Positions 1 to 64,000 of a stretch of DNA of 64,000 bases are shown here, piece by piece (position 1 is the first letter of the stretch; each line of letters opens with the position of its first letter). The DNA comes from Methylomarinovum caldicuralii. GTDB lineage: Bacteria > Pseudomonadota > Gammaproteobacteria > Methylococcales > Methylothermaceae. The notes under the pieces are model-generated. The model was not told where the DNA came from, ran no database searches, and saw nothing but the letters and a program-made list of their open reading frames with translations. The stretch spans positions 1,752,990 through 1,816,989 of the forward strand of contig NZ_AP024714.1 of NCBI RefSeq assembly GCF_033126985.1, written 5' to 3'. The position numbers and the translations under genes were made by a program.

Positions 1-770
1 CTTACCCGGCACTCCTGGGCCAGGTTTTTGAGCCGGGCCTCGTCCCCGCCGATGCCGATGACGGCGTAATGCGCTGCGGGAATCCGCTCCAACACGCGGG
101 GCAAAGCCCGGATCACCTGATCGAAACCCTTGCGGGGCGACAGTCTGCCCACGGAAAGGATCAGGGGCGTGTCCGGCGGGATGTTCAGGCGCTGGAACAG
201 ATCCCGGGTCGGCAGCCCGGGACGGAAGCGCGCCACATCCACCCCGGGGGAGATTTTCACGATACGCTGTTCCGGCACCCCGATCTTCAGCAACTCGCGC
301 CGGGTGAAATCGCTGTTGGCGATCACGGTGTCGGCATGGCGGTAGGTAAAGACCATGGCCCGGAACTTCGCCGGCTGGCGCCAGCCGGTGATCTCCTCGC
401 CGTGGGCATAGACCACCAAGGGTTTGCCGCACAGGCGGGCCACGATCAGGCCCACCAGTCCTTCCGGCAGCACTCTGCCGGCGTGGACCGCGGCGATGGG
501 GTGGCGCAGCGTGACGGCCAGGGATCTGGCCAGGAATTTGGCATACATGGCCAGGGATTCGGGCCTGAGCCACCAGTGGCGTTGCAGCCGCAGGCGGTGG
601 ACCGTGTTGGGATGGTCGCGGTCGTGGGTCTCACAATCAGGCACCCGGGCGGTGACGATGTGGATCTCCTTGCCGCCGAGACGGCGGTAGACCTCGTCGA
701 ACCAGACCGCCGTCCCTCCCTTGGTGGGCAGGAACAGTTCCGTGATCACCAAAAGACCGTTTTTGCTCAT
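1..770 (-). CDS. Glycosyltransferase family 4, partial (C-terminus beyond window)
   Basis: The minus strand reads open from an ATG at 768-770 to the window edge, giving about 256 residues that begin MSKNGLLVITELFLPTKGG, the usual N-terminal pattern of a GT-B, family 4 glycosyltransferase. Further in are a YAHGEEITGW stretch, a TVIANSDFTRRELLKIGV acceptor-domain end, and the linker PGVDVARFRPG that normally opens the nucleotide-sugar-binding half, followed by LSVGRLSPRKGFD. It would transfer a sugar from an activated donor to a growing glycan on the cytoplasmic side of the membrane. Its start overlaps the stop of the upstream glycosyltransferase by 4 bp (ATGA), so it belongs to the same operon. 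Donor and acceptor cannot be told from sequence. The C-terminal part is outside the window. Confidence 0.85.
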   Translation of the reverse strand, partial: MSKNGLLVITELFLPTKGGTAVWFDEVYRRLGGKEIHIVTARVPDCETHDRDHPNTVHRLRLQRHWWLRPESLAMYAKFLARSLAVTLRHPIAAVHAGRVLPEGLVGLIVARLCGKPLVVYAHGEEITGWRQPAKFRAMVFTYRHADTVIANSDFTRRELLKIGVPEQRIVKISPGVDVARFRPGLPTRDLFQRLNIPPDTPLILSVGRLSPRKGFDQVIRALPRVLERIPAAHYAVIGIGGDEARLKNLAQECRV

Positions 771-1690
771 CCTTTCACCACCGATGCCAGGATTCTGAGG
801 CTGTTGAGGGAGGGCGCTTCGTGCAGCAGCGGCAGGACCGCCTGCACCGCCTCCCAGCGGCTGCCGGCACGCAACAGAGCCACCGCCAGATTGTAGCGGG
901 CGCGGGCCAGACCCCGGCGGTAGCCGGCCCGCAGGGGGGCGGACGCCTGCGCCAGCAACGGCTTCAGCGACCGCCACGCGGCCACCGTCTGGCGCTGGGC
1001 CCTGAGGGAATCGCTGCGGGTGGCACTGTTCGGATGGATCACGTAGGCGGCCACCGGTTGGGCGACCACCGCTGCATGCTGGCTGGCCAGACACAGACGG
1101 ATGAGGAAATGCACATCCTCACAAACCGCAAAGCCTTCAGGATAGCCGCCCAGCCGCAGGAAGGTCTCCCGCGGCAGGGTCAGGGTGTGGGTATCACCGA
1201 AATGATCCTCGATGAAAACGCCGAAGTCCCGGGATTCCATGAGTACGAAGGGGCTGTTCTCCTGCAGCAGGCGCGCTCCCAGGACGGTGGATTCCAGGGA
1301 ACGGCGCAGCAGATTGCCGCCCTCGTCGCGGTAATCGAAATCGGCGGTGACGAAATCCGCATCCGGAAAACGCCGGACGGCCTCGGCGGCGAGCTCCAAA
1401 CGCCGGGGATAGTAATAATCATCGGCATCGAGGAAGGCGATCCAGTTTCCCCGGGCTGCCGCCACCCCGGCGTTGCGGGCCGCTGCCGCCCCCCGGTTTT
1501 GCTGGCGCAGCACCCGAACCGGCGCCCCGTAGCCAGCGGCGATTTCGGCGCTGGCGTCGGTGGAGCCGTCATCGACTACGATGACCTCCCGGGGCGGCAG
1601 GGTCTGAGCGAGGATGGAATCGATGGCCCGTTTCAGGGTCCGCTCCCCATTGTGGACGGCGATGACGACGGAGAAATCGATCGGGCTCAT
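767..1690 (-). CDS. Glycosyltransferase family 2
   Basis: This 307-residue protein has the GT-A fold signature of family 2 enzymes: FSVVIAVHNGERTLKRAIDSIL at the N-terminus, VIVVDDGSTD, and a metal-binding DXD-type motif in AFLDADDYYYP. The ATG at 1690 was chosen because the family starts there and because it forms a 4-bp ATGA overlap with the upstream gene; the reading frame stays open further upstream but codes for unrelated low-complexity sequence. It would add a sugar to the polysaccharide repeat unit. The C-terminal 80 residues are Arg/Ala-rich and less conserved. The substrate is unknown. Confidence 0.88.
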   Translation of the reverse strand: MSPIDFSVVIAVHNGERTLKRAIDSILAQTLPPREVIVVDDGSTDASAEIAAGYGAPVRVLRQQNRGAAAARNAGVAAARGNWIAFLDADDYYYPRRLELAAEAVRRFPDADFVTADFDYRDEGGNLLRRSLESTVLGARLLQENSPFVLMESRDFGVFIEDHFGDTHTLTLPRETFLRLGGYPEGFAVCEDVHFLIRLCLASQHAAVVAQPVAAYVIHPNSATRSDSLRAQRQTVAAWRSLKPLLAQASAPLRAGYRRGLARARYNLAVALLRAGSRWEAVQAVLPLLHEAPSLNSLRILASVVKG

Positions 1691-2727
1691 CGGCGCAGTC
1701 GCCTCCAGGCGCTCTGTAGCCGCGCCGGCAGAGGCGCGGCCGTCGGCGCTTCCATGGCCAGCTGACGGGAAGAAAGAAACCGGACTTCGGGAAGGTATTC
1801 CAAAACCCCGCGCAGCAGCCGTTCCAAAGCGGCCAGCGAGTCCTCCAGATTGTCGTCGAGGAAGTTGAAGCGGTGGGTCTCCAGCAGCGCCGGCTCGCGT
1901 CGGGACCACTTGCGCGCTATGGCTTCCAATACCGCTTCGGGATCATGGCCCAAGGCCGGCTCGAAATAAACGTCGCGCACCAGCGCCTTGAGGCCACAGG
2001 CCAGGGGCTCGCCATGGTAATAACAGCACTCCGGGGCCGTCAACCGGCCTTTGGCATCCCGACCGCTGTAGCGCCTTCCAGGGGTGATCAGCACCTCGAT
2101 ACCGGCGGCAGCGTAGGCTCGCTCGACATTTTCATCCCACACGAAGGTGGGCGGGACCGCCACCCTGGGGGCGGTCCCGAAACAGCGGCGAAAACGTTCC
2201 ACTTCCTCCTGCACCGCCGCTTGGAGCACCTGCCGGGAAAGCGGCCTGGAAGGTAATCCTCCGGTTGCATCGATCCAGCGGCTCTGGAGCCAGGGGGGAA
2301 GTCGTTCGGTGCGCCAGCCGTCTTCGGCCAGCCAACGTTTGATCGCATCGTCCCGCCGCCAGGCGGTCATGAAGTTTTCCGGCCAGAAATGGGCCATGCC
2401 GTGAAGCTGGAGGGCGAACACACCTTCCTCCTCCCCGGCTTTGAGCGCCTCGACGATGGGTTGATAATCAGGGGCATCGAGGTGGCGGGCATGGTATTCC
2501 CCGGTGGCGGCGATTGCCTCGGGATGGGGAATCGACAACACGACTCCGATGGTCATCATCGCCGGATTCCCGTTCCGGTCCCGGAACCGCCGCAGCAGGG
2601 CGCGCAGTGATTCCAGCGCCCGGACCTGCTCCCTGCTCCCGGGTCCCCAGTCGTCGCTCTCGATGATCAAAACCGGCTGTTCCAACACCGGAGCGGCCAG
2701 CGGGTGAAGACGTTCCTTCCAGCTCAA
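1687..2727 (-). CDS. Polysaccharide deacetylase-like protein (putative)
   Basis: This 346-residue protein has no signal peptide. Its N-terminal half contains VLIIESDDWGPGSREQ, an acidic pair in the position where NodB-family carbohydrate deacetylases carry their catalytic and metal-binding aspartates. An LHGMAHFWPE segment and a late LLETHRFNF segment could supply metal-binding histidines. The classical HxxxH motif is not obvious, so the assignment to the deacetylase fold is tentative. It overlaps its upstream and downstream neighbours (both glycosyltransferase genes) by 4 bp each, so it probably acts on the same glycan. It differs clearly from the standard XrtA-associated deacetylase at 17053-17901. 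Confidence 0.55.
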   Translation of the reverse strand: MSWKERLHPLAAPVLEQPVLIIESDDWGPGSREQVRALESLRALLRRFRDRNGNPAMMTIGVVLSIPHPEAIAATGEYHARHLDAPDYQPIVEALKAGEEEGVFALQLHGMAHFWPENFMTAWRRDDAIKRWLAEDGWRTERLPPWLQSRWIDATGGLPSRPLSRQVLQAAVQEEVERFRRCFGTAPRVAVPPTFVWDENVERAYAAAGIEVLITPGRRYSGRDAKGRLTAPECCYYHGEPLACGLKALVRDVYFEPALGHDPEAVLEAIARKWSRREPALLETHRFNFLDDNLEDSLAALERLLRGVLEYLPEVRFLSSRQLAMEAPTAAPLPARLQSAWRRLRR

Positions 2728-3812
2728 GCCTGCAACAGCTCCCGATAGGCAGATTCCAGTTCCCGCACCGGCTTGTCGGTGAATTCGCGTTCCACCTTAC
2801 GCATTCCCGCCTCCCCCATGCGCTGCCGCAATCCGGGGTCATCGATCAATTGTTGCACCCGTGACACCAGTGCTTCCAGATCGTCCCGTTCCACCAAAAA
2901 GCCGGTGACGCCGTCCTCGATGATCTCAGGAATCCCTCCAACCCGGGTTGCCACGATGGGTTTGCGGCAGGCGCCGGCCTCGATCGCGATCAGGCCGAAG
3001 GGTTCGTCCCAGCGCGAGGGCATGACGATGATGTCGGCGCTGTGATAAAGGTTCTCCGGATCGTCCAGCCGGCCCAAGTAGCGGATGTCGGGGTGGCCGC
3101 CGATTTCCGCCTGCAGCGCCTCCTCGCTGTACGCACCGGATCCGCTCTGACACCGGCCCGCCAACAGAAACTTCAGATTGGGGCGCCGGCCGCTGAGCCT
3201 TCTGGACATGTCGAGGAACAGGTCAACCCCCTTGATTTGCTTCATCTGGCCTAGAAACGCAATCACCGTTTCCCCGTCGCCGATCCCCAACTCCCGGCGG
3301 ATCGAACGGCCGCGGTCGAACCGCTGCAAATCGGTGGGATTGTGAATCACCTTCTTGGGCACCTGCGGCGGCCCGGAGACCGAGGCGGTATAGGCGGAAT
3401 TGGCGATGATCAGGCTAGAAAGGCCGACAAAGGGGCCGGGCTGCTTCATCACCACATGATAGTGGGTGACGACGGGCACCCGGGCCAGACGGGCGGCCAG
3501 AATCTCGGCAGGACGCCAAAACGTATGGTTGGCATGGACGATGGCGATGCGCTCGCGCTTTAGAAAGCGATAGAAGGACAACAGGCTTTTCAGATAGGCG
3601 AGCGGATTTCCGGGTTCGGTAAAACCGGACCAGAAGCGATAAGCCACTCCCCAACGCTGCAGCTCCGGCATGATGGGACCTTCACCGGGAAGCAGCACCA
3701 AAGGCTCGAAATGCTGCCGGTCAAGATGCCTCAGATTGGTGAACAAGACCCGGCTGGCGCCGCCCCAGTCACCGGAACTCTCCGAGAGATAACAGACTTT
3801 TATTCGCTTCAT
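2724..3812 (-). CDS. Glycosyltransferase family 4 (group 1)
   Basis: This 362-residue GT-B enzyme has an N-terminal acceptor domain (KVCYLSESSGDWGGASRVL) and a C-terminal donor domain. The donor domain contains FLGQMKQIKGVDLFLD, the conserved EPFGLIAIEAGACRKPIVAT segment with its EX7E nucleotide-sugar-binding pattern, and GGIPEIIEDGVTGFLV. It is a cytoplasmic or membrane-associated sugar transferase of the polysaccharide pathway. The start at 3812 overlaps the stop of the sulfotransferase gene by 4 bp, and its own stop overlaps the next start by 4 bp. Specificity cannot be read from the sequence. Confidence 0.9.
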   Translation of the reverse strand: MKRIKVCYLSESSGDWGGASRVLFTNLRHLDRQHFEPLVLLPGEGPIMPELQRWGVAYRFWSGFTEPGNPLAYLKSLLSFYRFLKRERIAIVHANHTFWRPAEILAARLARVPVVTHYHVVMKQPGPFVGLSSLIIANSAYTASVSGPPQVPKKVIHNPTDLQRFDRGRSIRRELGIGDGETVIAFLGQMKQIKGVDLFLDMSRRLSGRRPNLKFLLAGRCQSGSGAYSEEALQAEIGGHPDIRYLGRLDDPENLYHSADIIVMPSRWDEPFGLIAIEAGACRKPIVATRVGGIPEIIEDGVTGFLVERDDLEALVSRVQQLIDDPGLRQRMGEAGMRKVEREFTDKPVRELESAYRELLQA

Positions 3813-4735
3813 GAATAACCCATCCGTTCAGCCACTTCCTGCACTTGCGGCAGGACGCGCTCGATCCTGTCCCGGTTGGCGCCGCCCTTCCACTTGTCCA
3901 AGCCCACCCTGGAGAATGCGTTGTAAGGTTTCTGCAGCACGCTGCGGCAGTGATCTTCAAGATGGCGGTCGAAGGGAACCTGACAGCGGCGGAATACCTC
4001 CGCGAAAGCCTCCACCGGATTCTCGAGAATGGACTCGTAGGCGATTTCGCACCAGCGTTCCGGAGCCACCTGGTCCCGGGCCGCCAGGATAGCGGCGTTC
4101 ATCTCCCGGTACTGAAAGGCGCAGACCTCCTCCAAAGGGGCCTCCAGATAATTCCGCCATCCCGGGGGCAGAAAGAAACACCAGCGCCGGAACCGCCCTC
4201 CGTCGATGCGCACTTCCGCCGGCAGGTCCCGCGACCAGGTGGCGAAGGTTTCCGCCCGCCGCCAGCCTTCCATCAGGGAATGGATGTTGTCACCGGGATT
4301 GCGTTTGACATAGACGAAGAAAGCATCGGGAAACAGACGCTGCAGATAGGGGATGGAAAGGCCGTTCTGGTTGTTCTTGTCGACGAAGCGGCGCTTGCCG
4401 GTGCGGGTATAAAACAGACTGGCGACCTGGCGACAGTCCCCGGCGCAGGCGGCTTCCGGCGGAATCGCATGGCTGTCCCAGCCGCGCTCGGCCGGAGGAT
4501 GGAGGCCAGCCCAGAAATCGTGGGTCTCCTTCTGGAGCGAGCCCAGGGCGGCGGCCTCCGACAGGGTCTTGTAGACCAGCGTGGTGCCGGCCCGGCTGCA
4601 GCCGACCACGAACACCGGCGGTCCCAGCTGCGGTACCGCCAGGTCGAACCGCAGGCCCCTCAGACCTGCGAGCGCCTTGGCTTGATAAAATGCCGCTGTC
4701 TTATACACTTTTTCCCAAAACACCTTCATATCCAT
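3809..4735 (-). CDS. Sulfotransferase family protein
   Basis: This 308-residue protein has the two PAPS-binding signatures of the sulfotransferase superfamily. A 5'-phosphosulfate loop, VGCSRAGTTLV, lies at about residues 44-54, and a 3'-phosphate site lies in VYVKRNPGDNIHSLMEGW. It should move a sulfo group from PAPS to a hydroxyl on a carbohydrate or other small acceptor. The start is set at the ATG of MDMKVFWEKV, two codons upstream of an alternative ATG; the reading frame continues upstream but has no family similarity. It heads a minus-strand block with glycosyltransferases and lies only 14 bp from the divergent asparagine-synthetase-like gene. The setting suggests a sulfated surface glycan. 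The acceptor is unknown. Confidence 0.85.
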   Translation of the reverse strand: MDMKVFWEKVYKTAAFYQAKALAGLRGLRFDLAVPQLGPPVFVVGCSRAGTTLVYKTLSEAAALGSLQKETHDFWAGLHPPAERGWDSHAIPPEAACAGDCRQVASLFYTRTGKRRFVDKNNQNGLSIPYLQRLFPDAFFVYVKRNPGDNIHSLMEGWRRAETFATWSRDLPAEVRIDGGRFRRWCFFLPPGWRNYLEAPLEEVCAFQYREMNAAILAARDQVAPERWCEIAYESILENPVEAFAEVFRRCQVPFDRHLEDHCRSVLQKPYNAFSRVGLDKWKGGANRDRIERVLPQVQEVAERMGYS

Positions 4736-4749
4736 TGCGAGGCAACCCC

Positions 4750-6549
4750 ATGTACGACTACGCCGGCTGGTTCGGGCGTCACCCTGACAAGCATAGCCCA
4801 AAAGACCTGCTCGGTGCCATGCTGGAACCCACCGCCGGATCACACGTGGCCCCCCATGTCGCCTTGGCCGCCACCAGCGCCTGCCTGCACGGGGGTGAAC
4901 CGATCGCCTGTCTGCTCAGCGGCCGGCCCCGCTGGCAGGATGCCGCATTGGTGGAAACGGCGGCCCGGGAAGGCAATGCGGTGCTCTTTTCTCGCCTCTG
5001 GCGGAAAGAAGGTCTGGAGGCCTTCAGGCACTTGGGGGGAGGTTTCGCCGTCGCCGCCTGGGACCGGGAAAGACAGACGGGACTGCTGGCCGTCGACCGC
5101 ATGGGGATACACCCCCTCACCTACGCCGAGGTTCCGGGGGGAATCGTGTTCGCGGGCGATCTTCAGCGCCTTCGCCGCCATCCGGAAATCTCCGGGGAGA
5201 TCGACCCCCAGGCGCTGTTCGCCTATCTCTATTTCCACATGATTCCGGCTCCCTTGTCGGTTTACCGGGGCGTTTGCAAGATGCTGCCGGGTCAGTACCT
5301 CCTCTGGGGGCCTTCCGGCACCGAACAGGGATTCCACTGGCAGCCCGACTTCCGCGAGGATCCCAGACCGGAGGCCGAACTCGCCAGAGATCTCCGTGAT
5401 CGTCTCCGGAAGGGAGTGGCGGAGAACCTGGAACAGCCGGAAAAAACCGGCGCGTTCCTTAGCGGCGGCCTCGATAGCAGTACCGTCACCGGCCTGTTCT
5501 CGCAGCTGGCCCCGAAGGAGGCGGCCGCCTTCTCCATCGGCTTTTCCGCCGAGGGCTACGACGAGATGGAATACGCCCGGGCCAGCGCCCGCCATTTCGG
5601 AGTGCCCTTGCACGAATATTACGTCACCCCCAAAGACGTGACCGAGGCCGTCCCTGAAATCGCTGCTTTCTACGACGAACCCTTCGGCAACGCCTCGGCG
5701 GTACCGACCTATTATTGCGCCCGCCTGGCCCGGGAACACGGCAGAACCTGCCTGCTGGCGGGTGACGGCGGTGACGAGTTGTTCGCCGGCAATGCGCGCT
5801 ACGCCAAGCAGAAGCTGTTTGCCTATTACGACCGCATCCCACCGGCGCTGCGTCACATCCTGATTGAGCCTCTGGCGGCCCTGACCGCCGGAGTGCCGCT
5901 GCCGGGCAAGCTCAAAAGCTACGTGGACCAGGCCCGCATTCCCATGCCGATGCGCATGGAGACCTACAACTTCCTCCACCGCACTTCCCTGGGCGATATT
6001 TTCGAAGCGGAGTTCCTGGCTGCCGTCGATACCGGCTGGCCCATTGCCCACCTGCGGGAGGTTTATCACAGGCCGCAGACCTCCATGCTCAAACGGATGT
6101 TGTGGCTGGACTGGAAGATCACCCTGGCGGATAACGACCTGCGCAAGGTGAACCGGATGTGCGCCCTGGCAGATGTGGATGTGCGCTATCCGATGCTCGG
6201 GGACGAGGTGGTGGCGCTGGCCGCCCGGGTCCCGGATTGCCTGCTGATGCGGGGGCTGGAACTGCGTTCCTTCTACCGCCGTGCCTTCCGTGATTTTCTG
6301 GCGCCGGAAACCCTGAAGAAATCCAAGCACGGCTTCGGCCTGCCGTTCGGCCTGTGGCTCAAAACCGATACCGGCCTGCGGGACCTGGCTTATGACAGCC
6401 TGGGCAGCGTCCATCTGCGGGGCATCGTCCGCCCGGACTATCTGGAACGGTTGAAGCAGGCCCACGAGCAGGAGCATGCATCCTACTACGGGGTCATGAT
6501 CTGGATCCTGATGATGTGGGCCCAGTGGTCCGAGCGGCACCGCTCCTGA
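4750..6549 (+). CDS. Asparagine synthetase-like protein lacking the glutaminase cysteine
   Basis: This 599-residue protein has the two-part layout of class II asparagine synthetases. The C-terminal half keeps the ATP-pyrophosphatase loop SGGLDSS at about residue 238, LLAGDGGDELFAGNARY, and the late KHGFGLPFGLWL segment. The N-terminal half resembles an Ntn glutaminase domain but starts MYDYAGWFG instead of MCG, so the catalytic cysteine is missing and glutamine hydrolysis is unlikely. The ATG at 4750 fits this homology and follows a GAGGCAA ribosome-binding sequence. It is the only plus-strand gene inside the XrtA locus, and its 3' end overlaps the O-ligase gene by 56 bp. It may amidate or ligate a sugar-linked acid using ammonia; the substrate is unknown. 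Confidence 0.85.
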   Translation: MYDYAGWFGRHPDKHSPKDLLGAMLEPTAGSHVAPHVALAATSACLHGGEPIACLLSGRPRWQDAALVETAAREGNAVLFSRLWRKEGLEAFRHLGGGFAVAAWDRERQTGLLAVDRMGIHPLTYAEVPGGIVFAGDLQRLRRHPEISGEIDPQALFAYLYFHMIPAPLSVYRGVCKMLPGQYLLWGPSGTEQGFHWQPDFREDPRPEAELARDLRDRLRKGVAENLEQPEKTGAFLSGGLDSSTVTGLFSQLAPKEAAAFSIGFSAEGYDEMEYARASARHFGVPLHEYYVTPKDVTEAVPEIAAFYDEPFGNASAVPTYYCARLAREHGRTCLLAGDGGDELFAGNARYAKQKLFAYYDRIPPALRHILIEPLAALTAGVPLPGKLKSYVDQARIPMPMRMETYNFLHRTSLGDIFEAEFLAAVDTGWPIAHLREVYHRPQTSMLKRMLWLDWKITLADNDLRKVNRMCALADVDVRYPMLGDEVVALAARVPDCLLMRGLELRSFYRRAFRDFLAPETLKKSKHGFGLPFGLWLKTDTGLRDLAYDSLGSVHLRGIVRPDYLERLKQAHEQEHASYYGVMIWILMMWAQWSERHRS

Positions 6550-7855
6550 CCGGACGCACCACGAACGAGAGCGCAGCAGGCGGTTTTTTCTCCGTCGCCG
6601 CTTCTTGCTCCTTCAGGGCTTTGCCAGCGATTTCCTTGGCCAGCACGATCAGCGCGATCAGATTATAGTACAGGTCAAAATAGGCCATTCCCAGGAAAGC
6701 CCCGGAAACGGCATAGCCCACCAGGCTGACTTGGAGCATAGCCCCCAGATCGTGCACCCAGCGCAGATCCTCCCAGTTTTTTGTCTGCCGCATGATCCAT
6801 TTGCAGCTGCGCCAAGCGCTGTAACCGATGGCCAAAAACAGAGCCAGGCCGATGAAGCCTTGCTCTCCCAGCACCTCGAAATAGATGCTATGGGCGTCAT
6901 GAACGTCTCTAGGGTCGGGGGCATACATGGCAAACGTGGGGGCCCTGAAGCATTCGAAGCCACCGCCCAATATCCTGTCCTTGGCCAGATTGAAGGCCAT
7001 CCACCAGGCATTGATCCGCCCCATGGCGGAACCATCTTGCTGATAGGTCTTGATGGTGGACATGCGTTCGTGCCAGGACTCGGGCATGAAAGTATAGATA
7101 ACAGGCAACGCCAGTCCCATGACGATCAATAGGGTCCACTTGTGCCGGCTGTTGCGCAGCAGGAACATCAACATCACCGCCACTCCCAAGAAAGCGCCGC
7201 GGGACTGGGTTCCGACGATGGCGATGACACAGAGAATCATGCCGATCAGCAGCAGCCGTTTGGCCCAAAAGTGGTCGGTCGTCAGCTGGCAGTAACGCAG
7301 CAGGGGCACCGTCATGATCAGGGCCAAACCGATTTCGTTGTTGCCGCCGATGAAGGTGCCTTCCGGCCCGTAAACCGCATAGGCACCGCCCGTCAGCACC
7401 GTGAACACCCCGCCCTTGAAGCCGTAAAACCCGAGCGACAGGGCGATCACCCAGACCCAGGTCTGAATGCGCCAGCGGTTGGTCATGATCATCATGCTGA
7501 CGAAGGTCATCAGCTGGATTTTCCACACCTTGTTCCACTGCCCCCAGGCCAACTCCGGATACATGGCAAACAGGGTGGTGATGAACATCCAGATGTTGAA
7601 GATGATCAACAGGATGGTTTCCCGTGTCCAAGGAATCCTCTTCGGCTCCCGGGAAATCAACAGGGAAAACATGGTGGTCAGGGCCACGATCTGGGCGAAG
7701 GGAAAATCGTGAGCGAACTGCCACGACAGTTTGTGGGGGTTCATGTAGCCAAGCCAGGCCCACATCAGGATGCCGATCTCCGGCCGCCTGAGGATGAACG
7801 GCAGGGAATAGAAAACCACCACAGTGACGAAAACATCGCGGAGCGGGATACCCAT
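6494..7855 (-). CDS. Putative O-glycosylation ligase, exosortase A-associated (Wzy/O-antigen ligase family)
   Basis: This 453-residue integral membrane protein has about ten hydrophobic segments and a large periplasmic loop. It matches the exosortase A-associated O-glycosylation ligase family (TIGR03097) by its N-terminal RDVFVTVVVFYSLPFILRRP, the WLGYMNPHKLSW motif, GTFIGGNNEIGLAL, and a loop rich in conserved His, Asp and Arg (DPRDVHDAHSIYFEVLGEQG). It would polymerise or transfer lipid-linked glycan in the periplasm. The C-terminal 30 residues are poorly conserved and overlap the convergent asparagine-synthetase-like gene. The gene starts one base before the stop codon of the upstream glycosyltransferase. 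Confidence 0.9.
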   Translation of the reverse strand: MGIPLRDVFVTVVVFYSLPFILRRPEIGILMWAWLGYMNPHKLSWQFAHDFPFAQIVALTTMFSLLISREPKRIPWTRETILLIIFNIWMFITTLFAMYPELAWGQWNKVWKIQLMTFVSMMIMTNRWRIQTWVWVIALSLGFYGFKGGVFTVLTGGAYAVYGPEGTFIGGNNEIGLALIMTVPLLRYCQLTTDHFWAKRLLLIGMILCVIAIVGTQSRGAFLGVAVMLMFLLRNSRHKWTLLIVMGLALPVIYTFMPESWHERMSTIKTYQQDGSAMGRINAWWMAFNLAKDRILGGGFECFRAPTFAMYAPDPRDVHDAHSIYFEVLGEQGFIGLALFLAIGYSAWRSCKWIMRQTKNWEDLRWVHDLGAMLQVSLVGYAVSGAFLGMAYFDLYYNLIALIVLAKEIAGKALKEQEAATEKKPPAALSFVVRPVRSGAARTTGPTSSGSRS

Positions 7856-9061
7856 TTACCTGATCCCCGTCAAACGTCTGAAAGCATTGACCAGAATTTC
7901 CACCCGCCCGTCCCATTCGTTTTCCCGGGCATAGGCGAGGATCCGCTTGCGGTCCCAGGGTTTATCCAGGGCTGTGCCGATCGCTTCCCCCAGGGCCGCG
8001 ATATCGCCGAAAGGCACCACGATGCCCAGTTCCTCCCGGCACACCACCTCCCGGTTGCCGCCCACGTCCGTGGTCACCACCGGCAGGCCGCAGGCCATCG
8101 CCTCTAGGAACACGTTGGCCCAGCCCTCGTTGGCGGTAGCGAGAACGAACACGTCAGCAGCGGACAGCGGCCATTTCAACCGCTCCGGCGGCAGGGGTCC
8201 CAGGAAGCGGACGTGCTCCGCCAGTCCCAGCTGCTCGACTTGGCGCTGCAATGCCGCTGTCTGGTCTCCTTCGGGGCTGGGACCGCCGACGATCAGATAA
8301 AGCAGCTTGGGAAAGCGCTGGATCAGCGCGGGCAGAACCTCCAAAACCCGCTGCTGTCCCTTGCGCGGCACCAGAGCGCCCACCGTGACCAGCACCTTCG
8401 CATCGGCGGCGATACCCAGCTTCTGACGGGCTTCGTGTTGCGGCACGGGATGGAATACTTCCGTGTCCACCCCGTTTCCCACCACGGTGATCTTGCCGGC
8501 CTCTGCGCCCAGACTCACCACATGGCGCTTGAGGGATTCGGAAACCGAAAACACCTGATCCGCCCCCGCCAACGCCGCCAGAATTCTTTCCCGCCTGACC
8601 GGATCCCTGGACAGCGGAACCTCGGTTCCGCGCAGGGTGATGGTGACCGGCACGCCGTAACGCCGTCCCAACCGGACCGCCGCGTAGCCATCGGGATAGG
8701 CGAAATGGGCATCGATGAGATCGAACCCCTGCGATTCTTTCAGGCGGTCGAGCAGTGCCTGGCACCCCCGGGCCATCCAGTGCCCGTCGTATCCCTTGAA
8801 AAAGCCGGGCACGCTGAAGAAGCGGGGATAATGCACCTCGATCCCATCCTGCCTTTCCAGTTGCGTCGGCGGCAGGGGACGGAAATGGGGCCGCAACCTG
8901 CGGACCAGCCCCTGAAGCGGAAACCAGGGCTGGGGAGAGACGACCGTCAGCGGCAGCTGGCGCGCCACCCGGAACATGCGTTCGCTGATGAACAGCCCCG
9001 CCTGGGGGCGGGCGGACGAAGGAAACAAACTGCTCAAGACCAGAATGCGGGGATCAGCCAT
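7856..9061 (-). CDS. Glycosyltransferase family 4, XrtA locus
   Basis: This 401-residue GT-B enzyme begins with RILVLSSLFPSSARPQAGLFI and has FDLIDAHFAYPDGYAA in the acceptor domain. The donor-domain signatures are VGNGVDTEVFHPV, TVGALVPRKGQQRVLEV and NVFLEAMACGLPVVTTDVGG. The ATG at 9061 is preferred to the longer frame because it starts the conserved domain and overlaps the upstream gene by 8 bp. It sits between glycosyltransferase stp3 and the O-ligase in the minus-strand operon, so it probably builds the lipid-linked repeat unit. Sugar specificity is unknown. Confidence 0.9.
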   Translation of the reverse strand: MADPRILVLSSLFPSSARPQAGLFISERMFRVARQLPLTVVSPQPWFPLQGLVRRLRPHFRPLPPTQLERQDGIEVHYPRFFSVPGFFKGYDGHWMARGCQALLDRLKESQGFDLIDAHFAYPDGYAAVRLGRRYGVPVTITLRGTEVPLSRDPVRRERILAALAGADQVFSVSESLKRHVVSLGAEAGKITVVGNGVDTEVFHPVPQHEARQKLGIAADAKVLVTVGALVPRKGQQRVLEVLPALIQRFPKLLYLIVGGPSPEGDQTAALQRQVEQLGLAEHVRFLGPLPPERLKWPLSAADVFVLATANEGWANVFLEAMACGLPVVTTDVGGNREVVCREELGIVVPFGDIAALGEAIGTALDKPWDRKRILAYARENEWDGRVEILVNAFRRLTGIR

Positions 9062-10268
9062 GCTGCTGCACCAGTGGCGTGTAAACGGAGCGGTAACGGG
9101 CCACGCTGCTCTCCCAGGTGCGCTGCTCGGTGACGAAACGCCGGCCGGCGGCCAGCACTTCCGGCCAGCGGTCCCGCGCTGCCAGCACCCGGATGACCGT
9201 CTCCACCAGGGACTCGGCCCGGCCGGCACGGAACAGGAACCCGGTCTCCCCGTCCCGGATCAGCTCCCTATGGCCGCCGACGTCCGAGGCCACCACCAGG
9301 CGGCCCCGCGCCATCGCCTCCAGGGGTTTAAGGGGCGTCACCAGTTCGGTCAGGCGCATCGGCAGGCGGGGATAGACGAAGATGTCCACCAGGTCGTAAT
9401 AGCGCGGCACCTGGTCGTGGGGCACGCGGCCGGTGAAGACGACCTTGCCGTTCAGGCCGTACTGTTCCACCTGCGCCCGCAGCGCCGCCTCCTCCGGCCC
9501 ACCGCCGACCAGCAGCAGACGCACGCGTTCGTCATGCCGCAGCAGGTCCGGCAACGCCTGGATCGCCAGGGCCAAACCCTCGTAGGCGTAGAAGGAACCG
9601 ATGAATCCCAGTACGCACTTTCCCGTTAGCCCCAGGGAACGCTGCAGCTCGGGATCTGGCTCGGTGCCGAAGGTGAAACGGCCGGGATCGACGGCGTTGG
9701 GAATCACCGTCACCTTGGCTTCGGGAATCCCGCGGGCGACGATGTCCGCTTTCAACCCCTCGCAGATGGTGGTCACGGCGTCCGCATGGCGGAACACATA
9801 GGTTTCCAGCGCCCGGGTCAGGCGGTAACGGAGGCTGCCTTCGGTGGTGGTGCCGTGATCCACGGCCGCGTCCTCCCAGAAGGCGCGGCATTCATAGACC
9901 AGCGGCAGACCATGCCGGCGGGCGGCGCGGAGGGCGGCCAGGCCGTTGAGGGCCGGGGAGTGGGCGTGGAGAATGTCAGGACGAAGCACAGGTATCAGTT
10001 CATCCAGGCGCCTTTCCAAGGCCTTTACCACAGCCCACTGGGCAACCAGTGGCAACCGTTTCTGCCAGAGCAGCGGCCCTGGGGTGCGGTGAAACTCGAA
10101 ACCGTCCACGGTCTCCTGCAACACCCCCCCAGGCCGGTGCTTGGAGGAAGTCAGATGGCAGGTTTCCCAACCCAAGGCCCGCTGCTGTTCCAGAATCGCC
10201 CGCGTGCGGAAGGTGTAGCCGCTGTGGAGGGGAATGGAATGGTCGAGGATATGGAGAATCCGCATCAT
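9054..10268 (-). CDS. PEP-CTERM/exosortase A-associated glycosyltransferase (stp3, Daro_2409 type)
   Basis: This 404-residue family 4 glycosyltransferase begins MMRILHILDHSIPLHSGYTFRTRAIL, which is the hallmark of the exosortase A-associated Daro_2409 family (TIGR04063). The donor half has GFIGSFYAYEGLALAI and LKPLEAMARGRLVVASDVGG. The start at 10268 gives a 4-bp ATGA overlap with the amidotransferase stop; a longer open frame extends to 11015 but is only the shadow of that gene. It should add a sugar to the polysaccharide precursor on the cytoplasmic face of the membrane. Confidence 0.93.
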   Translation of the reverse strand: MMRILHILDHSIPLHSGYTFRTRAILEQQRALGWETCHLTSSKHRPGGVLQETVDGFEFHRTPGPLLWQKRLPLVAQWAVVKALERRLDELIPVLRPDILHAHSPALNGLAALRAARRHGLPLVYECRAFWEDAAVDHGTTTEGSLRYRLTRALETYVFRHADAVTTICEGLKADIVARGIPEAKVTVIPNAVDPGRFTFGTEPDPELQRSLGLTGKCVLGFIGSFYAYEGLALAIQALPDLLRHDERVRLLLVGGGPEEAALRAQVEQYGLNGKVVFTGRVPHDQVPRYYDLVDIFVYPRLPMRLTELVTPLKPLEAMARGRLVVASDVGGHRELIRDGETGFLFRAGRAESLVETVIRVLAARDRWPEVLAAGRRFVTEQRTWESSVARYRSVYTPLVQQHG

Positions 10269-12145
10269 TGCCGCCGCAGGAAGGATTCGAACATCAAGAG
10301 CGACCAGATCGGCGCGCTGTAGTCGCGCAGCCCCTGCTGGTGCTGCTCCACCATGGTTTTGAGAAAACCGGGATCGAACCAGCCCGAATCGAGCATCGCC
10401 GGTCCGAGCAGGGACTGGCGGACCTTCTCCCGCAGCGGCCCACGAAACCAGGCCGCCAACGGCACGGCGAAGCCCATCTTGGGACGGTAGAGGACGCTTT
10501 CGGGCAGGTACGGCTCCAGCGCCTTCTTGAAGAGGTACTTCCCCTCCCGGCCGTTTAACTTGTACTGTGGCGGCAGGGTGGCGGCCCACTCCACCAGGGG
10601 GTGGTCGAGGATCGGCACCCGCACCTCCAGGGAATGGGCCATGCTGGCCCGGTCCACCTTGGTGAGGATGTCGCCGGGCAGATAAGTCTTGAGGTCCAGA
10701 TACTGAACCTGCAGCAAAGGATGATGGGGGGCGTTCTCGTCGTGGCGGCGCAGCACCTCGACCGCGTGGTAACCCTGCAACTCGGACCGGAACCGGTCGC
10801 TGTAGAGCTGCCGGCGCAGGCCGTCCCCCATCACCGACACGCTGTGGAAGTACCCCTCCAGGGAATCCCGCCCCAGGGACTCGAAGGTGGACTTGGCCCT
10901 GAAGATCTTCGGCGCCCAGTCGAGCTTGGGATAGACCCGCCCCAGGAAACCGAACAGGGGTCTGCGGACGGCACCGGGAATCAGCGCCCGCATTCGCTCC
11001 TCGTACACGTGCCAACGGTAGCGGCGGTAGCCAGCGAAGTTCTCGTCGCCGCCGTCGCCGGACAGGGCCACGGTGACCTGCTCCCGCGCCAGCCCGCAGA
11101 CCCGGTAGGTGGGCAGGGCCGAGCTGTCGGCGTAGGGCTCATCGTAGAGGCCGGCCAGGCGGTCGATCAGGGAGAAATCGTCGGGATCGACCTCGCGGAC
11201 CCGGTGGCGGGCCCGGCAGCGTTCGGCCACCTCGCGGGCGAATTCCACCTCGTTGAACTTCGGATCGCCGAAGGAGATGGAGCAGGCGTCCACCGGCTCG
11301 TCCATGAGCTGCGCCATCATCGCCACCACCGCGCTCGAATCCACCCCGCCGGAGAGAAACGCACCCAGGGGAACGTCGGCAATCAAACGCACGTCCACCG
11401 CCTCGCGCAGCCGGTCGATCAGACCCTCGCGGGCGGCAGCCTCATCGATGCCGGCATCGGGGGAAAAGCGGACGTCCCAGTAGCGCTCGGGACGGACCGG
11501 CTCCCCCCGGCGGACCAGCAGCCGTTCCCCCGGGGCCAGCTTGAACACTCCCTGGTAGATGGTCCTGGGATCGGGCACGTAGCCGTAGGCGAAGTATTCC
11601 TCCAGCGCCCGGGGATCGAGCTGCCGCGGCAGCCCCGGATGCAGCTGCAGGGCCTTGAGTTCGGAGGCGAAGGCGAACCAGCCGTCCTCCAGGGTGGCGT
11701 AGTAGAGCGGCTTGATGCCGAGGCGGTCGCGGGCCAGAAACAGGCTCTGGTCATCCTCGTTCCAGATGGCGAAGGCGAACATGCCGCGCAGGCGTTCGAC
11801 GCAGGCCGGCCCCCAGGCTTTCCAGGCGTAGAGGATGACCTCGGTGTCGCAGCGGGTCCGGAAGCGATAACCCAGTCCCTCCAATTCCCGGCGCAGCTGG
11901 GGAAAATTGTAGACCTCACCGTTGTAGGTGATGACCGTGCAGCCGTCGGCGCTGACCATGGGCTGGGCCCCACTCTCCAGATCGATGATCGCCAGGCGCC
12001 GGTGCCCCAGCCCCAGACCGGGGCGCACCTCCAGGCCGCTGCCGTCGGGGCCGCGGTGGATCTGGCGGTCGTTCATCTGCTGCAGCAGGGCACGGTCCAC
12101 CTCGCGCCTGCCCTCCAGATCCATCATGCCGACGATGCCGCACAT
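10265..12145 (-). CDS. Exosortase A system-associated amidotransferase (asparagine synthase type)
   Basis: This 626-residue protein begins MCGIVGMMDLEGRREVD, so the N-terminal nucleophilic Cys2 of the glutaminase domain is present. It also has RGPDGSGLEVRPGLGLGHRRLAIIDL and the synthetase loop FLSGGVDSSAVVAM at about residue 260. It matches the XrtA-associated amidotransferase family (TIGR03108). It should use glutamine and ATP to amidate a carboxyl, probably on a sugar or lipid-linked intermediate, rather than make free asparagine. It lies 5 bp after the stp2 gene and is coupled to stp3. Contrast the paralogue at 4750-6549, whose cysteine is lost. Confidence 0.93.
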   Translation of the reverse strand: MCGIVGMMDLEGRREVDRALLQQMNDRQIHRGPDGSGLEVRPGLGLGHRRLAIIDLESGAQPMVSADGCTVITYNGEVYNFPQLRRELEGLGYRFRTRCDTEVILYAWKAWGPACVERLRGMFAFAIWNEDDQSLFLARDRLGIKPLYYATLEDGWFAFASELKALQLHPGLPRQLDPRALEEYFAYGYVPDPRTIYQGVFKLAPGERLLVRRGEPVRPERYWDVRFSPDAGIDEAAAREGLIDRLREAVDVRLIADVPLGAFLSGGVDSSAVVAMMAQLMDEPVDACSISFGDPKFNEVEFAREVAERCRARHRVREVDPDDFSLIDRLAGLYDEPYADSSALPTYRVCGLAREQVTVALSGDGGDENFAGYRRYRWHVYEERMRALIPGAVRRPLFGFLGRVYPKLDWAPKIFRAKSTFESLGRDSLEGYFHSVSVMGDGLRRQLYSDRFRSELQGYHAVEVLRRHDENAPHHPLLQVQYLDLKTYLPGDILTKVDRASMAHSLEVRVPILDHPLVEWAATLPPQYKLNGREGKYLFKKALEPYLPESVLYRPKMGFAVPLAAWFRGPLREKVRQSLLGPAMLDSGWFDPGFLKTMVEQHQQGLRDYSAPIWSLLMFESFLRRQ

Positions 12146-12150
12146 AACGT

Positions 12151-13311
12151 CTAGTTTCTCCCCTGTTGGATGCTTGTCAATTGATGCTCGTACAACGCCT
12201 GATAACGCTGCACCATGGTCTCAATGCTGTACTGTTCCCGACACCGCGCCAGCGCCTCATTCCCCTGCCGCTGTCGCAGCGAACCGTCTTCGAGATAAGG
12301 GATCAAGGATGTGGCCATCGCCCCCCAGTCTCCCGGCGGCACCAATGTCCCTGTCACCCCCTCCGTGACCAGCTCCGGATTCCCCCCCACCCTCGTGGCC
12401 ACCACCGGCAGTCCGGTGGCCATGGCCTCGAGGATGGTGTTGGAGATCCCCTCGGCCCGCGAGGGCAGGACGAAAACGTCCAGGCCGCGCAGAATCCGCG
12501 GGATGTCGTCGCGTTCCCCGGGAAGCCAGGCCAGATCCCCCACCCCCGCCTGCGCCAGCAGGCTCTCGCATTCTGTCCGCAAGGGGCCGTCTCCCACCAT
12601 CACCAGGCGCGCCCTTCGCTTCAGATCCGGATTCCCTTGCAGCATTTCAATGAAAGCCCGCGCCAGGGTGGTCTGGTCCTTGACCCCGTGCATCCGCCCC
12701 ACGGTGCCGATCAGTACCAGTTCCGGGCCGGTAAAGGGGCAGCCGGGAATCGGTTCCCTCCCCTCAGTCGGGGGATGGAAAACGGTCGTATCGACGCCGT
12801 TGCAGATGCGGGTGACCTTCTCCCTGGGGACCCCGATGCGCTCAATCAGGTACTCCTCCAGTTGGCGGGACAGGGGAATGTAACGGTGGACCAGGGGCCG
12901 GAAGGCGCGCCGCAGCCACTGATACTTGCGGCTGTTGCCCTCGGGGTCGAAGACGTCCCAGCCGTGCTCGCCGTGGATCCGCACCGGCACCCCGGCCAGA
13001 AACGCCGGCAGCTGGCATTCCAGGGTCGCCAGATTGCGGGTGTGGACGATGGCGGGACGCAGCCTGCGGAACAAGTGATAGAGGCGCCGGTACAAGCCCA
13101 GGTCCTGGCCTTCCCGCCTGTGCATTTCGTAGATCGCCACGTCGTCCCGACGGATGCGGTGGCGAAAGTCGGTGGCCTCGGTGAGACAGACGATGGCGTG
13201 GCGGAATTTCTCTTCCGGCAGATGGTTGATCAGATTGACCAGACCATTCTCCAGGCCGCCGACCCCAAGGCGGTGGATGACGTGGACGATGAGCGGAGGA
13301 TCAGCCGCCAT
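12151..13311 (-). CDS. Sugar transferase, PEP-CTERM/EpsH1 system-associated (stp2)
   Basis: This 386-residue family 4 glycosyltransferase begins with PLIVHVIHRLGVGGLENGLVNLINHLP and has VHTRNLATLECQLPAFLAGVPVRIHGEHGWD, both characteristic of the exosortase A-associated stp2 family (TIGR03088). The donor domain has GTVGRMHGVKDQTTLARAF and the EX7E-type SNTILEAMATGLPVVATRVGG. Its first 11 bases overlap the 3' end of xrtA, so translation is probably coupled. It acts in cytoplasmic assembly of the repeat unit. Confidence 0.93.
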   Translation of the reverse strand: MAADPPLIVHVIHRLGVGGLENGLVNLINHLPEEKFRHAIVCLTEATDFRHRIRRDDVAIYEMHRREGQDLGLYRRLYHLFRRLRPAIVHTRNLATLECQLPAFLAGVPVRIHGEHGWDVFDPEGNSRKYQWLRRAFRPLVHRYIPLSRQLEEYLIERIGVPREKVTRICNGVDTTVFHPPTEGREPIPGCPFTGPELVLIGTVGRMHGVKDQTTLARAFIEMLQGNPDLKRRARLVMVGDGPLRTECESLLAQAGVGDLAWLPGERDDIPRILRGLDVFVLPSRAEGISNTILEAMATGLPVVATRVGGNPELVTEGVTGTLVPPGDWGAMATSLIPYLEDGSLRQRQGNEALARCREQYSIETMVQRYQALYEHQLTSIQQGRN

Positions 13312-14848
13312 GGCGCTCGCTCTCCTCCAGGCTGCGCTCGATGGCCGGCAGGGCGCTGCGACTGAACGCCCGCAGCACCGTTCTGGCCTCGGTCGGATCG
13401 TCCTCGTATTCCACCGCCATCACCACCCCGGCCGCGTCGCGGGGCCGGCCCAGGAGCTTGTCCCGGGCCTCCAGAACCTTGGCCAGAGGATCGTTGACGG
13501 TGAAACGGCCGGAGACCCAGTTCCAGCGCCACACCAGCAGCTTCTGACCAAAATGGGACTGCAGCACCCCCTCGCGCACCGAGCCGGCGACCGAATCGGC
13601 CGTATCATGCTCCCAGGGCATCTTCCACACCGGATGCTTCTGGGGGATGAGGATGTTCTGGGAGTTGACCAGCTCCCGCCCCTGGGCCTGGGTGCGGTAG
13701 TAGAGCACGTAGACGGCGACCCGGTGACGGCCGTCGCTGTAGACCGCGCTGCGCTTGGCGTCGGGATAGAGATAGCGGGGCTCCCAGGGAGTCAGCGGCT
13801 CGGACACCGCCTCCCAGGCGTCGATCCGCACCGGCAACTGCAGCTGCACCGGCGCGGTGCGCGCCAGCGTCAACGCCTGGATCCGGGCGGCCTGCAGCGG
13901 CCAGACGGCCGCCACGCCCGCAGCCAGCACGGCGACGCCGAGGGCCGAACCCCAGCGGAAACGTCCCGCCGCCTCCATGGCAGGGACGGCCGCAGGCTTG
14001 TTATCTCCTTGTTCCGGCGTTTCCCGCCAGAACGAGCCGATCCAGAACATCAGCAGCATCACCAGGCCAAAGAACACCCAGCCGTAGATGTAATGGTCCA
14101 CCCCGAGCGCCAGTTTCATGTCGCTGAGATGGGCAATCATGACGATCATGAACGCCCGCAGGCCGTTGGCGATGACCGGAAACACCATCGCCAGGGCGAT
14201 GAAGGCCAGCCGCCGCCCCAGGCTGCGGTAGTTGAGATAGGCGTAGAGGCAGCCCAGGGTGATCGAGGCGATCAGGTAACGGATGCCGCTGCAGCCCTCC
14301 ACCACCGACCAGTCCCCGGAGGGGATACTGAAGAATGTCCCTTCCCGATAAACCGGAATCCCCACCAGGCGGATCATCGCCACGGTGAAGTCGGCGGTGA
14401 AGTTCATCAGCGGGGGAATCAGGAACTCCCCCATGGGCACGGCGAAGAACAGGAAACCCAGCGGGAAGGCTATCTCCCAGACCAGCCGCCAGCCAAGCAC
14501 CGCCCATACTGCCACGATCAGCATGGCCACGAAAGCCAGCTGCTGCACTACCAGCACGTCCACCACCCGCGCCGTCAGCCAGCCAAGACCGAACAGCGCC
14601 AGCACCGGCACGGCACGCCAGTCGGGACGGGGCTGCAGCTGCCGCAGACGGTCGCGCCGGCGCCAGATCAACCACAGACTGATGGGGAAGATCAGGAAAC
14701 CGTGGGTGAAGGTCTCCGAACGCTCCCAGATGGCCACCATCGAGGCGAAGGTCTGCCAGTACAGCGCGAACAGGGCGGCCAGGACCAGCGCCAGCAGGAG
14801 GAGAGCGGATTTCCAGGGATCCGCGGCGAATGACGGCAAGACGGTCAC
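13301..14848 (-). CDS. xrtA: Exosortase A (XrtA) fused to EpsI domain
   Basis: This 515-residue protein is a membrane transpeptidase that removes PEP-CTERM sorting signals and links the protein to a surface glycan or lipid. The N-terminal 300 residues form about eight membrane segments and carry the exosortase triad: Cys at about residue 186 (VEGCSGIRY), Arg at about 231 (NGLRAFMIV) and His at about 252 (GVDHYIYGW). Residues from about 320 to the end form a soluble EpsI-type domain (TIGR02914-like), fused here as in many XrtA proteins. A GTG start at 14848 is chosen because it overlaps the preceding stop as GTGA; an ATG at 14890 is possible. No PEP-CTERM substrate lies in this window. Confidence 0.93.
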   Translation of the reverse strand: MTVLPSFAADPWKSALLLLALVLAALFALYWQTFASMVAIWERSETFTHGFLIFPISLWLIWRRRDRLRQLQPRPDWRAVPVLALFGLGWLTARVVDVLVVQQLAFVAMLIVAVWAVLGWRLVWEIAFPLGFLFFAVPMGEFLIPPLMNFTADFTVAMIRLVGIPVYREGTFFSIPSGDWSVVEGCSGIRYLIASITLGCLYAYLNYRSLGRRLAFIALAMVFPVIANGLRAFMIVMIAHLSDMKLALGVDHYIYGWVFFGLVMLLMFWIGSFWRETPEQGDNKPAAVPAMEAAGRFRWGSALGVAVLAAGVAAVWPLQAARIQALTLARTAPVQLQLPVRIDAWEAVSEPLTPWEPRYLYPDAKRSAVYSDGRHRVAVYVLYYRTQAQGRELVNSQNILIPQKHPVWKMPWEHDTADSVAGSVREGVLQSHFGQKLLVWRWNWVSGRFTVNDPLAKVLEARDKLLGRPRDAAGVVMAVEYEDDPTEARTVLRAFSRSALPAIERSLEESERHGG

Positions 14849-16041
14849 CTCTCCAGCAGCATGTGCAGTTTTTCGATATGCCTGTCCCAACTATAGCGCT
14901 TTTCCACGAAACGGCGATTGACCTGGGAAAAGCGGGGCAGAAAGTCCGGATTTTCCAGGGCCTCGGCCACCCGTGTGGCCATGGTCCCCGGGTCTTCGGT
15001 CACTTCCAGGTCGAGCCCCTCCTCCACCGCCAGTCCGTCAAGGGCCTGGGGAGAGGCGAGCAGGGATTTGGCCATCGCCATGGCCTCGAGCACCTTGTTC
15101 TGAATCCCCCGGGCCACCCGCAGCGGCGCGACTGCCAGCCGGGCGTGGGCCAGATAAGGGCGGATGTCGGCCACCTGCCCGGTGACGACGATTCCCTCGC
15201 GCCGCCCCAAAAGGCGTACCGCCTCGGTCGGACGGGCGCCGACGATATAGAAGCGGGCCTCCACGTGATGCTGCAGGATGCGGGGAAAGACCTGGTCGGC
15301 GAACCAGCGCACCGCGTCGATGTTGGGCCAGTAGTCCATCGCTCCGGTGAACACCAGCGCCTGCTCGCCGGGCCGGTAGGGATTGGGAAACTCCCTGCCG
15401 CCCCGAAAGTAGGCCAGATCGACGCCGTTCTCGACGAAATCCACCTTCTCCGCCGCCTCGGGCGCCAAGCGGCGGAACAGCTCCGCCTCGGCCTCGGAAA
15501 CGAACAGGGACAGGTCGAAGTCGCGGGCCACCCGGCGGTCGTAGGCGAGCAGCTTTTCCGCCTCGCGGCGATAGATCCAGCGGCTCCAGAAAGGCTTGCG
15601 GCGGGCGTACTGGCGCCACTTGTCCGAATCGACATCGACGAAATCGATGAGCTTTTTCACCGGGCAGCCGGCATCGACGAACTGCGCCATCGCCGAGGAG
15701 AACACGAAGACGGTGTCGACCGCGCCGCGGGCCACCAACTCTCCGGCCCAGCGCCGCAGCCTGGCGTTGGCGTAGTACGGCAGGGTCAAAGGATCGCCCG
15801 TCGCCAGCCCCTTCAGGCTGCGCAGCCTGGCCGGGCCGGGAGACAGGGGCAGCAGCAGCGCCTCCTCGCAGTAGTCGCGCAGCGCGTCGGCGTGGGCCCA
15901 GTCGGCCGCGTCGTCCACGAAGGTGCCCAGCCACAGCCGGTGCCGTTGCGACAGGGCCTTGAGCCAGTGGAACGAGCGGATCTTGTCCCCCTTGTTGGGG
16001 GGATAGGGAATCCGGTGGGCGAGAAACAGAACCTTGGCCAT
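14845..16041 (-). CDS. Sugar transferase, PEP-CTERM/EpsH1 system-associated (stp1)
   Basis: This 398-residue glycosyltransferase begins AKVLFLAHRIPYPPNKGDKIRS, diagnostic of the stp1 family of exosortase A loci (TIGR03087). Later it has FVENGVDLAYFRG, LVFTGAMDYWPNIDAVRWF and RGIQNKVLEAMAMAKSLLAS, typical GT-B donor-site elements. The start ATG overlaps the stop of the FemAB-like gene by one base (TGATG) and the stop overlaps the xrtA start by 4 bp. It should act early in assembly of the exopolysaccharide repeat unit. Its donor sugar is unknown. Confidence 0.93.
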   Translation of the reverse strand: MAKVLFLAHRIPYPPNKGDKIRSFHWLKALSQRHRLWLGTFVDDAADWAHADALRDYCEEALLLPLSPGPARLRSLKGLATGDPLTLPYYANARLRRWAGELVARGAVDTVFVFSSAMAQFVDAGCPVKKLIDFVDVDSDKWRQYARRKPFWSRWIYRREAEKLLAYDRRVARDFDLSLFVSEAEAELFRRLAPEAAEKVDFVENGVDLAYFRGGREFPNPYRPGEQALVFTGAMDYWPNIDAVRWFADQVFPRILQHHVEARFYIVGARPTEAVRLLGRREGIVVTGQVADIRPYLAHARLAVAPLRVARGIQNKVLEAMAMAKSLLASPQALDGLAVEEGLDLEVTEDPGTMATRVAEALENPDFLPRFSQVNRRFVEKRYSWDRHIEKLHMLLER

Positions 16042-17063
16042 CAGCCCAGATCGCGCGCCAGCCAGGGACCGATCAGCTTGCTCAGCGGCAGCGGCAGCCT
16101 CCGCCAGGCGCGGATGAACAGCTGATACTTGGGATTGAGGGGATTGATGTCGGGCATTTCCCGGGCGCGCACCAGATCGAACTCGTAGTACAGCGGCTCG
16201 GGCTCGAAACCCCAGTGCTTCTTGAAGCGGTAGGAGCCGGTGCCCTTCTTGCTGCGGCCGTAGTCGAACACCCGGATCCCCTTTTCCACCGCCCGGCGCA
16301 TGACCTCCCAGTACATGAAGTCGTTGGCGTACAGGTGACGCGCCTCGGCGGTGCCGCCGCCGTAATAGGGCAGCACCTCGTCGCGGAAGTAGAAGCTCAT
16401 CACCCCGGCCACCGGCCGGCCCTGGTGTTCCACAATCAGGATTTCGCAGCGGTCGCCGAAGGTCTCCTTCAAAGCCCGGAAATAGCCTTTTGGGAAAACC
16501 GGCGTGCCCAGGTTGCGCACGCTTTCGGCATAAACCTCGTACAGACGGTCGATGCCGTCATCAATCACCGAGGTCAGCCCCGCCTTGATGCCCTTGCGGA
16601 TCATCGCCCGCTGCTTGCGCGGCACTGCCTTGAGGTTGGCCTCCGGGTCGGGATCGAGTGCCTTGCGGAAGGTGACGTAGAGATCCTTGGTCGGTCTGGC
16701 CCTGTCCGAAGGGCGGCGCAAACGCCATTCCAGATAGTCGACGCCGAGCGCCTGGGCCTGCCGCAGCGCCTCCCGTTCCAGCCGTTCCCTGATTGAATCG
16801 TCATCGGCCAGGGCGCCGCCGTAGACGCAGAAGGGAGTGGAGATCAGGGCGTTGGCGAACAGCCGGCTGGCGATGTGGCCCAGCGGCAGAATCCCGACGA
16901 TCTTCCCTTCGTCCTCGACATAACGATAGTGGGTGCGGTGGCCCAGGGAATCCTCCAGCACCGCCTGCCAGCCGCTTAGATGGAAGAAAGTCCCTTCCGG
17001 GTGGTTTTCCACATAGGCGTCCCAGCGCCCGGCTTCCGACGGGGTCAACGGTTCAATTCGCAT
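16041..17063 (-). CDS. FemAB-related protein, XrtA/PEP-CTERM system-associated
   Basis: This 340-residue protein has two GNAT-like halves. FFHLSGWQAVLEDSLGHRTHY near the N-terminus, LGVDYLEWRLRRP in the middle, and VFDYGRSKKGTGSYRFKKHWGFEPEPLYYEF near the C-terminus match the exosortase-associated FemAB family (TIGR03019). Members are thought to be acyl or aminoacyl transferases that modify a cell-envelope glycan, but the reaction is not established. The gene overlaps the deacetylase gene by 11 bp and the stp1 start by 1 bp, and so belongs to the operon. Confidence 0.92.
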   Translation of the reverse strand: MRIEPLTPSEAGRWDAYVENHPEGTFFHLSGWQAVLEDSLGHRTHYRYVEDEGKIVGILPLGHIASRLFANALISTPFCVYGGALADDDSIRERLEREALRQAQALGVDYLEWRLRRPSDRARPTKDLYVTFRKALDPDPEANLKAVPRKQRAMIRKGIKAGLTSVIDDGIDRLYEVYAESVRNLGTPVFPKGYFRALKETFGDRCEILIVEHQGRPVAGVMSFYFRDEVLPYYGGGTAEARHLYANDFMYWEVMRRAVEKGIRVFDYGRSKKGTGSYRFKKHWGFEPEPLYYEFDLVRAREMPDINPLNPKYQLFIRAWRRLPLPLSKLIGPWLARDLG

Positions 17064-17901
17064 AGGCGGCCCGATTCAGAAAGACATTGGCAACGGTGTC
17101 CCAGGCAAAGTCCTGCAGCAGGCGGCGGAGACGGGATTCCATCCGTCCGAGGTTGAGATAGTGGCGCACCCGGGTCTTGAGCCCCAGCCCTTGGGGCCTC
17201 GGCTGGCCGGGATCGATCTCCCAGGGATGGAAGTAGAAGATCGCCGACTGACCTTCGCGGTTCACCCGACGCAATTGCCAGCGGCTGAAGGCATACGGAT
17301 ACAAGCGGAAGAACCCCCCGCCGCCGCAGGGCCAGCGTCTGCCGAGAAAATCACAGGTAGTGATAGGGATTTCCAGCAGCTGCGAGGCCGTCTCGGGGCG
17401 GAAGGCGAAGCGCGGCGCCTCGGGCATGCCGTAAAGGTCGTGTTTGACCGGATAGATGCTGGAACTGTAGCGGAATCCGACCTGCTGCAGAATCTCCAGG
17501 GCCCAGAGGTTGTCGCGGCCGATGGAGTAGCTCGCAGCCCGGTAGCCGATCACCGCCACCCCGCCGGTGTCCTCGAGCAGTTTCTTGGCGCGGGTGACAT
17601 CCTCACGGAAGGCTTCCGGGGTCTGCTCGGTGGCACGGCGGTGGTCGTAACCGTGACAGGCCAGTTCGTGCCCGGCGGCCACGATCTCACGGATCAGCCC
17701 CGGATAGCGTTCGGCCACCCAGCCGAGGGTGAAGAAAGTCGCCTTGATTCCGGCCTCGTCGAACAGGGCCAGCACCCGCTCGGTGTTGGCCTGGACCCGG
17801 TGGGGCCAGCGGTCCCAGTCCCGGCGGTCGATATGCGGCTCGAAAGCGGAGACCTGGAAGTAGTCCTCCACGTCTACGCTCATGGCGTTGGTCGGCGTCA
17901 T
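17053..17901 (-). CDS. XrtA system polysaccharide deacetylase
   Basis: This 282-residue NodB-fold deacetylase starts MTPTNAMSVDVEDYFQVSAFEP, the signature of the exosortase A-associated family (TIGR03006). The catalytic Asp lies in SVDVEDYF, and the metal-binding HxxxH-type motif lies in HELACHGYDHRR. No signal peptide is seen. It probably removes N-acetyl groups from an amino-sugar-containing precursor, which fits the adjacent UDP-GlcNAc 2-epimerase gene. The ATG at 17901 is chosen over the longer frame to 17955 because it gives the usual 4-bp ATGA overlap with wecB and starts the conserved domain. Confidence 0.93.
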   Translation of the reverse strand: MTPTNAMSVDVEDYFQVSAFEPHIDRRDWDRWPHRVQANTERVLALFDEAGIKATFFTLGWVAERYPGLIREIVAAGHELACHGYDHRRATEQTPEAFREDVTRAKKLLEDTGGVAVIGYRAASYSIGRDNLWALEILQQVGFRYSSSIYPVKHDLYGMPEAPRFAFRPETASQLLEIPITTCDFLGRRWPCGGGGFFRLYPYAFSRWQLRRVNREGQSAIFYFHPWEIDPGQPRPQGLGLKTRVRHYLNLGRMESRLRRLLQDFAWDTVANVFLNRAAYAN

Positions 17902-19001
17902 CCCCAGTGCCGCTCCAGAATCGTAACGATGCGTTCGGCGGCGCGCCCGTCCCACAGTTCCGGCACCCGGCCCCGCTTGCCGCCGCCGGCAAGCACCTCG
18001 TCGGCGCAGCGGCGGATGCGTTCAGGGTCGCGGCCGGCGAGAGTGTTGGTGCCTTCGGTGACGGTGATGGGCCGTTCGGTGTTGTCGCGCAGGGTGATAC
18101 AGGGAATCCCCAGGGCGGTGGTCTCCTCCTGCAGGCCGCCGGAATCAGTCAGCACCAGGCGGGCATCCTTCACCAGCCCCAGCATCTCCAGATAACCCAG
18201 GGGCGGCAGCAGGGTGATGGCGGGGCCTTCCACCATATCCTGGAGTCCGAACGCCTCGATCTTCTGCAACGTCCGCGGATGGCAGGGGAAGACCAGCGGC
18301 AGGCGCCGGCCGATTTCCGCAAGCACGTTCAGCAGCCGCGCCAGCACGTCCGGGTCATCCACGTTCGCCGGCCGGTGCAGGGTTACCACCCCGTACTGGG
18401 GCGGCAAGGCGCGCCCGTGGCGTTGCAGGGTCTGCGCCGCTGGCATCGCCCGTTCGAGCTGGGCCCGGAGGGCGTCGATCATGACGTTGCCGACGAAATG
18501 GATACGGGACGGATCGATGCCTTCGGCGGTCAGATTGTCCCTGGCCGAGCGTTCGGTGGTGAACAGCAGGTCGGAGATCTGATCGGTCAGCACCCGGTTG
18601 ATTTCCTCCGGCATGGTGCGGTCCCGGCTGCGCAGGCCGGCCTCGACGTGGATCAGGGGAATCTGCTTCTTGGCGGCGACCAGGCCGCAGGCGATGGTGG
18701 AATTGACGTCCCCCACCACCAGCACCGCCTCGGGGGCGGCTTCGTCGAGCACTGGTTCGAAGCGTTGCATGATCTGGGCTGTCTGCCAGGCATGGCTTCC
18801 CGATCCCACGCCCAGATCGACATCCGGTTCGGGGATGCCGAGCTGGGTGAAAAAGGCATCCTTCATCGCCGCATCGTAATGCTGGCCGGTATGGACCAGA
18901 AACGGACGCAGCTTGCCGCTGCGGCGCAGTTGGGCGTGGATCGGGGCGATTTTCATGAAGTTGGGGCGTGCCCCGACGACACAGAGAATGGTGGCGGTCA
19001 T
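17898..19001 (-). CDS. wecB: UDP-N-acetylglucosamine 2-epimerase (non-hydrolysing)
   Basis: This 367-residue enzyme interconverts UDP-GlcNAc and UDP-ManNAc in the cytoplasm, supplying an amino-sugar donor for the polysaccharide. The sequence shows ILCVVGARPNFMKIAPIHAQL at the N-terminus, HTGQHYDAAMKDAFF, HVEAGLRSRDRTMPEEINR with its catalytic Glu and Arg, and LTDSGGLQEETTALG near the C-terminus. All are standard for WecB, and the length is normal. It lies between the XrtA ATPase gene (4-bp overlap, ATGA) and the deacetylase gene (4-bp overlap). Confidence 0.95.
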   Translation of the reverse strand: MTATILCVVGARPNFMKIAPIHAQLRRSGKLRPFLVHTGQHYDAAMKDAFFTQLGIPEPDVDLGVGSGSHAWQTAQIMQRFEPVLDEAAPEAVLVVGDVNSTIACGLVAAKKQIPLIHVEAGLRSRDRTMPEEINRVLTDQISDLLFTTERSARDNLTAEGIDPSRIHFVGNVMIDALRAQLERAMPAAQTLQRHGRALPPQYGVVTLHRPANVDDPDVLARLLNVLAEIGRRLPLVFPCHPRTLQKIEAFGLQDMVEGPAITLLPPLGYLEMLGLVKDARLVLTDSGGLQEETTALGIPCITLRDNTERPITVTEGTNTLAGRDPERIRRCADEVLAGGGKRGRVPELWDGRAAERIVTILERHWG

Positions 19002-20123
19002 GCTTCTCCCCCAACCGTACCTTTCTCGGTTGGGTTGTTTTCGGCCTTTGCCGGCGTTTTCCGCTCGGGTCCGGCGAGATCGACGGCATAGACCTCGTCC
19101 ATATCGAGCTGGAGCAGGATCGCCTTGCGCAGCAGGGCCCGTTCCCGCTGCAGCAGGCTCTGCAGTTCCGCCACCCGGGACTCGAGCTTTTCGATGCGCC
19201 GCTCCAAATGCTCCACCAGTCCTCCCTGGCTGGCGCTGTTGACGATCCGGGTCAACGCCGGGGTGTCCGCCGTGCCGGCCTCCTGCGTTGTCGGCGGGCT
19301 TTCGCCGGCGGGGGCTTCTTCGCGGATTTCCTCGACCACCGTCTGCACTACCTGGGCGTCGATGTCGTGCCGCTCCTCCAGGTAGGCGAACAGCAACAGC
19401 CGGTCACATAGGGAGTTGACGACCCGGGGGATGCCTTTGGTGAAGCTGTGGATCTCCTCGAAGGCCGCTTCGTTGAAACGCGGATCCTGCTGCCAGCCGG
19501 CCAGCTTCAGGCGGTGAAGGATATAGGCACGGGTTTCCTCCAGGGTCAGGGGACGCAGGTGGTAGGTGGCGATCACCCGCTGGCGCACCTGGGTCAGGGC
19601 ATCGCTCTCGAGCGCGAGGCGGAATTCGTCCTGCCCCAGCAGAAAGGCCTGGAACAGGGGCCGGCCGTTGACCTCGAAATTCGACAGCATGCGCAGCTCC
19701 TCCAGGGACTGGAGGGGAAGGTTCTGGGCCTCGTCCACCACCAGCAGGACCCGTTTGCCTTCCCGTGTCTTTTCCTTGAAGAAGCGTTCGAGATTGCGCA
19801 GCAGGGTGGCCTTGTCGTCGCCGTCGTAGGCCAGCCCGAAGGTGGCGGAGATGATCCGCAGGGTGTCTTCGGCACCCACTTGGGAGGTCACCATCACCCC
19901 GGCGACGATGTTTTCCTGGCGCAGGGAGGCGAGCAGGGCTTTGACCAGCAGGGTCTTGCCCGTCCCTGGCATCCCCGTGACGATCACGAACCCCTCCCCC
20001 TGGGCCAGACCGTAGCGCAGATAGGCCAGGGCCCGTTTGTGAACCGGGCTGTTGAAGAAGAATTCCGGATCCGGGGGTCAGTTGAAAAGGCTTTTTACTC
20101 AGACGGAAAAATTGGGTGTACAT
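18998..20123 (-). CDS. XrtA-associated AAA ATPase, apparent single-base frameshift near 20075
   Basis: The start codes MYTQFFRLSKKPFQLTP and the rest codes FVIVTGMPGTGKTLLVKALL (Walker A), VLLVVDEAQNLP (Walker B) and a long C-terminal coiled region; together they match the exosortase-associated ATPase family (TIGR03015, related to GspA/ExeA). The two parts are in different frames. Dropping one G from the run of five at 20073-20077 restores a continuous protein of about 374 residues, with the expected DPEFFFNSPVHKRALAYLRYGLAQGEG joining the two parts. Either the gene is broken, or this is a sequencing error in a homopolymer, or translation slips. The role is presumed assembly or localisation of the export machine. 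Its start lies 2 bp after the stop of the upstream gene. Confidence 0.85.
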
Positions 20124-20125
20124 GG

Positions 20126-21937
20126 TCAAAATCTCATGTTGATGGCGGCGATGGCGCGGTTTTCCCGGTAATCCACGCCGGTGGTGCCGTCCGAGGACTG
20201 CTGCTGGTGGCGGTACTCCAGATACGCGTTGACTTTGTCGCCCAACCGCCGGGTTAGCCTCGCTGAGGCGGTCCAGAAAATGTTGGTCGTCCCCTGACCA
20301 TTCCGGCTGCCGTCGAACTTGGAACGCTGCCAGGTACCCCGCAGCACCGCGGAGGTCTTGGCGCCCCAGCGCCAGTTCCAGTTGCCGGACAGGCCGAAGA
20401 CCTTGGACTCGTTGCGGCTGACCTGGAAATTGCGCTTCGCCACATAGGCACGGACGCCGAGGGTGGTTTTCGCCGTGTTGGCGCTGAAGGAAAGCTCGCC
20501 GCGCCGACGCACGAACACTTCGTCCACCAGCCGGGGTAGATCGACAGCCACCACCACCGGTTGCTGATCGACCGGGTTGACAACCGGATTGCCGAAGGCA
20601 TCGACCACCTGGAAAATCTGTTGCTGGGCCAACACCGTCTGCGTCGTGGTGACCGATTCGGTGTAACTGGCCTGCCAGACCGTGCGGCGGGTACGGTGCT
20701 GAAGCAACCCGAGGAACACGTTACCGGTGAGCGCCCCCACGTTGTTACGGCGGTAGCTTCCCTGCAGTGTGGTGCGGCGGGTAGGCTGCATCGTGATGGT
20801 GACGAAGCTGTTGCGCCCGCCGCCGGCGGAAAGGCTCAAATAACGGCTTGGCGTCCAGGTGGCACCCACAGTGTAGAAAAGGCCGTTGTTACTGGTATTG
20901 GTGTTGGACCGGAAATCGTTGTCACTGAAACCGCCCTGGACGAAGGTGCTGAAGGTGCGGGTCCAACGATAGTTCAACCGGGCGATGCCGCTGCGGAACA
21001 CCACGTCGTCGCCGCCACTGCGCGTCTGGCGCTGGTTGGTGAAGCCCAGATTCCAGGTAAGGATGTTGAAGCGTTTGCCGCTGCGCAGAAAGACTGACTG
21101 GTTGTAAGTATGGGTCGCCGAAGCACTGCGGCCGGAGGTGGTGACGTAGAAATAGCCCAGCCGCACTTGGCCGTCAGCGTAGCCTCCCAGATGGGGCAGC
21201 CAGTAGGGACTGAGGCCGAAGGTGTAAAAGTTGGCCCGGTTGCCCACGTTGGCGATGTTGTCGGCAACCTGTCGTCCCTGGGGGTTGACCAGGGTCTGAC
21301 CGGCTCCGGCCCTGGCATCGAGAAACACCGAGTTTTCGATCAGTTCGGCCACGGCATTGCCCTGAAGCTGGTGACGCAGGTCGTAGCCACGTCCTTCCTG
21401 AGAGGAAAAGATGTTCTGCATGCGATAGTTGAGGTTGAGCAGCAACCGCCCCGGAACGGTATTTCTGCCGCCGCCACCGAAGCCGCCGCCACCGAAGCCG
21501 CCGCCACCGAAGCCGCCGCCACCGAAGCCGCCGCCACCGAAGCCGCCGCCACCGAAGCCACCGCCACCGAAGCCACCGCCACCGAAGCCACCGCCACCGA
21601 AGCCACCGCCACCGAAGCCGCCGCCACCGAAGCCACCGCCACCGAAGCCACCGCCACCGAAGCCACCGCCACCGAAGCCACCGCCACCGAAGCCACCGCC
21701 ACCGAAGCCACCGCCGCCGAAGCCACCGCCTCCACTGCTGCGGCGGTTGGCAATGGAAATCCCGGGATTGGCCTCCGTCACCCAGGCACTTTCCCCGCTG
21801 CCGGGTTCCAAATTGATGTTGTCGCTATAGGTCTGACGCACAGTCAGATAAGGGGAAATCTGCCAGCGGGCGGCCTCGGCGGTTTCCAATCCCATCAACA
21901 GCAATACCGGCAGCCATTTCCAACGGATGCGTTCCAT
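20126..21937 (-). CDS. XrtA-associated outer-membrane beta-barrel protein with (GGGGF)17 insert
   Basis: This 603-residue protein has a signal peptide (hydrophobic VLLLMGLETAEA, likely cut after AEA) and a C-terminus ending in Phe (AIAAINMRF), typical of outer-membrane barrels. It fits the PEP-CTERM-associated uncharacterised barrel family (TIGR03016): RWQISPYLTVRQTYSDNINLEP at the mature N-terminus and many alternating beta strands afterwards. Residues of about 67-156 are 17 tandem GGGGF units, a large insert between the first strand region and the rest. It may be the polysaccharide secretion pore or a partner of the export lipoprotein; this is inference. It is flanked by the tyrosine autokinase and ATPase genes. 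Confidence 0.88.
   Translation of the reverse strand: MERIRWKWLPVLLLMGLETAEAARWQISPYLTVRQTYSDNINLEPGSGESAWVTEANPGISIANRRSSGGGGFGGGGFGGGGFGGGGFGGGGFGGGGFGGGGFGGGGFGGGGFGGGGFGGGGFGGGGFGGGGFGGGGFGGGGFGGGGFGGGGFGGGGRNTVPGRLLLNLNYRMQNIFSSQEGRGYDLRHQLQGNAVAELIENSVFLDARAGAGQTLVNPQGRQVADNIANVGNRANFYTFGLSPYWLPHLGGYADGQVRLGYFYVTTSGRSASATHTYNQSVFLRSGKRFNILTWNLGFTNQRQTRSGGDDVVFRSGIARLNYRWTRTFSTFVQGGFSDNDFRSNTNTSNNGLFYTVGATWTPSRYLSLSAGGGRNSFVTITMQPTRRTTLQGSYRRNNVGALTGNVFLGLLQHRTRRTVWQASYTESVTTTQTVLAQQQIFQVVDAFGNPVVNPVDQQPVVVAVDLPRLVDEVFVRRRGELSFSANTAKTTLGVRAYVAKRNFQVSRNESKVFGLSGNWNWRWGAKTSAVLRGTWQRSKFDGSRNGQGTTNIFWTASARLTRRLGDKVNAYLEYRHQQQSSDGTTGVDYRENRAIAAINMRF
21468..21735. repeat. 15-bp tandem repeat coding for GGGGF (about 18 units)
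   Basis: The plus strand repeats a 15-base unit of the form ccRccgccaccgaag about 18 times without spacers. On the coding (minus) strand this reads GGGGF 17 times plus a final GGGG. The copies differ almost only at third codon positions (GGT against GGC), for example ccg and cca variants that alternate between unit groups. It lies inside the outer-membrane barrel gene and keeps the reading frame. Such an array can change copy number by slippage in steps of 5 residues. Confidence 0.97.
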
Positions 21938-21943
21938 GCGTGC

Positions 21944-22825
21944 TCATTCGCCGTAGTTATAGTATTTGTAGCCGTAATACGCGTAGTAACCCAGCCCGAA
22001 GCCCTGCTGGGTCTTGTTGAGCACGCATCCCACCACCTCGCAGGTGTTCAGCATATCCGCTGCCTCCTTGACGATGTACTGGGGCGTCGATTCGGCCTCC
22101 ACCACCAGGACCACCTGACCCACGTGGGTGGCGAGCACGCTAGCCTGGGTTGTGGCCAGCAGCGGGGGCGAATCGAAGATCACCACCCGGTCAGGATAGC
22201 GCTGGGAGATTTCCCGCGCCAGGCGCTGCATCTCCTCGCTGGCGAGCAGTTCGGTGGCATGGCTATGCTGCCGGCCGGCCGGCAGCAGCGTCAGCTTGGG
22301 AATGTCGGTGCGCAGCAGCACATCCGCCAACGGCTTTTCCCGTTCCAGCACGTCGATCAGCCCCGGCCGCTCGTGGGCGTCGAACAGACGCGAGGTGGCC
22401 GGCTTGATCACGTCGGCATCAACCAGCAGCACGGTCTTGTCCCGCTCGGCGGCGATACTCAGAGCCAGGTTGACCGCGGTGAAGGTCTTGCCCTCGCCGG
22501 GCAGGCTGCTGGTGACCAGAATCAGGTTGGCGTGGGGGATGACCTCCGCCCCCTCCCCGAAGGCGTTCATCAGAAGGGGGCGTTTGATCATCCGGTATTC
22601 CTCCACCAGCTGGCCACTGGCGGCGTCCGGTGCCAGCATACCCCGTTCCTGCAGCCGTTCCCGGTTGACTATGATCTGGGGTTTTTTGGAAACCTGCGGC
22701 GAAGGTTTGGCCGGTTCGGATGCAGGCCCGTCTGTTGCGGCTTCGAACGCGGCCGGTTCCGGGGGGAGGCCACCCTGTTTTTCCAGAGCCTTTTCGATGA
22801 TACTCACGCCATCCACCTGCTTCAT
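21944..22825 (-). CDS. XrtA-associated tyrosine autokinase (BY-kinase)
   Basis: This 293-residue cytoplasmic kinase has Walker A (SSLPGEGKTFTAVNLA, about residues 106-121), Walker A' (VLLVDADVIKP), Walker B (VVIFDSPPLL) and a C-terminal tyrosine cluster (YYAYYGYKYYNYGE). It matches the exosortase-associated tyrosine kinase family (TIGR03018). Such kinases phosphorylate the tyrosine cluster in trans and regulate chain-length control of polysaccharide export with the Wzz-like partner, here the gene immediately upstream (22822-24381), with which it overlaps by 4 bp. The first 90 residues are Pro/Ala-rich and probably flexible. Confidence 0.93.
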   Translation of the reverse strand: MKQVDGVSIIEKALEKQGGLPPEPAAFEAATDGPASEPAKPSPQVSKKPQIIVNRERLQERGMLAPDAASGQLVEEYRMIKRPLLMNAFGEGAEVIPHANLILVTSSLPGEGKTFTAVNLALSIAAERDKTVLLVDADVIKPATSRLFDAHERPGLIDVLEREKPLADVLLRTDIPKLTLLPAGRQHSHATELLASEEMQRLAREISQRYPDRVVIFDSPPLLATTQASVLATHVGQVVLVVEAESTPQYIVKEAADMLNTCEVVGCVLNKTQQGFGLGYYAYYGYKYYNYGE

Positions 22826-24381
22826 ACGTTGAGGGAATAGAGATTGACGCCCCTGACCTCCAGGACCACCAGTACCGCGAACACGATCACCAGCCCGGCG
22901 CAGGCGGCACAGAACTGCAGTAATTCACGCCATTTCCTGCGGCGGATGGCGGGAACCCAGTTCATGGAAACCGAACCCAACACTGGCAGGCCGACGATTT
23001 CCCGCAGCTGCTGCACGGTGATAAAGGTCGGCCGCAGCAGCACCAGCAAGATGGTCAGGACAAAACCGGCGATGAAGCCCGTGAACAACACCGCCGCCGA
23101 CAGCAGGATGCGGTTGGGGGCCGAAGGTTTGGAGGGCACCTGGGGCGGATCAACGACGCGGAACTTGACCGTGTCGGTGTTCTGTTCCACGCTTTCCGAC
23201 AGCCGCGCCTGCTCCCTCCGCTTCAGCAAAGCTTCATAGTTTTGCTTGACGGTACCGTAGTCGCGGTTGAGGTTCTTCAGCTCGGTCTCCACCCGCAGTC
23301 GGGCGTCCATCTGCTCCTTGATGGTCTGGATCTTCTTCTCGTAGGCCTTGACCCGCGCCTGCAGGGAAGCCACGTTGGCGTCCGCCTCGCTGAGAGTGAT
23401 CTTCATCTGCTGGAACACCGGGTTGGCCTCCCCGCCGCCCCCGAGGAAGTCCTCCGTCTCCCCTTCGTCTCCGGCGGCCATTTCCTGCTCCTGCTGCTTG
23501 CGAAGCTGGGCGATGTGGCGCCTGAGGGTGATGACTTCCGGATGTTTGTCGGTGTAGCGCAGCAGCAGGTCGTCGAGACGGGCCTGCAGTTCCTGGATCC
23601 GGGTCTCCAGCGGACTCAGGGATTGCCCCGCGCCGAACTCGGCGAACATGGGCTCCTCGTCCTCGAGCTGGCGGGCGATCTCGTTGCGGCGGTTGACCGC
23701 CTCCTGCAAGGCCAGCTTGGCTTCCTCCAGCTGCTCGTGAACAGCCTTGAGCCCTGAATAGAGGTCACCCCCCTGCCCCGGCAGGAGGCCGTAATTCTTG
23801 CGTTTGAAATCCTCGATGGCCTTCTCCGCCGCCCGCAGGCGGTGTTCGTATTCGCGAATCTGCTGTTCCAGGAAGCGCTGGGCGCTGTCGGAATCGCGCC
23901 GGGTCTCCCCCAGCGCCTCCTCCACGAACACCGTCAGCATGGACTGCACCAGACGCTTGGCCACCTGGGGATCGGCATCGTCGGCGCTCAGGGTGAAAAT
24001 GTTGGTACGCCGGGCACTCTCGATAGCCAAGCTGCCTTTGAGGCGATTGATGAGCGCCTCCATCGTCTCCTCGTCCTTGGCCGCCAGATCCAGATCGCTC
24101 ATGCGGGCGATCTTCTCCAGGTTGGGACGGGTGAACAGCAGCCGGGTCATCAATCGCACCTGACCGTTGACGTCAGGCTGGATCGTCAGCCCGTGCAGCA
24201 GGGGGCGCAGCACCGAGCGGGTATCCACATAGACCTTGGCCTCGGCACGGTACTGGTCGGGCATCTGCGACACGAAGGCCCAGCCGGCCAGACAGACCAC
24301 CCAGGCAGTCGCCACCCCCCACCACTTGTAGCGGCTGGCGACTTTGAGATAACCCAGTGCCTGTTGCAGAAGTTCGTGCAT
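22822..24381 (-). CDS. XrtA system polysaccharide chain length determinant (Wzz-like)
   Basis: This 519-residue inner-membrane protein has an N-terminal membrane segment (WWGVATAWVVCLAGWAF), a long periplasmic coiled-coil region at roughly residues 170-390, and two C-terminal hydrophobic segments (ILLSAAVLFTGFIAGFVL and GLVIVFAVLVVLEV). YRAEAKVYVDTRSVLRPLLHGL near the N-terminus is typical of the exosortase-associated chain-length family (TIGR03007). It controls polymer length and bridges the export lipoprotein with the tyrosine kinase. It starts 9 bp after the export lipoprotein gene. Confidence 0.94.
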   Translation of the reverse strand: MHELLQQALGYLKVASRYKWWGVATAWVVCLAGWAFVSQMPDQYRAEAKVYVDTRSVLRPLLHGLTIQPDVNGQVRLMTRLLFTRPNLEKIARMSDLDLAAKDEETMEALINRLKGSLAIESARRTNIFTLSADDADPQVAKRLVQSMLTVFVEEALGETRRDSDSAQRFLEQQIREYEHRLRAAEKAIEDFKRKNYGLLPGQGGDLYSGLKAVHEQLEEAKLALQEAVNRRNEIARQLEDEEPMFAEFGAGQSLSPLETRIQELQARLDDLLLRYTDKHPEVITLRRHIAQLRKQQEQEMAAGDEGETEDFLGGGGEANPVFQQMKITLSEADANVASLQARVKAYEKKIQTIKEQMDARLRVETELKNLNRDYGTVKQNYEALLKRREQARLSESVEQNTDTVKFRVVDPPQVPSKPSAPNRILLSAAVLFTGFIAGFVLTILLVLLRPTFITVQQLREIVGLPVLGSVSMNWVPAIRRRKWRELLQFCAACAGLVIVFAVLVVLEVRGVNLYSLNV

Positions 24382-24390
24382 TGCTTGACC

Positions 24391-25014
24391 TCAGAAGAAC
24401 GCTTCGGGAATGATGAGGATGTCGCCGGGGAGCATGTCGACGTTGGCGGAGATGTCCCCGTCCTTCAGAAGATCATCGATACGCACCCGGAACTGGCGCT
24501 GTTCTCCGTTGATCCTGCGGATCACCACCGCCCGGTTGCCGGCGGCGAACTCGGTGACCCCGCCGACGGCGATCATCAGATCGAGCAGGGTCATGTGCTC
24601 GCGGTAGGGAACCGCCTGGGGATTGGCCGCCTCCCCGACCACCCGGATCTGCTCGCTGTAGGGGCCGACGAAACCGGAGACGATCACCGTCACCAGCGGA
24701 TTGCGGATGTAGCGGGACAGCTCCTTCTCGATGTCGCGGGCGAGCTGGTACGGCGTCTTTCCGGTGGCCGGCAGCTCCTCCACCAGGGGGGCGGAAATCT
24801 TGCCGTCGGGTCGTACCACCACAGTACGACTGATCTCGGGGTTGCCCCACACGAACATCTCCAGGGAATCGCCGGGACCGATGATGTAGGTGTAATCGGC
24901 CGGCGGCTCAGCGTGGGGGTTCAGTGGCGGGTAGCTGGTACAGGCGCTGAGTGAAAGAAACAACGCCAGGATGGCAAGCAGCAGTCGCAAACGGTTATAA
25001 ATTTTGGTTTCCAC
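24391..25014 (-). CDS. XrtA system polysaccharide export lipoprotein (Wza/BexD type)
   Basis: This 207-residue protein begins with a lipoprotein signal (LLLAILALFLSLSACTS, lipobox ending at Cys), so it should be lipidated and placed in the outer membrane. After it come YTYIIGPGDSLEMFVWGNPEISRTVVVRPDGKISAPLVEELPA, the export domain signature, and a SLBB-type segment (IRVVGEAANPQAVPYREHMTLLDLM). It matches the exosortase-associated export family (TIGR03027). The start is a GTG at 25012-25014 preceded by a GAGGAG ribosome-binding site. It is the first gene of the main minus-strand run, so the locus promoter should lie in 25015-25086. Confidence 0.93.
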   Translation of the reverse strand: METKIYNRLRLLLAILALFLSLSACTSYPPLNPHAEPPADYTYIIGPGDSLEMFVWGNPEISRTVVVRPDGKISAPLVEELPATGKTPYQLARDIEKELSRYIRNPLVTVIVSGFVGPYSEQIRVVGEAANPQAVPYREHMTLLDLMIAVGGVTEFAAGNRAVVIRRINGEQRQFRVRIDDLLKDGDISANVDMLPGDILIIPEAFF

Positions 25015-25049
25015 AACGGTCTCCTCGGTACCGCGGTTCGGGGTCGTCG

Positions 25050-25068
25050 TTTTTTAGCTTAGCAAAAA
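25050..25068. promoter_or_regulatory. AT-rich near-palindrome upstream of the polysaccharide locus
   Basis: In the 72-bp gap between the aminotransferase stop and the export lipoprotein start, the plus strand carries tttttttagcttagcaaaa, a near-palindrome centred on AGCTTAGC. It is the only AT-rich stretch in the gap. It could be an operator, a promoter element of the exosortase operon, or a weak terminator of the aminotransferase gene (same strand). The sequence alone does not decide. Confidence 0.3.
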
Positions 25069-25086
25069 GGCCGCGCATTCGGGATA

Positions 25087-26286
25087 TTAGCCAGGAAAAT
25101 TAACCGATGAAAACTGTCCTCCGGATGCATCTCCCAGCAAGGCGGCCAGGCGGCGCACGCCCTCGGCCAGGCGGGCCTCGTCGGCCGTATAGGCGAAGCG
25201 CAGATACCGCGCCGCGCGGTGGCGGCCGAAGTCGCACCCCGGTGTCACCGCCACGCCCGCTTCGTCCAGCAGGGCGGAAGCGAGCTTCTCACTGTCTGCG
25301 GTGAAGGCGCTGCAGTCGGCATAGAGATAGAACGCCCCCTGGGGCGGGGAGGCGATCCGGAAGCCGAGCCCGGTCAAGGCCTGGTAAAGATAGCGGCCGC
25401 GGGCGGCGAAGATCTGGCGGCGGCGTTCCAGCTCCGCCCGGGTTTCCGGAACGAACGCCGCCAGGGCGGCACGCTGGGAGTGCATGGGGGCAGCGATGAA
25501 GAGATTCTGGGTCAGACGTTCCGCCGCCGCCTCCCAGCCGGGCGGGACGATCAGCCACCCCAGCCGCCAGCCGGTCATACCGAAGTATTTGGAGAAACTG
25601 TTGACCACCAGCACCCGGTCGCTCACTTCCAGGGCGGAGGTACAGCGGCAGCCGTACTCCAGGCCGTGGTAGATCTCGTCGGCCAGCAGGAAGCCGCCGC
25701 GCGCTTCCACCACCTCCCACAACGCCGCCAGACGCCCGGCGGGGATGACGCTGCCGGTGGGATTGCCGGGGGAGGTGATCCACACGCCGCGGGTGGCCGG
25801 GGACCAGGCGGCCGCCACCTGCGCTGCCTCGAGGTGGAAGTCGCTGTCCTCCCCCACCGCCAGCGGCCGCGGCCGCCCGCCTACCATCTGCACGAAATGG
25901 CGGTTGCAGGGATAGCCCGGATCGCTGACGAGCACCTCGTCACCGACGTCGAGGGCCAACTCCAAAGCCAGCAGACAGGCACCCGAAGCGCCGGGGGTCA
26001 GAAAGATCCGCCCGGGAGAGACCGCCACACCGTAGCGCTCATGATAGTAGGCCGCCAGCGCCTCCCGCAGCGGCATCAGACCGGCGGCGGTGGTATAGCG
26101 GACGTCCCCTTCGGCGAGGGCTGCCTGCCCGGCGGCGACGATGGGTGCGGGGGTGGGAAAATCCGGCTCGCCGATCTCCAGATGGACGATGTCGCGTCCC
26201 CGGGCTTCCAACTCCCTGGCCTTGGCCAGCAGTTCCATCACGTGGAAGGGGGAAATCCGCCCGGCGCGGCGTGCCTGTCGCAGCAA
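25087..26286 (-). CDS. PLP-dependent aminotransferase class I/II
   Basis: This roughly 399-residue fold-type I aminotransferase resembles aspartate/alanine aminotransferases. It has ISPFHVMELLAKARELEARGRDIVHLEIGEPDFPTP at the N-terminus, the PGYPCNRHF segment, the asparagine in SPGNPTGSVI, DEIYHGLEYG, and SFSKYFGMTGWRLGWL with the PLP-binding lysine (SFSK). The frame remains open to 26361, but a TATAAT box at 26326-26331 on the minus strand and a GGGAGAG just before the TTG at 26286 support the shorter start. It transfers amino groups between an amino acid and a 2-oxo acid; the substrate is not known. It stands alone on its strand. Confidence 0.88.
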   Translation of the reverse strand: MLRQARRAGRISPFHVMELLAKARELEARGRDIVHLEIGEPDFPTPAPIVAAGQAALAEGDVRYTTAAGLMPLREALAAYYHERYGVAVSPGRIFLTPGASGACLLALELALDVGDEVLVSDPGYPCNRHFVQMVGGRPRPLAVGEDSDFHLEAAQVAAAWSPATRGVWITSPGNPTGSVIPAGRLAALWEVVEARGGFLLADEIYHGLEYGCRCTSALEVSDRVLVVNSFSKYFGMTGWRLGWLIVPPGWEAAAERLTQNLFIAAPMHSQRAALAAFVPETRAELERRRQIFAARGRYLYQALTGLGFRIASPPQGAFYLYADCSAFTADSEKLASALLDEAGVAVTPGCDFGRHRAARYLRFAYTADEARLAEGVRRLAALLGDASGGQFSSVNFPG

Positions 26287-26325
26287 GGGAACTCTCCCGG
26301 GGTGCCCGCTTTCGAATAAGCGCCT

Positions 26326-26331
26326 ATTATA
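26326..26331 (-). promoter_or_regulatory. Likely -10 box of the aminotransferase gene
   Basis: The minus strand reads TATAAT here, about 40 bases upstream of the proposed TTG start at 26286. No good -35 box is seen at 16-18 bases. Because it lies downstream of the longest possible start (26361), it argues for the shorter protein. Confidence 0.45.
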
Positions 26332-26403
26332 GCCAAAAAAGATTGCGCCAACGCAAAGCATCTGCTATCAATTGGCGCCTTTCGAAATCCGAGGACCGAC
26401 CCC

Positions 26404-26832
26404 ATGGCGGAAACCAAGATCAGACCCTACAGCTTCGAACCTTACCAGCCCAAGGAAGGGGAGGAATACATGAGCCCGGAACAGCTCGAGCACTTCCGCA
26501 AGATCCTCATCGACTGGAAGACCGAGCTGATGAAGGAAGTGGACCGGACCCTGCACCACATGCAGGACGACGCCGCCAACTTCCCCGACCCCACCGACCG
26601 CGCCACCCAGGAATCGGAATTCAGCCTGGAGCTGCGCACCCGCGACCGCGAGCGCAAGCTCATCAAGAAGATCGACGAAGCCCTGGAGCGCATCGAGACC
26701 GGCGATTACGGCTATTGCGAAACCTGCGGGGTGGAGATCGGCCTGCGCCGCCTCGAGGCCCGACCCACCGCCACCCAGTGCATCGACTGCAAGACCCTGG
26801 ACGAACTGCGGGAGAAACAACAGGGCGGCTGA
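26404..26832 (+). CDS. dksA: RNA polymerase-binding transcription factor DksA
   Basis: This 142-residue protein binds in the secondary channel of RNA polymerase and works with ppGpp to retune transcription under nutrient limitation. It has the DksA layout: N-terminal helix, a coiled coil with the acidic tip segment [25 protein letters not shown] (tip Asp residues present), and a C-terminal zinc finger with CETC and CIDC (four cysteines). ATG at 26404. It is followed after 6 bp by gluQ, the common gammaproteobacterial arrangement. Confidence 0.97.
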
Positions 26833-26838
26833 CCTTTC

Positions 26839-27729
26839 ATGCAGGCGGCTTACCGCGGCCGTTTTGCCCCCGCCCCCACCGGGCCGCTTCACCTTGGCTC
26901 GCTGCTGACCGCGCTGGCAGGTTTCCTCCAGGCCCGCGCCCGCGGCGGGGAATGGCATGTCCGCATCGACGATCTCGACACCCCCCGCTGCCTGCCCGGA
27001 GCCGATAGCGAAATCCTGCGCACGCTGGAGCGTTTCGGCCTGCACTGGGACGGCCCGGTGGTCTATCAAAGCCAGCGGCTTGAACGCTACCAAGCCGCCC
27101 TGACGCAGCTGGAGCGCCGGGGATACCTCTACCGCTGCGTCTGCACCCGCAAGATCCTCAGGCAGGACGGCCCGGTATATCCCGGCCGCTGCCGCGGCCG
27201 CCAGATCCCATCCGATCAGCCCCATGCGCTGCGGGTCCGGGTTGACGACACCCCGGTGGTCTTCCACGACCTGCTCCAGGGGGAATTCCGCGTGCACCTG
27301 CCGCAGACCTGCGGCGACTTCATCGTCCGCCGCCGCGACGGCCTGCACGCCTATCAGCTGGCGGTGGTCATGGACGACGCGGATCTGGGAGTCACGGAAG
27401 TGCTGCGCGGTGCCGACCTGCTGGAAGCCACGCCGAGACAGATTTACCTGCAACCCCTGCTCGGCCTGCCCACCCCCGCCTACTGCCACATTCCGGTGCT
27501 GGTGGATACCCGGGGGCGCAAGCTCAGCAAGCAGAACGGCGCCCCGCCGGTCACGGCGGACCGGCCGGAAGCGGTCCTGTTGCAACTGCTCACCTGGCTG
27601 GGACAGGACCCGCCGGCAGCCCTCGGCGGCGCCCCGGTCGGGGAGCTGCTCGCCTGGGCCGTTTCCCACTGGCGCCCGCAGCATCTGCCAAAACGGCGCC
27701 GGCTGGCTATAATGCCCGCCATGCCTTGA
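26839..27729 (+). CDS. gluQ: Glutamyl-Q tRNA(Asp) synthetase
   Basis: This 296-residue enzyme is a shortened GluRS paralogue that attaches glutamate to queuosine at position 34 of tRNA(Asp). Class I signatures are present: the HIGH-type motif in [14 protein letters not shown] and a KMSKS-type motif in [10 protein letters not shown]. It lacks the anticodon-binding domain of GluRS, as expected for its length. Zinc-site cysteines are seen in YRCVCTRKI. It is probably cotranscribed with dksA. The last codons overlap no gene; acs follows after 20 bp. Confidence 0.95.
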
Positions 27730-27749
27730 AGAAACCGGGAGAACAACCC

Positions 27750-29690
<1,941 letters not shown>

Positions 29691-29730
29691 ACAGGGACCG
29701 GAAAGGGCCTGCCAGCCCCCAAGGGCAAAC

Positions 29731-29750
29731 AGGGCGGGGTTACCCGCCCT
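29731..29750. terminator. Hairpin between convergent acs and the helical-protein gene
   Basis: The sequence agggcggg-gtta-cccgccct forms an 8-bp GC-rich stem with a 4-base loop, with partly complementary flanks (aaggg and ccctt). It sits between two convergent stop codons, so it could act in both directions, although neither side has a long T run. Confidence 0.5.
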
Positions 29751-29757
29751 TGTCCCT

Positions 29758-30231
29758 TCAGATGCCCTCGAAACGCGCCAGATTCATGACGAAGCGGCGC
29801 TTTTCCGCATCCTCCAGCTGCACCAGGTTCTGCAGCACTTCCTGGACGTGCTCGTCGTCGATCTCGCTCAGGGCCTGTTTGTACAATTCAATGAGGGCGT
29901 CCTCGAACTCGAGCACCAGCTTGGCGATCTCCTCCACCGACATATTGGGGTGGATTTTCAGGTTCCGCAGTTTCTTCTCCAGTTCGGGGGTAGGGGGATA
30001 GGGCAGCCACAGGTTGAGGATGTGCTCCTGGGTCTCTTCCTCGAACTTCGCCAGGCTCTCGGCCAGATCGTCCTCGTGGCGCTTGAGATAGTCGAGCAGC
30101 AGCTTGAGCCGTTTGCTCTGCTCCTGGTCCTCAATGCGTTCGGCCAGCGCCTTCATTTCCTCGTGGAGGAACTTTCCGTACTCCAGCACATCCCTGACTT
30201 GTTCGAACTTGCGCAGTTTTTCTTCTTTCAT
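29758..30231 (-). CDS. Uncharacterised all-helical protein, ferritin-like bundle suspected
   Basis: This 157-residue protein is highly charged and predicted to be almost entirely helical. Its Glu/His placements (FLHEEMKALAERIEDQE, LKRHEDDLAESLAKFEEE, EFEDALIELYKQALSE, LQNLVQLEDAEKRRF) resemble the four-helix bundles of rubrerythrin/ferritin-like proteins, but a clean ExxH pair in each half is not evident. No signal peptide or membrane segment is seen. The ATG at 30231 follows an AAGGAG ribosome-binding site 7 bases upstream; the frame continues upstream without support. It is divergent from cysD. No function is claimed. Confidence 0.7.
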   Translation of the reverse strand: MKEEKLRKFEQVRDVLEYGKFLHEEMKALAERIEDQEQSKRLKLLLDYLKRHEDDLAESLAKFEEETQEHILNLWLPYPPTPELEKKLRNLKIHPNMSVEEIAKLVLEFEDALIELYKQALSEIDDEHVQEVLQNLVQLEDAEKRRFVMNLARFEGI

Positions 30232-30330
30232 CCATCCGCTCCTTAAGGCTTGAACCAAAAATCTGAACGCCACCTAAGATACACCCAGCCCCCGACAGAA
30301 ATCCATCGCAAAATACCGGGCAGAAGCAGC

Positions 30331-30336
30331 TATAAT
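30331..30336 (+). promoter_or_regulatory. Possible -10 box for cysD
   Basis: A perfect TATAAT lies about 30 bases upstream of the cysD ATG in the divergent gap. No recognisable -35 hexamer was seen at the usual distance, so an activator (for example CysB-like) may be needed; that is inference. Confidence 0.4.
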
Positions 30337-30365
30337 TCATCAATTTGGAAAACGACTGTCCAGCC

Positions 30366-31268
30366 ATGCGCGATTACAAGCTCTCCCATCTCAAGGAACT
30401 GGAAGCCGAAAGCATCCACATCATCCGGGAAGTGGCCGCCGAATTCGACAACCCGGTGATGCTCTACTCCATCGGCAAGGATTCCTCGGTCATGCTCCAT
30501 CTGGCCAGAAAGGCCTTCTACCCCGGCAAACCGCCGTTCCCCCTGCTGCACGTGGACACCACCTGGAAGTTCCGGGAGATGTACCAGCTGCGCGACGAGG
30601 TGGCCAAGGAGTTCGACCTCATCGTCTACCACAACCCGGAAGCCGAGGCCCTGGGGATCAACCCCTTCGACCACGGCAGCAAGAAGCACACCGACCTGTG
30701 GAAGACCGAAGGGCTCAAGCAGGCCCTGGACAAATACGGCTTCGACGCCGCCTTCGGCGGGGCCCGGCGCGACGAGGAAAAGTCCCGCGCTAAGGAACGG
30801 GTCTACTCCTTCCGCGACCGCCACCACCGCTGGGATCCCAAGAACCAGCGCCCGGAGCTGTGGAACCTCTACAACGGCCGCCACAACAAGGGTGAGAGCA
30901 TCCGCGTCTTCCCCCTCTCCAACTGGACCGAGCTGGACGTGTGGCTCTACATCTATCTGGAGAACATTCCCATCGTCCCCCTGTATTTCGCCAAGGAGCG
31001 GCCGGTGGTCGAGCGCGAGGACACCTGGATCATGGTGGACGACGAGCGGATGCGCCTGGAACCCGGGGAGGAACCGCAGATGAAAATGGTCCGCTTCCGC
31101 ACCCTGGGCTGCTATCCCCTCACCGGCGCCATCGAATCCAGCGCCGCCACCCTGCCGGAGATCATCCAGGAAATGCTGCTGGCCAAAACCTCCGAGCGCC
31201 AGGGGCGGCTGATCGACCACGACCAGGCCGGCTCCATGGAAGACAAGAAACGGGAAGGTTACTTCTGA
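30366..31268 (+). CDS. cysD: Sulfate adenylyltransferase subunit 2
   Basis: This 300-residue small subunit of ATP sulfurylase makes APS from sulfate and ATP, driven by GTP hydrolysis in CysN. The PP-loop ([21 protein letters not shown]), [12 protein letters not shown] and [22 protein letters not shown] are characteristic. The ATG at 30366 begins the standard sequence MRDYKLSHL; a TTG seven codons upstream is less likely. It is followed by cysN after an unusually long 171-bp gap that holds a strong hairpin element. APS could feed assimilation or, once phosphorylated to PAPS, the sulfotransferase at 3809-4735. Confidence 0.97.
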
Positions 31269-31282
31269 TTAGGGTATATGTA

Positions 31283-31388
31283 AGGGTTTCGGGTATTCAT
31301 CCAGGGGGCGTACTCGGCCTGGACGGCCGAGTACCGAGCGTCCAGGGATGGATTGACAGCGTCCCCCTGGACGAATACCCGGAACCCT
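31283..31388. repeat. Nested inverted repeat (hairpin element) between cysD and cysN
   Basis: The outer arms at about 31283-31309 and 31362-31388 are complementary over 27 bases with three mismatches, two of which could be G-U pairs in RNA. Between them, 31311-31319 and 31325-31333 form a perfect 9-bp stem with a 5-base loop. The element ends about 50 bases before the cysN start. It looks like a REP-like or small palindromic mobile element, or an RNA structure tuning the cysD to cysN ratio. No other copy was seen in this window. Confidence 0.8.
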
Positions 31389-31439
31389 GCCCCCTTGCGT
31401 GATTCCGATCAAGCAACACGAGATATCGAAGCATTGAAC

Positions 31440-33077
31440 ATGGCCACCGAATCCCTCATCGAAACCGACATCGAATCCTACCTGCGCCAGCACCAGGACA
31501 AGGAACTGCTGCGCTTCCTCACCTGCGGCAGCGTGGACGACGGCAAGAGCACCCTCATCGGCCGCCTCCTCCACGACACCCAGATGATCTACGAGGACCA
31601 GCTCAAAAGCCTGAAGAAAGACAGCGAGCGCATGGGCACCACCGGCGAGGAGCTGGATCTGGCCCTGCTGGTGGACGGCCTCCAGGCCGAGCGCGAACAG
31701 GGCATCACCATCGACGTGGCCTACCGTTACTTCTCCACCGACAAGCGCAAGTTCATCATCGCCGACACCCCCGGCCACGAGCAGTACACCCGCAACATGG
31801 CCACCGGCGCCTCCACCTGCGAGCTGGCGGTGATCCTCATCGACGCCCGCAAGGGGGTGCTGACCCAGACCCGGCGCCACAGCTTCATCGTCTCCCTGCT
31901 CGGAATCAAGCAAATCGTCGTCGCCATCAACAAGATGGACCTGATGGGCTGGGATCAAAAGGTCTTCGACCGCATCCGCGCCGACTACCTCAAGCTGGCC
32001 GAGCGCCTCGAGCTCTCCGACGTCCGCTTCATCCCGGTCTCGGCCCTCAAGGGCGACAACGTGGTCAATCCCAGCGCCAACATGCCCTGGTACACCGGCC
32101 CCACCCTGCTGGAGGTGCTGGAAACGGTCGAGATCGCCAGGGACCGCAACCTCGAGGACTTTCGCTTTCCGGTCCAGTACGTCAACCGCCCCCATCCGGA
32201 TTTCCGCGGTTTCAGCGGCACCCTCGCCGGGGGCATCGTCCACCCCGGCGACGAGATCACCGTGCTGCCCTCGGGGCAGAAAAGCAAGGTCAAGGAAATC
32301 GTCACCTACGACGGCAATCTGGATGAGGCCTTCCCGCCGATGGCCGTCACCCTTACCCTGGAAGACGAAATCGACGTCAGCCGCGGCGACATGATCGTCC
32401 ACGCGGACAACTTGCCCCACGTGGCCGACCGTTGCCGCGCCCACATCGTCTGGATGGCGGAAAAACCCTTGGTGCCCGGCCGGCAGTATTACATCAAGCA
32501 GACGACCCGCACCGTCACCGGCTCGGTGTCGCGCATCCTCCACCGCACCGACGTCAACACCCTGGAGGAAGCCCCGGCCGAGCAGCTGGCCATGAACGAG
32601 ATCGGCCTGTGCGAGCTGGCCTTCAACGCCCCCCTGGCGTTCGACCCCTACGAACGCTGCAAGGGCACCGGCGCCTTCATCCTCATCGACCGCCTCACCA
32701 ACGTCACCGTCGGCGCCGGCATGATCACCGGTCTGTCCGAGGACGAAACCCTGCAGCGGCCGGTTACGCCCGAGGAGCGCGCCATCCGCTTCGGCCAGCA
32801 GCCTGCCGTCGTCGCCCTCACCGGCAGCCACGCCCGGGAGCTGGCCTATCAGCTGGAGCGGCGCCTGTTCGACACCGGCCACGCCGCCACCGTCCTCGAT
32901 GCCGAACAGTTGCCGGAGATCTCCACCACCATCGCCAAGGCCCTGACCCACGCCGGCCTCATCGTCCTGTGGCCGCAGCCGCAGACCGTCCCGGAAGGGG
33001 CCCTAACGCTGGATGCCGACCGGCTCGACCTGAACCAGGCGCTCAAGGCGCTCAAGGAGACCGGCATCGTCGCTTAG
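31440..33077 (+). CDS. cysN: Sulfate adenylyltransferase subunit 1 with degenerate APS-kinase-like tail
   Basis: This 545-residue GTPase subunit of ATP sulfurylase has G1 (GSVDDGKST, about residues 30-38), [12 protein letters not shown] and NKMDL, then two beta-barrel domains. Residues of about 455-545 extend beyond a plain CysN and resemble the start of a CysC APS kinase ([35 protein letters not shown]), but the P-loop reads ALTGSHARE and so lacks the Lys and Ser/Thr needed to bind ATP; the tail is also only half the normal length. The ATG at 31440 matches family starts; the frame reaches back into the hairpin element. The 3' end overlaps convergent comEC by 75 bp. Confidence 0.93.
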
Positions 33078-35261
33078 ATCGCCGCCCCGCCAGGTGCGGA
33101 CCCGGAACCCCCGCCCCAGCCGCACCTGGATCGCACCACTCTCGGCGGTGTTGAGCACTTTGGCCCCAAGCGCGCGGTAACGGGCCACCACCTCGGGATG
33201 GGGGAAACCGAAACGGTTGCGGTGGCCGCTGGAGACGAGGACATAGTCCGGGGAGACGGCGCGGAGGAAGGCCGGGCTGGAAGAGGTTCGGCTGCCGTGA
33301 TGGGGGGCGACCAGCACCCGGGCCTTCAGTTCTCCGCCCGTCTGCGCCAACAGCGCCGCCTCTCCGGCCCGTTCCAGATCCCCCGGCAGCAACACCGCCC
33401 CCGCGGCAGTAGCGATCCGCAGCACACAGGAACGGTCGTTCTCCCCCAAGGGAGCGTCCACCGGCCACAGCATCTCGAAATCCACTCCGTCCCACCGCCA
33501 TGCCTGTCCCCGACGGCAGGGCACCTCCGCCAGCGCCGCAGCGCTGCTCCATACCGGCGCCGGGAAGCGCCCGCGCAGGCCGGCCAGGCCGCCGCTGTGG
33601 TCGCGGTCGGCGTGGCTGATGACGATGCGGTCGAGGCGGTTCCAGCCGCGATGGCGCAGATAGGCGGCGACGATGTCGCGGCCGGCGTCGAAACGGGGAC
33701 TGAAACGGGGGCCGGTGTCGTACACCAGCACGTGGGAAGCGGTCTCCGCCACCACCGCCAGTCCCTGCCCCACCTCCAGCACCGTCACCCGGACCTCACC
33801 GGCAGGCGGACGCGGCAGCGACGGCCACAGCAGGGGCAGCCACAACAGCGCGCCCAGCCAGCGCCCCGGCATCCCCCTCGGCACCAGCAGCCAGAGCGTC
33901 CCCAACAGCGCCGCCGCAACCGCCACCAGGCCGGGCGCAGGACCGTGCCAGACCCCGGCGCCGATCTCGGCCAGGCGGGCCAACCCTTCGAACAGGGCCG
34001 CCAGCAGGCGGGCCGCCCCCTGCCACGCCGCTGCCGCCAGGTCCGGCATCAGGAAATGGAGGGCGCAACCGGCCAGTACCAGCGGCACCACGACCAGCCC
34101 CACCAGGGGCACGGCGATGAAGTTGGCCAGCGGGGCCAACCCGCCGACCTGTCCGAACAGCCACAGACCGACGGGCGCCAGTCCCGGCAGCAGAGCGAGC
34201 TGCACCTTCAGGAGCGATTGCCAGCGCGGCAGCGGCCGGCGCCGCCCCTGCAGCGCATAGAGAATCCAGGCCACGGCGCCGAAGGACAGCCAGAAACCAC
34301 CCTGCAGCGGCGCCCGGGGGTCGAGGAGGCAGACCCCCAGCAGCGCCAGGTCCAGCCCCCGCCAGGGCGACACCGCCCGGCGCCAGCGCCAGGCCAGCAG
34401 CGCCACCGTAAGCATCAGCAGCGCCCGCCGGGTGGGGAGGCTGAAACCGGCCAGGGCGGCATAACCGAGGGCGCCGCTCCAGGCCAGCCAGGCCCCCACG
34501 GCATCGGCGTCAATCCGCGCCGATCCCCGCCACAGCCACAGACGCCGCCCCAGCCCCAGCAGCAGACCGGCGATCAATCCTACGTGCAGGCCGGAGATCG
34601 CCACCAGATGGGCCGTGCCGGTGGCCCGCAGCATCCGCCATTCCTCTTCGCCGATGCCGTCCCGCCGCCCCAGCGCCAGGGCGGCGACGATGCCGCCGTG
34701 GGGGACGCCGCGGACCGCCTGGTCGATCGCCTGTGCCAACCGCACCCGCAGGGCGTCGATGCCGGCGGCCGGCGCCAACAGCCGGTTCTGCCGCGATTTG
34801 CGCACGTAGCCGGTGGCACCGATGCCGCGTGCGAACAACCAGCGGCCGTAATCGAAGCCGCCGGGGTTGGCGAACCCCCGCGGCGGCTTCAGGCGCACCT
34901 TCAGCCGCCAGCGCTGGCCGGGATGGAGCGGCGGACCGCCGTACCAGCTCAGCCGCAGACGGGCGGGCAGGGTCGCTGGGCTTTCCACCTTGAAATCGAA
35001 ACGCTGCCCGTGGGGCAGACGGCGGGGAAAGTCCATCACCCTGCCCTGCACCAGGAAATCGCGTCCTTCCAGGGCCTGCGGCAGCGGCGCCCACCCCCAC
35101 AGGGCCAGACAGTACCAAAGGCAACCGCCGACGAACCAGCCGCCCCGGATCCCGCCCAGCAGCAGCGCCGCCGCCACCACAACGGCAAGCCCCGGTCCCG
35201 GCCCGAAAACGAGCGCCGCCAGGCTCCCCAGCAGAAAGGCCAGTCCGGCTTGGTCGCACAC
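33003..35261 (-). CDS. comEC: DNA internalisation competence protein ComEC/Rec2
   Basis: This 752-residue inner-membrane channel protein carries single-stranded DNA into the cytoplasm during natural transformation. The N-terminal region has an OB-like domain, the middle has about ten hydrophobic segments (with [17 protein letters not shown] and [16 protein letters not shown] typical of the competence domain), and the C-terminus is a metallo-beta-lactamase-like domain with HADRDHSGG and [12 protein letters not shown]. The likely start is a GTG at 35259-35261. It is a stand-alone gene here; other competence genes are not in the window. Confidence 0.93.
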
Positions 35262-35345
35262 GCCTTCAAGCTTAGGCGAAAATTGCTAGAATGGACACGT
35301 CGCCGGTGAAAATCCCATCCCACAATCCGCATTCAGAACCTGCCC

Positions 35346-35876
35346 ATGCCCAAGAAACTGATACAGCGCTTCATGCCGGAACACCACGTCATCAAGGAAC
35401 ACAAGCACCTGCAGTTCCTGGGTGAACATCTGCACAACCCCAACCTCTGGCACCTCAACCGCAAATCCGCCGCGCTGGCCTTCGCCGTCGGCTTTTTCTA
35501 CATGTATCTGCCGATCCCGGGCCAGATGATCGTCGCCGCGGTGCTGGCGCTGTTGGTGGGCGCCAATCTGCCGCTGTCGGTGGTGCTGGTCTGGATCACC
35601 AACCCGGTGACGATGCCGCCGATGTTCTACGCCGCCTACAAGCTCGGCTCCTGGGTGCTGGGCGTGAAAAACGCAATCAGTCCCGATGTCTTCACCCTGG
35701 GCGGCGCGCTGAGCGAACTGGGCGACATCTTGTGGCCGCTGCTGCTGGGCAGCCTGATTCTGGGGGTCACCCTCGCGGTGATCGGCTATTTCGGCATCCT
35801 GTGGCTGTGGCGCTTCATGACCATCCGCCGCTGGCGCAAACGCCGGCGCGAGCGTCAGGCCCGCGGGGCTTCCTGA
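35346..35876 (+). CDS. DUF2062 domain-containing membrane protein
   Basis: This 176-residue protein has two to three membrane segments ([45 protein letters not shown] and [24 protein letters not shown]) and a basic C-terminal tail ([11 protein letters not shown]). GxxxxxxPIPGQM followed by NLPLS and [10 protein letters not shown] is the DUF2062 signature. The function is not established. Its 3' end overlaps the convergent lolD stop by 22 bp. Confidence 0.9.
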
Positions 35877-36541
35877 AGCCGGCCGTCTTCCAGATACAGC
35901 ACCCGGTCCATGCGCTCGGCAAGGCCCGGATCGTGGGTGACGACGACAAAGCTGATCCCGAACTCGGCGTTCAGGGCCAGCATCAGCTGATAGACCCGCT
36001 CGGCGGTGCGGCGGTCCAGGTTGCCGGTGGGCTCGTCGGCGAGCACGCAGCGGGGCCGGGTCACCAGGGCCCGGGCCACGGCGGCGCGCTGACGCTCGCC
36101 GCCGGACAGTTCCCCGGGTTTGTGGGCCAGGCGGGCTTCGAGGCCGACCTTCTCCAGCATCTCCTTGGCCCGGCTGCGGGCTTCCTTCACCGCCCGGCCG
36201 CCGATCAGCAGCGGCATCGCCACGTTCTCGAGCACGGTGAATTCCGGCAGCAGGTGATGGAACTGGTAGACGAACCCCAGGGTGCGGTTGCGCAGGCGGC
36301 TCAAGGCGGCCTCGTCGAGTTGGCCGATGTCCCGCCCCTCCCAACAGATCCTGCCGCCGCTGGGCGCCTCCAGCCCGCCGAGCAGATGCAGCAGGGTGCT
36401 TTTGCCGGAGCCGGAGGCCCCCATCACCGCGACCCGCTCGCCGGCGGCGACGCTGAAATCGATCCCCCGCAGGACCTCGACCGTCAGCTCCCCTTCCCGG
36501 AAAACCTTGGTCAGCCCCCGGCAGGCCAGCACCTCACTCAT
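35855..36541 (-). CDS. lolD: Lipoprotein-releasing ABC transporter ATP-binding protein
   Basis: This 228-residue ATPase of the Lol system powers extraction of outer-membrane lipoproteins from the inner membrane. Walker A ([17 protein letters not shown]), the [15 protein letters not shown] signature, Walker B (RCVLADEP) and the H-loop (VVVTHD) are all present, and [14 protein letters not shown] is typical of LolD. It overlaps the end of the permease gene by 8 bp, so the two are cotranscribed. No second permease gene follows, which suggests a single-permease (LolF-like) system. Confidence 0.95.
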
Positions 36542-37781
36542 AACGCAGCTCCTCGGCGGGTTTGACCTTGGCGGCCTGCCAGGACGGATACAGGGTCGCC
36601 AGCAAGGTCAGGCCGAAGGCCATCGCCGCGATCTGCCAGACGTCGTCCCAGTGCAGCTCCGAAGGCAGTTCGCTGATGTAATAGACGTCGGCCGCCAGAA
36701 AGTGGATGCCGAAGAGGCGCTCGATGGCCGGGACGATGGTTTCCACGTTCAGCGCCAGCGCGACCCCGCCGGCGACCCCGGCCAGGGTGCCCACCAGGCC
36801 GATGATCGCCCCCAGCAGCATGAACACCGCCATCACCCCGCCCGGCGTCATCCCCTGGGTGCGGAGAATGGCGATGTCGGCGCGCTTGTCGGTGACCACC
36901 ATCACCAGAGTGGAGACGATGTTAAAGGCCGCCACCGCCACGATCAGCATGAGGATGATGAACATCACCCGCTTCTCCATCTGCACCGCCCGAAAGAAGT
37001 TACTGTGCAGCCGCGTCCAGTCGGTGACGAAATAGCCCGGTCCCAGAGATTCGTTCAGATCGGCGGCGATGCGGGGGGCGAGGAACAGATCGTCGAGCTT
37101 GAGGCGCAGACCGGAAACGGCCCTTCCCAAGCGCAGCAAGCGGGCGGCGTCTTCCAGGTGCACCAGGGCCATGTTGCGGTCGTATTCGTACATGCCCACA
37201 TCGAAGACGCCGACCACGGTGAAACGCTTGAGGCGCGGCAGGATGCCCGCCGGCGTGGTGGTCATCTGCGGCGTGATGACGGTGACCTTGTCGCCGATCC
37301 AGACCCCCAGGTAGTGGGCCAGCTCCGATCCCAGGACGATGCCGAAACGGCCGGGCTCGAGCCCTCCGAGGCTGCCGGCGACGAGCTTGTCCACCACCGC
37401 CGACACCTGCCCCTCCCGCTGCGGCAGAATCCCGCGCAGCATGCCGCCGGAAGCCCGCCGCCCGGCGCTCACCATCACCTGGGCTTCGACGTAGGGCGCA
37501 CTGCCGACGATGTGGGGCCGGCCTTCGAGGCGGGCGACCAGGGACCGCCAGTCGGACAGTTTCCCGTCGTAACCGGTAATGGTGACGTGGGACGTCATCC
37601 CCAGAATGCGCTCGCGCAGCTCCGACTGAAAGCCGTTCATCACCGACAGTACCGTGATCAGCGCCGTCACCCCGAGGGCGATCCCCAGAATGGAGGTCAG
37701 GGTGATGAAGGAAATGAAGTGGGTGCGTTTCTTCGCCCGGGTGTAACGCAGGGCGAGAAACAGAACCAGGGGTCTGAACAT
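36534..37781 (-). CDS. lolC: Lipoprotein-releasing ABC transporter permease (LolC/E/F family)
   Basis: This 415-residue permease has four membrane segments (near residues 20-45, 265-295, 310-350 and 375-400) around a large periplasmic MacB-like domain. [40 protein letters not shown] at the N-terminus and [42 protein letters not shown] are classic for LolC/LolE. The ATG at 37781 begins the conserved domain and touches the fur stop (TGATG). With lolD it forms a complete transporter only if it is a homodimer or if a second permease is encoded elsewhere. The symbol is by family; it could equally be lolE or lolF. Confidence 0.9.
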
Positions 37782-38200
37782 CAGGCGTCCTTTCGACAGG
37801 CGGGGCAGATGCCGTAGAGAATCAGGCTGTGGTCCTGGAGCGCGTAGCCCAGTTTTTCTGCGATCCGGCGCTGGCGGGCTTCGATTTCCTCGTCGGTGAA
37901 TTCGTCGATCCGGCCGCAGTGCAGGCACACCAGATGATCGTGATGCCCGCCGCGGTTGAGCTCGAAGACCGAATTGCCGCCCTCGAAGTGATGCCGGCGC
38001 ACCAGACCTGCGGCCTCGAACTGGGTCAATACCCGGTAAACGGTGGCCAGTCCGATCTTCTCCCCCTCGTCGATAAGAATCCGGTAAACGTCCTCGGCGC
38101 TGAGATGGCGGGCGCCCTGCTGGAGCTCGAGGATTTCGAGGATTTTCATGCGCGGCAGGGTCACCTTCAGGCCGGCATTGCGCAGATCTTGGGATTCCAC
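37781..38200 (-). CDS. fur: Ferric uptake regulator Fur
   Basis: This 139-residue iron-responsive repressor has an N-terminal winged helix (LRNAGLKVTLPRMKILEIL, ATVYRVLTQFEAAGLV) and a C-terminal dimerisation domain. The metal ligands are in GGHHDHLVCLHCGRIDEF, and a structural CxxC pair is formed by CLHC and CPAC. The start is a GTG at 38198-38200 preceded by AGGAG; longer frames upstream run into bamE. It overlaps lolC by one base, so the two are cotranscribed. It is divergent from bamE, as in many gammaproteobacteria. Confidence 0.95.
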   Translation of the reverse strand: MESQDLRNAGLKVTLPRMKILEILELQQGARHLSAEDVYRILIDEGEKIGLATVYRVLTQFEAAGLVRRHHFEGGNSVFELNRGGHHDHLVCLHCGRIDEFTDEEIEARQRRIAEKLGYALQDHSLILYGICPACRKDA

Positions 38201-38281
38201 GGTACTCCTGTCGATTCGGGATTCGCCGCTGGACGGCGGTTCAGGTATCATGGCCGGCCTGTGGAAAGGCTGCCTTGGCAC

Positions 38282-38701
38282 ATGATGAAAAAACATCTCA
38301 TTATTATCGCCTGTTTGGCAACCCAGGTCACCGGTTGCGTTTACAAAATCGACGTGCAGCAGGGAAACATCGTCACCCAGAAGCAGGTCGACCAGCTGCG
38401 TCCGGGCATGACCCCCAACCAGGTCCGCTACGTCCTCGGCAGTCCCCTGCTGGACGATGTCTTCTTTCCCCAGCGCTGGGACTACGTCTACAGCTTCCGC
38501 AAAGGCGGCGGGGCGATGGCGCTGCAACGCCTGACGGTGTTTTTCAAGGACCAGCGCCTCGCAGGCCTGCAGGGCGATTTCCGTCCCCACCCCAGCAAGG
38601 GACTGGCCAAACCGGAGATCGTTACCGTGGAGGTGCCGCCGCGGCAGCGCCGGCGGGGCATCTTCGAGATCATCGGCGACTTCTTCCGCCACCTGCTCTA
38701 G
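38282..38701 (+). CDS. bamE: Outer membrane protein assembly factor BamE
   Basis: This 139-residue lipoprotein of the BAM complex starts MMKKHLIIIACLATQVTGC, a lipoprotein signal with Cys at the end of the lipobox. The mature part has the SmpA/OmlA motif (GNIVTQKQVDQLRPGMTPNQVRYVLGSPLL) and a WDYVYSF strand. It sits at the inner leaflet of the outer membrane and helps insertion of beta-barrel proteins. The C-terminal 30 residues are an extra basic tail compared with E. coli. The 3' end overlaps convergent rnfH by 32 bp. Confidence 0.95.
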   Translation: MMKKHLIIIACLATQVTGCVYKIDVQQGNIVTQKQVDQLRPGMTPNQVRYVLGSPLLDDVFFPQRWDYVYSFRKGGGAMALQRLTVFFKDQRLAGLQGDFRPHPSKGLAKPEIVTVEVPPRQRRRGIFEIIGDFFRHLL

Positions 38702-38972
38702 GCTGCCGCGCCCGCAGGCGCCGGGCCTCCTTGGGGTCGCCCCGCAGCGGCCGGTAGATCTCCACCCGTTCTCCCGCCTTCAGCACCCGGTCCAGCCCGC
38801 AGATCCGGCCGAAAACGCCGACCGCCTGGCGCTCCAGGTCGATCTCGGGGAAGCGGGCCGTCAGGCCGCAGGCTTCGATCGCTTCGGCCACTGTCATCCT
38901 CTCGCGCCAGGGCAGACGGCGCACCACCTGGATCTCCGGCAGGGCGTAGACCACTTCGACCCAGTCAGCCAT
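38670..38972 (-). CDS. rnfH: RnfH family protein (UPF0125)
   Basis: This 100-residue ubiquitin-like beta-grasp protein has VEVVYALPEIQVVRRL and VGVFGRICGLDRVLKAGERVEIYRPLRGDPKEARRLRA, the usual RnfH signature. The role is unknown; the family is nearly always encoded next to ratA, as here (8-bp overlap with the ratA end). It has no cysteine motif or membrane segment. Cytoplasmic. Confidence 0.93.
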   Translation of the reverse strand: MADWVEVVYALPEIQVVRRLPWRERMTVAEAIEACGLTARFPEIDLERQAVGVFGRICGLDRVLKAGERVEIYRPLRGDPKEARRLRARQPRAGGGRSRR

Positions 38973-39396
38973 AGCGCTGTCTGGCCCGTTGGGTGAAGGC
39001 CCCCACCAGGGTCTCGCAGATCTGATTGAACACCGCGCCGAAGGCCAGCGCCCCCAGGCGCGAATTCATCTCGAAGCTCAGTTCTAGGCTGATCTTGCTG
39101 GCATCCTCGCTCAGCGGCTGGAACCGCCACATTCCCTCCAGATGACTGAAGGGGCCGTGCAGCAGGGTCATGCGGATCTCCCGTCCGGGCACGTTGACGT
39201 TGCGGGTGGCGAAAGACTGCTGGAAGGCGCCGCGGGAGATTTCCAGCTCCGCCTCCACTACATCGCCTTCGCGGCGGAGGATGCGGCTGCGGCGGCACCA
39301 GGGCAGAAATTCGGGATAGGCTTCGATGTCGTCCACCAGCTCGAACATCTTCATGGCCGGATAGCGGACCAGGGCACTGCGGTGAATGGTCTTCAT
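38965..39396 (-). CDS. ratA: RatA family START-domain protein
   Basis: This 143-residue protein has the START/SRPBCC fold seen in RatA/YfjG: IHRSALVRYPAMKMFELVDDIEAYPEFLPWC at the N-terminus, GDVVEAELEISRG, and PFSHLEGMWRFQPL. RatA was named for blocking ribosome subunit joining in E. coli, but relatives are also coenzyme Q-binding (Coq10-like), so the function in this organism is open. It is divergent from smpB and cotranscribed with rnfH. Confidence 0.92.
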   Translation of the reverse strand: MKTIHRSALVRYPAMKMFELVDDIEAYPEFLPWCRRSRILRREGDVVEAELEISRGAFQQSFATRNVNVPGREIRMTLLHGPFSHLEGMWRFQPLSEDASKISLELSFEMNSRLGALAFGAVFNQICETLVGAFTQRARQRYG

Positions 39397-39455
39397 GATT
39401 CCGGATCGGCAAAATTCAGCGCTTGCAAGCCAAATTCGGATAAAATAGCAAAATT

Positions 39456-39935
39456 ATGGCCAGCAAGAAAAAAAACAAGGATTCCGGCAACGTCATCGCC
39501 CTCAACCGGCGCGCGCGGCACGACTATTTCATCGAGGAAACCTACGAGGCCGGATTGGCCCTGGAGGGCTGGGAGGTCAAGAGCCTGCGCGCCGGCCGCG
39601 CCAGCCTGGCGGAAAGCTACGTCCTCATCAAGGACGGCGAGGCCTGGCTGTTCGGCGCTCACATCACCCCGCTGCCCTCGGCCTCGACCCACGTGCAGGC
39701 GGATCCCACCCGCACCCGCAAGCTGTTGCTGCACAAGCAGGAGCTGCACAAGCTCATCGGCCTGGTGGAACGGCGCGGCTACACGCTGGTGCCGCTGAAG
39801 CTGTACTGGAAAAAGAATCTGGTCAAGCTGGAAATCGGCCTCGCCAAGGGCAAGAAGCTTTACGACAAGCGCGCCGTCGAGCGCGAACGCGACTGGCAGC
39901 GGGAGAAGCAGCGCCTCGTCAAGCAGACTCGGTGA
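39456..39935 (+). CDS. smpB: SsrA-binding protein SmpB
   Basis: This 159-residue RNA-binding protein carries tmRNA into stalled ribosomes for trans-translation. It has the OB-fold core with [35 protein letters not shown] and the C-terminal tail [21 protein letters not shown] that reaches into the decoding centre. The length is normal. No tmRNA gene was found in the window. Confidence 0.97.
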
Positions 39936-39992
39936 CGGCCAACTCTTCCCGAGCGCGGATGGCGGTCATGCGTGTCCAGCCAAAAGCAACGC

Positions 39993-40295
39993 CTACCGCT
40001 TCACCACCGCCGGATAGCCGGCATCGCTGACCGCCCGGGCCAGCTGCTGCGGCGACACCTTGGCCGGGTCGAATATCACCTCCGCGGTTCCCGGTGCCAT
40101 GTCCACCTTGGCAGACTGCACCCCTTCCACCTGCTTGAGGGCGTTCTCCACCGTGTATTTGCACATGGCGCAGCTCATGTTCTTCACCGTCAGGGTCACC
40201 TGCTGCAGCGAGCGGGCGGCGTCCGGCGCTGCAGCCGCAGGAGAAGGCTGGCCCCATCCCAGAGCCAGAATTGCTACCAGAATCGCACCTCGCAA
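39993..40295 (-). CDS. merP: Periplasmic mercury-binding protein MerP
   Basis: This 100-residue protein has a signal peptide (ILVAILALGWGQPSPAAAA) and a heavy-metal-associated domain with CxxC in VKNMSCAMCKYTVENAL. In mer systems it binds Hg(II) in the periplasm and passes it to MerT. It is the last gene of the minus-strand run merR-merT-merP, lying 16 bp after merT. No merA reductase follows; smpB is next on the opposite strand. A copper- or zinc-binding role cannot be excluded from this domain alone. Confidence 0.9.
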   Translation of the reverse strand: MRGAILVAILALGWGQPSPAAAAPDAARSLQQVTLTVKNMSCAMCKYTVENALKQVEGVQSAKVDMAPGTAEVIFDPAKVSPQQLARAVSDAGYPAVVKR

Positions 40296-40311
40296 AATCG
40301 CTTCACCTCAA

Positions 40312-40692
40312 TCAGTCGAGAAACCAAGGGGCATACCAGGGAAAGGCGATCAGGGCCAGGATCGCCACGCTCAGGATCCAGAAGATCCAGCGCTGCCGCC
40401 GCCGAACCTGCGCCGAAGCACAGGCGGCCCCTTCCCCGCAGGGTTGCAGATAGAGCCTGTAAAAGGCGCCGCCGAGCAGCACCAGGGTCAGGACAATGAA
40501 CAACGGCCGGTAAGGCGACAGCGCCACCAGGGAACTCATCCAACTGCCTCCCACGCCCAGCAGCACCAGGACAAACGGCCCCACGCAGCAAAGGGAGGCG
40601 CCTACGGCCGCCAGCACCGCGCCGACGCCGAACCATTTGGGTGCAGCGGTCTTCTCCGCATCGGTCGTTCCGGTTTGCATCTCGGTCGCCAT
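40312..40692 (-). CDS. merT: Mercuric transport protein MerT
   Basis: This 126-residue inner-membrane protein has three hydrophobic segments. A vicinal cysteine pair lies in the first (GASLCCVGPFVLVLLGV), and a cytoplasmic cysteine pair lies between the second and third (QPCGEGAACAS), as in MerT. The pairs relay Hg(II) from MerP into the cell. It follows a MerR-type promoter (40719-40749) at once. The N-terminal 20 residues are polar and cytoplasmic. Confidence 0.92.
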   Translation of the reverse strand: MATEMQTGTTDAEKTAAPKWFGVGAVLAAVGASLCCVGPFVLVLLGVGGSWMSSLVALSPYRPLFIVLTLVLLGGAFYRLYLQPCGEGAACASAQVRRRQRWIFWILSVAILALIAFPWYAPWFLD

Positions 40693-40718
40693 CTCGTCTC
40701 CTCCGTCGGGAAAGTTTC

Positions 40719-40749
40719 ATCCTACGCCCGGAGCGGGCTACGGAGTCAA
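40719..40749 (-). promoter_or_regulatory. MerR-type promoter of merTP with 19-bp spacer
   Basis: On the minus strand a perfect TTGACT -35 box (40744-40749) and a TAGGAT -10 box (40719-40724) are separated by exactly 19 bases. The spacer begins CCGTA and contains a GC-rich dyad, the classic under-twisted promoter that MerR untwists when it binds metal. The -35 box overlaps the merR stop codon (the TGA is part of TTGACT). MerR family promoters have this layout; the match in sequence and spacing is close to known mer operators. Confidence 0.88.
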
Positions 40750-41141
40750 GCCTCGTCCTCCAGCAAACGCCGCAACAGCTCGCAGCCGGAAGTCGGTTGC
40801 TGCCGACAGGTGTCAATCGCCTCGGCCAGCAGCGTCCGCAGCCGCTCCAGCCCCGCCAGCTTGGCCTCCACCTGGGCCAGCTTTTGCTCCGCCACTTGTT
40901 GGACCTGACGGCAGTCGGCCTGTTCCAGGCGGAGCAGTTCGCCGATTTCCCGCAGGCTGAAACCCATGCGCTGGGCCCGCTTGATGAAGTGCAGGCGCTG
41001 CAAGTCCGCCTCCCGGTAACGGCGGAAGCCGGACGGGGGCTTGTCCGGGACGGGCAGCAGTCCCAGGCGCTGATAATAACGGATGGTTTCCACGTGAACG
41101 CCGGCGCGACGCGCCAGCGCGCCGATGGTCAGAGCGGCCAT
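40746..41141 (-). CDS. merR: MerR family transcriptional regulator, mercury-responsive
   Basis: This 131-residue regulator has an N-terminal MerR helix-turn-helix (IGALARRAGVHVETIRYYQRLGLL), a dimerisation helix, and three cysteines at residues 77, 112 and 120. Their spacing (35 and 8) is close to that of Cys82, Cys117 and Cys126 that bind Hg(II) in MerR of Tn501. It lies on the same strand as merTP, not divergent as in Tn501, and its end overlaps the merT promoter. The start overlaps the end of the Nudix gene by 13 bp. Confidence 0.9.
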   Translation of the reverse strand: MAALTIGALARRAGVHVETIRYYQRLGLLPVPDKPPSGFRRYREADLQRLHFIKRAQRMGFSLREIGELLRLEQADCRQVQQVAEQKLAQVEAKLAGLERLRTLLAEAIDTCRQQPTSGCELLRRLLEDEA

Positions 41142-41590
41142 CGCTCCCAGCCGTCGGGACGCAGCGGCGCCGGCCGGCCGCTTGCGCGGAAACGGCGGTA
41201 GTCAGCCAGCACCCCGGCATGGTCGAAGGCCAGCGGCCGGGGCGGCCGCTCGGGATCGACCACGGCCACCGTGCGGGCATCGTCGGCCGCCTGCGGCGTG
41301 CCGGCGGCCTCGCCGACGTAGACCACGGTCACGGTATGGCCGCGGGGATCACGGCGGGGATCGGAATACACCCCGAGCAACGCCAACAGCCGCACCGTCA
41401 GGCCGGTCTCCTCGGCCATCTCCCGCACAGCCGCCCGCTCCACGGTTTCACCGATCTCGACAAAACCGCCCGGGATAGCCCACCCTGCCGGCGGATACTT
41501 GCGCTCTATGAGGACGATCGGCCGCCCTGGGCGGTCGGCCAGCTCGATGATCACGTCGGCGGCGAGCAGGGGCGTGTGCGGCCTTGGCAT
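41129..41590 (-). CDS. NUDIX hydrolase
   Basis: This 153-residue enzyme carries a complete Nudix box, GX5EX7REUXEEXGU, in GGFVEIGETVERAAVREMAEETGL. It would hydrolyse a nucleoside diphosphate linked to another moiety, with the ADP-ribose pyrophosphatase type most likely from the length, but the substrate is unproven. It is coupled to the methyltransferase gene upstream (TGATG) and to merR downstream (13-bp overlap). Confidence 0.9.
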   Translation of the reverse strand: MPRPHTPLLAADVIIELADRPGRPIVLIERKYPPAGWAIPGGFVEIGETVERAAVREMAEETGLTVRLLALLGVYSDPRRDPRGHTVTVVYVGEAAGTPQAADDARTVAVVDPERPPRPLAFDHAGVLADYRRFRASGRPAPLRPDGWERWPL

Positions 41591-42261
41591 CAGGCGCTAC
41601 CGCGGGGTTTGACCTCGATCAGGCGGAAGGTCGCATTGCGCATCCGCCCGAGCACCACGTTATCGACCACCTCGGCGCCGGCCGCTTCGGCGACCCGGCG
41701 GAAATCATCCCAATAGGTGACCTGGCCGAAATGGATGGTGGTCACCTTGTGCAGCATCGGTTTGATCTTTTCCGCCAGCGGCGAACGCCGCTCGTGGAAG
41801 GTCTGGGTGAAATAGACCCGCCCTTCCGGTTTGAGCAGGGAAAGCACGTGCGCGAGCGCGGTGACCGGATCCGGCAGCAGCATGAAGCTGCCGCTGAAGT
41901 AGACCGCATCGTAGGGGCCGCCCTGGTGATCGTAAACCGACTCCAGCCGCACTTCGACCTGCTCGCTCAGACCGGCGCGCTCGAGGGCCTGGCGGCAGCG
42001 GGTCACGTAGTCCGGGTCGATATCGATACCGAGGATTTGCAATGCCTTGCGGCGGATCAGCGCGGCGTTGGCCGCCACTGCCCCGCCGGTGCCGATACCG
42101 ACGTCGAGCACCACCGCCCCGGCCGGCAGCCGTTCCAGGACCGCCCGGTACCAGTCAATGGTCAGCTTGGCGAACGTGTGATCGTAAATCAAACCGCGCA
42201 GATGGCTGACGAGGGAACGACGCGGCATGCGGGCTTCGGCTTGCTGGGTATTGGCGTTCAT
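41590..42261 (-). CDS. Class I SAM-dependent methyltransferase
   Basis: This 223-residue protein has the Rossmann-like methyltransferase motif I (VVLDVGIGTGGAVAAN) followed by LGIDIDPDYVTRC (acidic residue binding the SAM ribose) and YDAVYFSGSFMLLPDP (motif IV region). No membrane segment is seen. It is first in the minus-strand run leading to the mer genes. The substrate is not known; quinone or small-molecule methyltransferases are possible. Confidence 0.85.
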   Translation of the reverse strand: MNANTQQAEARMPRRSLVSHLRGLIYDHTFAKLTIDWYRAVLERLPAGAVVLDVGIGTGGAVAANAALIRRKALQILGIDIDPDYVTRCRQALERAGLSEQVEVRLESVYDHQGGPYDAVYFSGSFMLLPDPVTALAHVLSLLKPEGRVYFTQTFHERRSPLAEKIKPMLHKVTTIHFGQVTYWDDFRRVAEAAGAEVVDNVVLGRMRNATFRLIEVKPRGSA

Positions 42262-42300
42262 GGCCTTTTCTCATTATCGTTATGGTTATGCATCCGTCGA

Positions 42301-42327
42301 AGTATACTGGTTCCGGCGCGGCGGCAA
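42301..42327 (-). promoter_or_regulatory. Possible promoter of the methyltransferase-Nudix-merR run
   Basis: On the minus strand TTGCCG (42322-42327) and TATACT (42301-42306) are separated by 15 bases, shorter than the optimal 17. The -10 box is good and sits 40 bases upstream of the methyltransferase ATG. A weak or regulated sigma-70 promoter is possible. Confidence 0.35.
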
Positions 42328-42343
42328 AACCTTCAGGGCCGGT

Positions 42344-43222
42344 TCAGCTTCCCAGCAGTAGCTTGAAAACCTGGTCGAACTGTTCGTCCGCCTGGGCTTG
42401 CGCCTGTTCCAGAGCCGTATCGGAAAGCGCCGCCAAGGCGAGCCATTCTTTATAACTTTGAGGGAGTTTCTCGATGCCCAGACCCAATACCCTGTTCCGG
42501 CTCAGGACCAGGGACGCGGTGACGATGGCGGTCTGCTCCCGGAAGTCCTCCGCCTCCTCAGGACGTCCATGCCAGGCCAGGGTGGTGACGATCACCTGGG
42601 GCAGTTGCCAGCGCCGCGCCAGTTCTGCGGCCAGCTGATAATGGTCGAAGCCATAGGTCCGGCGCTCTGCCTCGGTTTCGTCGAACGCGCCGCCTTCGAA
42701 CAGCAGCAACGCGGCCCGGGCCAGTTCGGGAATCTTGGCATAGATCACCAGACGGCCGATCTCGTGCAGCAGTCCACAGACGAACAGCAGCTCAGGATCC
42801 GGTTCCATCCTGCTGTGACGCCCCAGTTCCCGCGCCAGCAGGGCGCCCCAGACGCTCATGCGCCAGAAAACCCGCATCTTCATCAGCGGATTGGCGTAGC
42901 GGCCGAAACGCTCGATGACGGTGGTCGCCAGCACCAACTGGCGCAACTCCTCCATGCCGATGAGGGAAATGGCGTGGGCGATGGAAACGATCTGCCGCGG
43001 AAACCCGTAGAAGGCACTGTTGACCAGGCGCAGCAGCCTGGCGCTCACGCCGGGATCGTGTTCGATCACCTGCTCGGCGTCCCGTACCGTCTTGCGGGGA
43101 TCCTCGATGATCTGGCAGAGTTTGCGGTAGATCTCCGGCGGCGAGGCCAGTTGCACGTCCCCGCGAAGCAGGCTGTCGATGTCGAGATCCGCCTTCCAGG
43201 GATTCGGTGGCGTATGATTCAT
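42344..43222 (-). CDS. HDOD domain-containing protein
   Basis: This 292-residue protein is a single HDOD domain: QLASPPEIYRKLCQIIEDPRKTVRDAEQVIEHDPGVSARLLRLVNSAFYGFPRQIVSIAHAISLIG matches the family, and a degenerate HD-type LHEIGRL follows. HDOD proteins act in signalling, often beside c-di-GMP enzymes; here the gene is divergent from a GGDEF-EAL gene. The start at 43222 begins the conserved region; the frame is open further upstream without support. Cytoplasmic. Confidence 0.9.
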   Translation of the reverse strand: MNHTPPNPWKADLDIDSLLRGDVQLASPPEIYRKLCQIIEDPRKTVRDAEQVIEHDPGVSARLLRLVNSAFYGFPRQIVSIAHAISLIGMEELRQLVLATTVIERFGRYANPLMKMRVFWRMSVWGALLARELGRHSRMEPDPELLFVCGLLHEIGRLVIYAKIPELARAALLLFEGGAFDETEAERRTYGFDHYQLAAELARRWQLPQVIVTTLAWHGRPEEAEDFREQTAIVTASLVLSRNRVLGLGIEKLPQSYKEWLALAALSDTALEQAQAQADEQFDQVFKLLLGS

Positions 43223-43325
43223 GCTTTCACCCGGTCGTTGTGTGCAAGCGGTCACAGTTTGTGGCCTGCCTGTTAAAAATAGGCTATAAGTACACTCACA
43301 ACAAAGGAATTGCTGGACCCGGTTC

Positions 43326-45161
43326 ATGCCATCGCCTGCCGCCCTCGCCTTCAACAAACGGATTCTGATCGCGGAAGCCAATGAACACCATGCCCGGCAA
43401 ATCCATCAGATTCTGTCCCAGCACGGCTTTTCCCGCCTGGAAAGCGCGGGCGACGGCAAAGCGTTGACAAAGCTGCTGCAACAGGCTGAACCCTGCGACA
43501 TCGGCCTTCTCATCCTCAGCCTAGAACTGGAAGACTGCGACATCGTGGCACTGTGCCGTTCCCTGGCCGACGAGGAGAGCGAATACCGGATCCCCGTCAT
43601 CGTCCTCTTCGATCCCAAACGCATCGAGGCACCGCACATCAAAGACCTGACGGCGCTCCAGGGCGCCGGCGTCATCCTGGTGGAGAAACCGATCCGGGCT
43701 CAGGAATTTTTGCCCCTGGTGCAGCTGTCGCTGATCCTCAAGCACGAGCGCGACCGCACCCTGGCCCAGCAGGAGAAAATCCTCACCGAACTGGCGGAAC
43801 ACAAAATTCTCGAGGCCCGCCTCAAATACCTGATCCTGCATGACGAACTCACCGGAGTGGGCAACCGCCGCCAGCTGGAGCAGACCCTGCAGCTGGCGCT
43901 GCATCGCTGCCAGGCCTACAAGCAACCGGCCGCCCTCCTGTATCTGGACATCGACCGCTTCAACGTCATCAACGACCTGGAAGGTCACGACAGCGGCGAC
44001 CGCCTTCTGGTCGAGCTGGTCAACGTCATCCGCCAGCAGTTGACGGGGAAATACGAACTGGCCCGCATCGGCGCGGACGAATTCTGCCTGTATCTGCCCA
44101 ACTGTGACCGCAGCCAGGCCCTGGCCACCGGGGAAAAGATCCGCCGCGCGGTGGAATCCTTCCGCTTCCTGACTTCCAACGACTGCTATCACATTTCCAT
44201 CAGCGTCGGCATCGCCCTGCTCGAACCCGGCGGCCCGGCCAAGCACCCCAACGAACTGCTGGCCCAGGCCCACCAGGCCTGTTACATCGCCAAGACCCGG
44301 GGGCGCAACCTGGTCAACCTGTACGATCCCGAGGACATGACCGCCACCCACTTCCACGACGTCCAGTGGGTGCCCCTGATCCGCGAAGCGCTGCGCAACG
44401 ACCGTTTCTTCCTGGTGTTTCAGCCGGTGATCCGCCTCAGCGACGGACTCGTCAGCCATTACGAGGTGCTGCTGCGCCTGCGCCGGGAAGACGGCGAAAT
44501 CCTGACACCGGACCGCTTCATCCCGGTGGCCGAACGCATGGGGCTGATCCACGCCATCGACCTGTGGGTGGTCGAGCACGCCATCGACTTTCTCGCCGGC
44601 CTGCCCAACACCCAGTCGCATCTGGCCCTGACGGTCAATCTGTCCGGCCACGCGTTTCAGAACCGCCAACTGCTGCCGCTGCTGGAGGAAAAGCTCAAGG
44701 CCACCTGGGTGCCGGCCAAACGGCTGATCTTCGAAATCACCGAAACCGCCACCATCACCAATTTCGAGCGCACCCGGGAAATGATCGCCAAACTCGGCGC
44801 CCTCGGCTGCCGCTTCGCCCTGGACGATTTCGGTACCGGCTTCAATTCCTTCGAGCACCTGAAGAACATTCCGGTCCACTACATCAAGATCGACGGCCAG
44901 TTCGTTCTCAACCCCCCCCACGACCCCACCGACCGCATGCTGGTGGAGGCGATGGTGAAAATCGCCCACAACCTGGGCAAACAGGTGATCGCCGAATTCG
45001 TCGAAACCCCAGAAATGTTGCAACTTCTCCACCGGCTGGGGGTCGATTACGCTCAGGGCTTCCTGATGGGGAAACCGGAACCGCAACTGCTCCCCGGTAG
45101 TTCCATCCCCTTGCAGCCCTTTCTGGATTCAAATCCCCGGCAACACCAGCTCAACCACTGA
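43326..45161 (+). CDS. Response regulator-like protein with GGDEF and EAL domains
   Basis: This 611-residue protein has three parts. Residues 10-140 resemble a receiver domain (RILIAEANEHHARQIHQIL, VILVEKPI) in which the usual Asp acceptor position reads LILSLELED, so phosphorylation is doubtful. The GGDEF domain has the motif GADEF at residues 249-253 in place of GGDEF. The EAL domain has EVL in place of EAL, with NLSGHAFQN, ITETATITN, DDFGTGFNSFEHL and KIDGQFV. Net phosphodiesterase activity is more likely than cyclase activity. Cytoplasmic; it is followed 3 bp later by mrcB. Confidence 0.88.
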   Translation: MPSPAALAFNKRILIAEANEHHARQIHQILSQHGFSRLESAGDGKALTKLLQQAEPCDIGLLILSLELEDCDIVALCRSLADEESEYRIPVIVLFDPKRIEAPHIKDLTALQGAGVILVEKPIRAQEFLPLVQLSLILKHERDRTLAQQEKILTELAEHKILEARLKYLILHDELTGVGNRRQLEQTLQLALHRCQAYKQPAALLYLDIDRFNVINDLEGHDSGDRLLVELVNVIRQQLTGKYELARIGADEFCLYLPNCDRSQALATGEKIRRAVESFRFLTSNDCYHISISVGIALLEPGGPAKHPNELLAQAHQACYIAKTRGRNLVNLYDPEDMTATHFHDVQWVPLIREALRNDRFFLVFQPVIRLSDGLVSHYEVLLRLRREDGEILTPDRFIPVAERMGLIHAIDLWVVEHAIDFLAGLPNTQSHLALTVNLSGHAFQNRQLLPLLEEKLKATWVPAKRLIFEITETATITNFERTREMIAKLGALGCRFALDDFGTGFNSFEHLKNIPVHYIKIDGQFVLNPPHDPTDRMLVEAMVKIAHNLGKQVIAEFVETPEMLQLLHRLGVDYAQGFLMGKPEPQLLPGSSIPLQPFLDSNPRQHQLNH

Positions 45162-45164
45162 TCC

Positions 45165-47498
45165 ATGGCCAAGCCCCCCCGGCGTCGGCGCGCCGTGAGA
45201 GAACGCCGCCCGCAGATCCCCCTTTGGCGACGCTGGCTGCGGAAACTGCTTTGGGGATCGCTGGCCTGCGCCGCCCTTGCCGGCGCTCTGTATCTGGCCT
45301 ATCTGGACTACCGGGTCCGGCATCAATTCGAAGGCCGGCGCTGGACGCTGCCGGCCAGCGTGTACGCCGTTCCGGTCGAGCTCTACCCGGGGGCCGCCTC
45401 GTCACCGGCGGAAACCGAGCACCTGCTGACCCTGCTGAACTATCGCCGCGACCGCCACCTGGGCAGCCAGGGCAGCTACTACCGGCGGCGCCAGACGCTG
45501 ACCCTGCGGACCCGGGCTTTTCGTTTCCCCGACGGCCCCGAGGACAGCCAGCGGGTCCGGCTGCGCTTTCGCGGCCGCCGCATCGCCGCCATCGAGGATC
45601 TGGACCACGGCGGCAGGCTGCCGCTGCTGCGACTGGAACCGGTCCAGATCGGCAGCTTCTATCCCGCCCACAAGGAAGACCGGATTCTGGTCAAGCTGGA
45701 TCAGGTGCCGCCGCTGCTGATCCAGACATTGCTGGCGGTGGAAGACCGGGACTTCTATCGGCACCACGGCCTTTCCCCCCGCGCCATCGCCCGGGCCCTG
45801 TGGGCCGACCTGCGCGCGGGCCGCATCGTCCAGGGCGGCAGCACCCTGACCCAGCAGCTGGTGAAGAATTTCTTCCTGTCCTCGGAGCGGCGCCTGACCC
45901 GCAAGCTCAACGAGGCGCTGATGGCGCTGATTCTGGAGGCCCGCTACGACAAGGACGAGATCCTTGAAGCCTATCTGAACGAAATCTACCTGGGTCAGGA
46001 CGGCGCCCGGGCGATCCACGGCTTCGGCCTGGCGAGCGAATACTACTTCAGCCGCAGCCTCGGTGAACTGCAGCTGCATCACATCGCCCTGCTCGTCGCT
46101 CTGGTGCGGGGCCCGGCCTACTACGACCCGCGCCGTCACCCCGAAAGGGCTTTGAAACGGCGCAACTTGGTCCTCGACATCCTGCACCGCCAAGGCATCA
46201 TCGACGACCGGCGCTGGAAACGGGCCAAACGCCAGCCCCTGGACGTCACCCCGTATTTCCACCGTCCCAGCGCCCGCTATCCCGCCTTCCTCGACCTGGT
46301 GAAACGCCAGTTGCGGCTGGAATACCCCGAGGAAGCCTTGACCTCGGAGGGGCTCAAAATCTTCACCACCCTCGACATCCGCGTCCAGGACACCCTGGAA
46401 CGGACCGTCGGCGAGGTGCTGCCGCGGCTGGAGAAGGGCTACCGCATCAAAGGGCTGCAGACCGCCGCCGTGGTCACCCGCCGCGGCAGCGGTGAAATCG
46501 TCGCCTTCCTCGGCGGCCGCGATCCACGCCAGGCCGGCTTCAACCGGGCCATCGACAGCGTGCGGCCGGTCGGCTCCCTCATCAAACCGGCCGTCTATCT
46601 GACCGCCCTGATGCAACCCGAACGCTACACCCTGATCACCCCGGTCCCAGACACCCCGCTACGGCTCAGAAATCCCGACGGCACCTTTTGGCGGCCCCAC
46701 AACTACGACCGCAAGGTCCACGGCCAGGTCCCCCTGCATACCGCCCTGGCCCATTCCTACAACCTGGCCACGGTGCATCTGGGGATGGAGGTGGGTCTCT
46801 CCCACGTGGCCCGCACGGTGCGCCGGCTGGGAGTCAGCCGCCCGCTCAAGCTTTATCCCTCGATGCTGCTGGGGGCGGCGTCGCTGACCCCGCTGGAAGT
46901 GGCCCAGATGTACCAGACCCTGGCCAACCAGGGCTTCGCCATGCCGCTCCGGGCCATTCAGGCGATCCTGGCCAACGACGGCACGCCGCTGCAACGCTAC
47001 CCCCTGGCCCTGAAGCAAACCCTCGACAGCGGTCCCGTCTATCTACTCGACACCGTGCTGGAGGAGGTGATGACCGCGGGCACCGGCAGCAGCGCCTACC
47101 GCATCCTGCCGAAGACGCTGACGGTGGCCGGCAAGACCGGCACCACCAACGACCTGCGCGACAGCTGGTTCGCGGGCTTCAGCGGCGATTACCTGGCGGT
47201 CACCTGGATCGGCCGCGACGACAACCGCCCCACCCGCCTGACCGGCGCCCGCGGGGCCTTGCAGATCTGGGCCAGGCTGTTCGCCCGTATCGCCCGCAAA
47301 CCGCTGCAGCTGCCGGTTCCCGAGACGGTGGAGTGGGTCTGGATCGATCCGCAGACGGGGGGACGGGCCGACGAACAGTGCCCGGGGGCGCAGCGTTTCC
47401 CCTTCATCGCAGGCTCGGCCCCCGAGGCACCCGCCCCCTGTCTGCAGCGCCGCCCGGAACCCGTACCGCTGCCCGGCTGGCTGCGACGCTGGTTCTAA
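45165..47498 (+). CDS. mrcB: Penicillin-binding protein 1B
   Basis: This 777-residue bifunctional peptidoglycan synthase has a basic N-terminus, one membrane anchor (LLWGSLACAALAGALYLAYL), a UvrB/UB2H-like domain, and the glycosyltransferase domain with AVEDRDFYRHHGLSPRAIARAL and QGGSTLTQQLVKNFFLS. The transpeptidase domain has the SXXK motif in RPVGSLIKPAVY, SYN (AHSYNLATVH) and KTGT (AGKTGTTNDLRDSWFAG). Length and order fit PBP1B. The active domains lie in the periplasm. Confidence 0.96.
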   Translation: MAKPPRRRRAVRERRPQIPLWRRWLRKLLWGSLACAALAGALYLAYLDYRVRHQFEGRRWTLPASVYAVPVELYPGAASSPAETEHLLTLLNYRRDRHLGSQGSYYRRRQTLTLRTRAFRFPDGPEDSQRVRLRFRGRRIAAIEDLDHGGRLPLLRLEPVQIGSFYPAHKEDRILVKLDQVPPLLIQTLLAVEDRDFYRHHGLSPRAIARALWADLRAGRIVQGGSTLTQQLVKNFFLSSERRLTRKLNEALMALILEARYDKDEILEAYLNEIYLGQDGARAIHGFGLASEYYFSRSLGELQLHHIALLVALVRGPAYYDPRRHPERALKRRNLVLDILHRQGIIDDRRWKRAKRQPLDVTPYFHRPSARYPAFLDLVKRQLRLEYPEEALTSEGLKIFTTLDIRVQDTLERTVGEVLPRLEKGYRIKGLQTAAVVTRRGSGEIVAFLGGRDPRQAGFNRAIDSVRPVGSLIKPAVYLTALMQPERYTLITPVPDTPLRLRNPDGTFWRPHNYDRKVHGQVPLHTALAHSYNLATVHLGMEVGLSHVARTVRRLGVSRPLKLYPSMLLGAASLTPLEVAQMYQTLANQGFAMPLRAIQAILANDGTPLQRYPLALKQTLDSGPVYLLDTVLEEVMTAGTGSSAYRILPKTLTVAGKTGTTNDLRDSWFAGFSGDYLAVTWIGRDDNRPTRLTGARGALQIWARLFARIARKPLQLPVPETVEWVWIDPQTGGRADEQCPGAQRFPFIAGSAPEAPAPCLQRRPEPVPLPGWLRRWF

Positions 47499-47689
47499 CG
47501 CCGCCGCCTTTCCCGCAGGTTCATCCCCATAACCAGAATCACGGCCCCGGCAACCGCCGCCATCAGGGCGTTTTCGCGGCTGGCTCCGAACAGGTACAGC
47601 GCGCCGTAACCGCCGACGGCCGCCCCCAGACCGCTGAAGGCCAGGGCGCGCATCATCCGGCAGAAGGCGCAATCATGTAGATCTTTCAT
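47495..47689 (-). CDS. Small membrane protein with N-terminal CxxC
   Basis: This 64-residue protein starts [18 protein letters not shown], with a CxxC pair, then has two hydrophobic segments (FSGLGAAVGGYGALYLFG and ALMAAVAGAVILVMGMNL) and ends in a basic tail (RERRRR). It overlaps the end of hemH by 17 bp and the mrcB stop by 4 bp. The CxxC pair could bind a metal or be redox active. It was not recognised as a known family; the overlap with hemH suggests cotranscription. Confidence 0.6.
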   Translation of the reverse strand: MKDLHDCAFCRMMRALAFSGLGAAVGGYGALYLFGASRENALMAAVAGAVILVMGMNLRERRRR

Positions 47690-48635
47690 CGTTCTCCTCG
47701 ACCAAAGCCCGCATCAAGGTCAGATGACGCGGGGAATCGTTGAGGGCGGGGATATAGCGGTACTGCCTGCCTCCCGCCTGGAGGAAAACTTCCCGGTTGG
47801 TGCCGGCGATCTCCTCCAGCGTCTCCAGGCAGTCCACCGCGAACCCGGGACAGACCACGTCCACGGACCAGACCCCCTCCTGCGGCAGGCGTTTCAGGAC
47901 CTCGACACAATAGGGCCCCAGCCAGCGGGCCGGACCGAAGCGGGACTGGAACACCAGCATCCAGTCATCGGCGCCGAGCCCCAAAGCTGCGGCGATCAGA
48001 CGGGCGCTGGTGACGCACTGGTCGTAATAGGGATCCCCCTGGCGGCGGCTTTTTTCCGGCAGGCCGTGGAACGACAGCAGCAGCTTCTCCGGCCTGCCCT
48101 GACGCTGCCAGAAGTCGCGGATGCTGCCGGCCACCGCTTCGATGTAGGCGGGATGGTCGTGATAGTCGCTGCGGAAGCAGAAACCGGGCTGAGCCGGCAG
48201 CCGGGCGAGAATCTCCGCCAGGCGGTCGAACACCGAGGCGGTGGTGGTCTGGGAATACTGGGGATACAGGGGGATGACGGTCAGCTTCCGCACGCCCTGA
48301 CGCAGCAATTCCTTGACCGCCGTTTCCATGTCCGGCTCCCCGTAACGCATCGCCAGCGCCACCGGCAAACCGGCCTCCCGCGCCAGCGACTCGGCCAACC
48401 GGCGGGAGTACACCGCCAGCGGGGAGCCTTCCGCCATCCAGATGCCGCGGTAGGCTTTGGCGACCCGTGGTGACCGCAGCGGGGTGATGACCCCATACAG
48501 CAGCGGCAACCAGAGCGCCCGCGGCAGCGGCACCACCCGCCTGTCGCCCAAAAATTCCCTCAGATAGCGGCGCACCGCCCTCGGCGTCGGCGCCGTCGGC
48601 GTTCCCAGGTTGACCAGCAGAACGGCGCGGCTCAC
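47673..48635 (-). CDS. hemH: Ferrochelatase
   Basis: This 320-residue enzyme inserts iron(II) into protoporphyrin IX, the last step of haem synthesis. [31 protein letters not shown] at the N-terminus, the catalytic His in [19 protein letters not shown], and [16 protein letters not shown] are standard. The GTG start at 48633-48635 overlaps the folE stop as GTGA and gives the typical N-terminus; the frame remains open upstream without homology. Cytoplasmic or membrane-associated. Confidence 0.95.
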
Positions 48636-49192
48636 TGGACCTGGCGGTTGATGAGGTTGAGAAATTCGGAACGGGTGCTGATGCGCTCGCGGAACAGGCC
48701 AAGCATCGCCGAGGTGGTCATCACCGAATTCTGCTTTTCCACCCCACGCATCATCATGCACAAATGCTTGGCCTCGACCACCACCGCCACGCCCCGGGGC
48801 TCGATGGCAGTCTGGATGGCGTCGGCGATCTGCTTGGTCAGGCGTTCCTGGATCTGCAGCCGGCGCGAGTACATCTCGACGATGCGGGCCACCTTGGACA
48901 GGCCGATCACCTTGCCGCTGGGAAGATAACCCACATGGCACTTGCCGATGAAGGGCAGCAGGTGATGCTCGCACAGGGAATAGAGCTCGATGTTGCGGAC
49001 GATGACCATGTCCTCGGTATCGGCCTCGAAGATGGCGTTGTTGAGGACGTTCTCCAGCGACTGGTGATAACCGCTGTTGAGGTAACGGAACGCCGCCGCC
49101 GCCCGCTTAGGGGTGTCCACCAGGCCCTCGCGGTTAACGTCCTCGCCGATGGCCTGGATGAGCTCGGTAAAGATCTTTTCCATTTCTTTCAT
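48632..49192 (-). CDS. folE: GTP cyclohydrolase I
   Basis: This 186-residue enzyme makes dihydroneopterin triphosphate from GTP, the entry to folate and other pterins. The zinc and catalytic residues are in [24 protein letters not shown] and [11 protein letters not shown], and [23 protein letters not shown] is diagnostic. Its stop overlaps the hemH start by 4 bp. A TATACT box on the minus strand about 35 bases upstream of the start could be part of its promoter, but no good -35 was seen. It is divergent from the Fae homologue. Confidence 0.96.
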
Positions 49193-49244
49193 GGGTCTGC
49201 CTGCAAGCTGAAAAAAGCGGTTTAGTATAACCCGGTTCCGCCAT

Positions 49245-49272
49245 TTGACATTCGCGCTTCAAGCCGTAAGCT
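49245..49272 (+). promoter_or_regulatory. Sigma-70-type promoter of the Fae homologue
   Basis: A perfect -35 hexamer TTGACA (49245-49250) is followed after 16 bases by TAAGCT (49267-49272), a weak -10. The gene start follows 37 bases later with an AAGGAG ribosome-binding site. Confidence 0.5.
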
Positions 49273-49309
49273 AACGGACTTCGCGACTCGAATCCAAGGA
49301 GAAAAACCC

Positions 49310-49870
49310 ATGAGCGAACGTATCGTCCTTCGCAGCGGCGAAGCCCTGGTGGCCGGCGGCCCGCCGGGAACCGCCGCGGAACCGGAAGTCATCATCGGCG
49401 AACTGGACGGCCCCGTCGGCACCGCCCTGGCCACCCTCACCGGCGATCAGGTACCGGGCCACAGCCGGGTCTTCGCCATTCTCAACACCGACATCCAGGT
49501 CCGGCCCCTGACCCTGATGGTGAGCAAGGTCACCGTCAAGGGCAAGATGGCCAAGAAATACACCAACATTCTGATGGGCACGGTCCAGGGCGCCATCGCC
49601 AACGGCGTGCTCGACGCCGTGCGCGCCGGCGACATCCCCAAGGACCGGGTCAACGACCTGGGAATCATCGTCTCGGTGTGGCTGAACCCCATGGTCGGCG
49701 ATCCCGACTACGAGTGCGACCACAAGGCCCTGTTCGAAATCCACCGCAAGGCCACGGCGCAAGCGATCCACAAGGCCATGCACAACCAGCCGGACATCGA
49801 CTGGCTGCTGGAAAACCAGGACAAGATCGTCCACAAGTACTATCAGATGGGCCTGGAAGGCAAGATCTGA
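49310..49870 (+). CDS. Formaldehyde-activating enzyme homologue (Fae-like)
   Basis: This 186-residue protein aligns with Fae, which joins formaldehyde to tetrahydromethanopterin. GEALVAGG near the N-terminus, LNTDIQVRPLTLMVSKVTVKG and IIVSVWLNPMVGDPDYECDHKALFEIHRKATAQAI are in register with Fae. At the catalytic histidine of Fae (AHIDLIIG in the Methylobacterium enzyme), this protein reads AEPEVIIG, with Glu in place of His. It may therefore be a Fae2/Fae3-type paralogue with another activity or a sensor role. A good ribosome-binding site (AAGGAG) and a strong terminator suggest a well expressed single-gene transcript. Confidence 0.88.
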   Translation: MSERIVLRSGEALVAGGPPGTAAEPEVIIGELDGPVGTALATLTGDQVPGHSRVFAILNTDIQVRPLTLMVSKVTVKGKMAKKYTNILMGTVQGAIANGVLDAVRAGDIPKDRVNDLGIIVSVWLNPMVGDPDYECDHKALFEIHRKATAQAIHKAMHNQPDIDWLLENQDKIVHKYYQMGLEGKI

Positions 49871-49878
49871 TTGCAGAC

Positions 49879-49902
49879 AAAGGGGCCGTCCGGCCCCTTT
49901 TT
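49879..49902 (+). terminator. Rho-independent terminator after the Fae homologue
   Basis: AAAGGGGCC and GGCCCCTTTTT form a GC-rich stem with a short loop and a run of five T on the plus strand. It begins 9 bases after the stop codon. With A residues on the 5' side it may also end the convergent pterin dehydratase transcript. Confidence 0.88.
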
Positions 49903-50282
49903 CAATCGTACTTGATATACTTGAAGCGCGGGTCGTCCGGCGTTCCCTCCAGGGCGCTGTCCTCACCCGGACGCCACATCACCACTTCCTCGATCTTCCG
50001 CGCCAGCTCGAAGTCCTTGTCGGTGATGCCTTTGGCCGAGTGGGTCATCAGTTTGACGATGACGAAGGCGTAGGACACCGTCAGGTCCGGGTGGTGGAAG
50101 GCCGCCTCGGCCAGATGGCCGATGGTGTTGACCACCATCAGGGTCGCCTTCCAGCCGGCGGTTTTGTACTTGCGCCGGATCCAGCCCTTCTCGTAGTACC
50201 AGTGAGGCAGCTCCTCGGCGAGCCGCGCCTCGATCTCCGCCTCAGAATAGGTTTGTTCCGGTCCGCGTTTGCGCCAGCCCAT
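49902..50282 (-). CDS. Pterin-4a-carbinolamine dehydratase family protein
   Basis: This 126-residue protein has the PCD fold signature: LPHWYYEKGWIRRKYKTAGWKATLMVVNTIGHLAEAAFHHPDLTVSYAFVIVKLMTHSAKGITDKDFELARKIE, with the active-site HHPDL and surrounding residues. PCD-like proteins are repeatedly found with methanopterin genes in methylotrophs, where the role is presumed to be in pterin synthesis or recycling, not phenylalanine metabolism. It is convergent with the Fae homologue and followed upstream by folP after a 66-bp gap. Confidence 0.88.
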   Translation of the reverse strand: MGWRKRGPEQTYSEAEIEARLAEELPHWYYEKGWIRRKYKTAGWKATLMVVNTIGHLAEAAFHHPDLTVSYAFVIVKLMTHSAKGITDKDFELARKIEEVVMWRPGEDSALEGTPDDPRFKYIKYD

Positions 50283-50348
50283 GACATACCTCCCCGATTG
50301 CCTTGAACACGGCTAAAACCTACCACTTTCGTCAACAATGGGGAAGTC

Positions 50349-51182
50349 TTACCGAGCCTGGCAGATCGCCCAGGCCACCTGCATGGCCTGGAAATTTTCG
50401 GCCACGTCGTGAACCCGGAAGATCCGCACCCCCGCCATCACCCCGATGGCGGTGGTGGCCACGGTGGCAGCCACCAGTTCGGTCGGCTCGCTCACATCCA
50501 GAATCGAACCCATGAAACGCTTGCGGCTGGCCCCGAGCAGCACCGGGAAACCGCTGGCGGTGAACGTCTCCAGATGGGCCATCAACTCCAGGTTGTCGCG
50601 GCGGCGCTTGCCGAAGCCGATGCCCGGATCGAGAACGATGGCCTTGGCGTCGATGCCGGCGGCCCGGGCGGCCTCGGCCCGTTGCCACAAAAATTGCCGC
50701 ACTTCGGCCACCACGTCGGCGTAACAGGGATTGTCCTGCATGGTCTTGGGGGTGCCCTGCATGTGCATGAGGACGATGGGCACCCGGCGCTTGGCCACCA
50801 GCGCGAACATCTTCGGGTCGTCGCGGCCGGCGGAGACGTCGTTGACCAGCCCGGCCCCCGCATCGAGGGCGGCCTCGGCCACCTCCGCCCGCGTGGTGTC
50901 GATGCTGATGAAGACCCCCTGGGGCAGGCGGGAGCGCAGCGCCTCGATCACCGGCACCACCCGGCGGATCTGCTCCGCCGCCGGCACCGGTTCGGAACCG
51001 GGACGGGTGGACTCGCCGCCGACGTCGATGATTTCGGCCCCCGCCCCGGCCATTTCCAGCCCCCGCCTGACAGCGGCCTCCACCGCGGTATAGCGGCCAC
51101 CGTCGGAGAAACTGTCGGGGGTGACGTTGAGGATGCCCATGATCATGGGCTCGGGGCGGTGCAGACGCTCGAGCAGACTCAT
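50349..51182 (-). CDS. folP: Dihydropteroate synthase
   Basis: This 277-residue enzyme joins dihydropterin pyrophosphate to p-aminobenzoate. MIMGILNVTPDSFSDGGRY, EIIDVGGESTRPGSEPV, NDVSAGRDDPKM, LDPGIGFGKRRRDN and LLGASRKRFMGSI are the standard DHPS elements. Its ATG overlaps the stop of the small RHH gene by 4 bp, so translation may be coupled to it. folP is usually followed by glmM; here it is in a pterin/C1 region instead. Confidence 0.95.
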   Translation of the reverse strand: MSLLERLHRPEPMIMGILNVTPDSFSDGGRYTAVEAAVRRGLEMAGAGAEIIDVGGESTRPGSEPVPAAEQIRRVVPVIEALRSRLPQGVFISIDTTRAEVAEAALDAGAGLVNDVSAGRDDPKMFALVAKRRVPIVLMHMQGTPKTMQDNPCYADVVAEVRQFLWQRAEAARAAGIDAKAIVLDPGIGFGKRRRDNLELMAHLETFTASGFPVLLGASRKRFMGSILDVSEPTELVAATVATTAIGVMAGVRIFRVHDVAENFQAMQVAWAICQAR

Positions 51183-51400
51183 CGCTGCTCCAGGGCGTCC
51201 AGTTTGTCGAGAAGGCGCAACCCCTCCTCCGGACGGCCTCTGGCGGCCCGCATCCGGAATCGGAATTCGGCATCGGCCTCCATCAAGACAGCTGTCGTCA
51301 ACTCGTCAATCAAGCGATTCAGGCTGATGCCGCGCTGTCTTGCCAAACGGCGCAAGCGTTCGTGTTTGTCGTCCGGCAATCGCAATGTCAAAGTTCCCAT
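51179..51400 (-). CDS. Ribbon-helix-helix-like antitoxin, putative
   Basis: This 73-residue protein begins MGTLTLRLPDDKHERLRRLARQRGISLNRLIDELTTAVL, a pattern of one strand and two helices typical of ribbon-helix-helix DNA-binding antitoxins. The C-terminal half (AARGRPEEGLRLLDKL) may be the toxin-binding part. It directly follows the PIN-domain gene (4-bp gap) on the same strand and overlaps the folP start by 4 bp. The order toxin then antitoxin is the reverse of most VapBC operons. Confidence 0.8.
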   Translation of the reverse strand: MGTLTLRLPDDKHERLRRLARQRGISLNRLIDELTTAVLMEADAEFRFRMRAARGRPEEGLRLLDKLDALEQR

Positions 51401-51404
51401 AAAG

Positions 51405-51830
51405 CTACCTCAAACGATCCAACAAAAACGCATCCGGTGTCATAATGGACAGACTCGGGAAACGCAACTCTCCCCGGAAGTCACGGCTGTTTTTGGTGAC
51501 GATCACATCCGCCTGTCCCGCCACCGCCAATTCCAGCACGTGGTTGTCGGCCTCATCGACCAGGTTGTGACGCCACAAATAATAGACATCCACCCATTCG
51601 CACACGCTCAGAAATGCATCGATCAGCGCTTCCCGTTCACCTGGCTCCAGCGGGCAGGCGGCAAAAACATCCTCCCGCTGCAACAAGGATTCGTACTCCA
51701 AAAACAGCGCTGTACCCATGAGCGGTGTGAGCGTCCGCTGCAGACACGCCCGCAACACGGCTCTGCTGGCCCCCTTGGGGCCAAGCAAGGCGGCAACGAT
51801 GACGGAAGTATCCACAACTGCCCGAATCAT
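51405..51830 (-). CDS. PIN domain-containing putative toxin (COG1569 type)
   Basis: This 141-residue protein has the PIN-domain acidic residues in AVVDTSVIVAALLG, FLEYESLL, NLVDEADNHVLELAVAGQADVIVTKNSRDF. It fits the family of putative toxin-antitoxin PIN proteins (TIGR00305), presumed RNases. The ATG at 51830 begins the domain; the frame is open far upstream only as the shadow of the DUF6513 gene. It pairs with the RHH gene just downstream and lies between the divergent DUF6513 gene and folP. Confidence 0.86.
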   Translation of the reverse strand: MIRAVVDTSVIVAALLGPKGASRAVLRACLQRTLTPLMGTALFLEYESLLQREDVFAACPLEPGEREALIDAFLSVCEWVDVYYLWRHNLVDEADNHVLELAVAGQADVIVTKNSRDFRGELRFPSLSIMTPDAFLLDRLR

Positions 51831-51872
51831 GGGGAAGAATGATAGCATATACGCAGTCATTCCGATCTCGCC

Positions 51873-53273
51873 ATGTCTGACAAACGCGAACACATCCTCT
51901 TCCTCACCGGCAAGCTGGCGGAAAAGCAGCTCAGGCAGATTCTCGAGGCGATGCGGCCGGACTTCGACTACACCGTCCACCAGCTGGGGCTGACGGTGGC
52001 GGCGCTGATGACCGCCGACATGATCCGCCGCCGCCTCAAGGACACCTTCGGCGCCGACCGCATCCTGGTGCCGGGGCGCTGCCGCGGCGATCTGGACGCC
52101 CTGTCGCAGGCGCTGGGCGTCCCGGTGCAGCGGGGACCGGACGAGCTCAAGGACCTGCCGGCCTTCTTCGGCCACGAACAGGTAAAGCCGGATCTGTCGC
52201 GCTACGACATCCGCATCTTCGCCGAAATCACCGACGCCCCGCGGATGTCGGTGGCGGAAATCCTGTCCCAGGCGCGCTGGTACCGGGACCACGGCGCCGA
52301 CGTCATCGATGTCGGCTGCCTGCCGGACACCGCCTTCCCCCATCTGGAGGAAACCTTCCAGGCCCTGAAGGCGGAAGGCTTCGTCACCAGCATCGATTCC
52401 CTCGATCCCGACGACCTGCTGCGTGGCGGCAAGGCCGGCGCCGATTTCATGCTCAGCCTCCACCAGGACACCCTGTGGATCGCCGAGGAGGTGGACACCG
52501 TCCCCGTCCTCATCCCCCAGCCCCCCACCGACCTGACCACCCTGGATGCCGCCATCGAAGGCATGGAACGGCTCGGCCGCCCCTACATCCTCGATCCCAT
52601 TCTGGAGCCGATCCATTTCGGCCTCACCGCCTCCATCGTCCGCTATCACGAAGTGCGCCGCCGCTACCCGGAGGCGGAGATGCTGATGGGCGTGGGAAAC
52701 CTCACCGAACTGACCCATGCCGACACCGTTGGCATCAACACCCTACTGCTGGGAATCTGCTCCGAACTGCGCATTCGTCACATCCTCGCCACCCAGGTGA
52801 GCGGCCACGCCTGCCGCGCCGTCCCCGAGGCCGACCTGGCCCGGCGGATCCTGTTTTACGCCCGCGAGCACAACATGCTGCCCAAGCACGTCCATCCGGG
52901 GCTGATGTGTCTCCACGATCCCAAGCCGTTCCCGTATAATTTCGCCGAAGTCCAGGAACTGGCGGCGATGATCCGCGATCCCAGCTACCGCATCCAGATC
53001 ACCCGGGAAGGCATCCACATCTTCAACCGCGACGGCCTCCACAGCGCCACCGACCCGTTCGAACTGTTCCCCAAACTGGGGGTGGAAAACGACGGCGGCC
53101 ACGCCTTCTATCTGGGCGTGGAGCTGGCGCGGGCCCAGATTGCCTGGCAGCTGGGAAAACGCTACGCCCAGGACGAACCTTTGGACTGGGGCGTGGCCGT
53201 CGAAACTTCTGAAGACGGGACGGTCGATCCCCACGCCTACAAACCGGCCGGCACCACCCTGAAACGCAAATGA
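51873..53273 (+). CDS. DUF6513 / dihydropteroate synthase-like protein of the methanopterin cluster
   Basis: This 466-residue protein starts with a 140-residue domain (EHILFLTGKLAEKQLRQILEAMRPDFDYTVHQLGLTVAALMTADMIRRRL) matching DUF6513, followed by a TIM-barrel region with ADVIDVGCLPDTAFPHLEE that resembles dihydropteroate synthase. Such proteins occur in tetrahydromethanopterin gene clusters of methylotrophs and a related form in methanogens; the reaction is not proven but probably joins a pterin to an aryl side chain. It overlaps the DUF447 gene by 4 bp (ATGA). Confidence 0.88.
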   Translation: MSDKREHILFLTGKLAEKQLRQILEAMRPDFDYTVHQLGLTVAALMTADMIRRRLKDTFGADRILVPGRCRGDLDALSQALGVPVQRGPDELKDLPAFFGHEQVKPDLSRYDIRIFAEITDAPRMSVAEILSQARWYRDHGADVIDVGCLPDTAFPHLEETFQALKAEGFVTSIDSLDPDDLLRGGKAGADFMLSLHQDTLWIAEEVDTVPVLIPQPPTDLTTLDAAIEGMERLGRPYILDPILEPIHFGLTASIVRYHEVRRRYPEAEMLMGVGNLTELTHADTVGINTLLLGICSELRIRHILATQVSGHACRAVPEADLARRILFYAREHNMLPKHVHPGLMCLHDPKPFPYNFAEVQELAAMIRDPSYRIQITREGIHIFNRDGLHSATDPFELFPKLGVENDGGHAFYLGVELARAQIAWQLGKRYAQDEPLDWGVAVETSEDGTVDPHAYKPAGTTLKRK

Positions 53274-53833
53274 TTCTGGAAACCCTCGTCACCACCCGCG
53301 ACCGGGCGGGCAACCCGCACATCGCTCCCATGGGCGTTCACACGGAAGGAGAGAATCTGGTCATCCTCCCCTTCCGCCCCTCGCGCACCCTCGACAACCT
53401 TCTGGCCACCGAGGTGGCGGTCGTCAACGCCAGCGACGATGTGCGCGTCTTCGCCGGCTGCCTCACCGGGCGGCACGACTGGCCACTGACCCGGGCGGAA
53501 CGCATCGACTGCCCCCGGCTGGCCGAGTGTCTAAGCCACATCGAAGTGGTTTTGACGCAAGTGGAGGACGACCCGGTGCGCCCGCGTCTGACCTGCCGGC
53601 CGCTGCACACCGCCATGCACCGCCCCTTCCGCGGCTTCAACCGCGCCCAGCACGCGGTGCTGGAGGCGGCGATCCTGGTCAGCCGCCTCGACCGCCTGCC
53701 CTGGGACAAAATCGCGGCCGAATGGGCCGTCCACAAGCGCGCCCTGGAAAAGACCGCCGGTCCCCGGGAACGGGAAGCCTGGGAATGGCTGGAGGAGAGA
53801 TTGCACCAGTACCGCAGGGAGCGCGGCCTGTGA
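53270..53833 (+). CDS. DUF447 family protein
   Basis: This 187-residue protein has ILETLVTTRDRAGNPHIAPMGVHTEGENLVILPFRPSRTLDNLLATEVAVVNASDDVRVFAGCLTG, a split-barrel, flavin-reductase-like N-terminal half, and matches the DUF447 family that occurs with methanopterin genes. Its likely role is binding a flavin or pterin, but this is inference. It overlaps the DUF6513 stop by 4 bp and the mfnB start by 4 bp (GTGA). Confidence 0.86.
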   Translation: MILETLVTTRDRAGNPHIAPMGVHTEGENLVILPFRPSRTLDNLLATEVAVVNASDDVRVFAGCLTGRHDWPLTRAERIDCPRLAECLSHIEVVLTQVEDDPVRPRLTCRPLHTAMHRPFRGFNRAQHAVLEAAILVSRLDRLPWDKIAAEWAVHKRALEKTAGPREREAWEWLEERLHQYRRERGL

Positions 53834-54507
53834 CCCGTCTGCTCGCCAGCGTCACCGATCCCGACGAGGCCCGCCTCGCCGCCGCAGGCGGGGCCGACAT
53901 CATCGATCTCAAGAACCCGGCCGAAGGCGCCCTGGGGGCCCTGCCGGCCGCCGCGATCCGTAAAATCCGCGCCATTCTGCCCAAGGCCGCCCTGAGCGCC
54001 ACCATCGGCGACCTGCCGCCGCAACCCGGCCCGGTGTCGGAGGCAGTCCGCCGCACCGCTGCCTGCGGGGTGGATTACGTCAAGATCGGCTTCTTTCCCG
54101 GCGGCGATCTCGACGCCACCCTTGCCGCCCTGCGACCGCTGACGGCCGACTGCCGCCTGATCGCGGTGCTGCTGGCCGACTATCTGATCGCCCTGCCCCT
54201 ACTGGACGCCATCGCCGAATGCGGCTTTGCCGGCGTGATGCTGGACACTGCCGACAAGGCCAAGGGCCCGCTGACGGCCATCCGTCCCCGCCCCTTCCTC
54301 GAACGTTTCGTCAACCAAGCCAAGGAGCGGGGCCTGCTCACCGGCCTGGCCGGCTCCCTGCGGCTGGAGGACATCGATCAGCTGTTGCCGCTGGCGCCGG
54401 ACTACCTGGGTTTCCGCGGCGCGCTGTGCCAGAAGGGACGCACCGGCCGGCTGGATCCGACACGTTTGACGCGCATCCGTGAGAGACTGAATCAGGAAAT
54501 CCAGTGA
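53830..54507 (+). CDS. mfnB: (5-formylfuran-3-yl)methyl phosphate synthase
   Basis: This 225-residue TIM-barrel enzyme makes the furan precursor of methanofuran from two glyceraldehyde-3-phosphate molecules. [37 protein letters not shown] at the N-terminus contains the catalytic lysine region (DLKNPAEG), and DYVKIGFF and [15 protein letters not shown] are standard. The start is a GTG overlapping the DUF447 stop; the frame upstream belongs to that gene's shadow. It shows that the organism makes methanofuran-type cofactors, as methylotrophs do. Confidence 0.92.
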
Positions 54508-55535
54508 TCGACCTCTATCCCATCCTCCGCCCGCTTTTATTCCGCCTCAACCCGGAAACCGCCCACCGCCTCACTTTGGCCGCCCTCGACCGGCTCGCCG
54601 CCCTGGGACCGCTCAATCCCCTGCGCCAGCCGCGGATCGAACTGCCGGTCGAGGTCATGGGGCTGCGCTTCCCCAACCCGGTGGGGCTGGCGGCGGGGCT
54701 GGACAAGAACGGCGACCATATCCGCGGCCTGGCGAGCCTCGGGTTCGGCTTCATCGAGGTGGGCACCGTCACCCCGCGGCCCCAGCCCGGCAATCCGCCG
54801 CCGCGGCTGTTCCGCCTCCCCGAGGCCGAGGCCCTCATCAACCGCATGGGCTTCAACAATCTGGGGGTGGATCACCTGGTGGCCAACCTGCAGCGCCTGG
54901 GGCCGCGGGATTTCGTCCTCGGGGTCAACCTCGGCAAAAACAAGGACACCCCCCAGGAACAGGCCGCCGACGACTACCGCATCGGCCTGGAAAAAGTCTA
55001 CTGTCTGGCCGACTACGTCACCATCAACATCTCCTCCCCCAACACACCCGGTCTGCGCGACCTGCAGCATGGCCGGGCCCTGGAAGGGCTGCTGGCGGCG
55101 CTCGACCGCCAGCGGGAACGCCTGAGCCGGCGTCACGGCAGGCGTCTGCCGATCGCGGTCAAGATCGCTCCGGACCTGAGCGAGGCCCAACTGGCCGCCC
55201 AGGCGGAACTGCTGCGGCGCTACCGCATGGATGCGGTGATCGCCACCAACACCACCCTGGACCACAGCCCGGTGGCCCATCTGCCCCACGGCCGGGAAAA
55301 CGGCGGCCTCAGCGGCCGCCCCCTCAAGGAGAAGGCGACCGAAGTCGTGCGCCGGCTGCACCGCCATCTGGGCGACGGGATTCCCATCATCGCCTGCGGC
55401 GGCATCCTCAGCCCCCGGGATGCCCTGGAAAAGTTCGAGGCCGGGGCGAGCCTGATCCAGCTCTATACCGGGCTGATCTACCGGGGCCCGGCGCTGGTGC
55501 GGGAGATCCTGCTCACGCTGAAAGCCGCCGCCTGA
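54504..55535 (+). CDS. pyrD: Dihydroorotate dehydrogenase (quinone)
   Basis: This 343-residue class 2 enzyme oxidises dihydroorotate at the inner membrane with quinone as acceptor. [63 protein letters not shown], the catalytic Ser region [16 protein letters not shown], and [34 protein letters not shown] are all standard. The GTG start overlaps the mfnB stop by 4 bp, so a pyrimidine gene is joined to the methanofuran operon. The 3' end overlaps the convergent GGDEF-EAL gene by 23 bp. Confidence 0.96.
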
Positions 55536-58212
55536 GATGCGCGCGGAATTCGGCCGCCGGTAGGGGCTTGCCGTAGAACCAGCCCTGATAGAAACGGCAG
55601 CCGTGGCGCTGGAGAAAGTCACGCTGGAACTCGGTTTCCACCCCTTCCGCCACCACCGCCAGTTTCAGATGGCGCGCCATGGCAAGAATGGTTTCGACGA
55701 TGGCGCGGTCGTTGGAATCGGTTTCCAGATCGCTGACGAAGGAGCGGTCGATTTTGAGCTCATCCAGGGGCAGGCGCTTGAGATACAGCAGCGAGGAATA
55801 GCCGGTGCCGAAATCGTCGATGGAAAAGCGCACGCCCGCCTTCCGCAGGGCCTCCATCTTGGCGATGGTGTCGGTGACGTCCTCGATGAGGATGCCCTCG
55901 GTCAGCTCCAGCATCAGCTTCTGCGGCGGGGCGCCGCTGGCGGCCAGCACCGCCTCGACCTCGGCGACGAACCCGGGCTGGTGGAACTGGCGCGGGCTGA
56001 TGTTGACCGCGATGTGGTCGATGCCGGCCAAAAGCCCTTCCCGGTGCCAACGGCTGATCTGACGGCAGGCGGTTTCCAGCACCCAACGTCCCAGCGGCAG
56101 GATCAGACCGCTCTCCTCGGCGACGGGGATGAACGCGTTGGGGGGCACGAAATCACGCTGCGAATGCGGCCAGCGCAGCAGGGCCTCGGCACCCGCCAGG
56201 CGTCCGGCGGCGCAGTGCTGGGGCTGATAGTGCAGCTCCAGGTCCCCCTGCTCCAGTGCCCGGCGCAATGCCTTTTCCAGCTCCAGGCGGGCATCGACGC
56301 TGCGCTGCATCTCCGGATGATAGAAACGGATGGCGTTGCGCCCCGCCGCCTTGGCCCGGTACATCGCCGCATCCGCCTGCTTGAGCAGTTCTTCCAGAGA
56401 CTTTTCCCCCGCGAACAGGGTCACGCCGATGCTGGCGGAGGTCCGGTAGGTATAGCCACCGGCCTGGAATTCCACCGCCAAACTATCCAAAATCTTCTCA
56501 GCCACTGCCTCGGCGTGCTGGGCGGCGGTTGTTTCGTCTCCTCCCAGCGCCGGCAGCAGGATCACGAACTCATCACCCCCCAGGCGCGCCACCAGATCCT
56601 CCTGCCGCAATTGTGACCGCAACCGCCCGGCCACCTGGATCAGAAGGCGGTCGCCGGCTTCATGACCACGGGCGTCGTTGAGAACCTTGAAGTTATCCAA
56701 GTCCAGAAACAACAACGCCCCCCAGCCCTGCTGGCGGGCGGCGGCGGCCAACATCCGCGCGGCTTGCTCACAAAAGAAGCGGCGGTTGGGCAGGCCGGTC
56801 AAGGGATCGTAGAAGGCCAGCCGTTCGATCTCCCGCGCCGACTCGATGCGCCGCAACTCCGCCGCAGCCCGTAGCGCATACAACTCCAGCAGTGGCAGCA
56901 CTTCCTCCCTTTCCAACTGCAAGGGGGCGGTATCGGCTACCACCAGATACCCCAGGATCCTGCCCCCGGCACCCCGCAAAGGTACGCCAGCATACCCTTC
57001 CACCCCCCATTTGGCGGCGGTGGGATAGCGCTCCTTGACCCCGGAACGGAGGTAAATGGGGCCGCTGGCCCCCTCACAGGGGGATCCGGCCAGGGGATAG
57101 TGGAAGTTTTCCTCCATTCTACCCCGGTCGTAAAAGGCCAGGGCGGTGGCGGTCTTACCTCCTTCATCGAGGCGGCTCACCAGGGCGTAGGCCACCTGCA
57201 GTTCCTCTCCCAGGAGATGCACGGTGGTGGTGAAGAAGTCGGAACCGATCTTGTCCGCCGTCTCCACCGCCAGCAGGTGGATAAAACGCGCCATGCACCG
57301 TTGAAAGCTGACATCGAGGACGACTTTGTACAGCAAAGGCTTGTCCGCCACGCCACTCAGGCCATGGTGGATTTCCACCTCCCGGATCTGTCCGTTCCCC
57401 AACCGGTGGCGGGCATAGCGCACCGTCCAACCCTGATCTTGGACGCGACGGTGGATTTCCGGCAACCGTCCGGCCCCTTCTGGATCGATGATGGCAAGGG
57501 ACCGGCCCACCAGTGCTTTCTCGGGATAGTGGTAGAATGCATAGGCCTTGGGATTGGCGGCAACGATAGTGGCGGTTTCAGGATCCACCAGCAGCTTGGC
57601 CAGCCCGCAACCCTTGAACAACTGGCGGTAGCGGGCCTCACTCTCCTCGAGCTTTTTTTCGGCGGCGGCTCTGCGCCGTTCGGCGGCAAAATGGTTGAGG
57701 GCATAGGAAATACCGCAGGCCAGGTCTTCCAACATTTCGATCAGATCTTCCGTGAAGTAACCCGCTTTGCCGGCATAGACGGCGAGTACCGCGACCACCT
57801 GTCCCTCCCGATACAACGGGAAGCTCGCCACCGCCCCAAGCCCGTAACGGGCCGCCTGACGTTTCCAGGGTGCCATGATGGGACTGGCCTGGCAATCGTT
57901 CACCACCACGGCGCGCCCCTCCCGCGCCGCCGTAGCTACCGGCCCGCGGCCGGCAGGAAGGTCGGGATCGAGGGGGATGGTGAGATCGTCCAGGTAACCG
58001 AGCACGGCTTCCTCGGCCGCGGCGCGAAAATCCGGGGTGATGCGCCCGCCTTCCACCCGTCCCACCCAGGCGAGCCGGAAGCCGGCCCGTTCCACCACCG
58101 CCCGGCAAAGACCGGTCAGAAGCGTCCGCTCGTCAGTGACGCGGACCAAGGCCCGGTTGACCGCCGCCAGCGTATCGTACAGGGCTCGCAGGCCCTTCGC
58201 GTCCAGGTTCAC
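55513..58212 (-). CDS. GAF-PAS-GAF-GGDEF-EAL signalling protein
   Basis: This roughly 899-residue protein has an N-terminal GAF domain (about residues 10-190), a PAS domain (about 195-310), a second GAF domain (about 320-475), a GGDEF domain with an intact [10 protein letters not shown] motif, and an EAL domain with [58 protein letters not shown] and GVET. Both c-di-GMP activities may be possible. The start at the GTG of 58212 is chosen because the ATG at 58260 overlaps the start of ccmA on the other strand. No membrane segment is in the shorter form. Confidence 0.9.
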
Positions 58213-58243
58213 CTGAAACCCCGCTAAAATGGTTATTCCAAAA

Positions 58244-58251
58244 ATTATAAT
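58244..58251. promoter_or_regulatory. Shared -10 element between ccmA and the GGDEF-EAL gene
   Basis: ATTATAAT reads as TATAAT on both strands (plus 58246-58251, minus 58249-58244). On the plus strand transcription from it would begin at about the ccmA ATG (58259), giving a leaderless or nearly leaderless mRNA. On the minus strand it lies about 32 bases upstream of the GTG start at 58212. No clear -35 box was seen on either side. Confidence 0.45.
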
Positions 58252-58258
58252 CTGACCC

Positions 58259-58903
58259 ATGCCAAAGCCACTTCATCCCCCCTCCGAATCTTGTCTGAGC
58301 GTCCACGGCCTGGAATGCATCCGCGGCGACCGCCTGCTTTTCAGCGGCCTGGATTTCGAACTCAACGCCGGCGAGCTGCTGCACGTCCTCGGCACCAACG
58401 GCAGCGGCAAGACCAGCCTGCTGCGCATTCTCTGCGGCCTGCTGCCAGCGGAAAACGGCGAGATCCGCTGGTGCGGCCGGCCGGTGGCGGAACAGCGCTC
58501 CGCCTATCTCCAGGATCTGGCCTACCTGGGCCACCACCCCGGCATCAAGGGGGAGCTGACGCCGCTGGAGAACCTCCACCTGCTCCGCCGGCTGTACCGC
58601 ATCCGCCCGGACGCCGACCCGGCGGCCCTGCTCGCCGAGGCCGGTCTGGGACGGCACCTGGACGTCCCCGCCCGCACCCTGTCCGCCGGCCAGCGCCAGC
58701 GCATCGGCCTCACCCGCCTGCGGCTGCAGCAGGCCCGGCTGTGGATCCTCGACGAACCGTTCACTTCCCTGGACGTGGCCGGGGTCGCCTGGGTGGAGGC
58801 ACTGCTCGAGGCCCATTTGCAGGCCGGTGGTCTGGCGGTGCTGACCTCCCACCAGTCCCTGCAGCGGGTGGCCAACGTCCGCACCCTGACTCTGGGAACG
58901 TGA
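58259..58903 (+). CDS. ccmA: Haem exporter ATP-binding protein CcmA
   Basis: This 214-residue ABC ATPase resembles CcmA of cytochrome c maturation: LECIRGDRLLFSGLDFELNAGELLHVLGTNGSGKTSLLRILCGLLPAENGEIRW (Walker A GTNGSGKT), YLGHHPGIKGELTPLENL, LSAGQRQRIGLTRL and LWILDEPFTSLD. CcmA drives release of haem-loaded CcmE with CcmB-CcmC. The next gene is marC, not ccmB, so the other ccm genes must be elsewhere. No ribosome-binding site is evident before the ATG. Confidence 0.92.
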   Translation: MPKPLHPPSESCLSVHGLECIRGDRLLFSGLDFELNAGELLHVLGTNGSGKTSLLRILCGLLPAENGEIRWCGRPVAEQRSAYLQDLAYLGHHPGIKGELTPLENLHLLRRLYRIRPDADPAALLAEAGLGRHLDVPARTLSAGQRQRIGLTRLRLQQARLWILDEPFTSLDVAGVAWVEALLEAHLQAGGLAVLTSHQSLQRVANVRTLTLGT

Positions 58904-58904
58904 A

Positions 58905-59522
58905 ATGCTGCAGCAGTTCCTGTCCCTGTTCGTTCCCCTGCTTATCATCATGGATCCGGTGGGCAACCTGCCGCTGTTTCTGGCCCTCACCGCTTCGTTC
59001 GACGTCCGCCAGCAACTGCGGACGGCGGCCATCGCCTGTGGTTCGGCCGCGGCCATCCTGCTGCTGTTCGGCCTCACCGGGGATGCCATCCTGCGCTTCT
59101 TCGGCATCACCCTGCCGGCATTCCAGATCGCCGGCGGCCTGATCTTCTTCATCTACGCCCTGCAGATGCTCAACCTGGTTCCGGCGTCCCTGAAGAGCTC
59201 GGAAGCCGAGGAGGAGGAAAGCCTGCGCAGCGAGCACATCGCCCTGGTGCCGCTGGCCACCCCCCTGCTGGCCGGTCCCGGAGCGGTCACCGCGATCCTG
59301 GTGTGGCAGCAGGATCCGGCGCGGCGGATACCGTTGCCGGAGCTGACACTGGTGATCGTGGCCGCCTGTGCGGTCGTGTTCCTCGCCTTCTGCAGCGGCC
59401 GCTGGCTGCGGCGGGTGCTGGGGCTGGGGGGTATCGGTGTGGTCACCCGCCTCACCGGGCTGTTGCTGGCGGTGCTGGCGACCCAGTTCGTGGTGGACGG
59501 GCTGGTGGCGGTGCTACGGTAG
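58905..59522 (+). CDS. MarC family integral membrane protein
   Basis: This 205-residue protein has six hydrophobic segments and the MarC family pattern: [25 protein letters not shown] at the N-terminus, [41 protein letters not shown], and [23 protein letters not shown] at the end. The function is not known; members have been called antibiotic resistance proteins without good evidence. It starts 1 base after the ccmA stop, so it is cotranscribed with ccmA. Confidence 0.92.
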
Positions 59523-59570
59523 GAAAAACCGGCGATCCGCAGACCGCCGGCATCCGCTGCCCTGGGATTC

Positions 59571-61580
<2,010 letters not shown>

Positions 61581-61623
61581 GAGAAGTTCTCCCCCTGTTA
61601 TTTATTGAAATTCTGCGTTTCCT

Positions 61624-61652
61624 GAGATACCGCCTTTGGCGCAAGGCGTCAA
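61624..61652 (-). promoter_or_regulatory. Possible sigma-70 promoter of hppA
   Basis: On the minus strand TTGACG (61647-61652) and TATCTC (61624-61629) are separated by 17 bases, about 45 bases upstream of the hppA start. The -10 match is weak. Confidence 0.4.
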
Positions 61653-61703
61653 CCGTTTCCGCAATTCGGTTAAACTAACCTCCCTTTCCGGAAAAGCACC
61701 GCC

Positions 61704-63110
61704 ATGACCACCAACCCGCTGCTGGACACCCTCACCGACTTCTGGGACCGGGACATCCTCCCCACCCTCACCGACTACATCCGTATCCCCGCCCTGTCGC
61801 CGGATTTCGACGCCGACTGGGCTGCACACGGCCATCTGGAGCGGGCCCGCCGCCTGGCGCTGGACTGGCTCGCACGCCACCGGGAAGACGACTGGACCGT
61901 CCACGACCTGCAGCTGCCGGGGCTGACGCCCCTGATCGGGGTGGAAGTCCCGGGGCAAAGGGAAGGCAACGTGCTGCTCTACGGCCACCTGGACAAGCAG
62001 CCGGAAATGGAGGGCTGGCGCGAGGACCTGGGCCCCTGGAAACCGGTGCTCGAGGACGGCAGACTCTACGGCCGCGGCGGGGCCGACGACGGCTACGCGC
62101 TGTTCGCCGCCGTCGCCGCCCTCAAGGCCCTGCGCCGCCAGGGCCGTCCCCACCCCCGTTGCCTGATCCTGATCGAGTTCTCCGAGGAAAGCGGCTCGCC
62201 CCACCTACCCCCGTATCTAGAAAAGTACGGCCATCTCGTCGGCACCCCGGATCTGGTGATCGCTCTGGACTCGGGCACCGGCGACTACGAACGGCTGTGG
62301 TCCACCACCTCCCTGCGGGGCATGCAGGGCTGCACCGTCACCGTCCGCACCCTCAAGGAGGCGGCCCACTCCGGCATCGCCTCCGGCATCGTGCCCGAAT
62401 CCTTCGCCATCATGCGCCGGATTCTCGATCGTCTGGAGGATCCGGCCACCGGGCGGGTACGGCTGGAGGCGCTGCACGTGGAGATTCCGGAAATCCGCCG
62501 CCGACAGGCCAAAGACGCGGCGGAAATCCTCGGGCTGGCGCCGCTGGCGGGGCTGCACCCCCTTCCCGACCTCAAGCCCCTGAGCGACGATCCTTACGAG
62601 CTGATCCTCAACAACACCTGGCGACCGAGCCTGTGCGTGACGGGCCAGGACGGCCTGCCGCCCGCCGACCGTGCCGGCAACGTTATGCGCGCCTACACTG
62701 CCCTGAAGCTGTCCTTCCGCCTGCCGCCGCCGCTGCGCTGCGAGGAGGCCAAAAAGGCCATCGAGGCGGCGGTGCTGCGCGACCCGCCGTTCAACGCCCA
62801 GGTGGAAATCCGCTTCGATCAGGGCGGCGACGGCTGGGAGGCACCGCCGCCGGCGAAGTGGCTGCTGGAGGCCTGCGACCGCGCCTCCCTGAAGCACTAC
62901 GGCCACAGGGCCGCCTATCTGGGGCTGGGGGCCTCGATCCCCTTCATGAAGATGCTGGGCGATGCCTATCCCCAGGCCCAGTTCCTCATCACCGGGGTGC
63001 TGGGACCGGGCAGCAACGCCCACGGCCCCAACGAGTTCCTCCATATCCCCTACGCCAAGAAGCTGACCGCCTGCGTCGCCGACATCCTCGCCGCCCATGA
63101 AGCTGGCTGA
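61704..63110 (+). CDS. M20 family metallopeptidase
   Basis: This 468-residue zinc peptidase has the M20 metal ligands: His and Asp in [23 protein letters not shown] with the bridging Asp, the catalytic Glu in EFSEESGS, and a late His in [19 protein letters not shown] dimerisation domain lies at about residues 210-330. It would cleave a dipeptide, N-acyl amino acid or amidated substrate in the cytoplasm; which one is unknown. The rep gene starts before its stop (14-bp overlap). Confidence 0.92.
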
Positions 63111-64000
63111 GCTCAACCCCCAGCAGCGCGCCGCGGTCAAGGCCGTCGACACCCCGGTGCTGGTGATCGCCGGCGCCGGCAGCGGCAAGACCCGGGTCAT
63201 CACTCACAAGATTGCCTATCTGATCGACCAGGGACTGGCGGCGCGCCACATCGCTGCCCTCACCTTTACCAACAAGGCCGCCCGGGAGATGAAGCAGCGC
63301 GTCGGCCAGCTCATCGACGGCAACCGTGCCAAGGGGCTGACCGTCTCCACCTTCCATTCCCTGGGGCTGGACATCCTGCGCCGCGAGCACAAGGCGTTGG
63401 GGTTCAAGCCGGGGCTGTCGATCCTCGACGGCCACGACCGCCTCAATCTCCTCAAGGAGATCGCCGCCCACCACGAGCAGCACTTCCACCCCGACGACCT
63501 GCCCGGTCACGCCCAAAAGATCAGCGGCTGGAAGAACGATCTGATCCTCCCGGAGCAGGCCGGCGACGACCCGGCCGCCCTGCTCTACCGCGACTACCAG
63601 CGCTGCCTCAAGGCCTACAACGCGGTGGATTTCGACGACCTGATCCTGCTGCCGGTGCTGCTGTTCCAGAACCGGCCGGAAGTCCTGGAAAAGTGGCAGG
63701 CCCGGCTGCGCTATCTTCTGGTGGACGAGTACCAGGACACCAACCGCACCCAGTACCGCCTGCTGTGCCTGTTGACCGGCAAGCTGGGACGCTTCACCGT
63801 GGTCGGCGACGACGACCAGTCCATCTACGCCTGGCGCGGGGCCCAGCCGGAGAACCTGGTGCAGCTGCACCGGGACTTTCCGCGCCTCAAGATCATCAAG
63901 CTGGAACAGAACTACCGCTCCACCGGCCGCATCCTCAAGGCCGCCAACCGACTGATCGCCAACAACCCCCACGTGTTCGAAAAGAAGCTGTGGAGCCAGT
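63097..64000 (+). CDS. rep: ATP-dependent DNA helicase Rep, partial (C-terminus beyond window)
   Basis: The first 301 residues of a UvrD/Rep family 3'-5' helicase are present. [31 protein letters not shown] (Q-motif and Walker A), [16 protein letters not shown] (motif Ia), [12 protein letters not shown] (motif II), [16 protein letters not shown] (motif III) and [12 protein letters not shown] (motif IV) are seen. LILPEQAG and the [11 protein letters not shown] region resemble Rep more than UvrD or PcrA. It helps replication forks move through bound proteins. The C-terminal half is outside the window. Confidence 0.92.

Follow-up and report, generated by a model that had tools for sequence, protein, structure and literature searches.

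ASNW, a glutaminase-dead asparagine synthetase-like family associated with exosortase-A polysaccharide loci

The ASNW gene

An exosortase-A locus of Methylomarinovum caldicuralii contains two genes for asparagine-synthetase-like proteins, raising the question of what the one devoid of the Cys2 nucleophile could do beside a Cys2-bearing paralogue. We examined it in a stretch of 64,000 nt (NZ_AP024714.1, positions 1,752,990–1,816,989), hereafter the window, and searched 61 genomes (that of the window and 60 relatives) and 369 genomes of the class. The gene (4750–6549 including the stop codon, plus strand, 599 aa) and its family are designated ASNW, a label coined here. A preliminary description had proposed that its product is an ATP-dependent ligase or amidating enzyme of glycan modification; the dead glutaminase, the ATP site and the glycan setting are borne out below, whereas the use of ammonia, also contemplated there, is not favoured.

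The ORF containing ASNW spans 4690–6549 (+) in the list of open reading frames, and comparison with relatives, which start at the same residue, places the conserved start at ATG 4750 (MYDYAGWFG); the 20 additional residues encoded from ATG 4690 (MPLSYTLF...) are not conserved among them. An N-terminal MC, which would have told against the preliminary description, arises from neither codon and from none of the other in-frame starts seen; the distinction drawn there between ASNW, without Cys2, and the paralogue in 10265–12145, with Cys2 (start MCGIVGMMD), was confirmed. Besides the ORF, the shared start and a full-length predicted fold, the gene is supported by its match to PF00733, the Asn_synthase domain with the ATP-pyrophosphatase loop (247.8 bits, cut-off 21), with invariant motifs. 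The product scored below the cut-offs of TIGR03108 (266.8 versus 816.9 bits), having neither the Cys2 nucleophile nor the glutamine loop, and of TIGR01536 (213.8 versus 267.1 bits), having no working glutaminase site (Cys1, Arg49, Asn74, Asp98), as well as below those of the lasso peptide cyclase NF033535 (91.1 versus 525 bits) and the N-acetylglutaminylglutamine amidotransferase TIGR03104 (188 versus 570.1 bits). Against five same-genus relatives, dN/dS was 0.07–0.22 for residues 201–599 and 0.24–0.41 for residues 1–200, with several dS values near saturation; these ratios indicate that ASNW is under purifying selection and that substitutions accumulate faster in its dead N-terminal half than in the synthetase half.

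Genetic organization of the locus

The surroundings of ASNW form an exosortase-A exopolysaccharide locus. A sulfotransferase (PF13469; ORF limits 3809–4843, minus strand) has its likely start at ca. 4731, judging from its profile match and the start region of relatives, and a putative exosortase A-associated O-glycosylation ligase (TIGR03097, 536.7 bits, cut-off 188.1; 6494–7855, minus strand), hereafter the O-ligase, shares 56 bp with the 3′ end of ASNW. Further along the minus strand, profile searches identified the Cys2-bearing XrtA/PEP-CTERM amidotransferase paralogous to ASNW (TIGR03108, 1034.3 bits, cut-off 816.9; 10265–12145), exosortase A with an EpsI domain (TIGR03109; 13301–14890), a FemAB-family XrtA-associated protein (TIGR03019; 16041–17063) and an XrtA system polysaccharide deacetylase (TIGR03006; 17053–17955). 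Glycosyltransferases, an epimerase, an ATPase, an outer membrane protein, a tyrosine autokinase, and chain-length and export proteins complete the locus. The minus-strand gene in 1687–2727 encodes a conserved, only marginally GH57-like protein marked by an ESDDWG motif and adjoins the sulfotransferase in several loci; profile comparison found nothing to assimilate the protein to the deacetylase that neighbours ASNW elsewhere.

All the genes called from ca. 0 to 26.4 kb lie on the minus strand except ASNW, the next plus-strand gene being GluQRS at 26839. The observation that ASNW is the only plus-strand gene in 25 kb therefore holds within the window, but is partly an effect of its border, because a plus-strand polysaccharide operon with glycosyltransferases, a deacetylase, a sulfotransferase and a sulfatase-fold protein ends ca. 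0.36 kb to the left of its edge. Left of the window, the plus strand of the same genome (L167, 9165–18640) holds genes for GT2 glycosyltransferases, a PF01522 deacetylase, a second sulfotransferase and a sulfatase-fold protein, and an integrase-like gene is found further left. That PF01522 deacetylase belongs to the same locus, and we make no claim of its orthology to the deacetylases adjacent to ASNW in other genomes.

ASNW diverges from the sulfotransferase gene, their start codons being separated by ca. 18 bp here and by as much as ca. 36 bp in relatives. A promoter-like site recognized by consensus match only (TTGATA-16-TACACT; 4682–4709, plus strand) lies upstream of ASNW, inside the sulfotransferase coding region, and is the single sigma-70-like site found in 4500–6800, where 0.2 were expected. 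This arrangement hints at the separate control that had been suggested for ASNW. The accompanying suggestion of a recent insertion is instead rejected, because the gene has a conserved place and inverted orientation, a GC content matching that of its surroundings, and membership in an old clade. In five same-genus genomes, ASNW is always on the strand opposite to TIGR03108 and adjoins the O-ligase in four and the sulfotransferase in four; it is likewise inverted and beside the O-ligase in L165, from another family of the class.

The glutamine site

Residues 1 to ca. 200 of ASNW (4750–5349, plus strand) are predicted to adopt the N-terminal Ntn (glutaminase) fold (AlphaFold2 pLDDT 92.6), and were mapped onto E. 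coli AsnB. All the residues checked that we take to belong to the glutamine site (Arg49, Asn74, Gly75, Glu76 and Asp98 in AsnB numbering) are lost except the Gly75 equivalent, while the fold is retained. Across the 127 rows of the family alignment, the Arg49 column is a gap in 126, the Asn74 equivalent is Ser, Ala, Glu and others, that of Glu76 is mostly Arg or His, and that of Asp98 is variable; the Gly75 equivalent is kept in 116. None of the 126 family members having a start begins with MCG, which rules out a loss of Cys2 confined to one lineage, and the lone MC start (L079) is an artefact of a wrongly picked TTG start; the six TIGR03108-type proteins having a start all begin with MCG. These alignments indicate that the glutaminase of ASNW is dead, far beyond the loss of Cys2 alone. 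The idea that the domain still splits glutamine through a Ser or Thr in place of Cys2 draws on the commonest residues in that column, Ser (37 of 127) and Thr (15), but is barely conceivable for ASNW, which has a Tyr there and has also lost the Arg49 loop and the equivalents of Asn74, Glu76 and Asp98.

Distribution and company of the ASNW family

Family members were found in 54 of the 369 class genomes (E 1e-70); relatives share 35–73 % identity with ASNW, and TIGR03108-like matches separate at ca. 30 %. A scan of named genomes yielded 80 loci, which belong to Pseudomonadota, Acidobacteriota, Nitrospirota and others; a family match was recovered on re-scan in 78, and the matches in the other two, L137 and L139, are closer to the Cys2 paralogue. 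The phylogeny of synthetases with and without Cys2 that had been advised groups all 39 ASNW rows, out of 49, on the same side of a branch whose SH-aLRT support is 100 %; the tree was made with a quick method, two of its outgroup rows are long-branched, and one unclassified row (L140) is placed within the family branch. Breadth and phylogeny together indicate that the family is old and widespread. The window's own genome contains a third asparagine-synthetase-like paralogue (L003; G000:C1:1881510–1882406), with MCGI and an unusual AGGVDT stretch.

The family keeps close company with the exosortase-A system. TIGR03108 (present in 72 of the 369 class genomes at E 1e-200) occurs in 53 of the 54 genomes with ASNW, and exosortase A (XrtA, 73 of 369) and the O-ligase (60 of 369) each exceed their cut-offs in 49. 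Conversely, ASNW is absent from 24 of the 73 genomes with XrtA over cut-off, and is thus not essential to the system, and from 19 of the 72 with TIGR03108. Among the latter genomes, those with and without the O-ligase numbered 49 and 4 when ASNW was present, and 10 and 9 when it was absent (Fisher p 0.0004, the related genomes not being independent). The two genes are at most 3 kb apart in 23 of 40 genomes with both on one contig, a count that leaves out a 41st genome, G016, in which they are ca. 38 kb apart. One genome, G324, has a family member (L162 16979–18820, minus strand) beside acyl-CoA dehydrogenase and CoA-transferase genes, and no match to XrtA, TIGR03108 or the O-ligase.

Within 1.5 kb of the ASNW gene, the 80 named loci contain a PF01522 deacetylase in 17, the O-ligase in 13, a sulfotransferase in four, and a TIGR03099-type decarboxylase in 13, in 11 of them directly upstream on the same strand, several of these genes overlapping ASNW by a few bases. 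In some relatives, the gene forms a compact operon with those for a decarboxylase and an acyl ligase, and examples of these two enzymes pass the cut-offs of TIGR03099 and TIGR03098. Nevertheless, this module was discarded as a general source of amine, since no match over cut-off to either profile was found in the window's genome and the decarboxylase (42 of 369 genomes at E 1e-100) is present in 24 and absent from 30 of the 54 class genomes with ASNW. A family of small proteins resembling acyl carrier proteins and bearing an ELDSMAV-type motif (e.g., L084 534–779, minus strand), which reached no NCBIfam cut-off, accompanies the TIGR03098/03099/03100/03101 genes of exosortase-A clusters; it was seen in 19 of the 27 loci selected on the basis of the decarboxylase/ligase module or its hydrolases, and by search in 23 of the 80 loci. 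A PaaK/CapK-like adenylating enzyme (L132 770–2173, minus strand, and related) recurs near ASNW and the O-ligase in 13 of the 80 loci; none was found in the window with bait sequences.

The synthetase site

The AlphaFold2 model of ASNW has a mean pLDDT of 92.6 and a pTM of 0.93, and matches over its full length TsnB9 (Z 32.3), AsnB (Z 28.5), human ASNS, beta-lactam synthetase (Z 26.9) and carbapenam synthetase (Z 25.1); when only the C-terminal third was searched against the PDB, no useful match emerged. As had been noticed, the ATP-pyrophosphatase loop and later motifs are retained: SGGLDSS (residues 238–244, with Leu or Thr at 241; 5461–5481, plus strand), GDGGDE (residues 338–343, equivalent to GEGSDE in AsnB; 5761–5778) and Lys526 (Lys449 in AsnB, kept in 124 of 127 rows, the other three being gaps; 6325–6327). 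SGG.DS, GDGGDE and the residue matching Lys449 vary little or not at all among the phyla represented in the 127 rows; on this evidence the ATP site is intact, and the broken residues that would have undermined the preliminary description were not found.

The alignment also revealed a change missing from that description. Asn348 (5791–5793, plus strand), invariant in the alignment (127/127) and in a motif search (128/128), occupies the place of Tyr357 in AsnB and of Tyr373 in the Cys2 paralogue. Asp463 (6136–6138), likewise invariant (127/127), corresponds to Ile493 in the paralogue and aligns with Asp384 in AsnB. Four positions are invariant within each group and different between the paralogue and ASNW, respectively, comparing 127 ASNW rows with only seven of TIGR03108 type: Asp340/Asn314, Val349/Cys323, Tyr373/Asn348 and Ile493/Asp463. 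They point to an altered acceptor site, and the synthetase site as a whole looks, from its sequence, rebuilt rather than merely broken. Excerpts of PMC13060819 report that a pair formed by Glu363 and Tyr368 in PesC is common to the five enzymes compared there, including E. coli asparagine synthetase, and that a Tyr368Phe change abolished PesC activity. From the five-residue spacing, this pair would correspond to Glu352–Tyr357 in AsnB; ASNW keeps the Glu (Glu343) and has Asn348 for the Tyr in all rows, which suggests that the amide-forming reaction usual in these enzymes may have been changed or lost.

This change bears on three other explanations. In the first, ASNW would be an ammonia-dependent synthetase of the amidase type, making a primary amide from free ammonia or from ammonia supplied by a complex with the Cys2 paralogue; the presence of TIGR03108 in nearly all genomes with ASNW and the ability of PesC, also asparagine-synthetase-like, to accept ammonia in place of glutamine (PMC13060819, in excerpt) speak for it. 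We consider it unlikely, because the co-occurrence of TIGR03108, itself a core gene of this system, is no proof of a complex, because the Cys2 enzyme already supplies glutamine-dependent amidation, and because the Glu-Tyr pair of the ammonia-using relatives is invariably broken. Secondly, ASNW could be a pseudoenzyme that regulates or scaffolds its paralogue, as its dead glutaminase, lost catalytic Tyr and co-occurring paralogue would allow; this is quite improbable given the constancy of the ATP-site motifs across phyla and the slower evolution of the synthetase half. Finally, the adenylated carboxylate could be passed to a hydroxyl or a thiol, yielding an ester or a thioester on a carrier protein. 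The acceptor-site replacements that are invariant in the family (Tyr to Asn, Ile to Asp) and the carrier-like ORF of 23 loci fit this explanation, which is nonetheless improbable: most of the 80 loci yielded no carrier protein, and we know of no member of the superfamily that carries out such a transfer.

Proposed function of ASNW

The conservation described indicates that the ASNW family is a genuine and conserved lineage of the asparagine synthetase superfamily that does not depend on glutamine and is linked to the exosortase-A polysaccharide. Our preferred reading, to which we assign a probability of about one half, is that ASNW is an ATP-dependent ligase that joins a carboxylate to an amine not supplied by glutamine during the synthesis of this polysaccharide. 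Its N-terminal domain would keep the Ntn fold and neither bind nor split glutamine, and its C-terminal domain would bind ATP and activate the carboxylate as an acyl-adenylate, which an amine other than glutamine-derived ammonia would attack to form an amide. The carboxylate would probably be on a uronic acid or an amino-acid group of the exosortase-A saccharide; alternatively, it could be that of a small acid attached to an amino sugar after deacetylation. The Cys2 paralogue, WbpS-like, would carry out glutamine-dependent amidation in the same pathway. ASNW thus probably joins an amine to the protein-decorated polysaccharide coat. In favour of this reading we count the missing Cys2 and other glutamine-site residues beside a preserved ATP site, the fold common to TsnB9, AsnB and the two lactam-forming synthetases, the four group-specific residues, the His of TsnB9 in the Asn348 column, the co-occurrence with TIGR03108, XrtA and the O-ligase, and the neighbours that make or use amine or acyl groups at ASNW loci, such as the TIGR03099-type decarboxylase and the PF01522 deacetylase; against it, the loss of the catalytic Tyr, the absence of the decarboxylase/ligase module from the window's genome and of the family from a third of the XrtA genomes (24/73), and the case of G324.

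A very improbable extension is that the family makes an amide-linked, amine-bearing group on the saccharide that acts as acceptor for PEP-CTERM proteins: the decarboxylase, acyl ligase and carrier, where present, would prepare the amine, the deacetylase and ASNW would place it, and exosortase A would use the group. Excerpts of PMC7468200 call the joining partner of the exosortase an unidentified compound, and this extension, if true, would be a route to that long-missing substrate. The invariant Tyr-to-Asn change offers in any case a clean residue-level test of nucleophile choice in the superfamily.

Comparison with known systems

A search of the open-access literature found no description of a glutaminase-dead synthetase of exosortase loci. 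Pairs of asparagine synthetase genes are already in print for the conserved exopolysaccharide clusters of floc-forming and biofilm bacteria (PMC9012009, PMC7662799), and the excerpts of these papers do not mention a glutamine-dead status of one member: PMC9012009 describes there a conserved cluster with two such genes in Zoogloea and Aquincola, and PMC7662799, citing An et al. 2016, states that floc formation requires two synthases (asnB or asnH) that depend on glutamine. Similarly, the psc1 cluster of Rubrivivax encodes three asparagine synthases according to an excerpt of PMC3684757, which also reports transposon insertions in two of the genes and mentions no lack of a glutaminase site in any of them; one of the two, RGS1_10435, is plausibly of the ASNW family, since the matches given for it are not those given for the Cys2 gene. 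If one member of each floc or biofilm pair belongs to the ASNW family, it would not be glutamine-dependent in the usual way and its product would probably be a different polymer bond.

The linking-sugar pathway of P. gingivalis (WbpS/VimA/VimE), a sortase-type system, has kinds of parts also found in the window locus, namely a TIGR03108-like amidotransferase, a FemAB-like aminoacyl enzyme and a deacetylase; excerpts of PMC7468200 link WbpS (TIGR03108-like) and VimA (FemAB-like) to the sortase linking sugar and, in contrast to the window locus, describe no glutaminase-dead synthetase. TIGR03108 enzymes (WbpS-like) share with ASNW the two domains, the loci, the ATP motifs and GDGGDE, with ca. 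31–33 % identity between ASNW and the window paralogue, but only they keep Cys2, the whole glutamine site and Tyr373. AsnB (1ct9; TIGR01536) has in common with ASNW the full-length fold and the ATP site; ASNW differs in its lost glutamine site, in the replacement of Tyr357 by Asn and in its score below the TIGR01536 cut-off. Beta-lactam synthetase (1jgt) and carbapenam synthetase (1q15) are related to asparagine synthetase and use an amine of their substrate where that enzyme uses ammonia; their fold is like that of ASNW, a likeness common to the whole superfamily, yet identity is ca. 15–22 %, they act in a different pathway, and ASNW, known here from its sequence and model, bears no sign of ring closure. 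The best structural match is the hydroxyamidotransferase TsnB9 (7ylz; 22 % identity), which we take to act in trichostatin synthesis and which, going by the PDB title, uses a nitrogen nucleophile other than ammonia; in the alignment it also has a residue other than Tyr, a His, in the column of Asn348.
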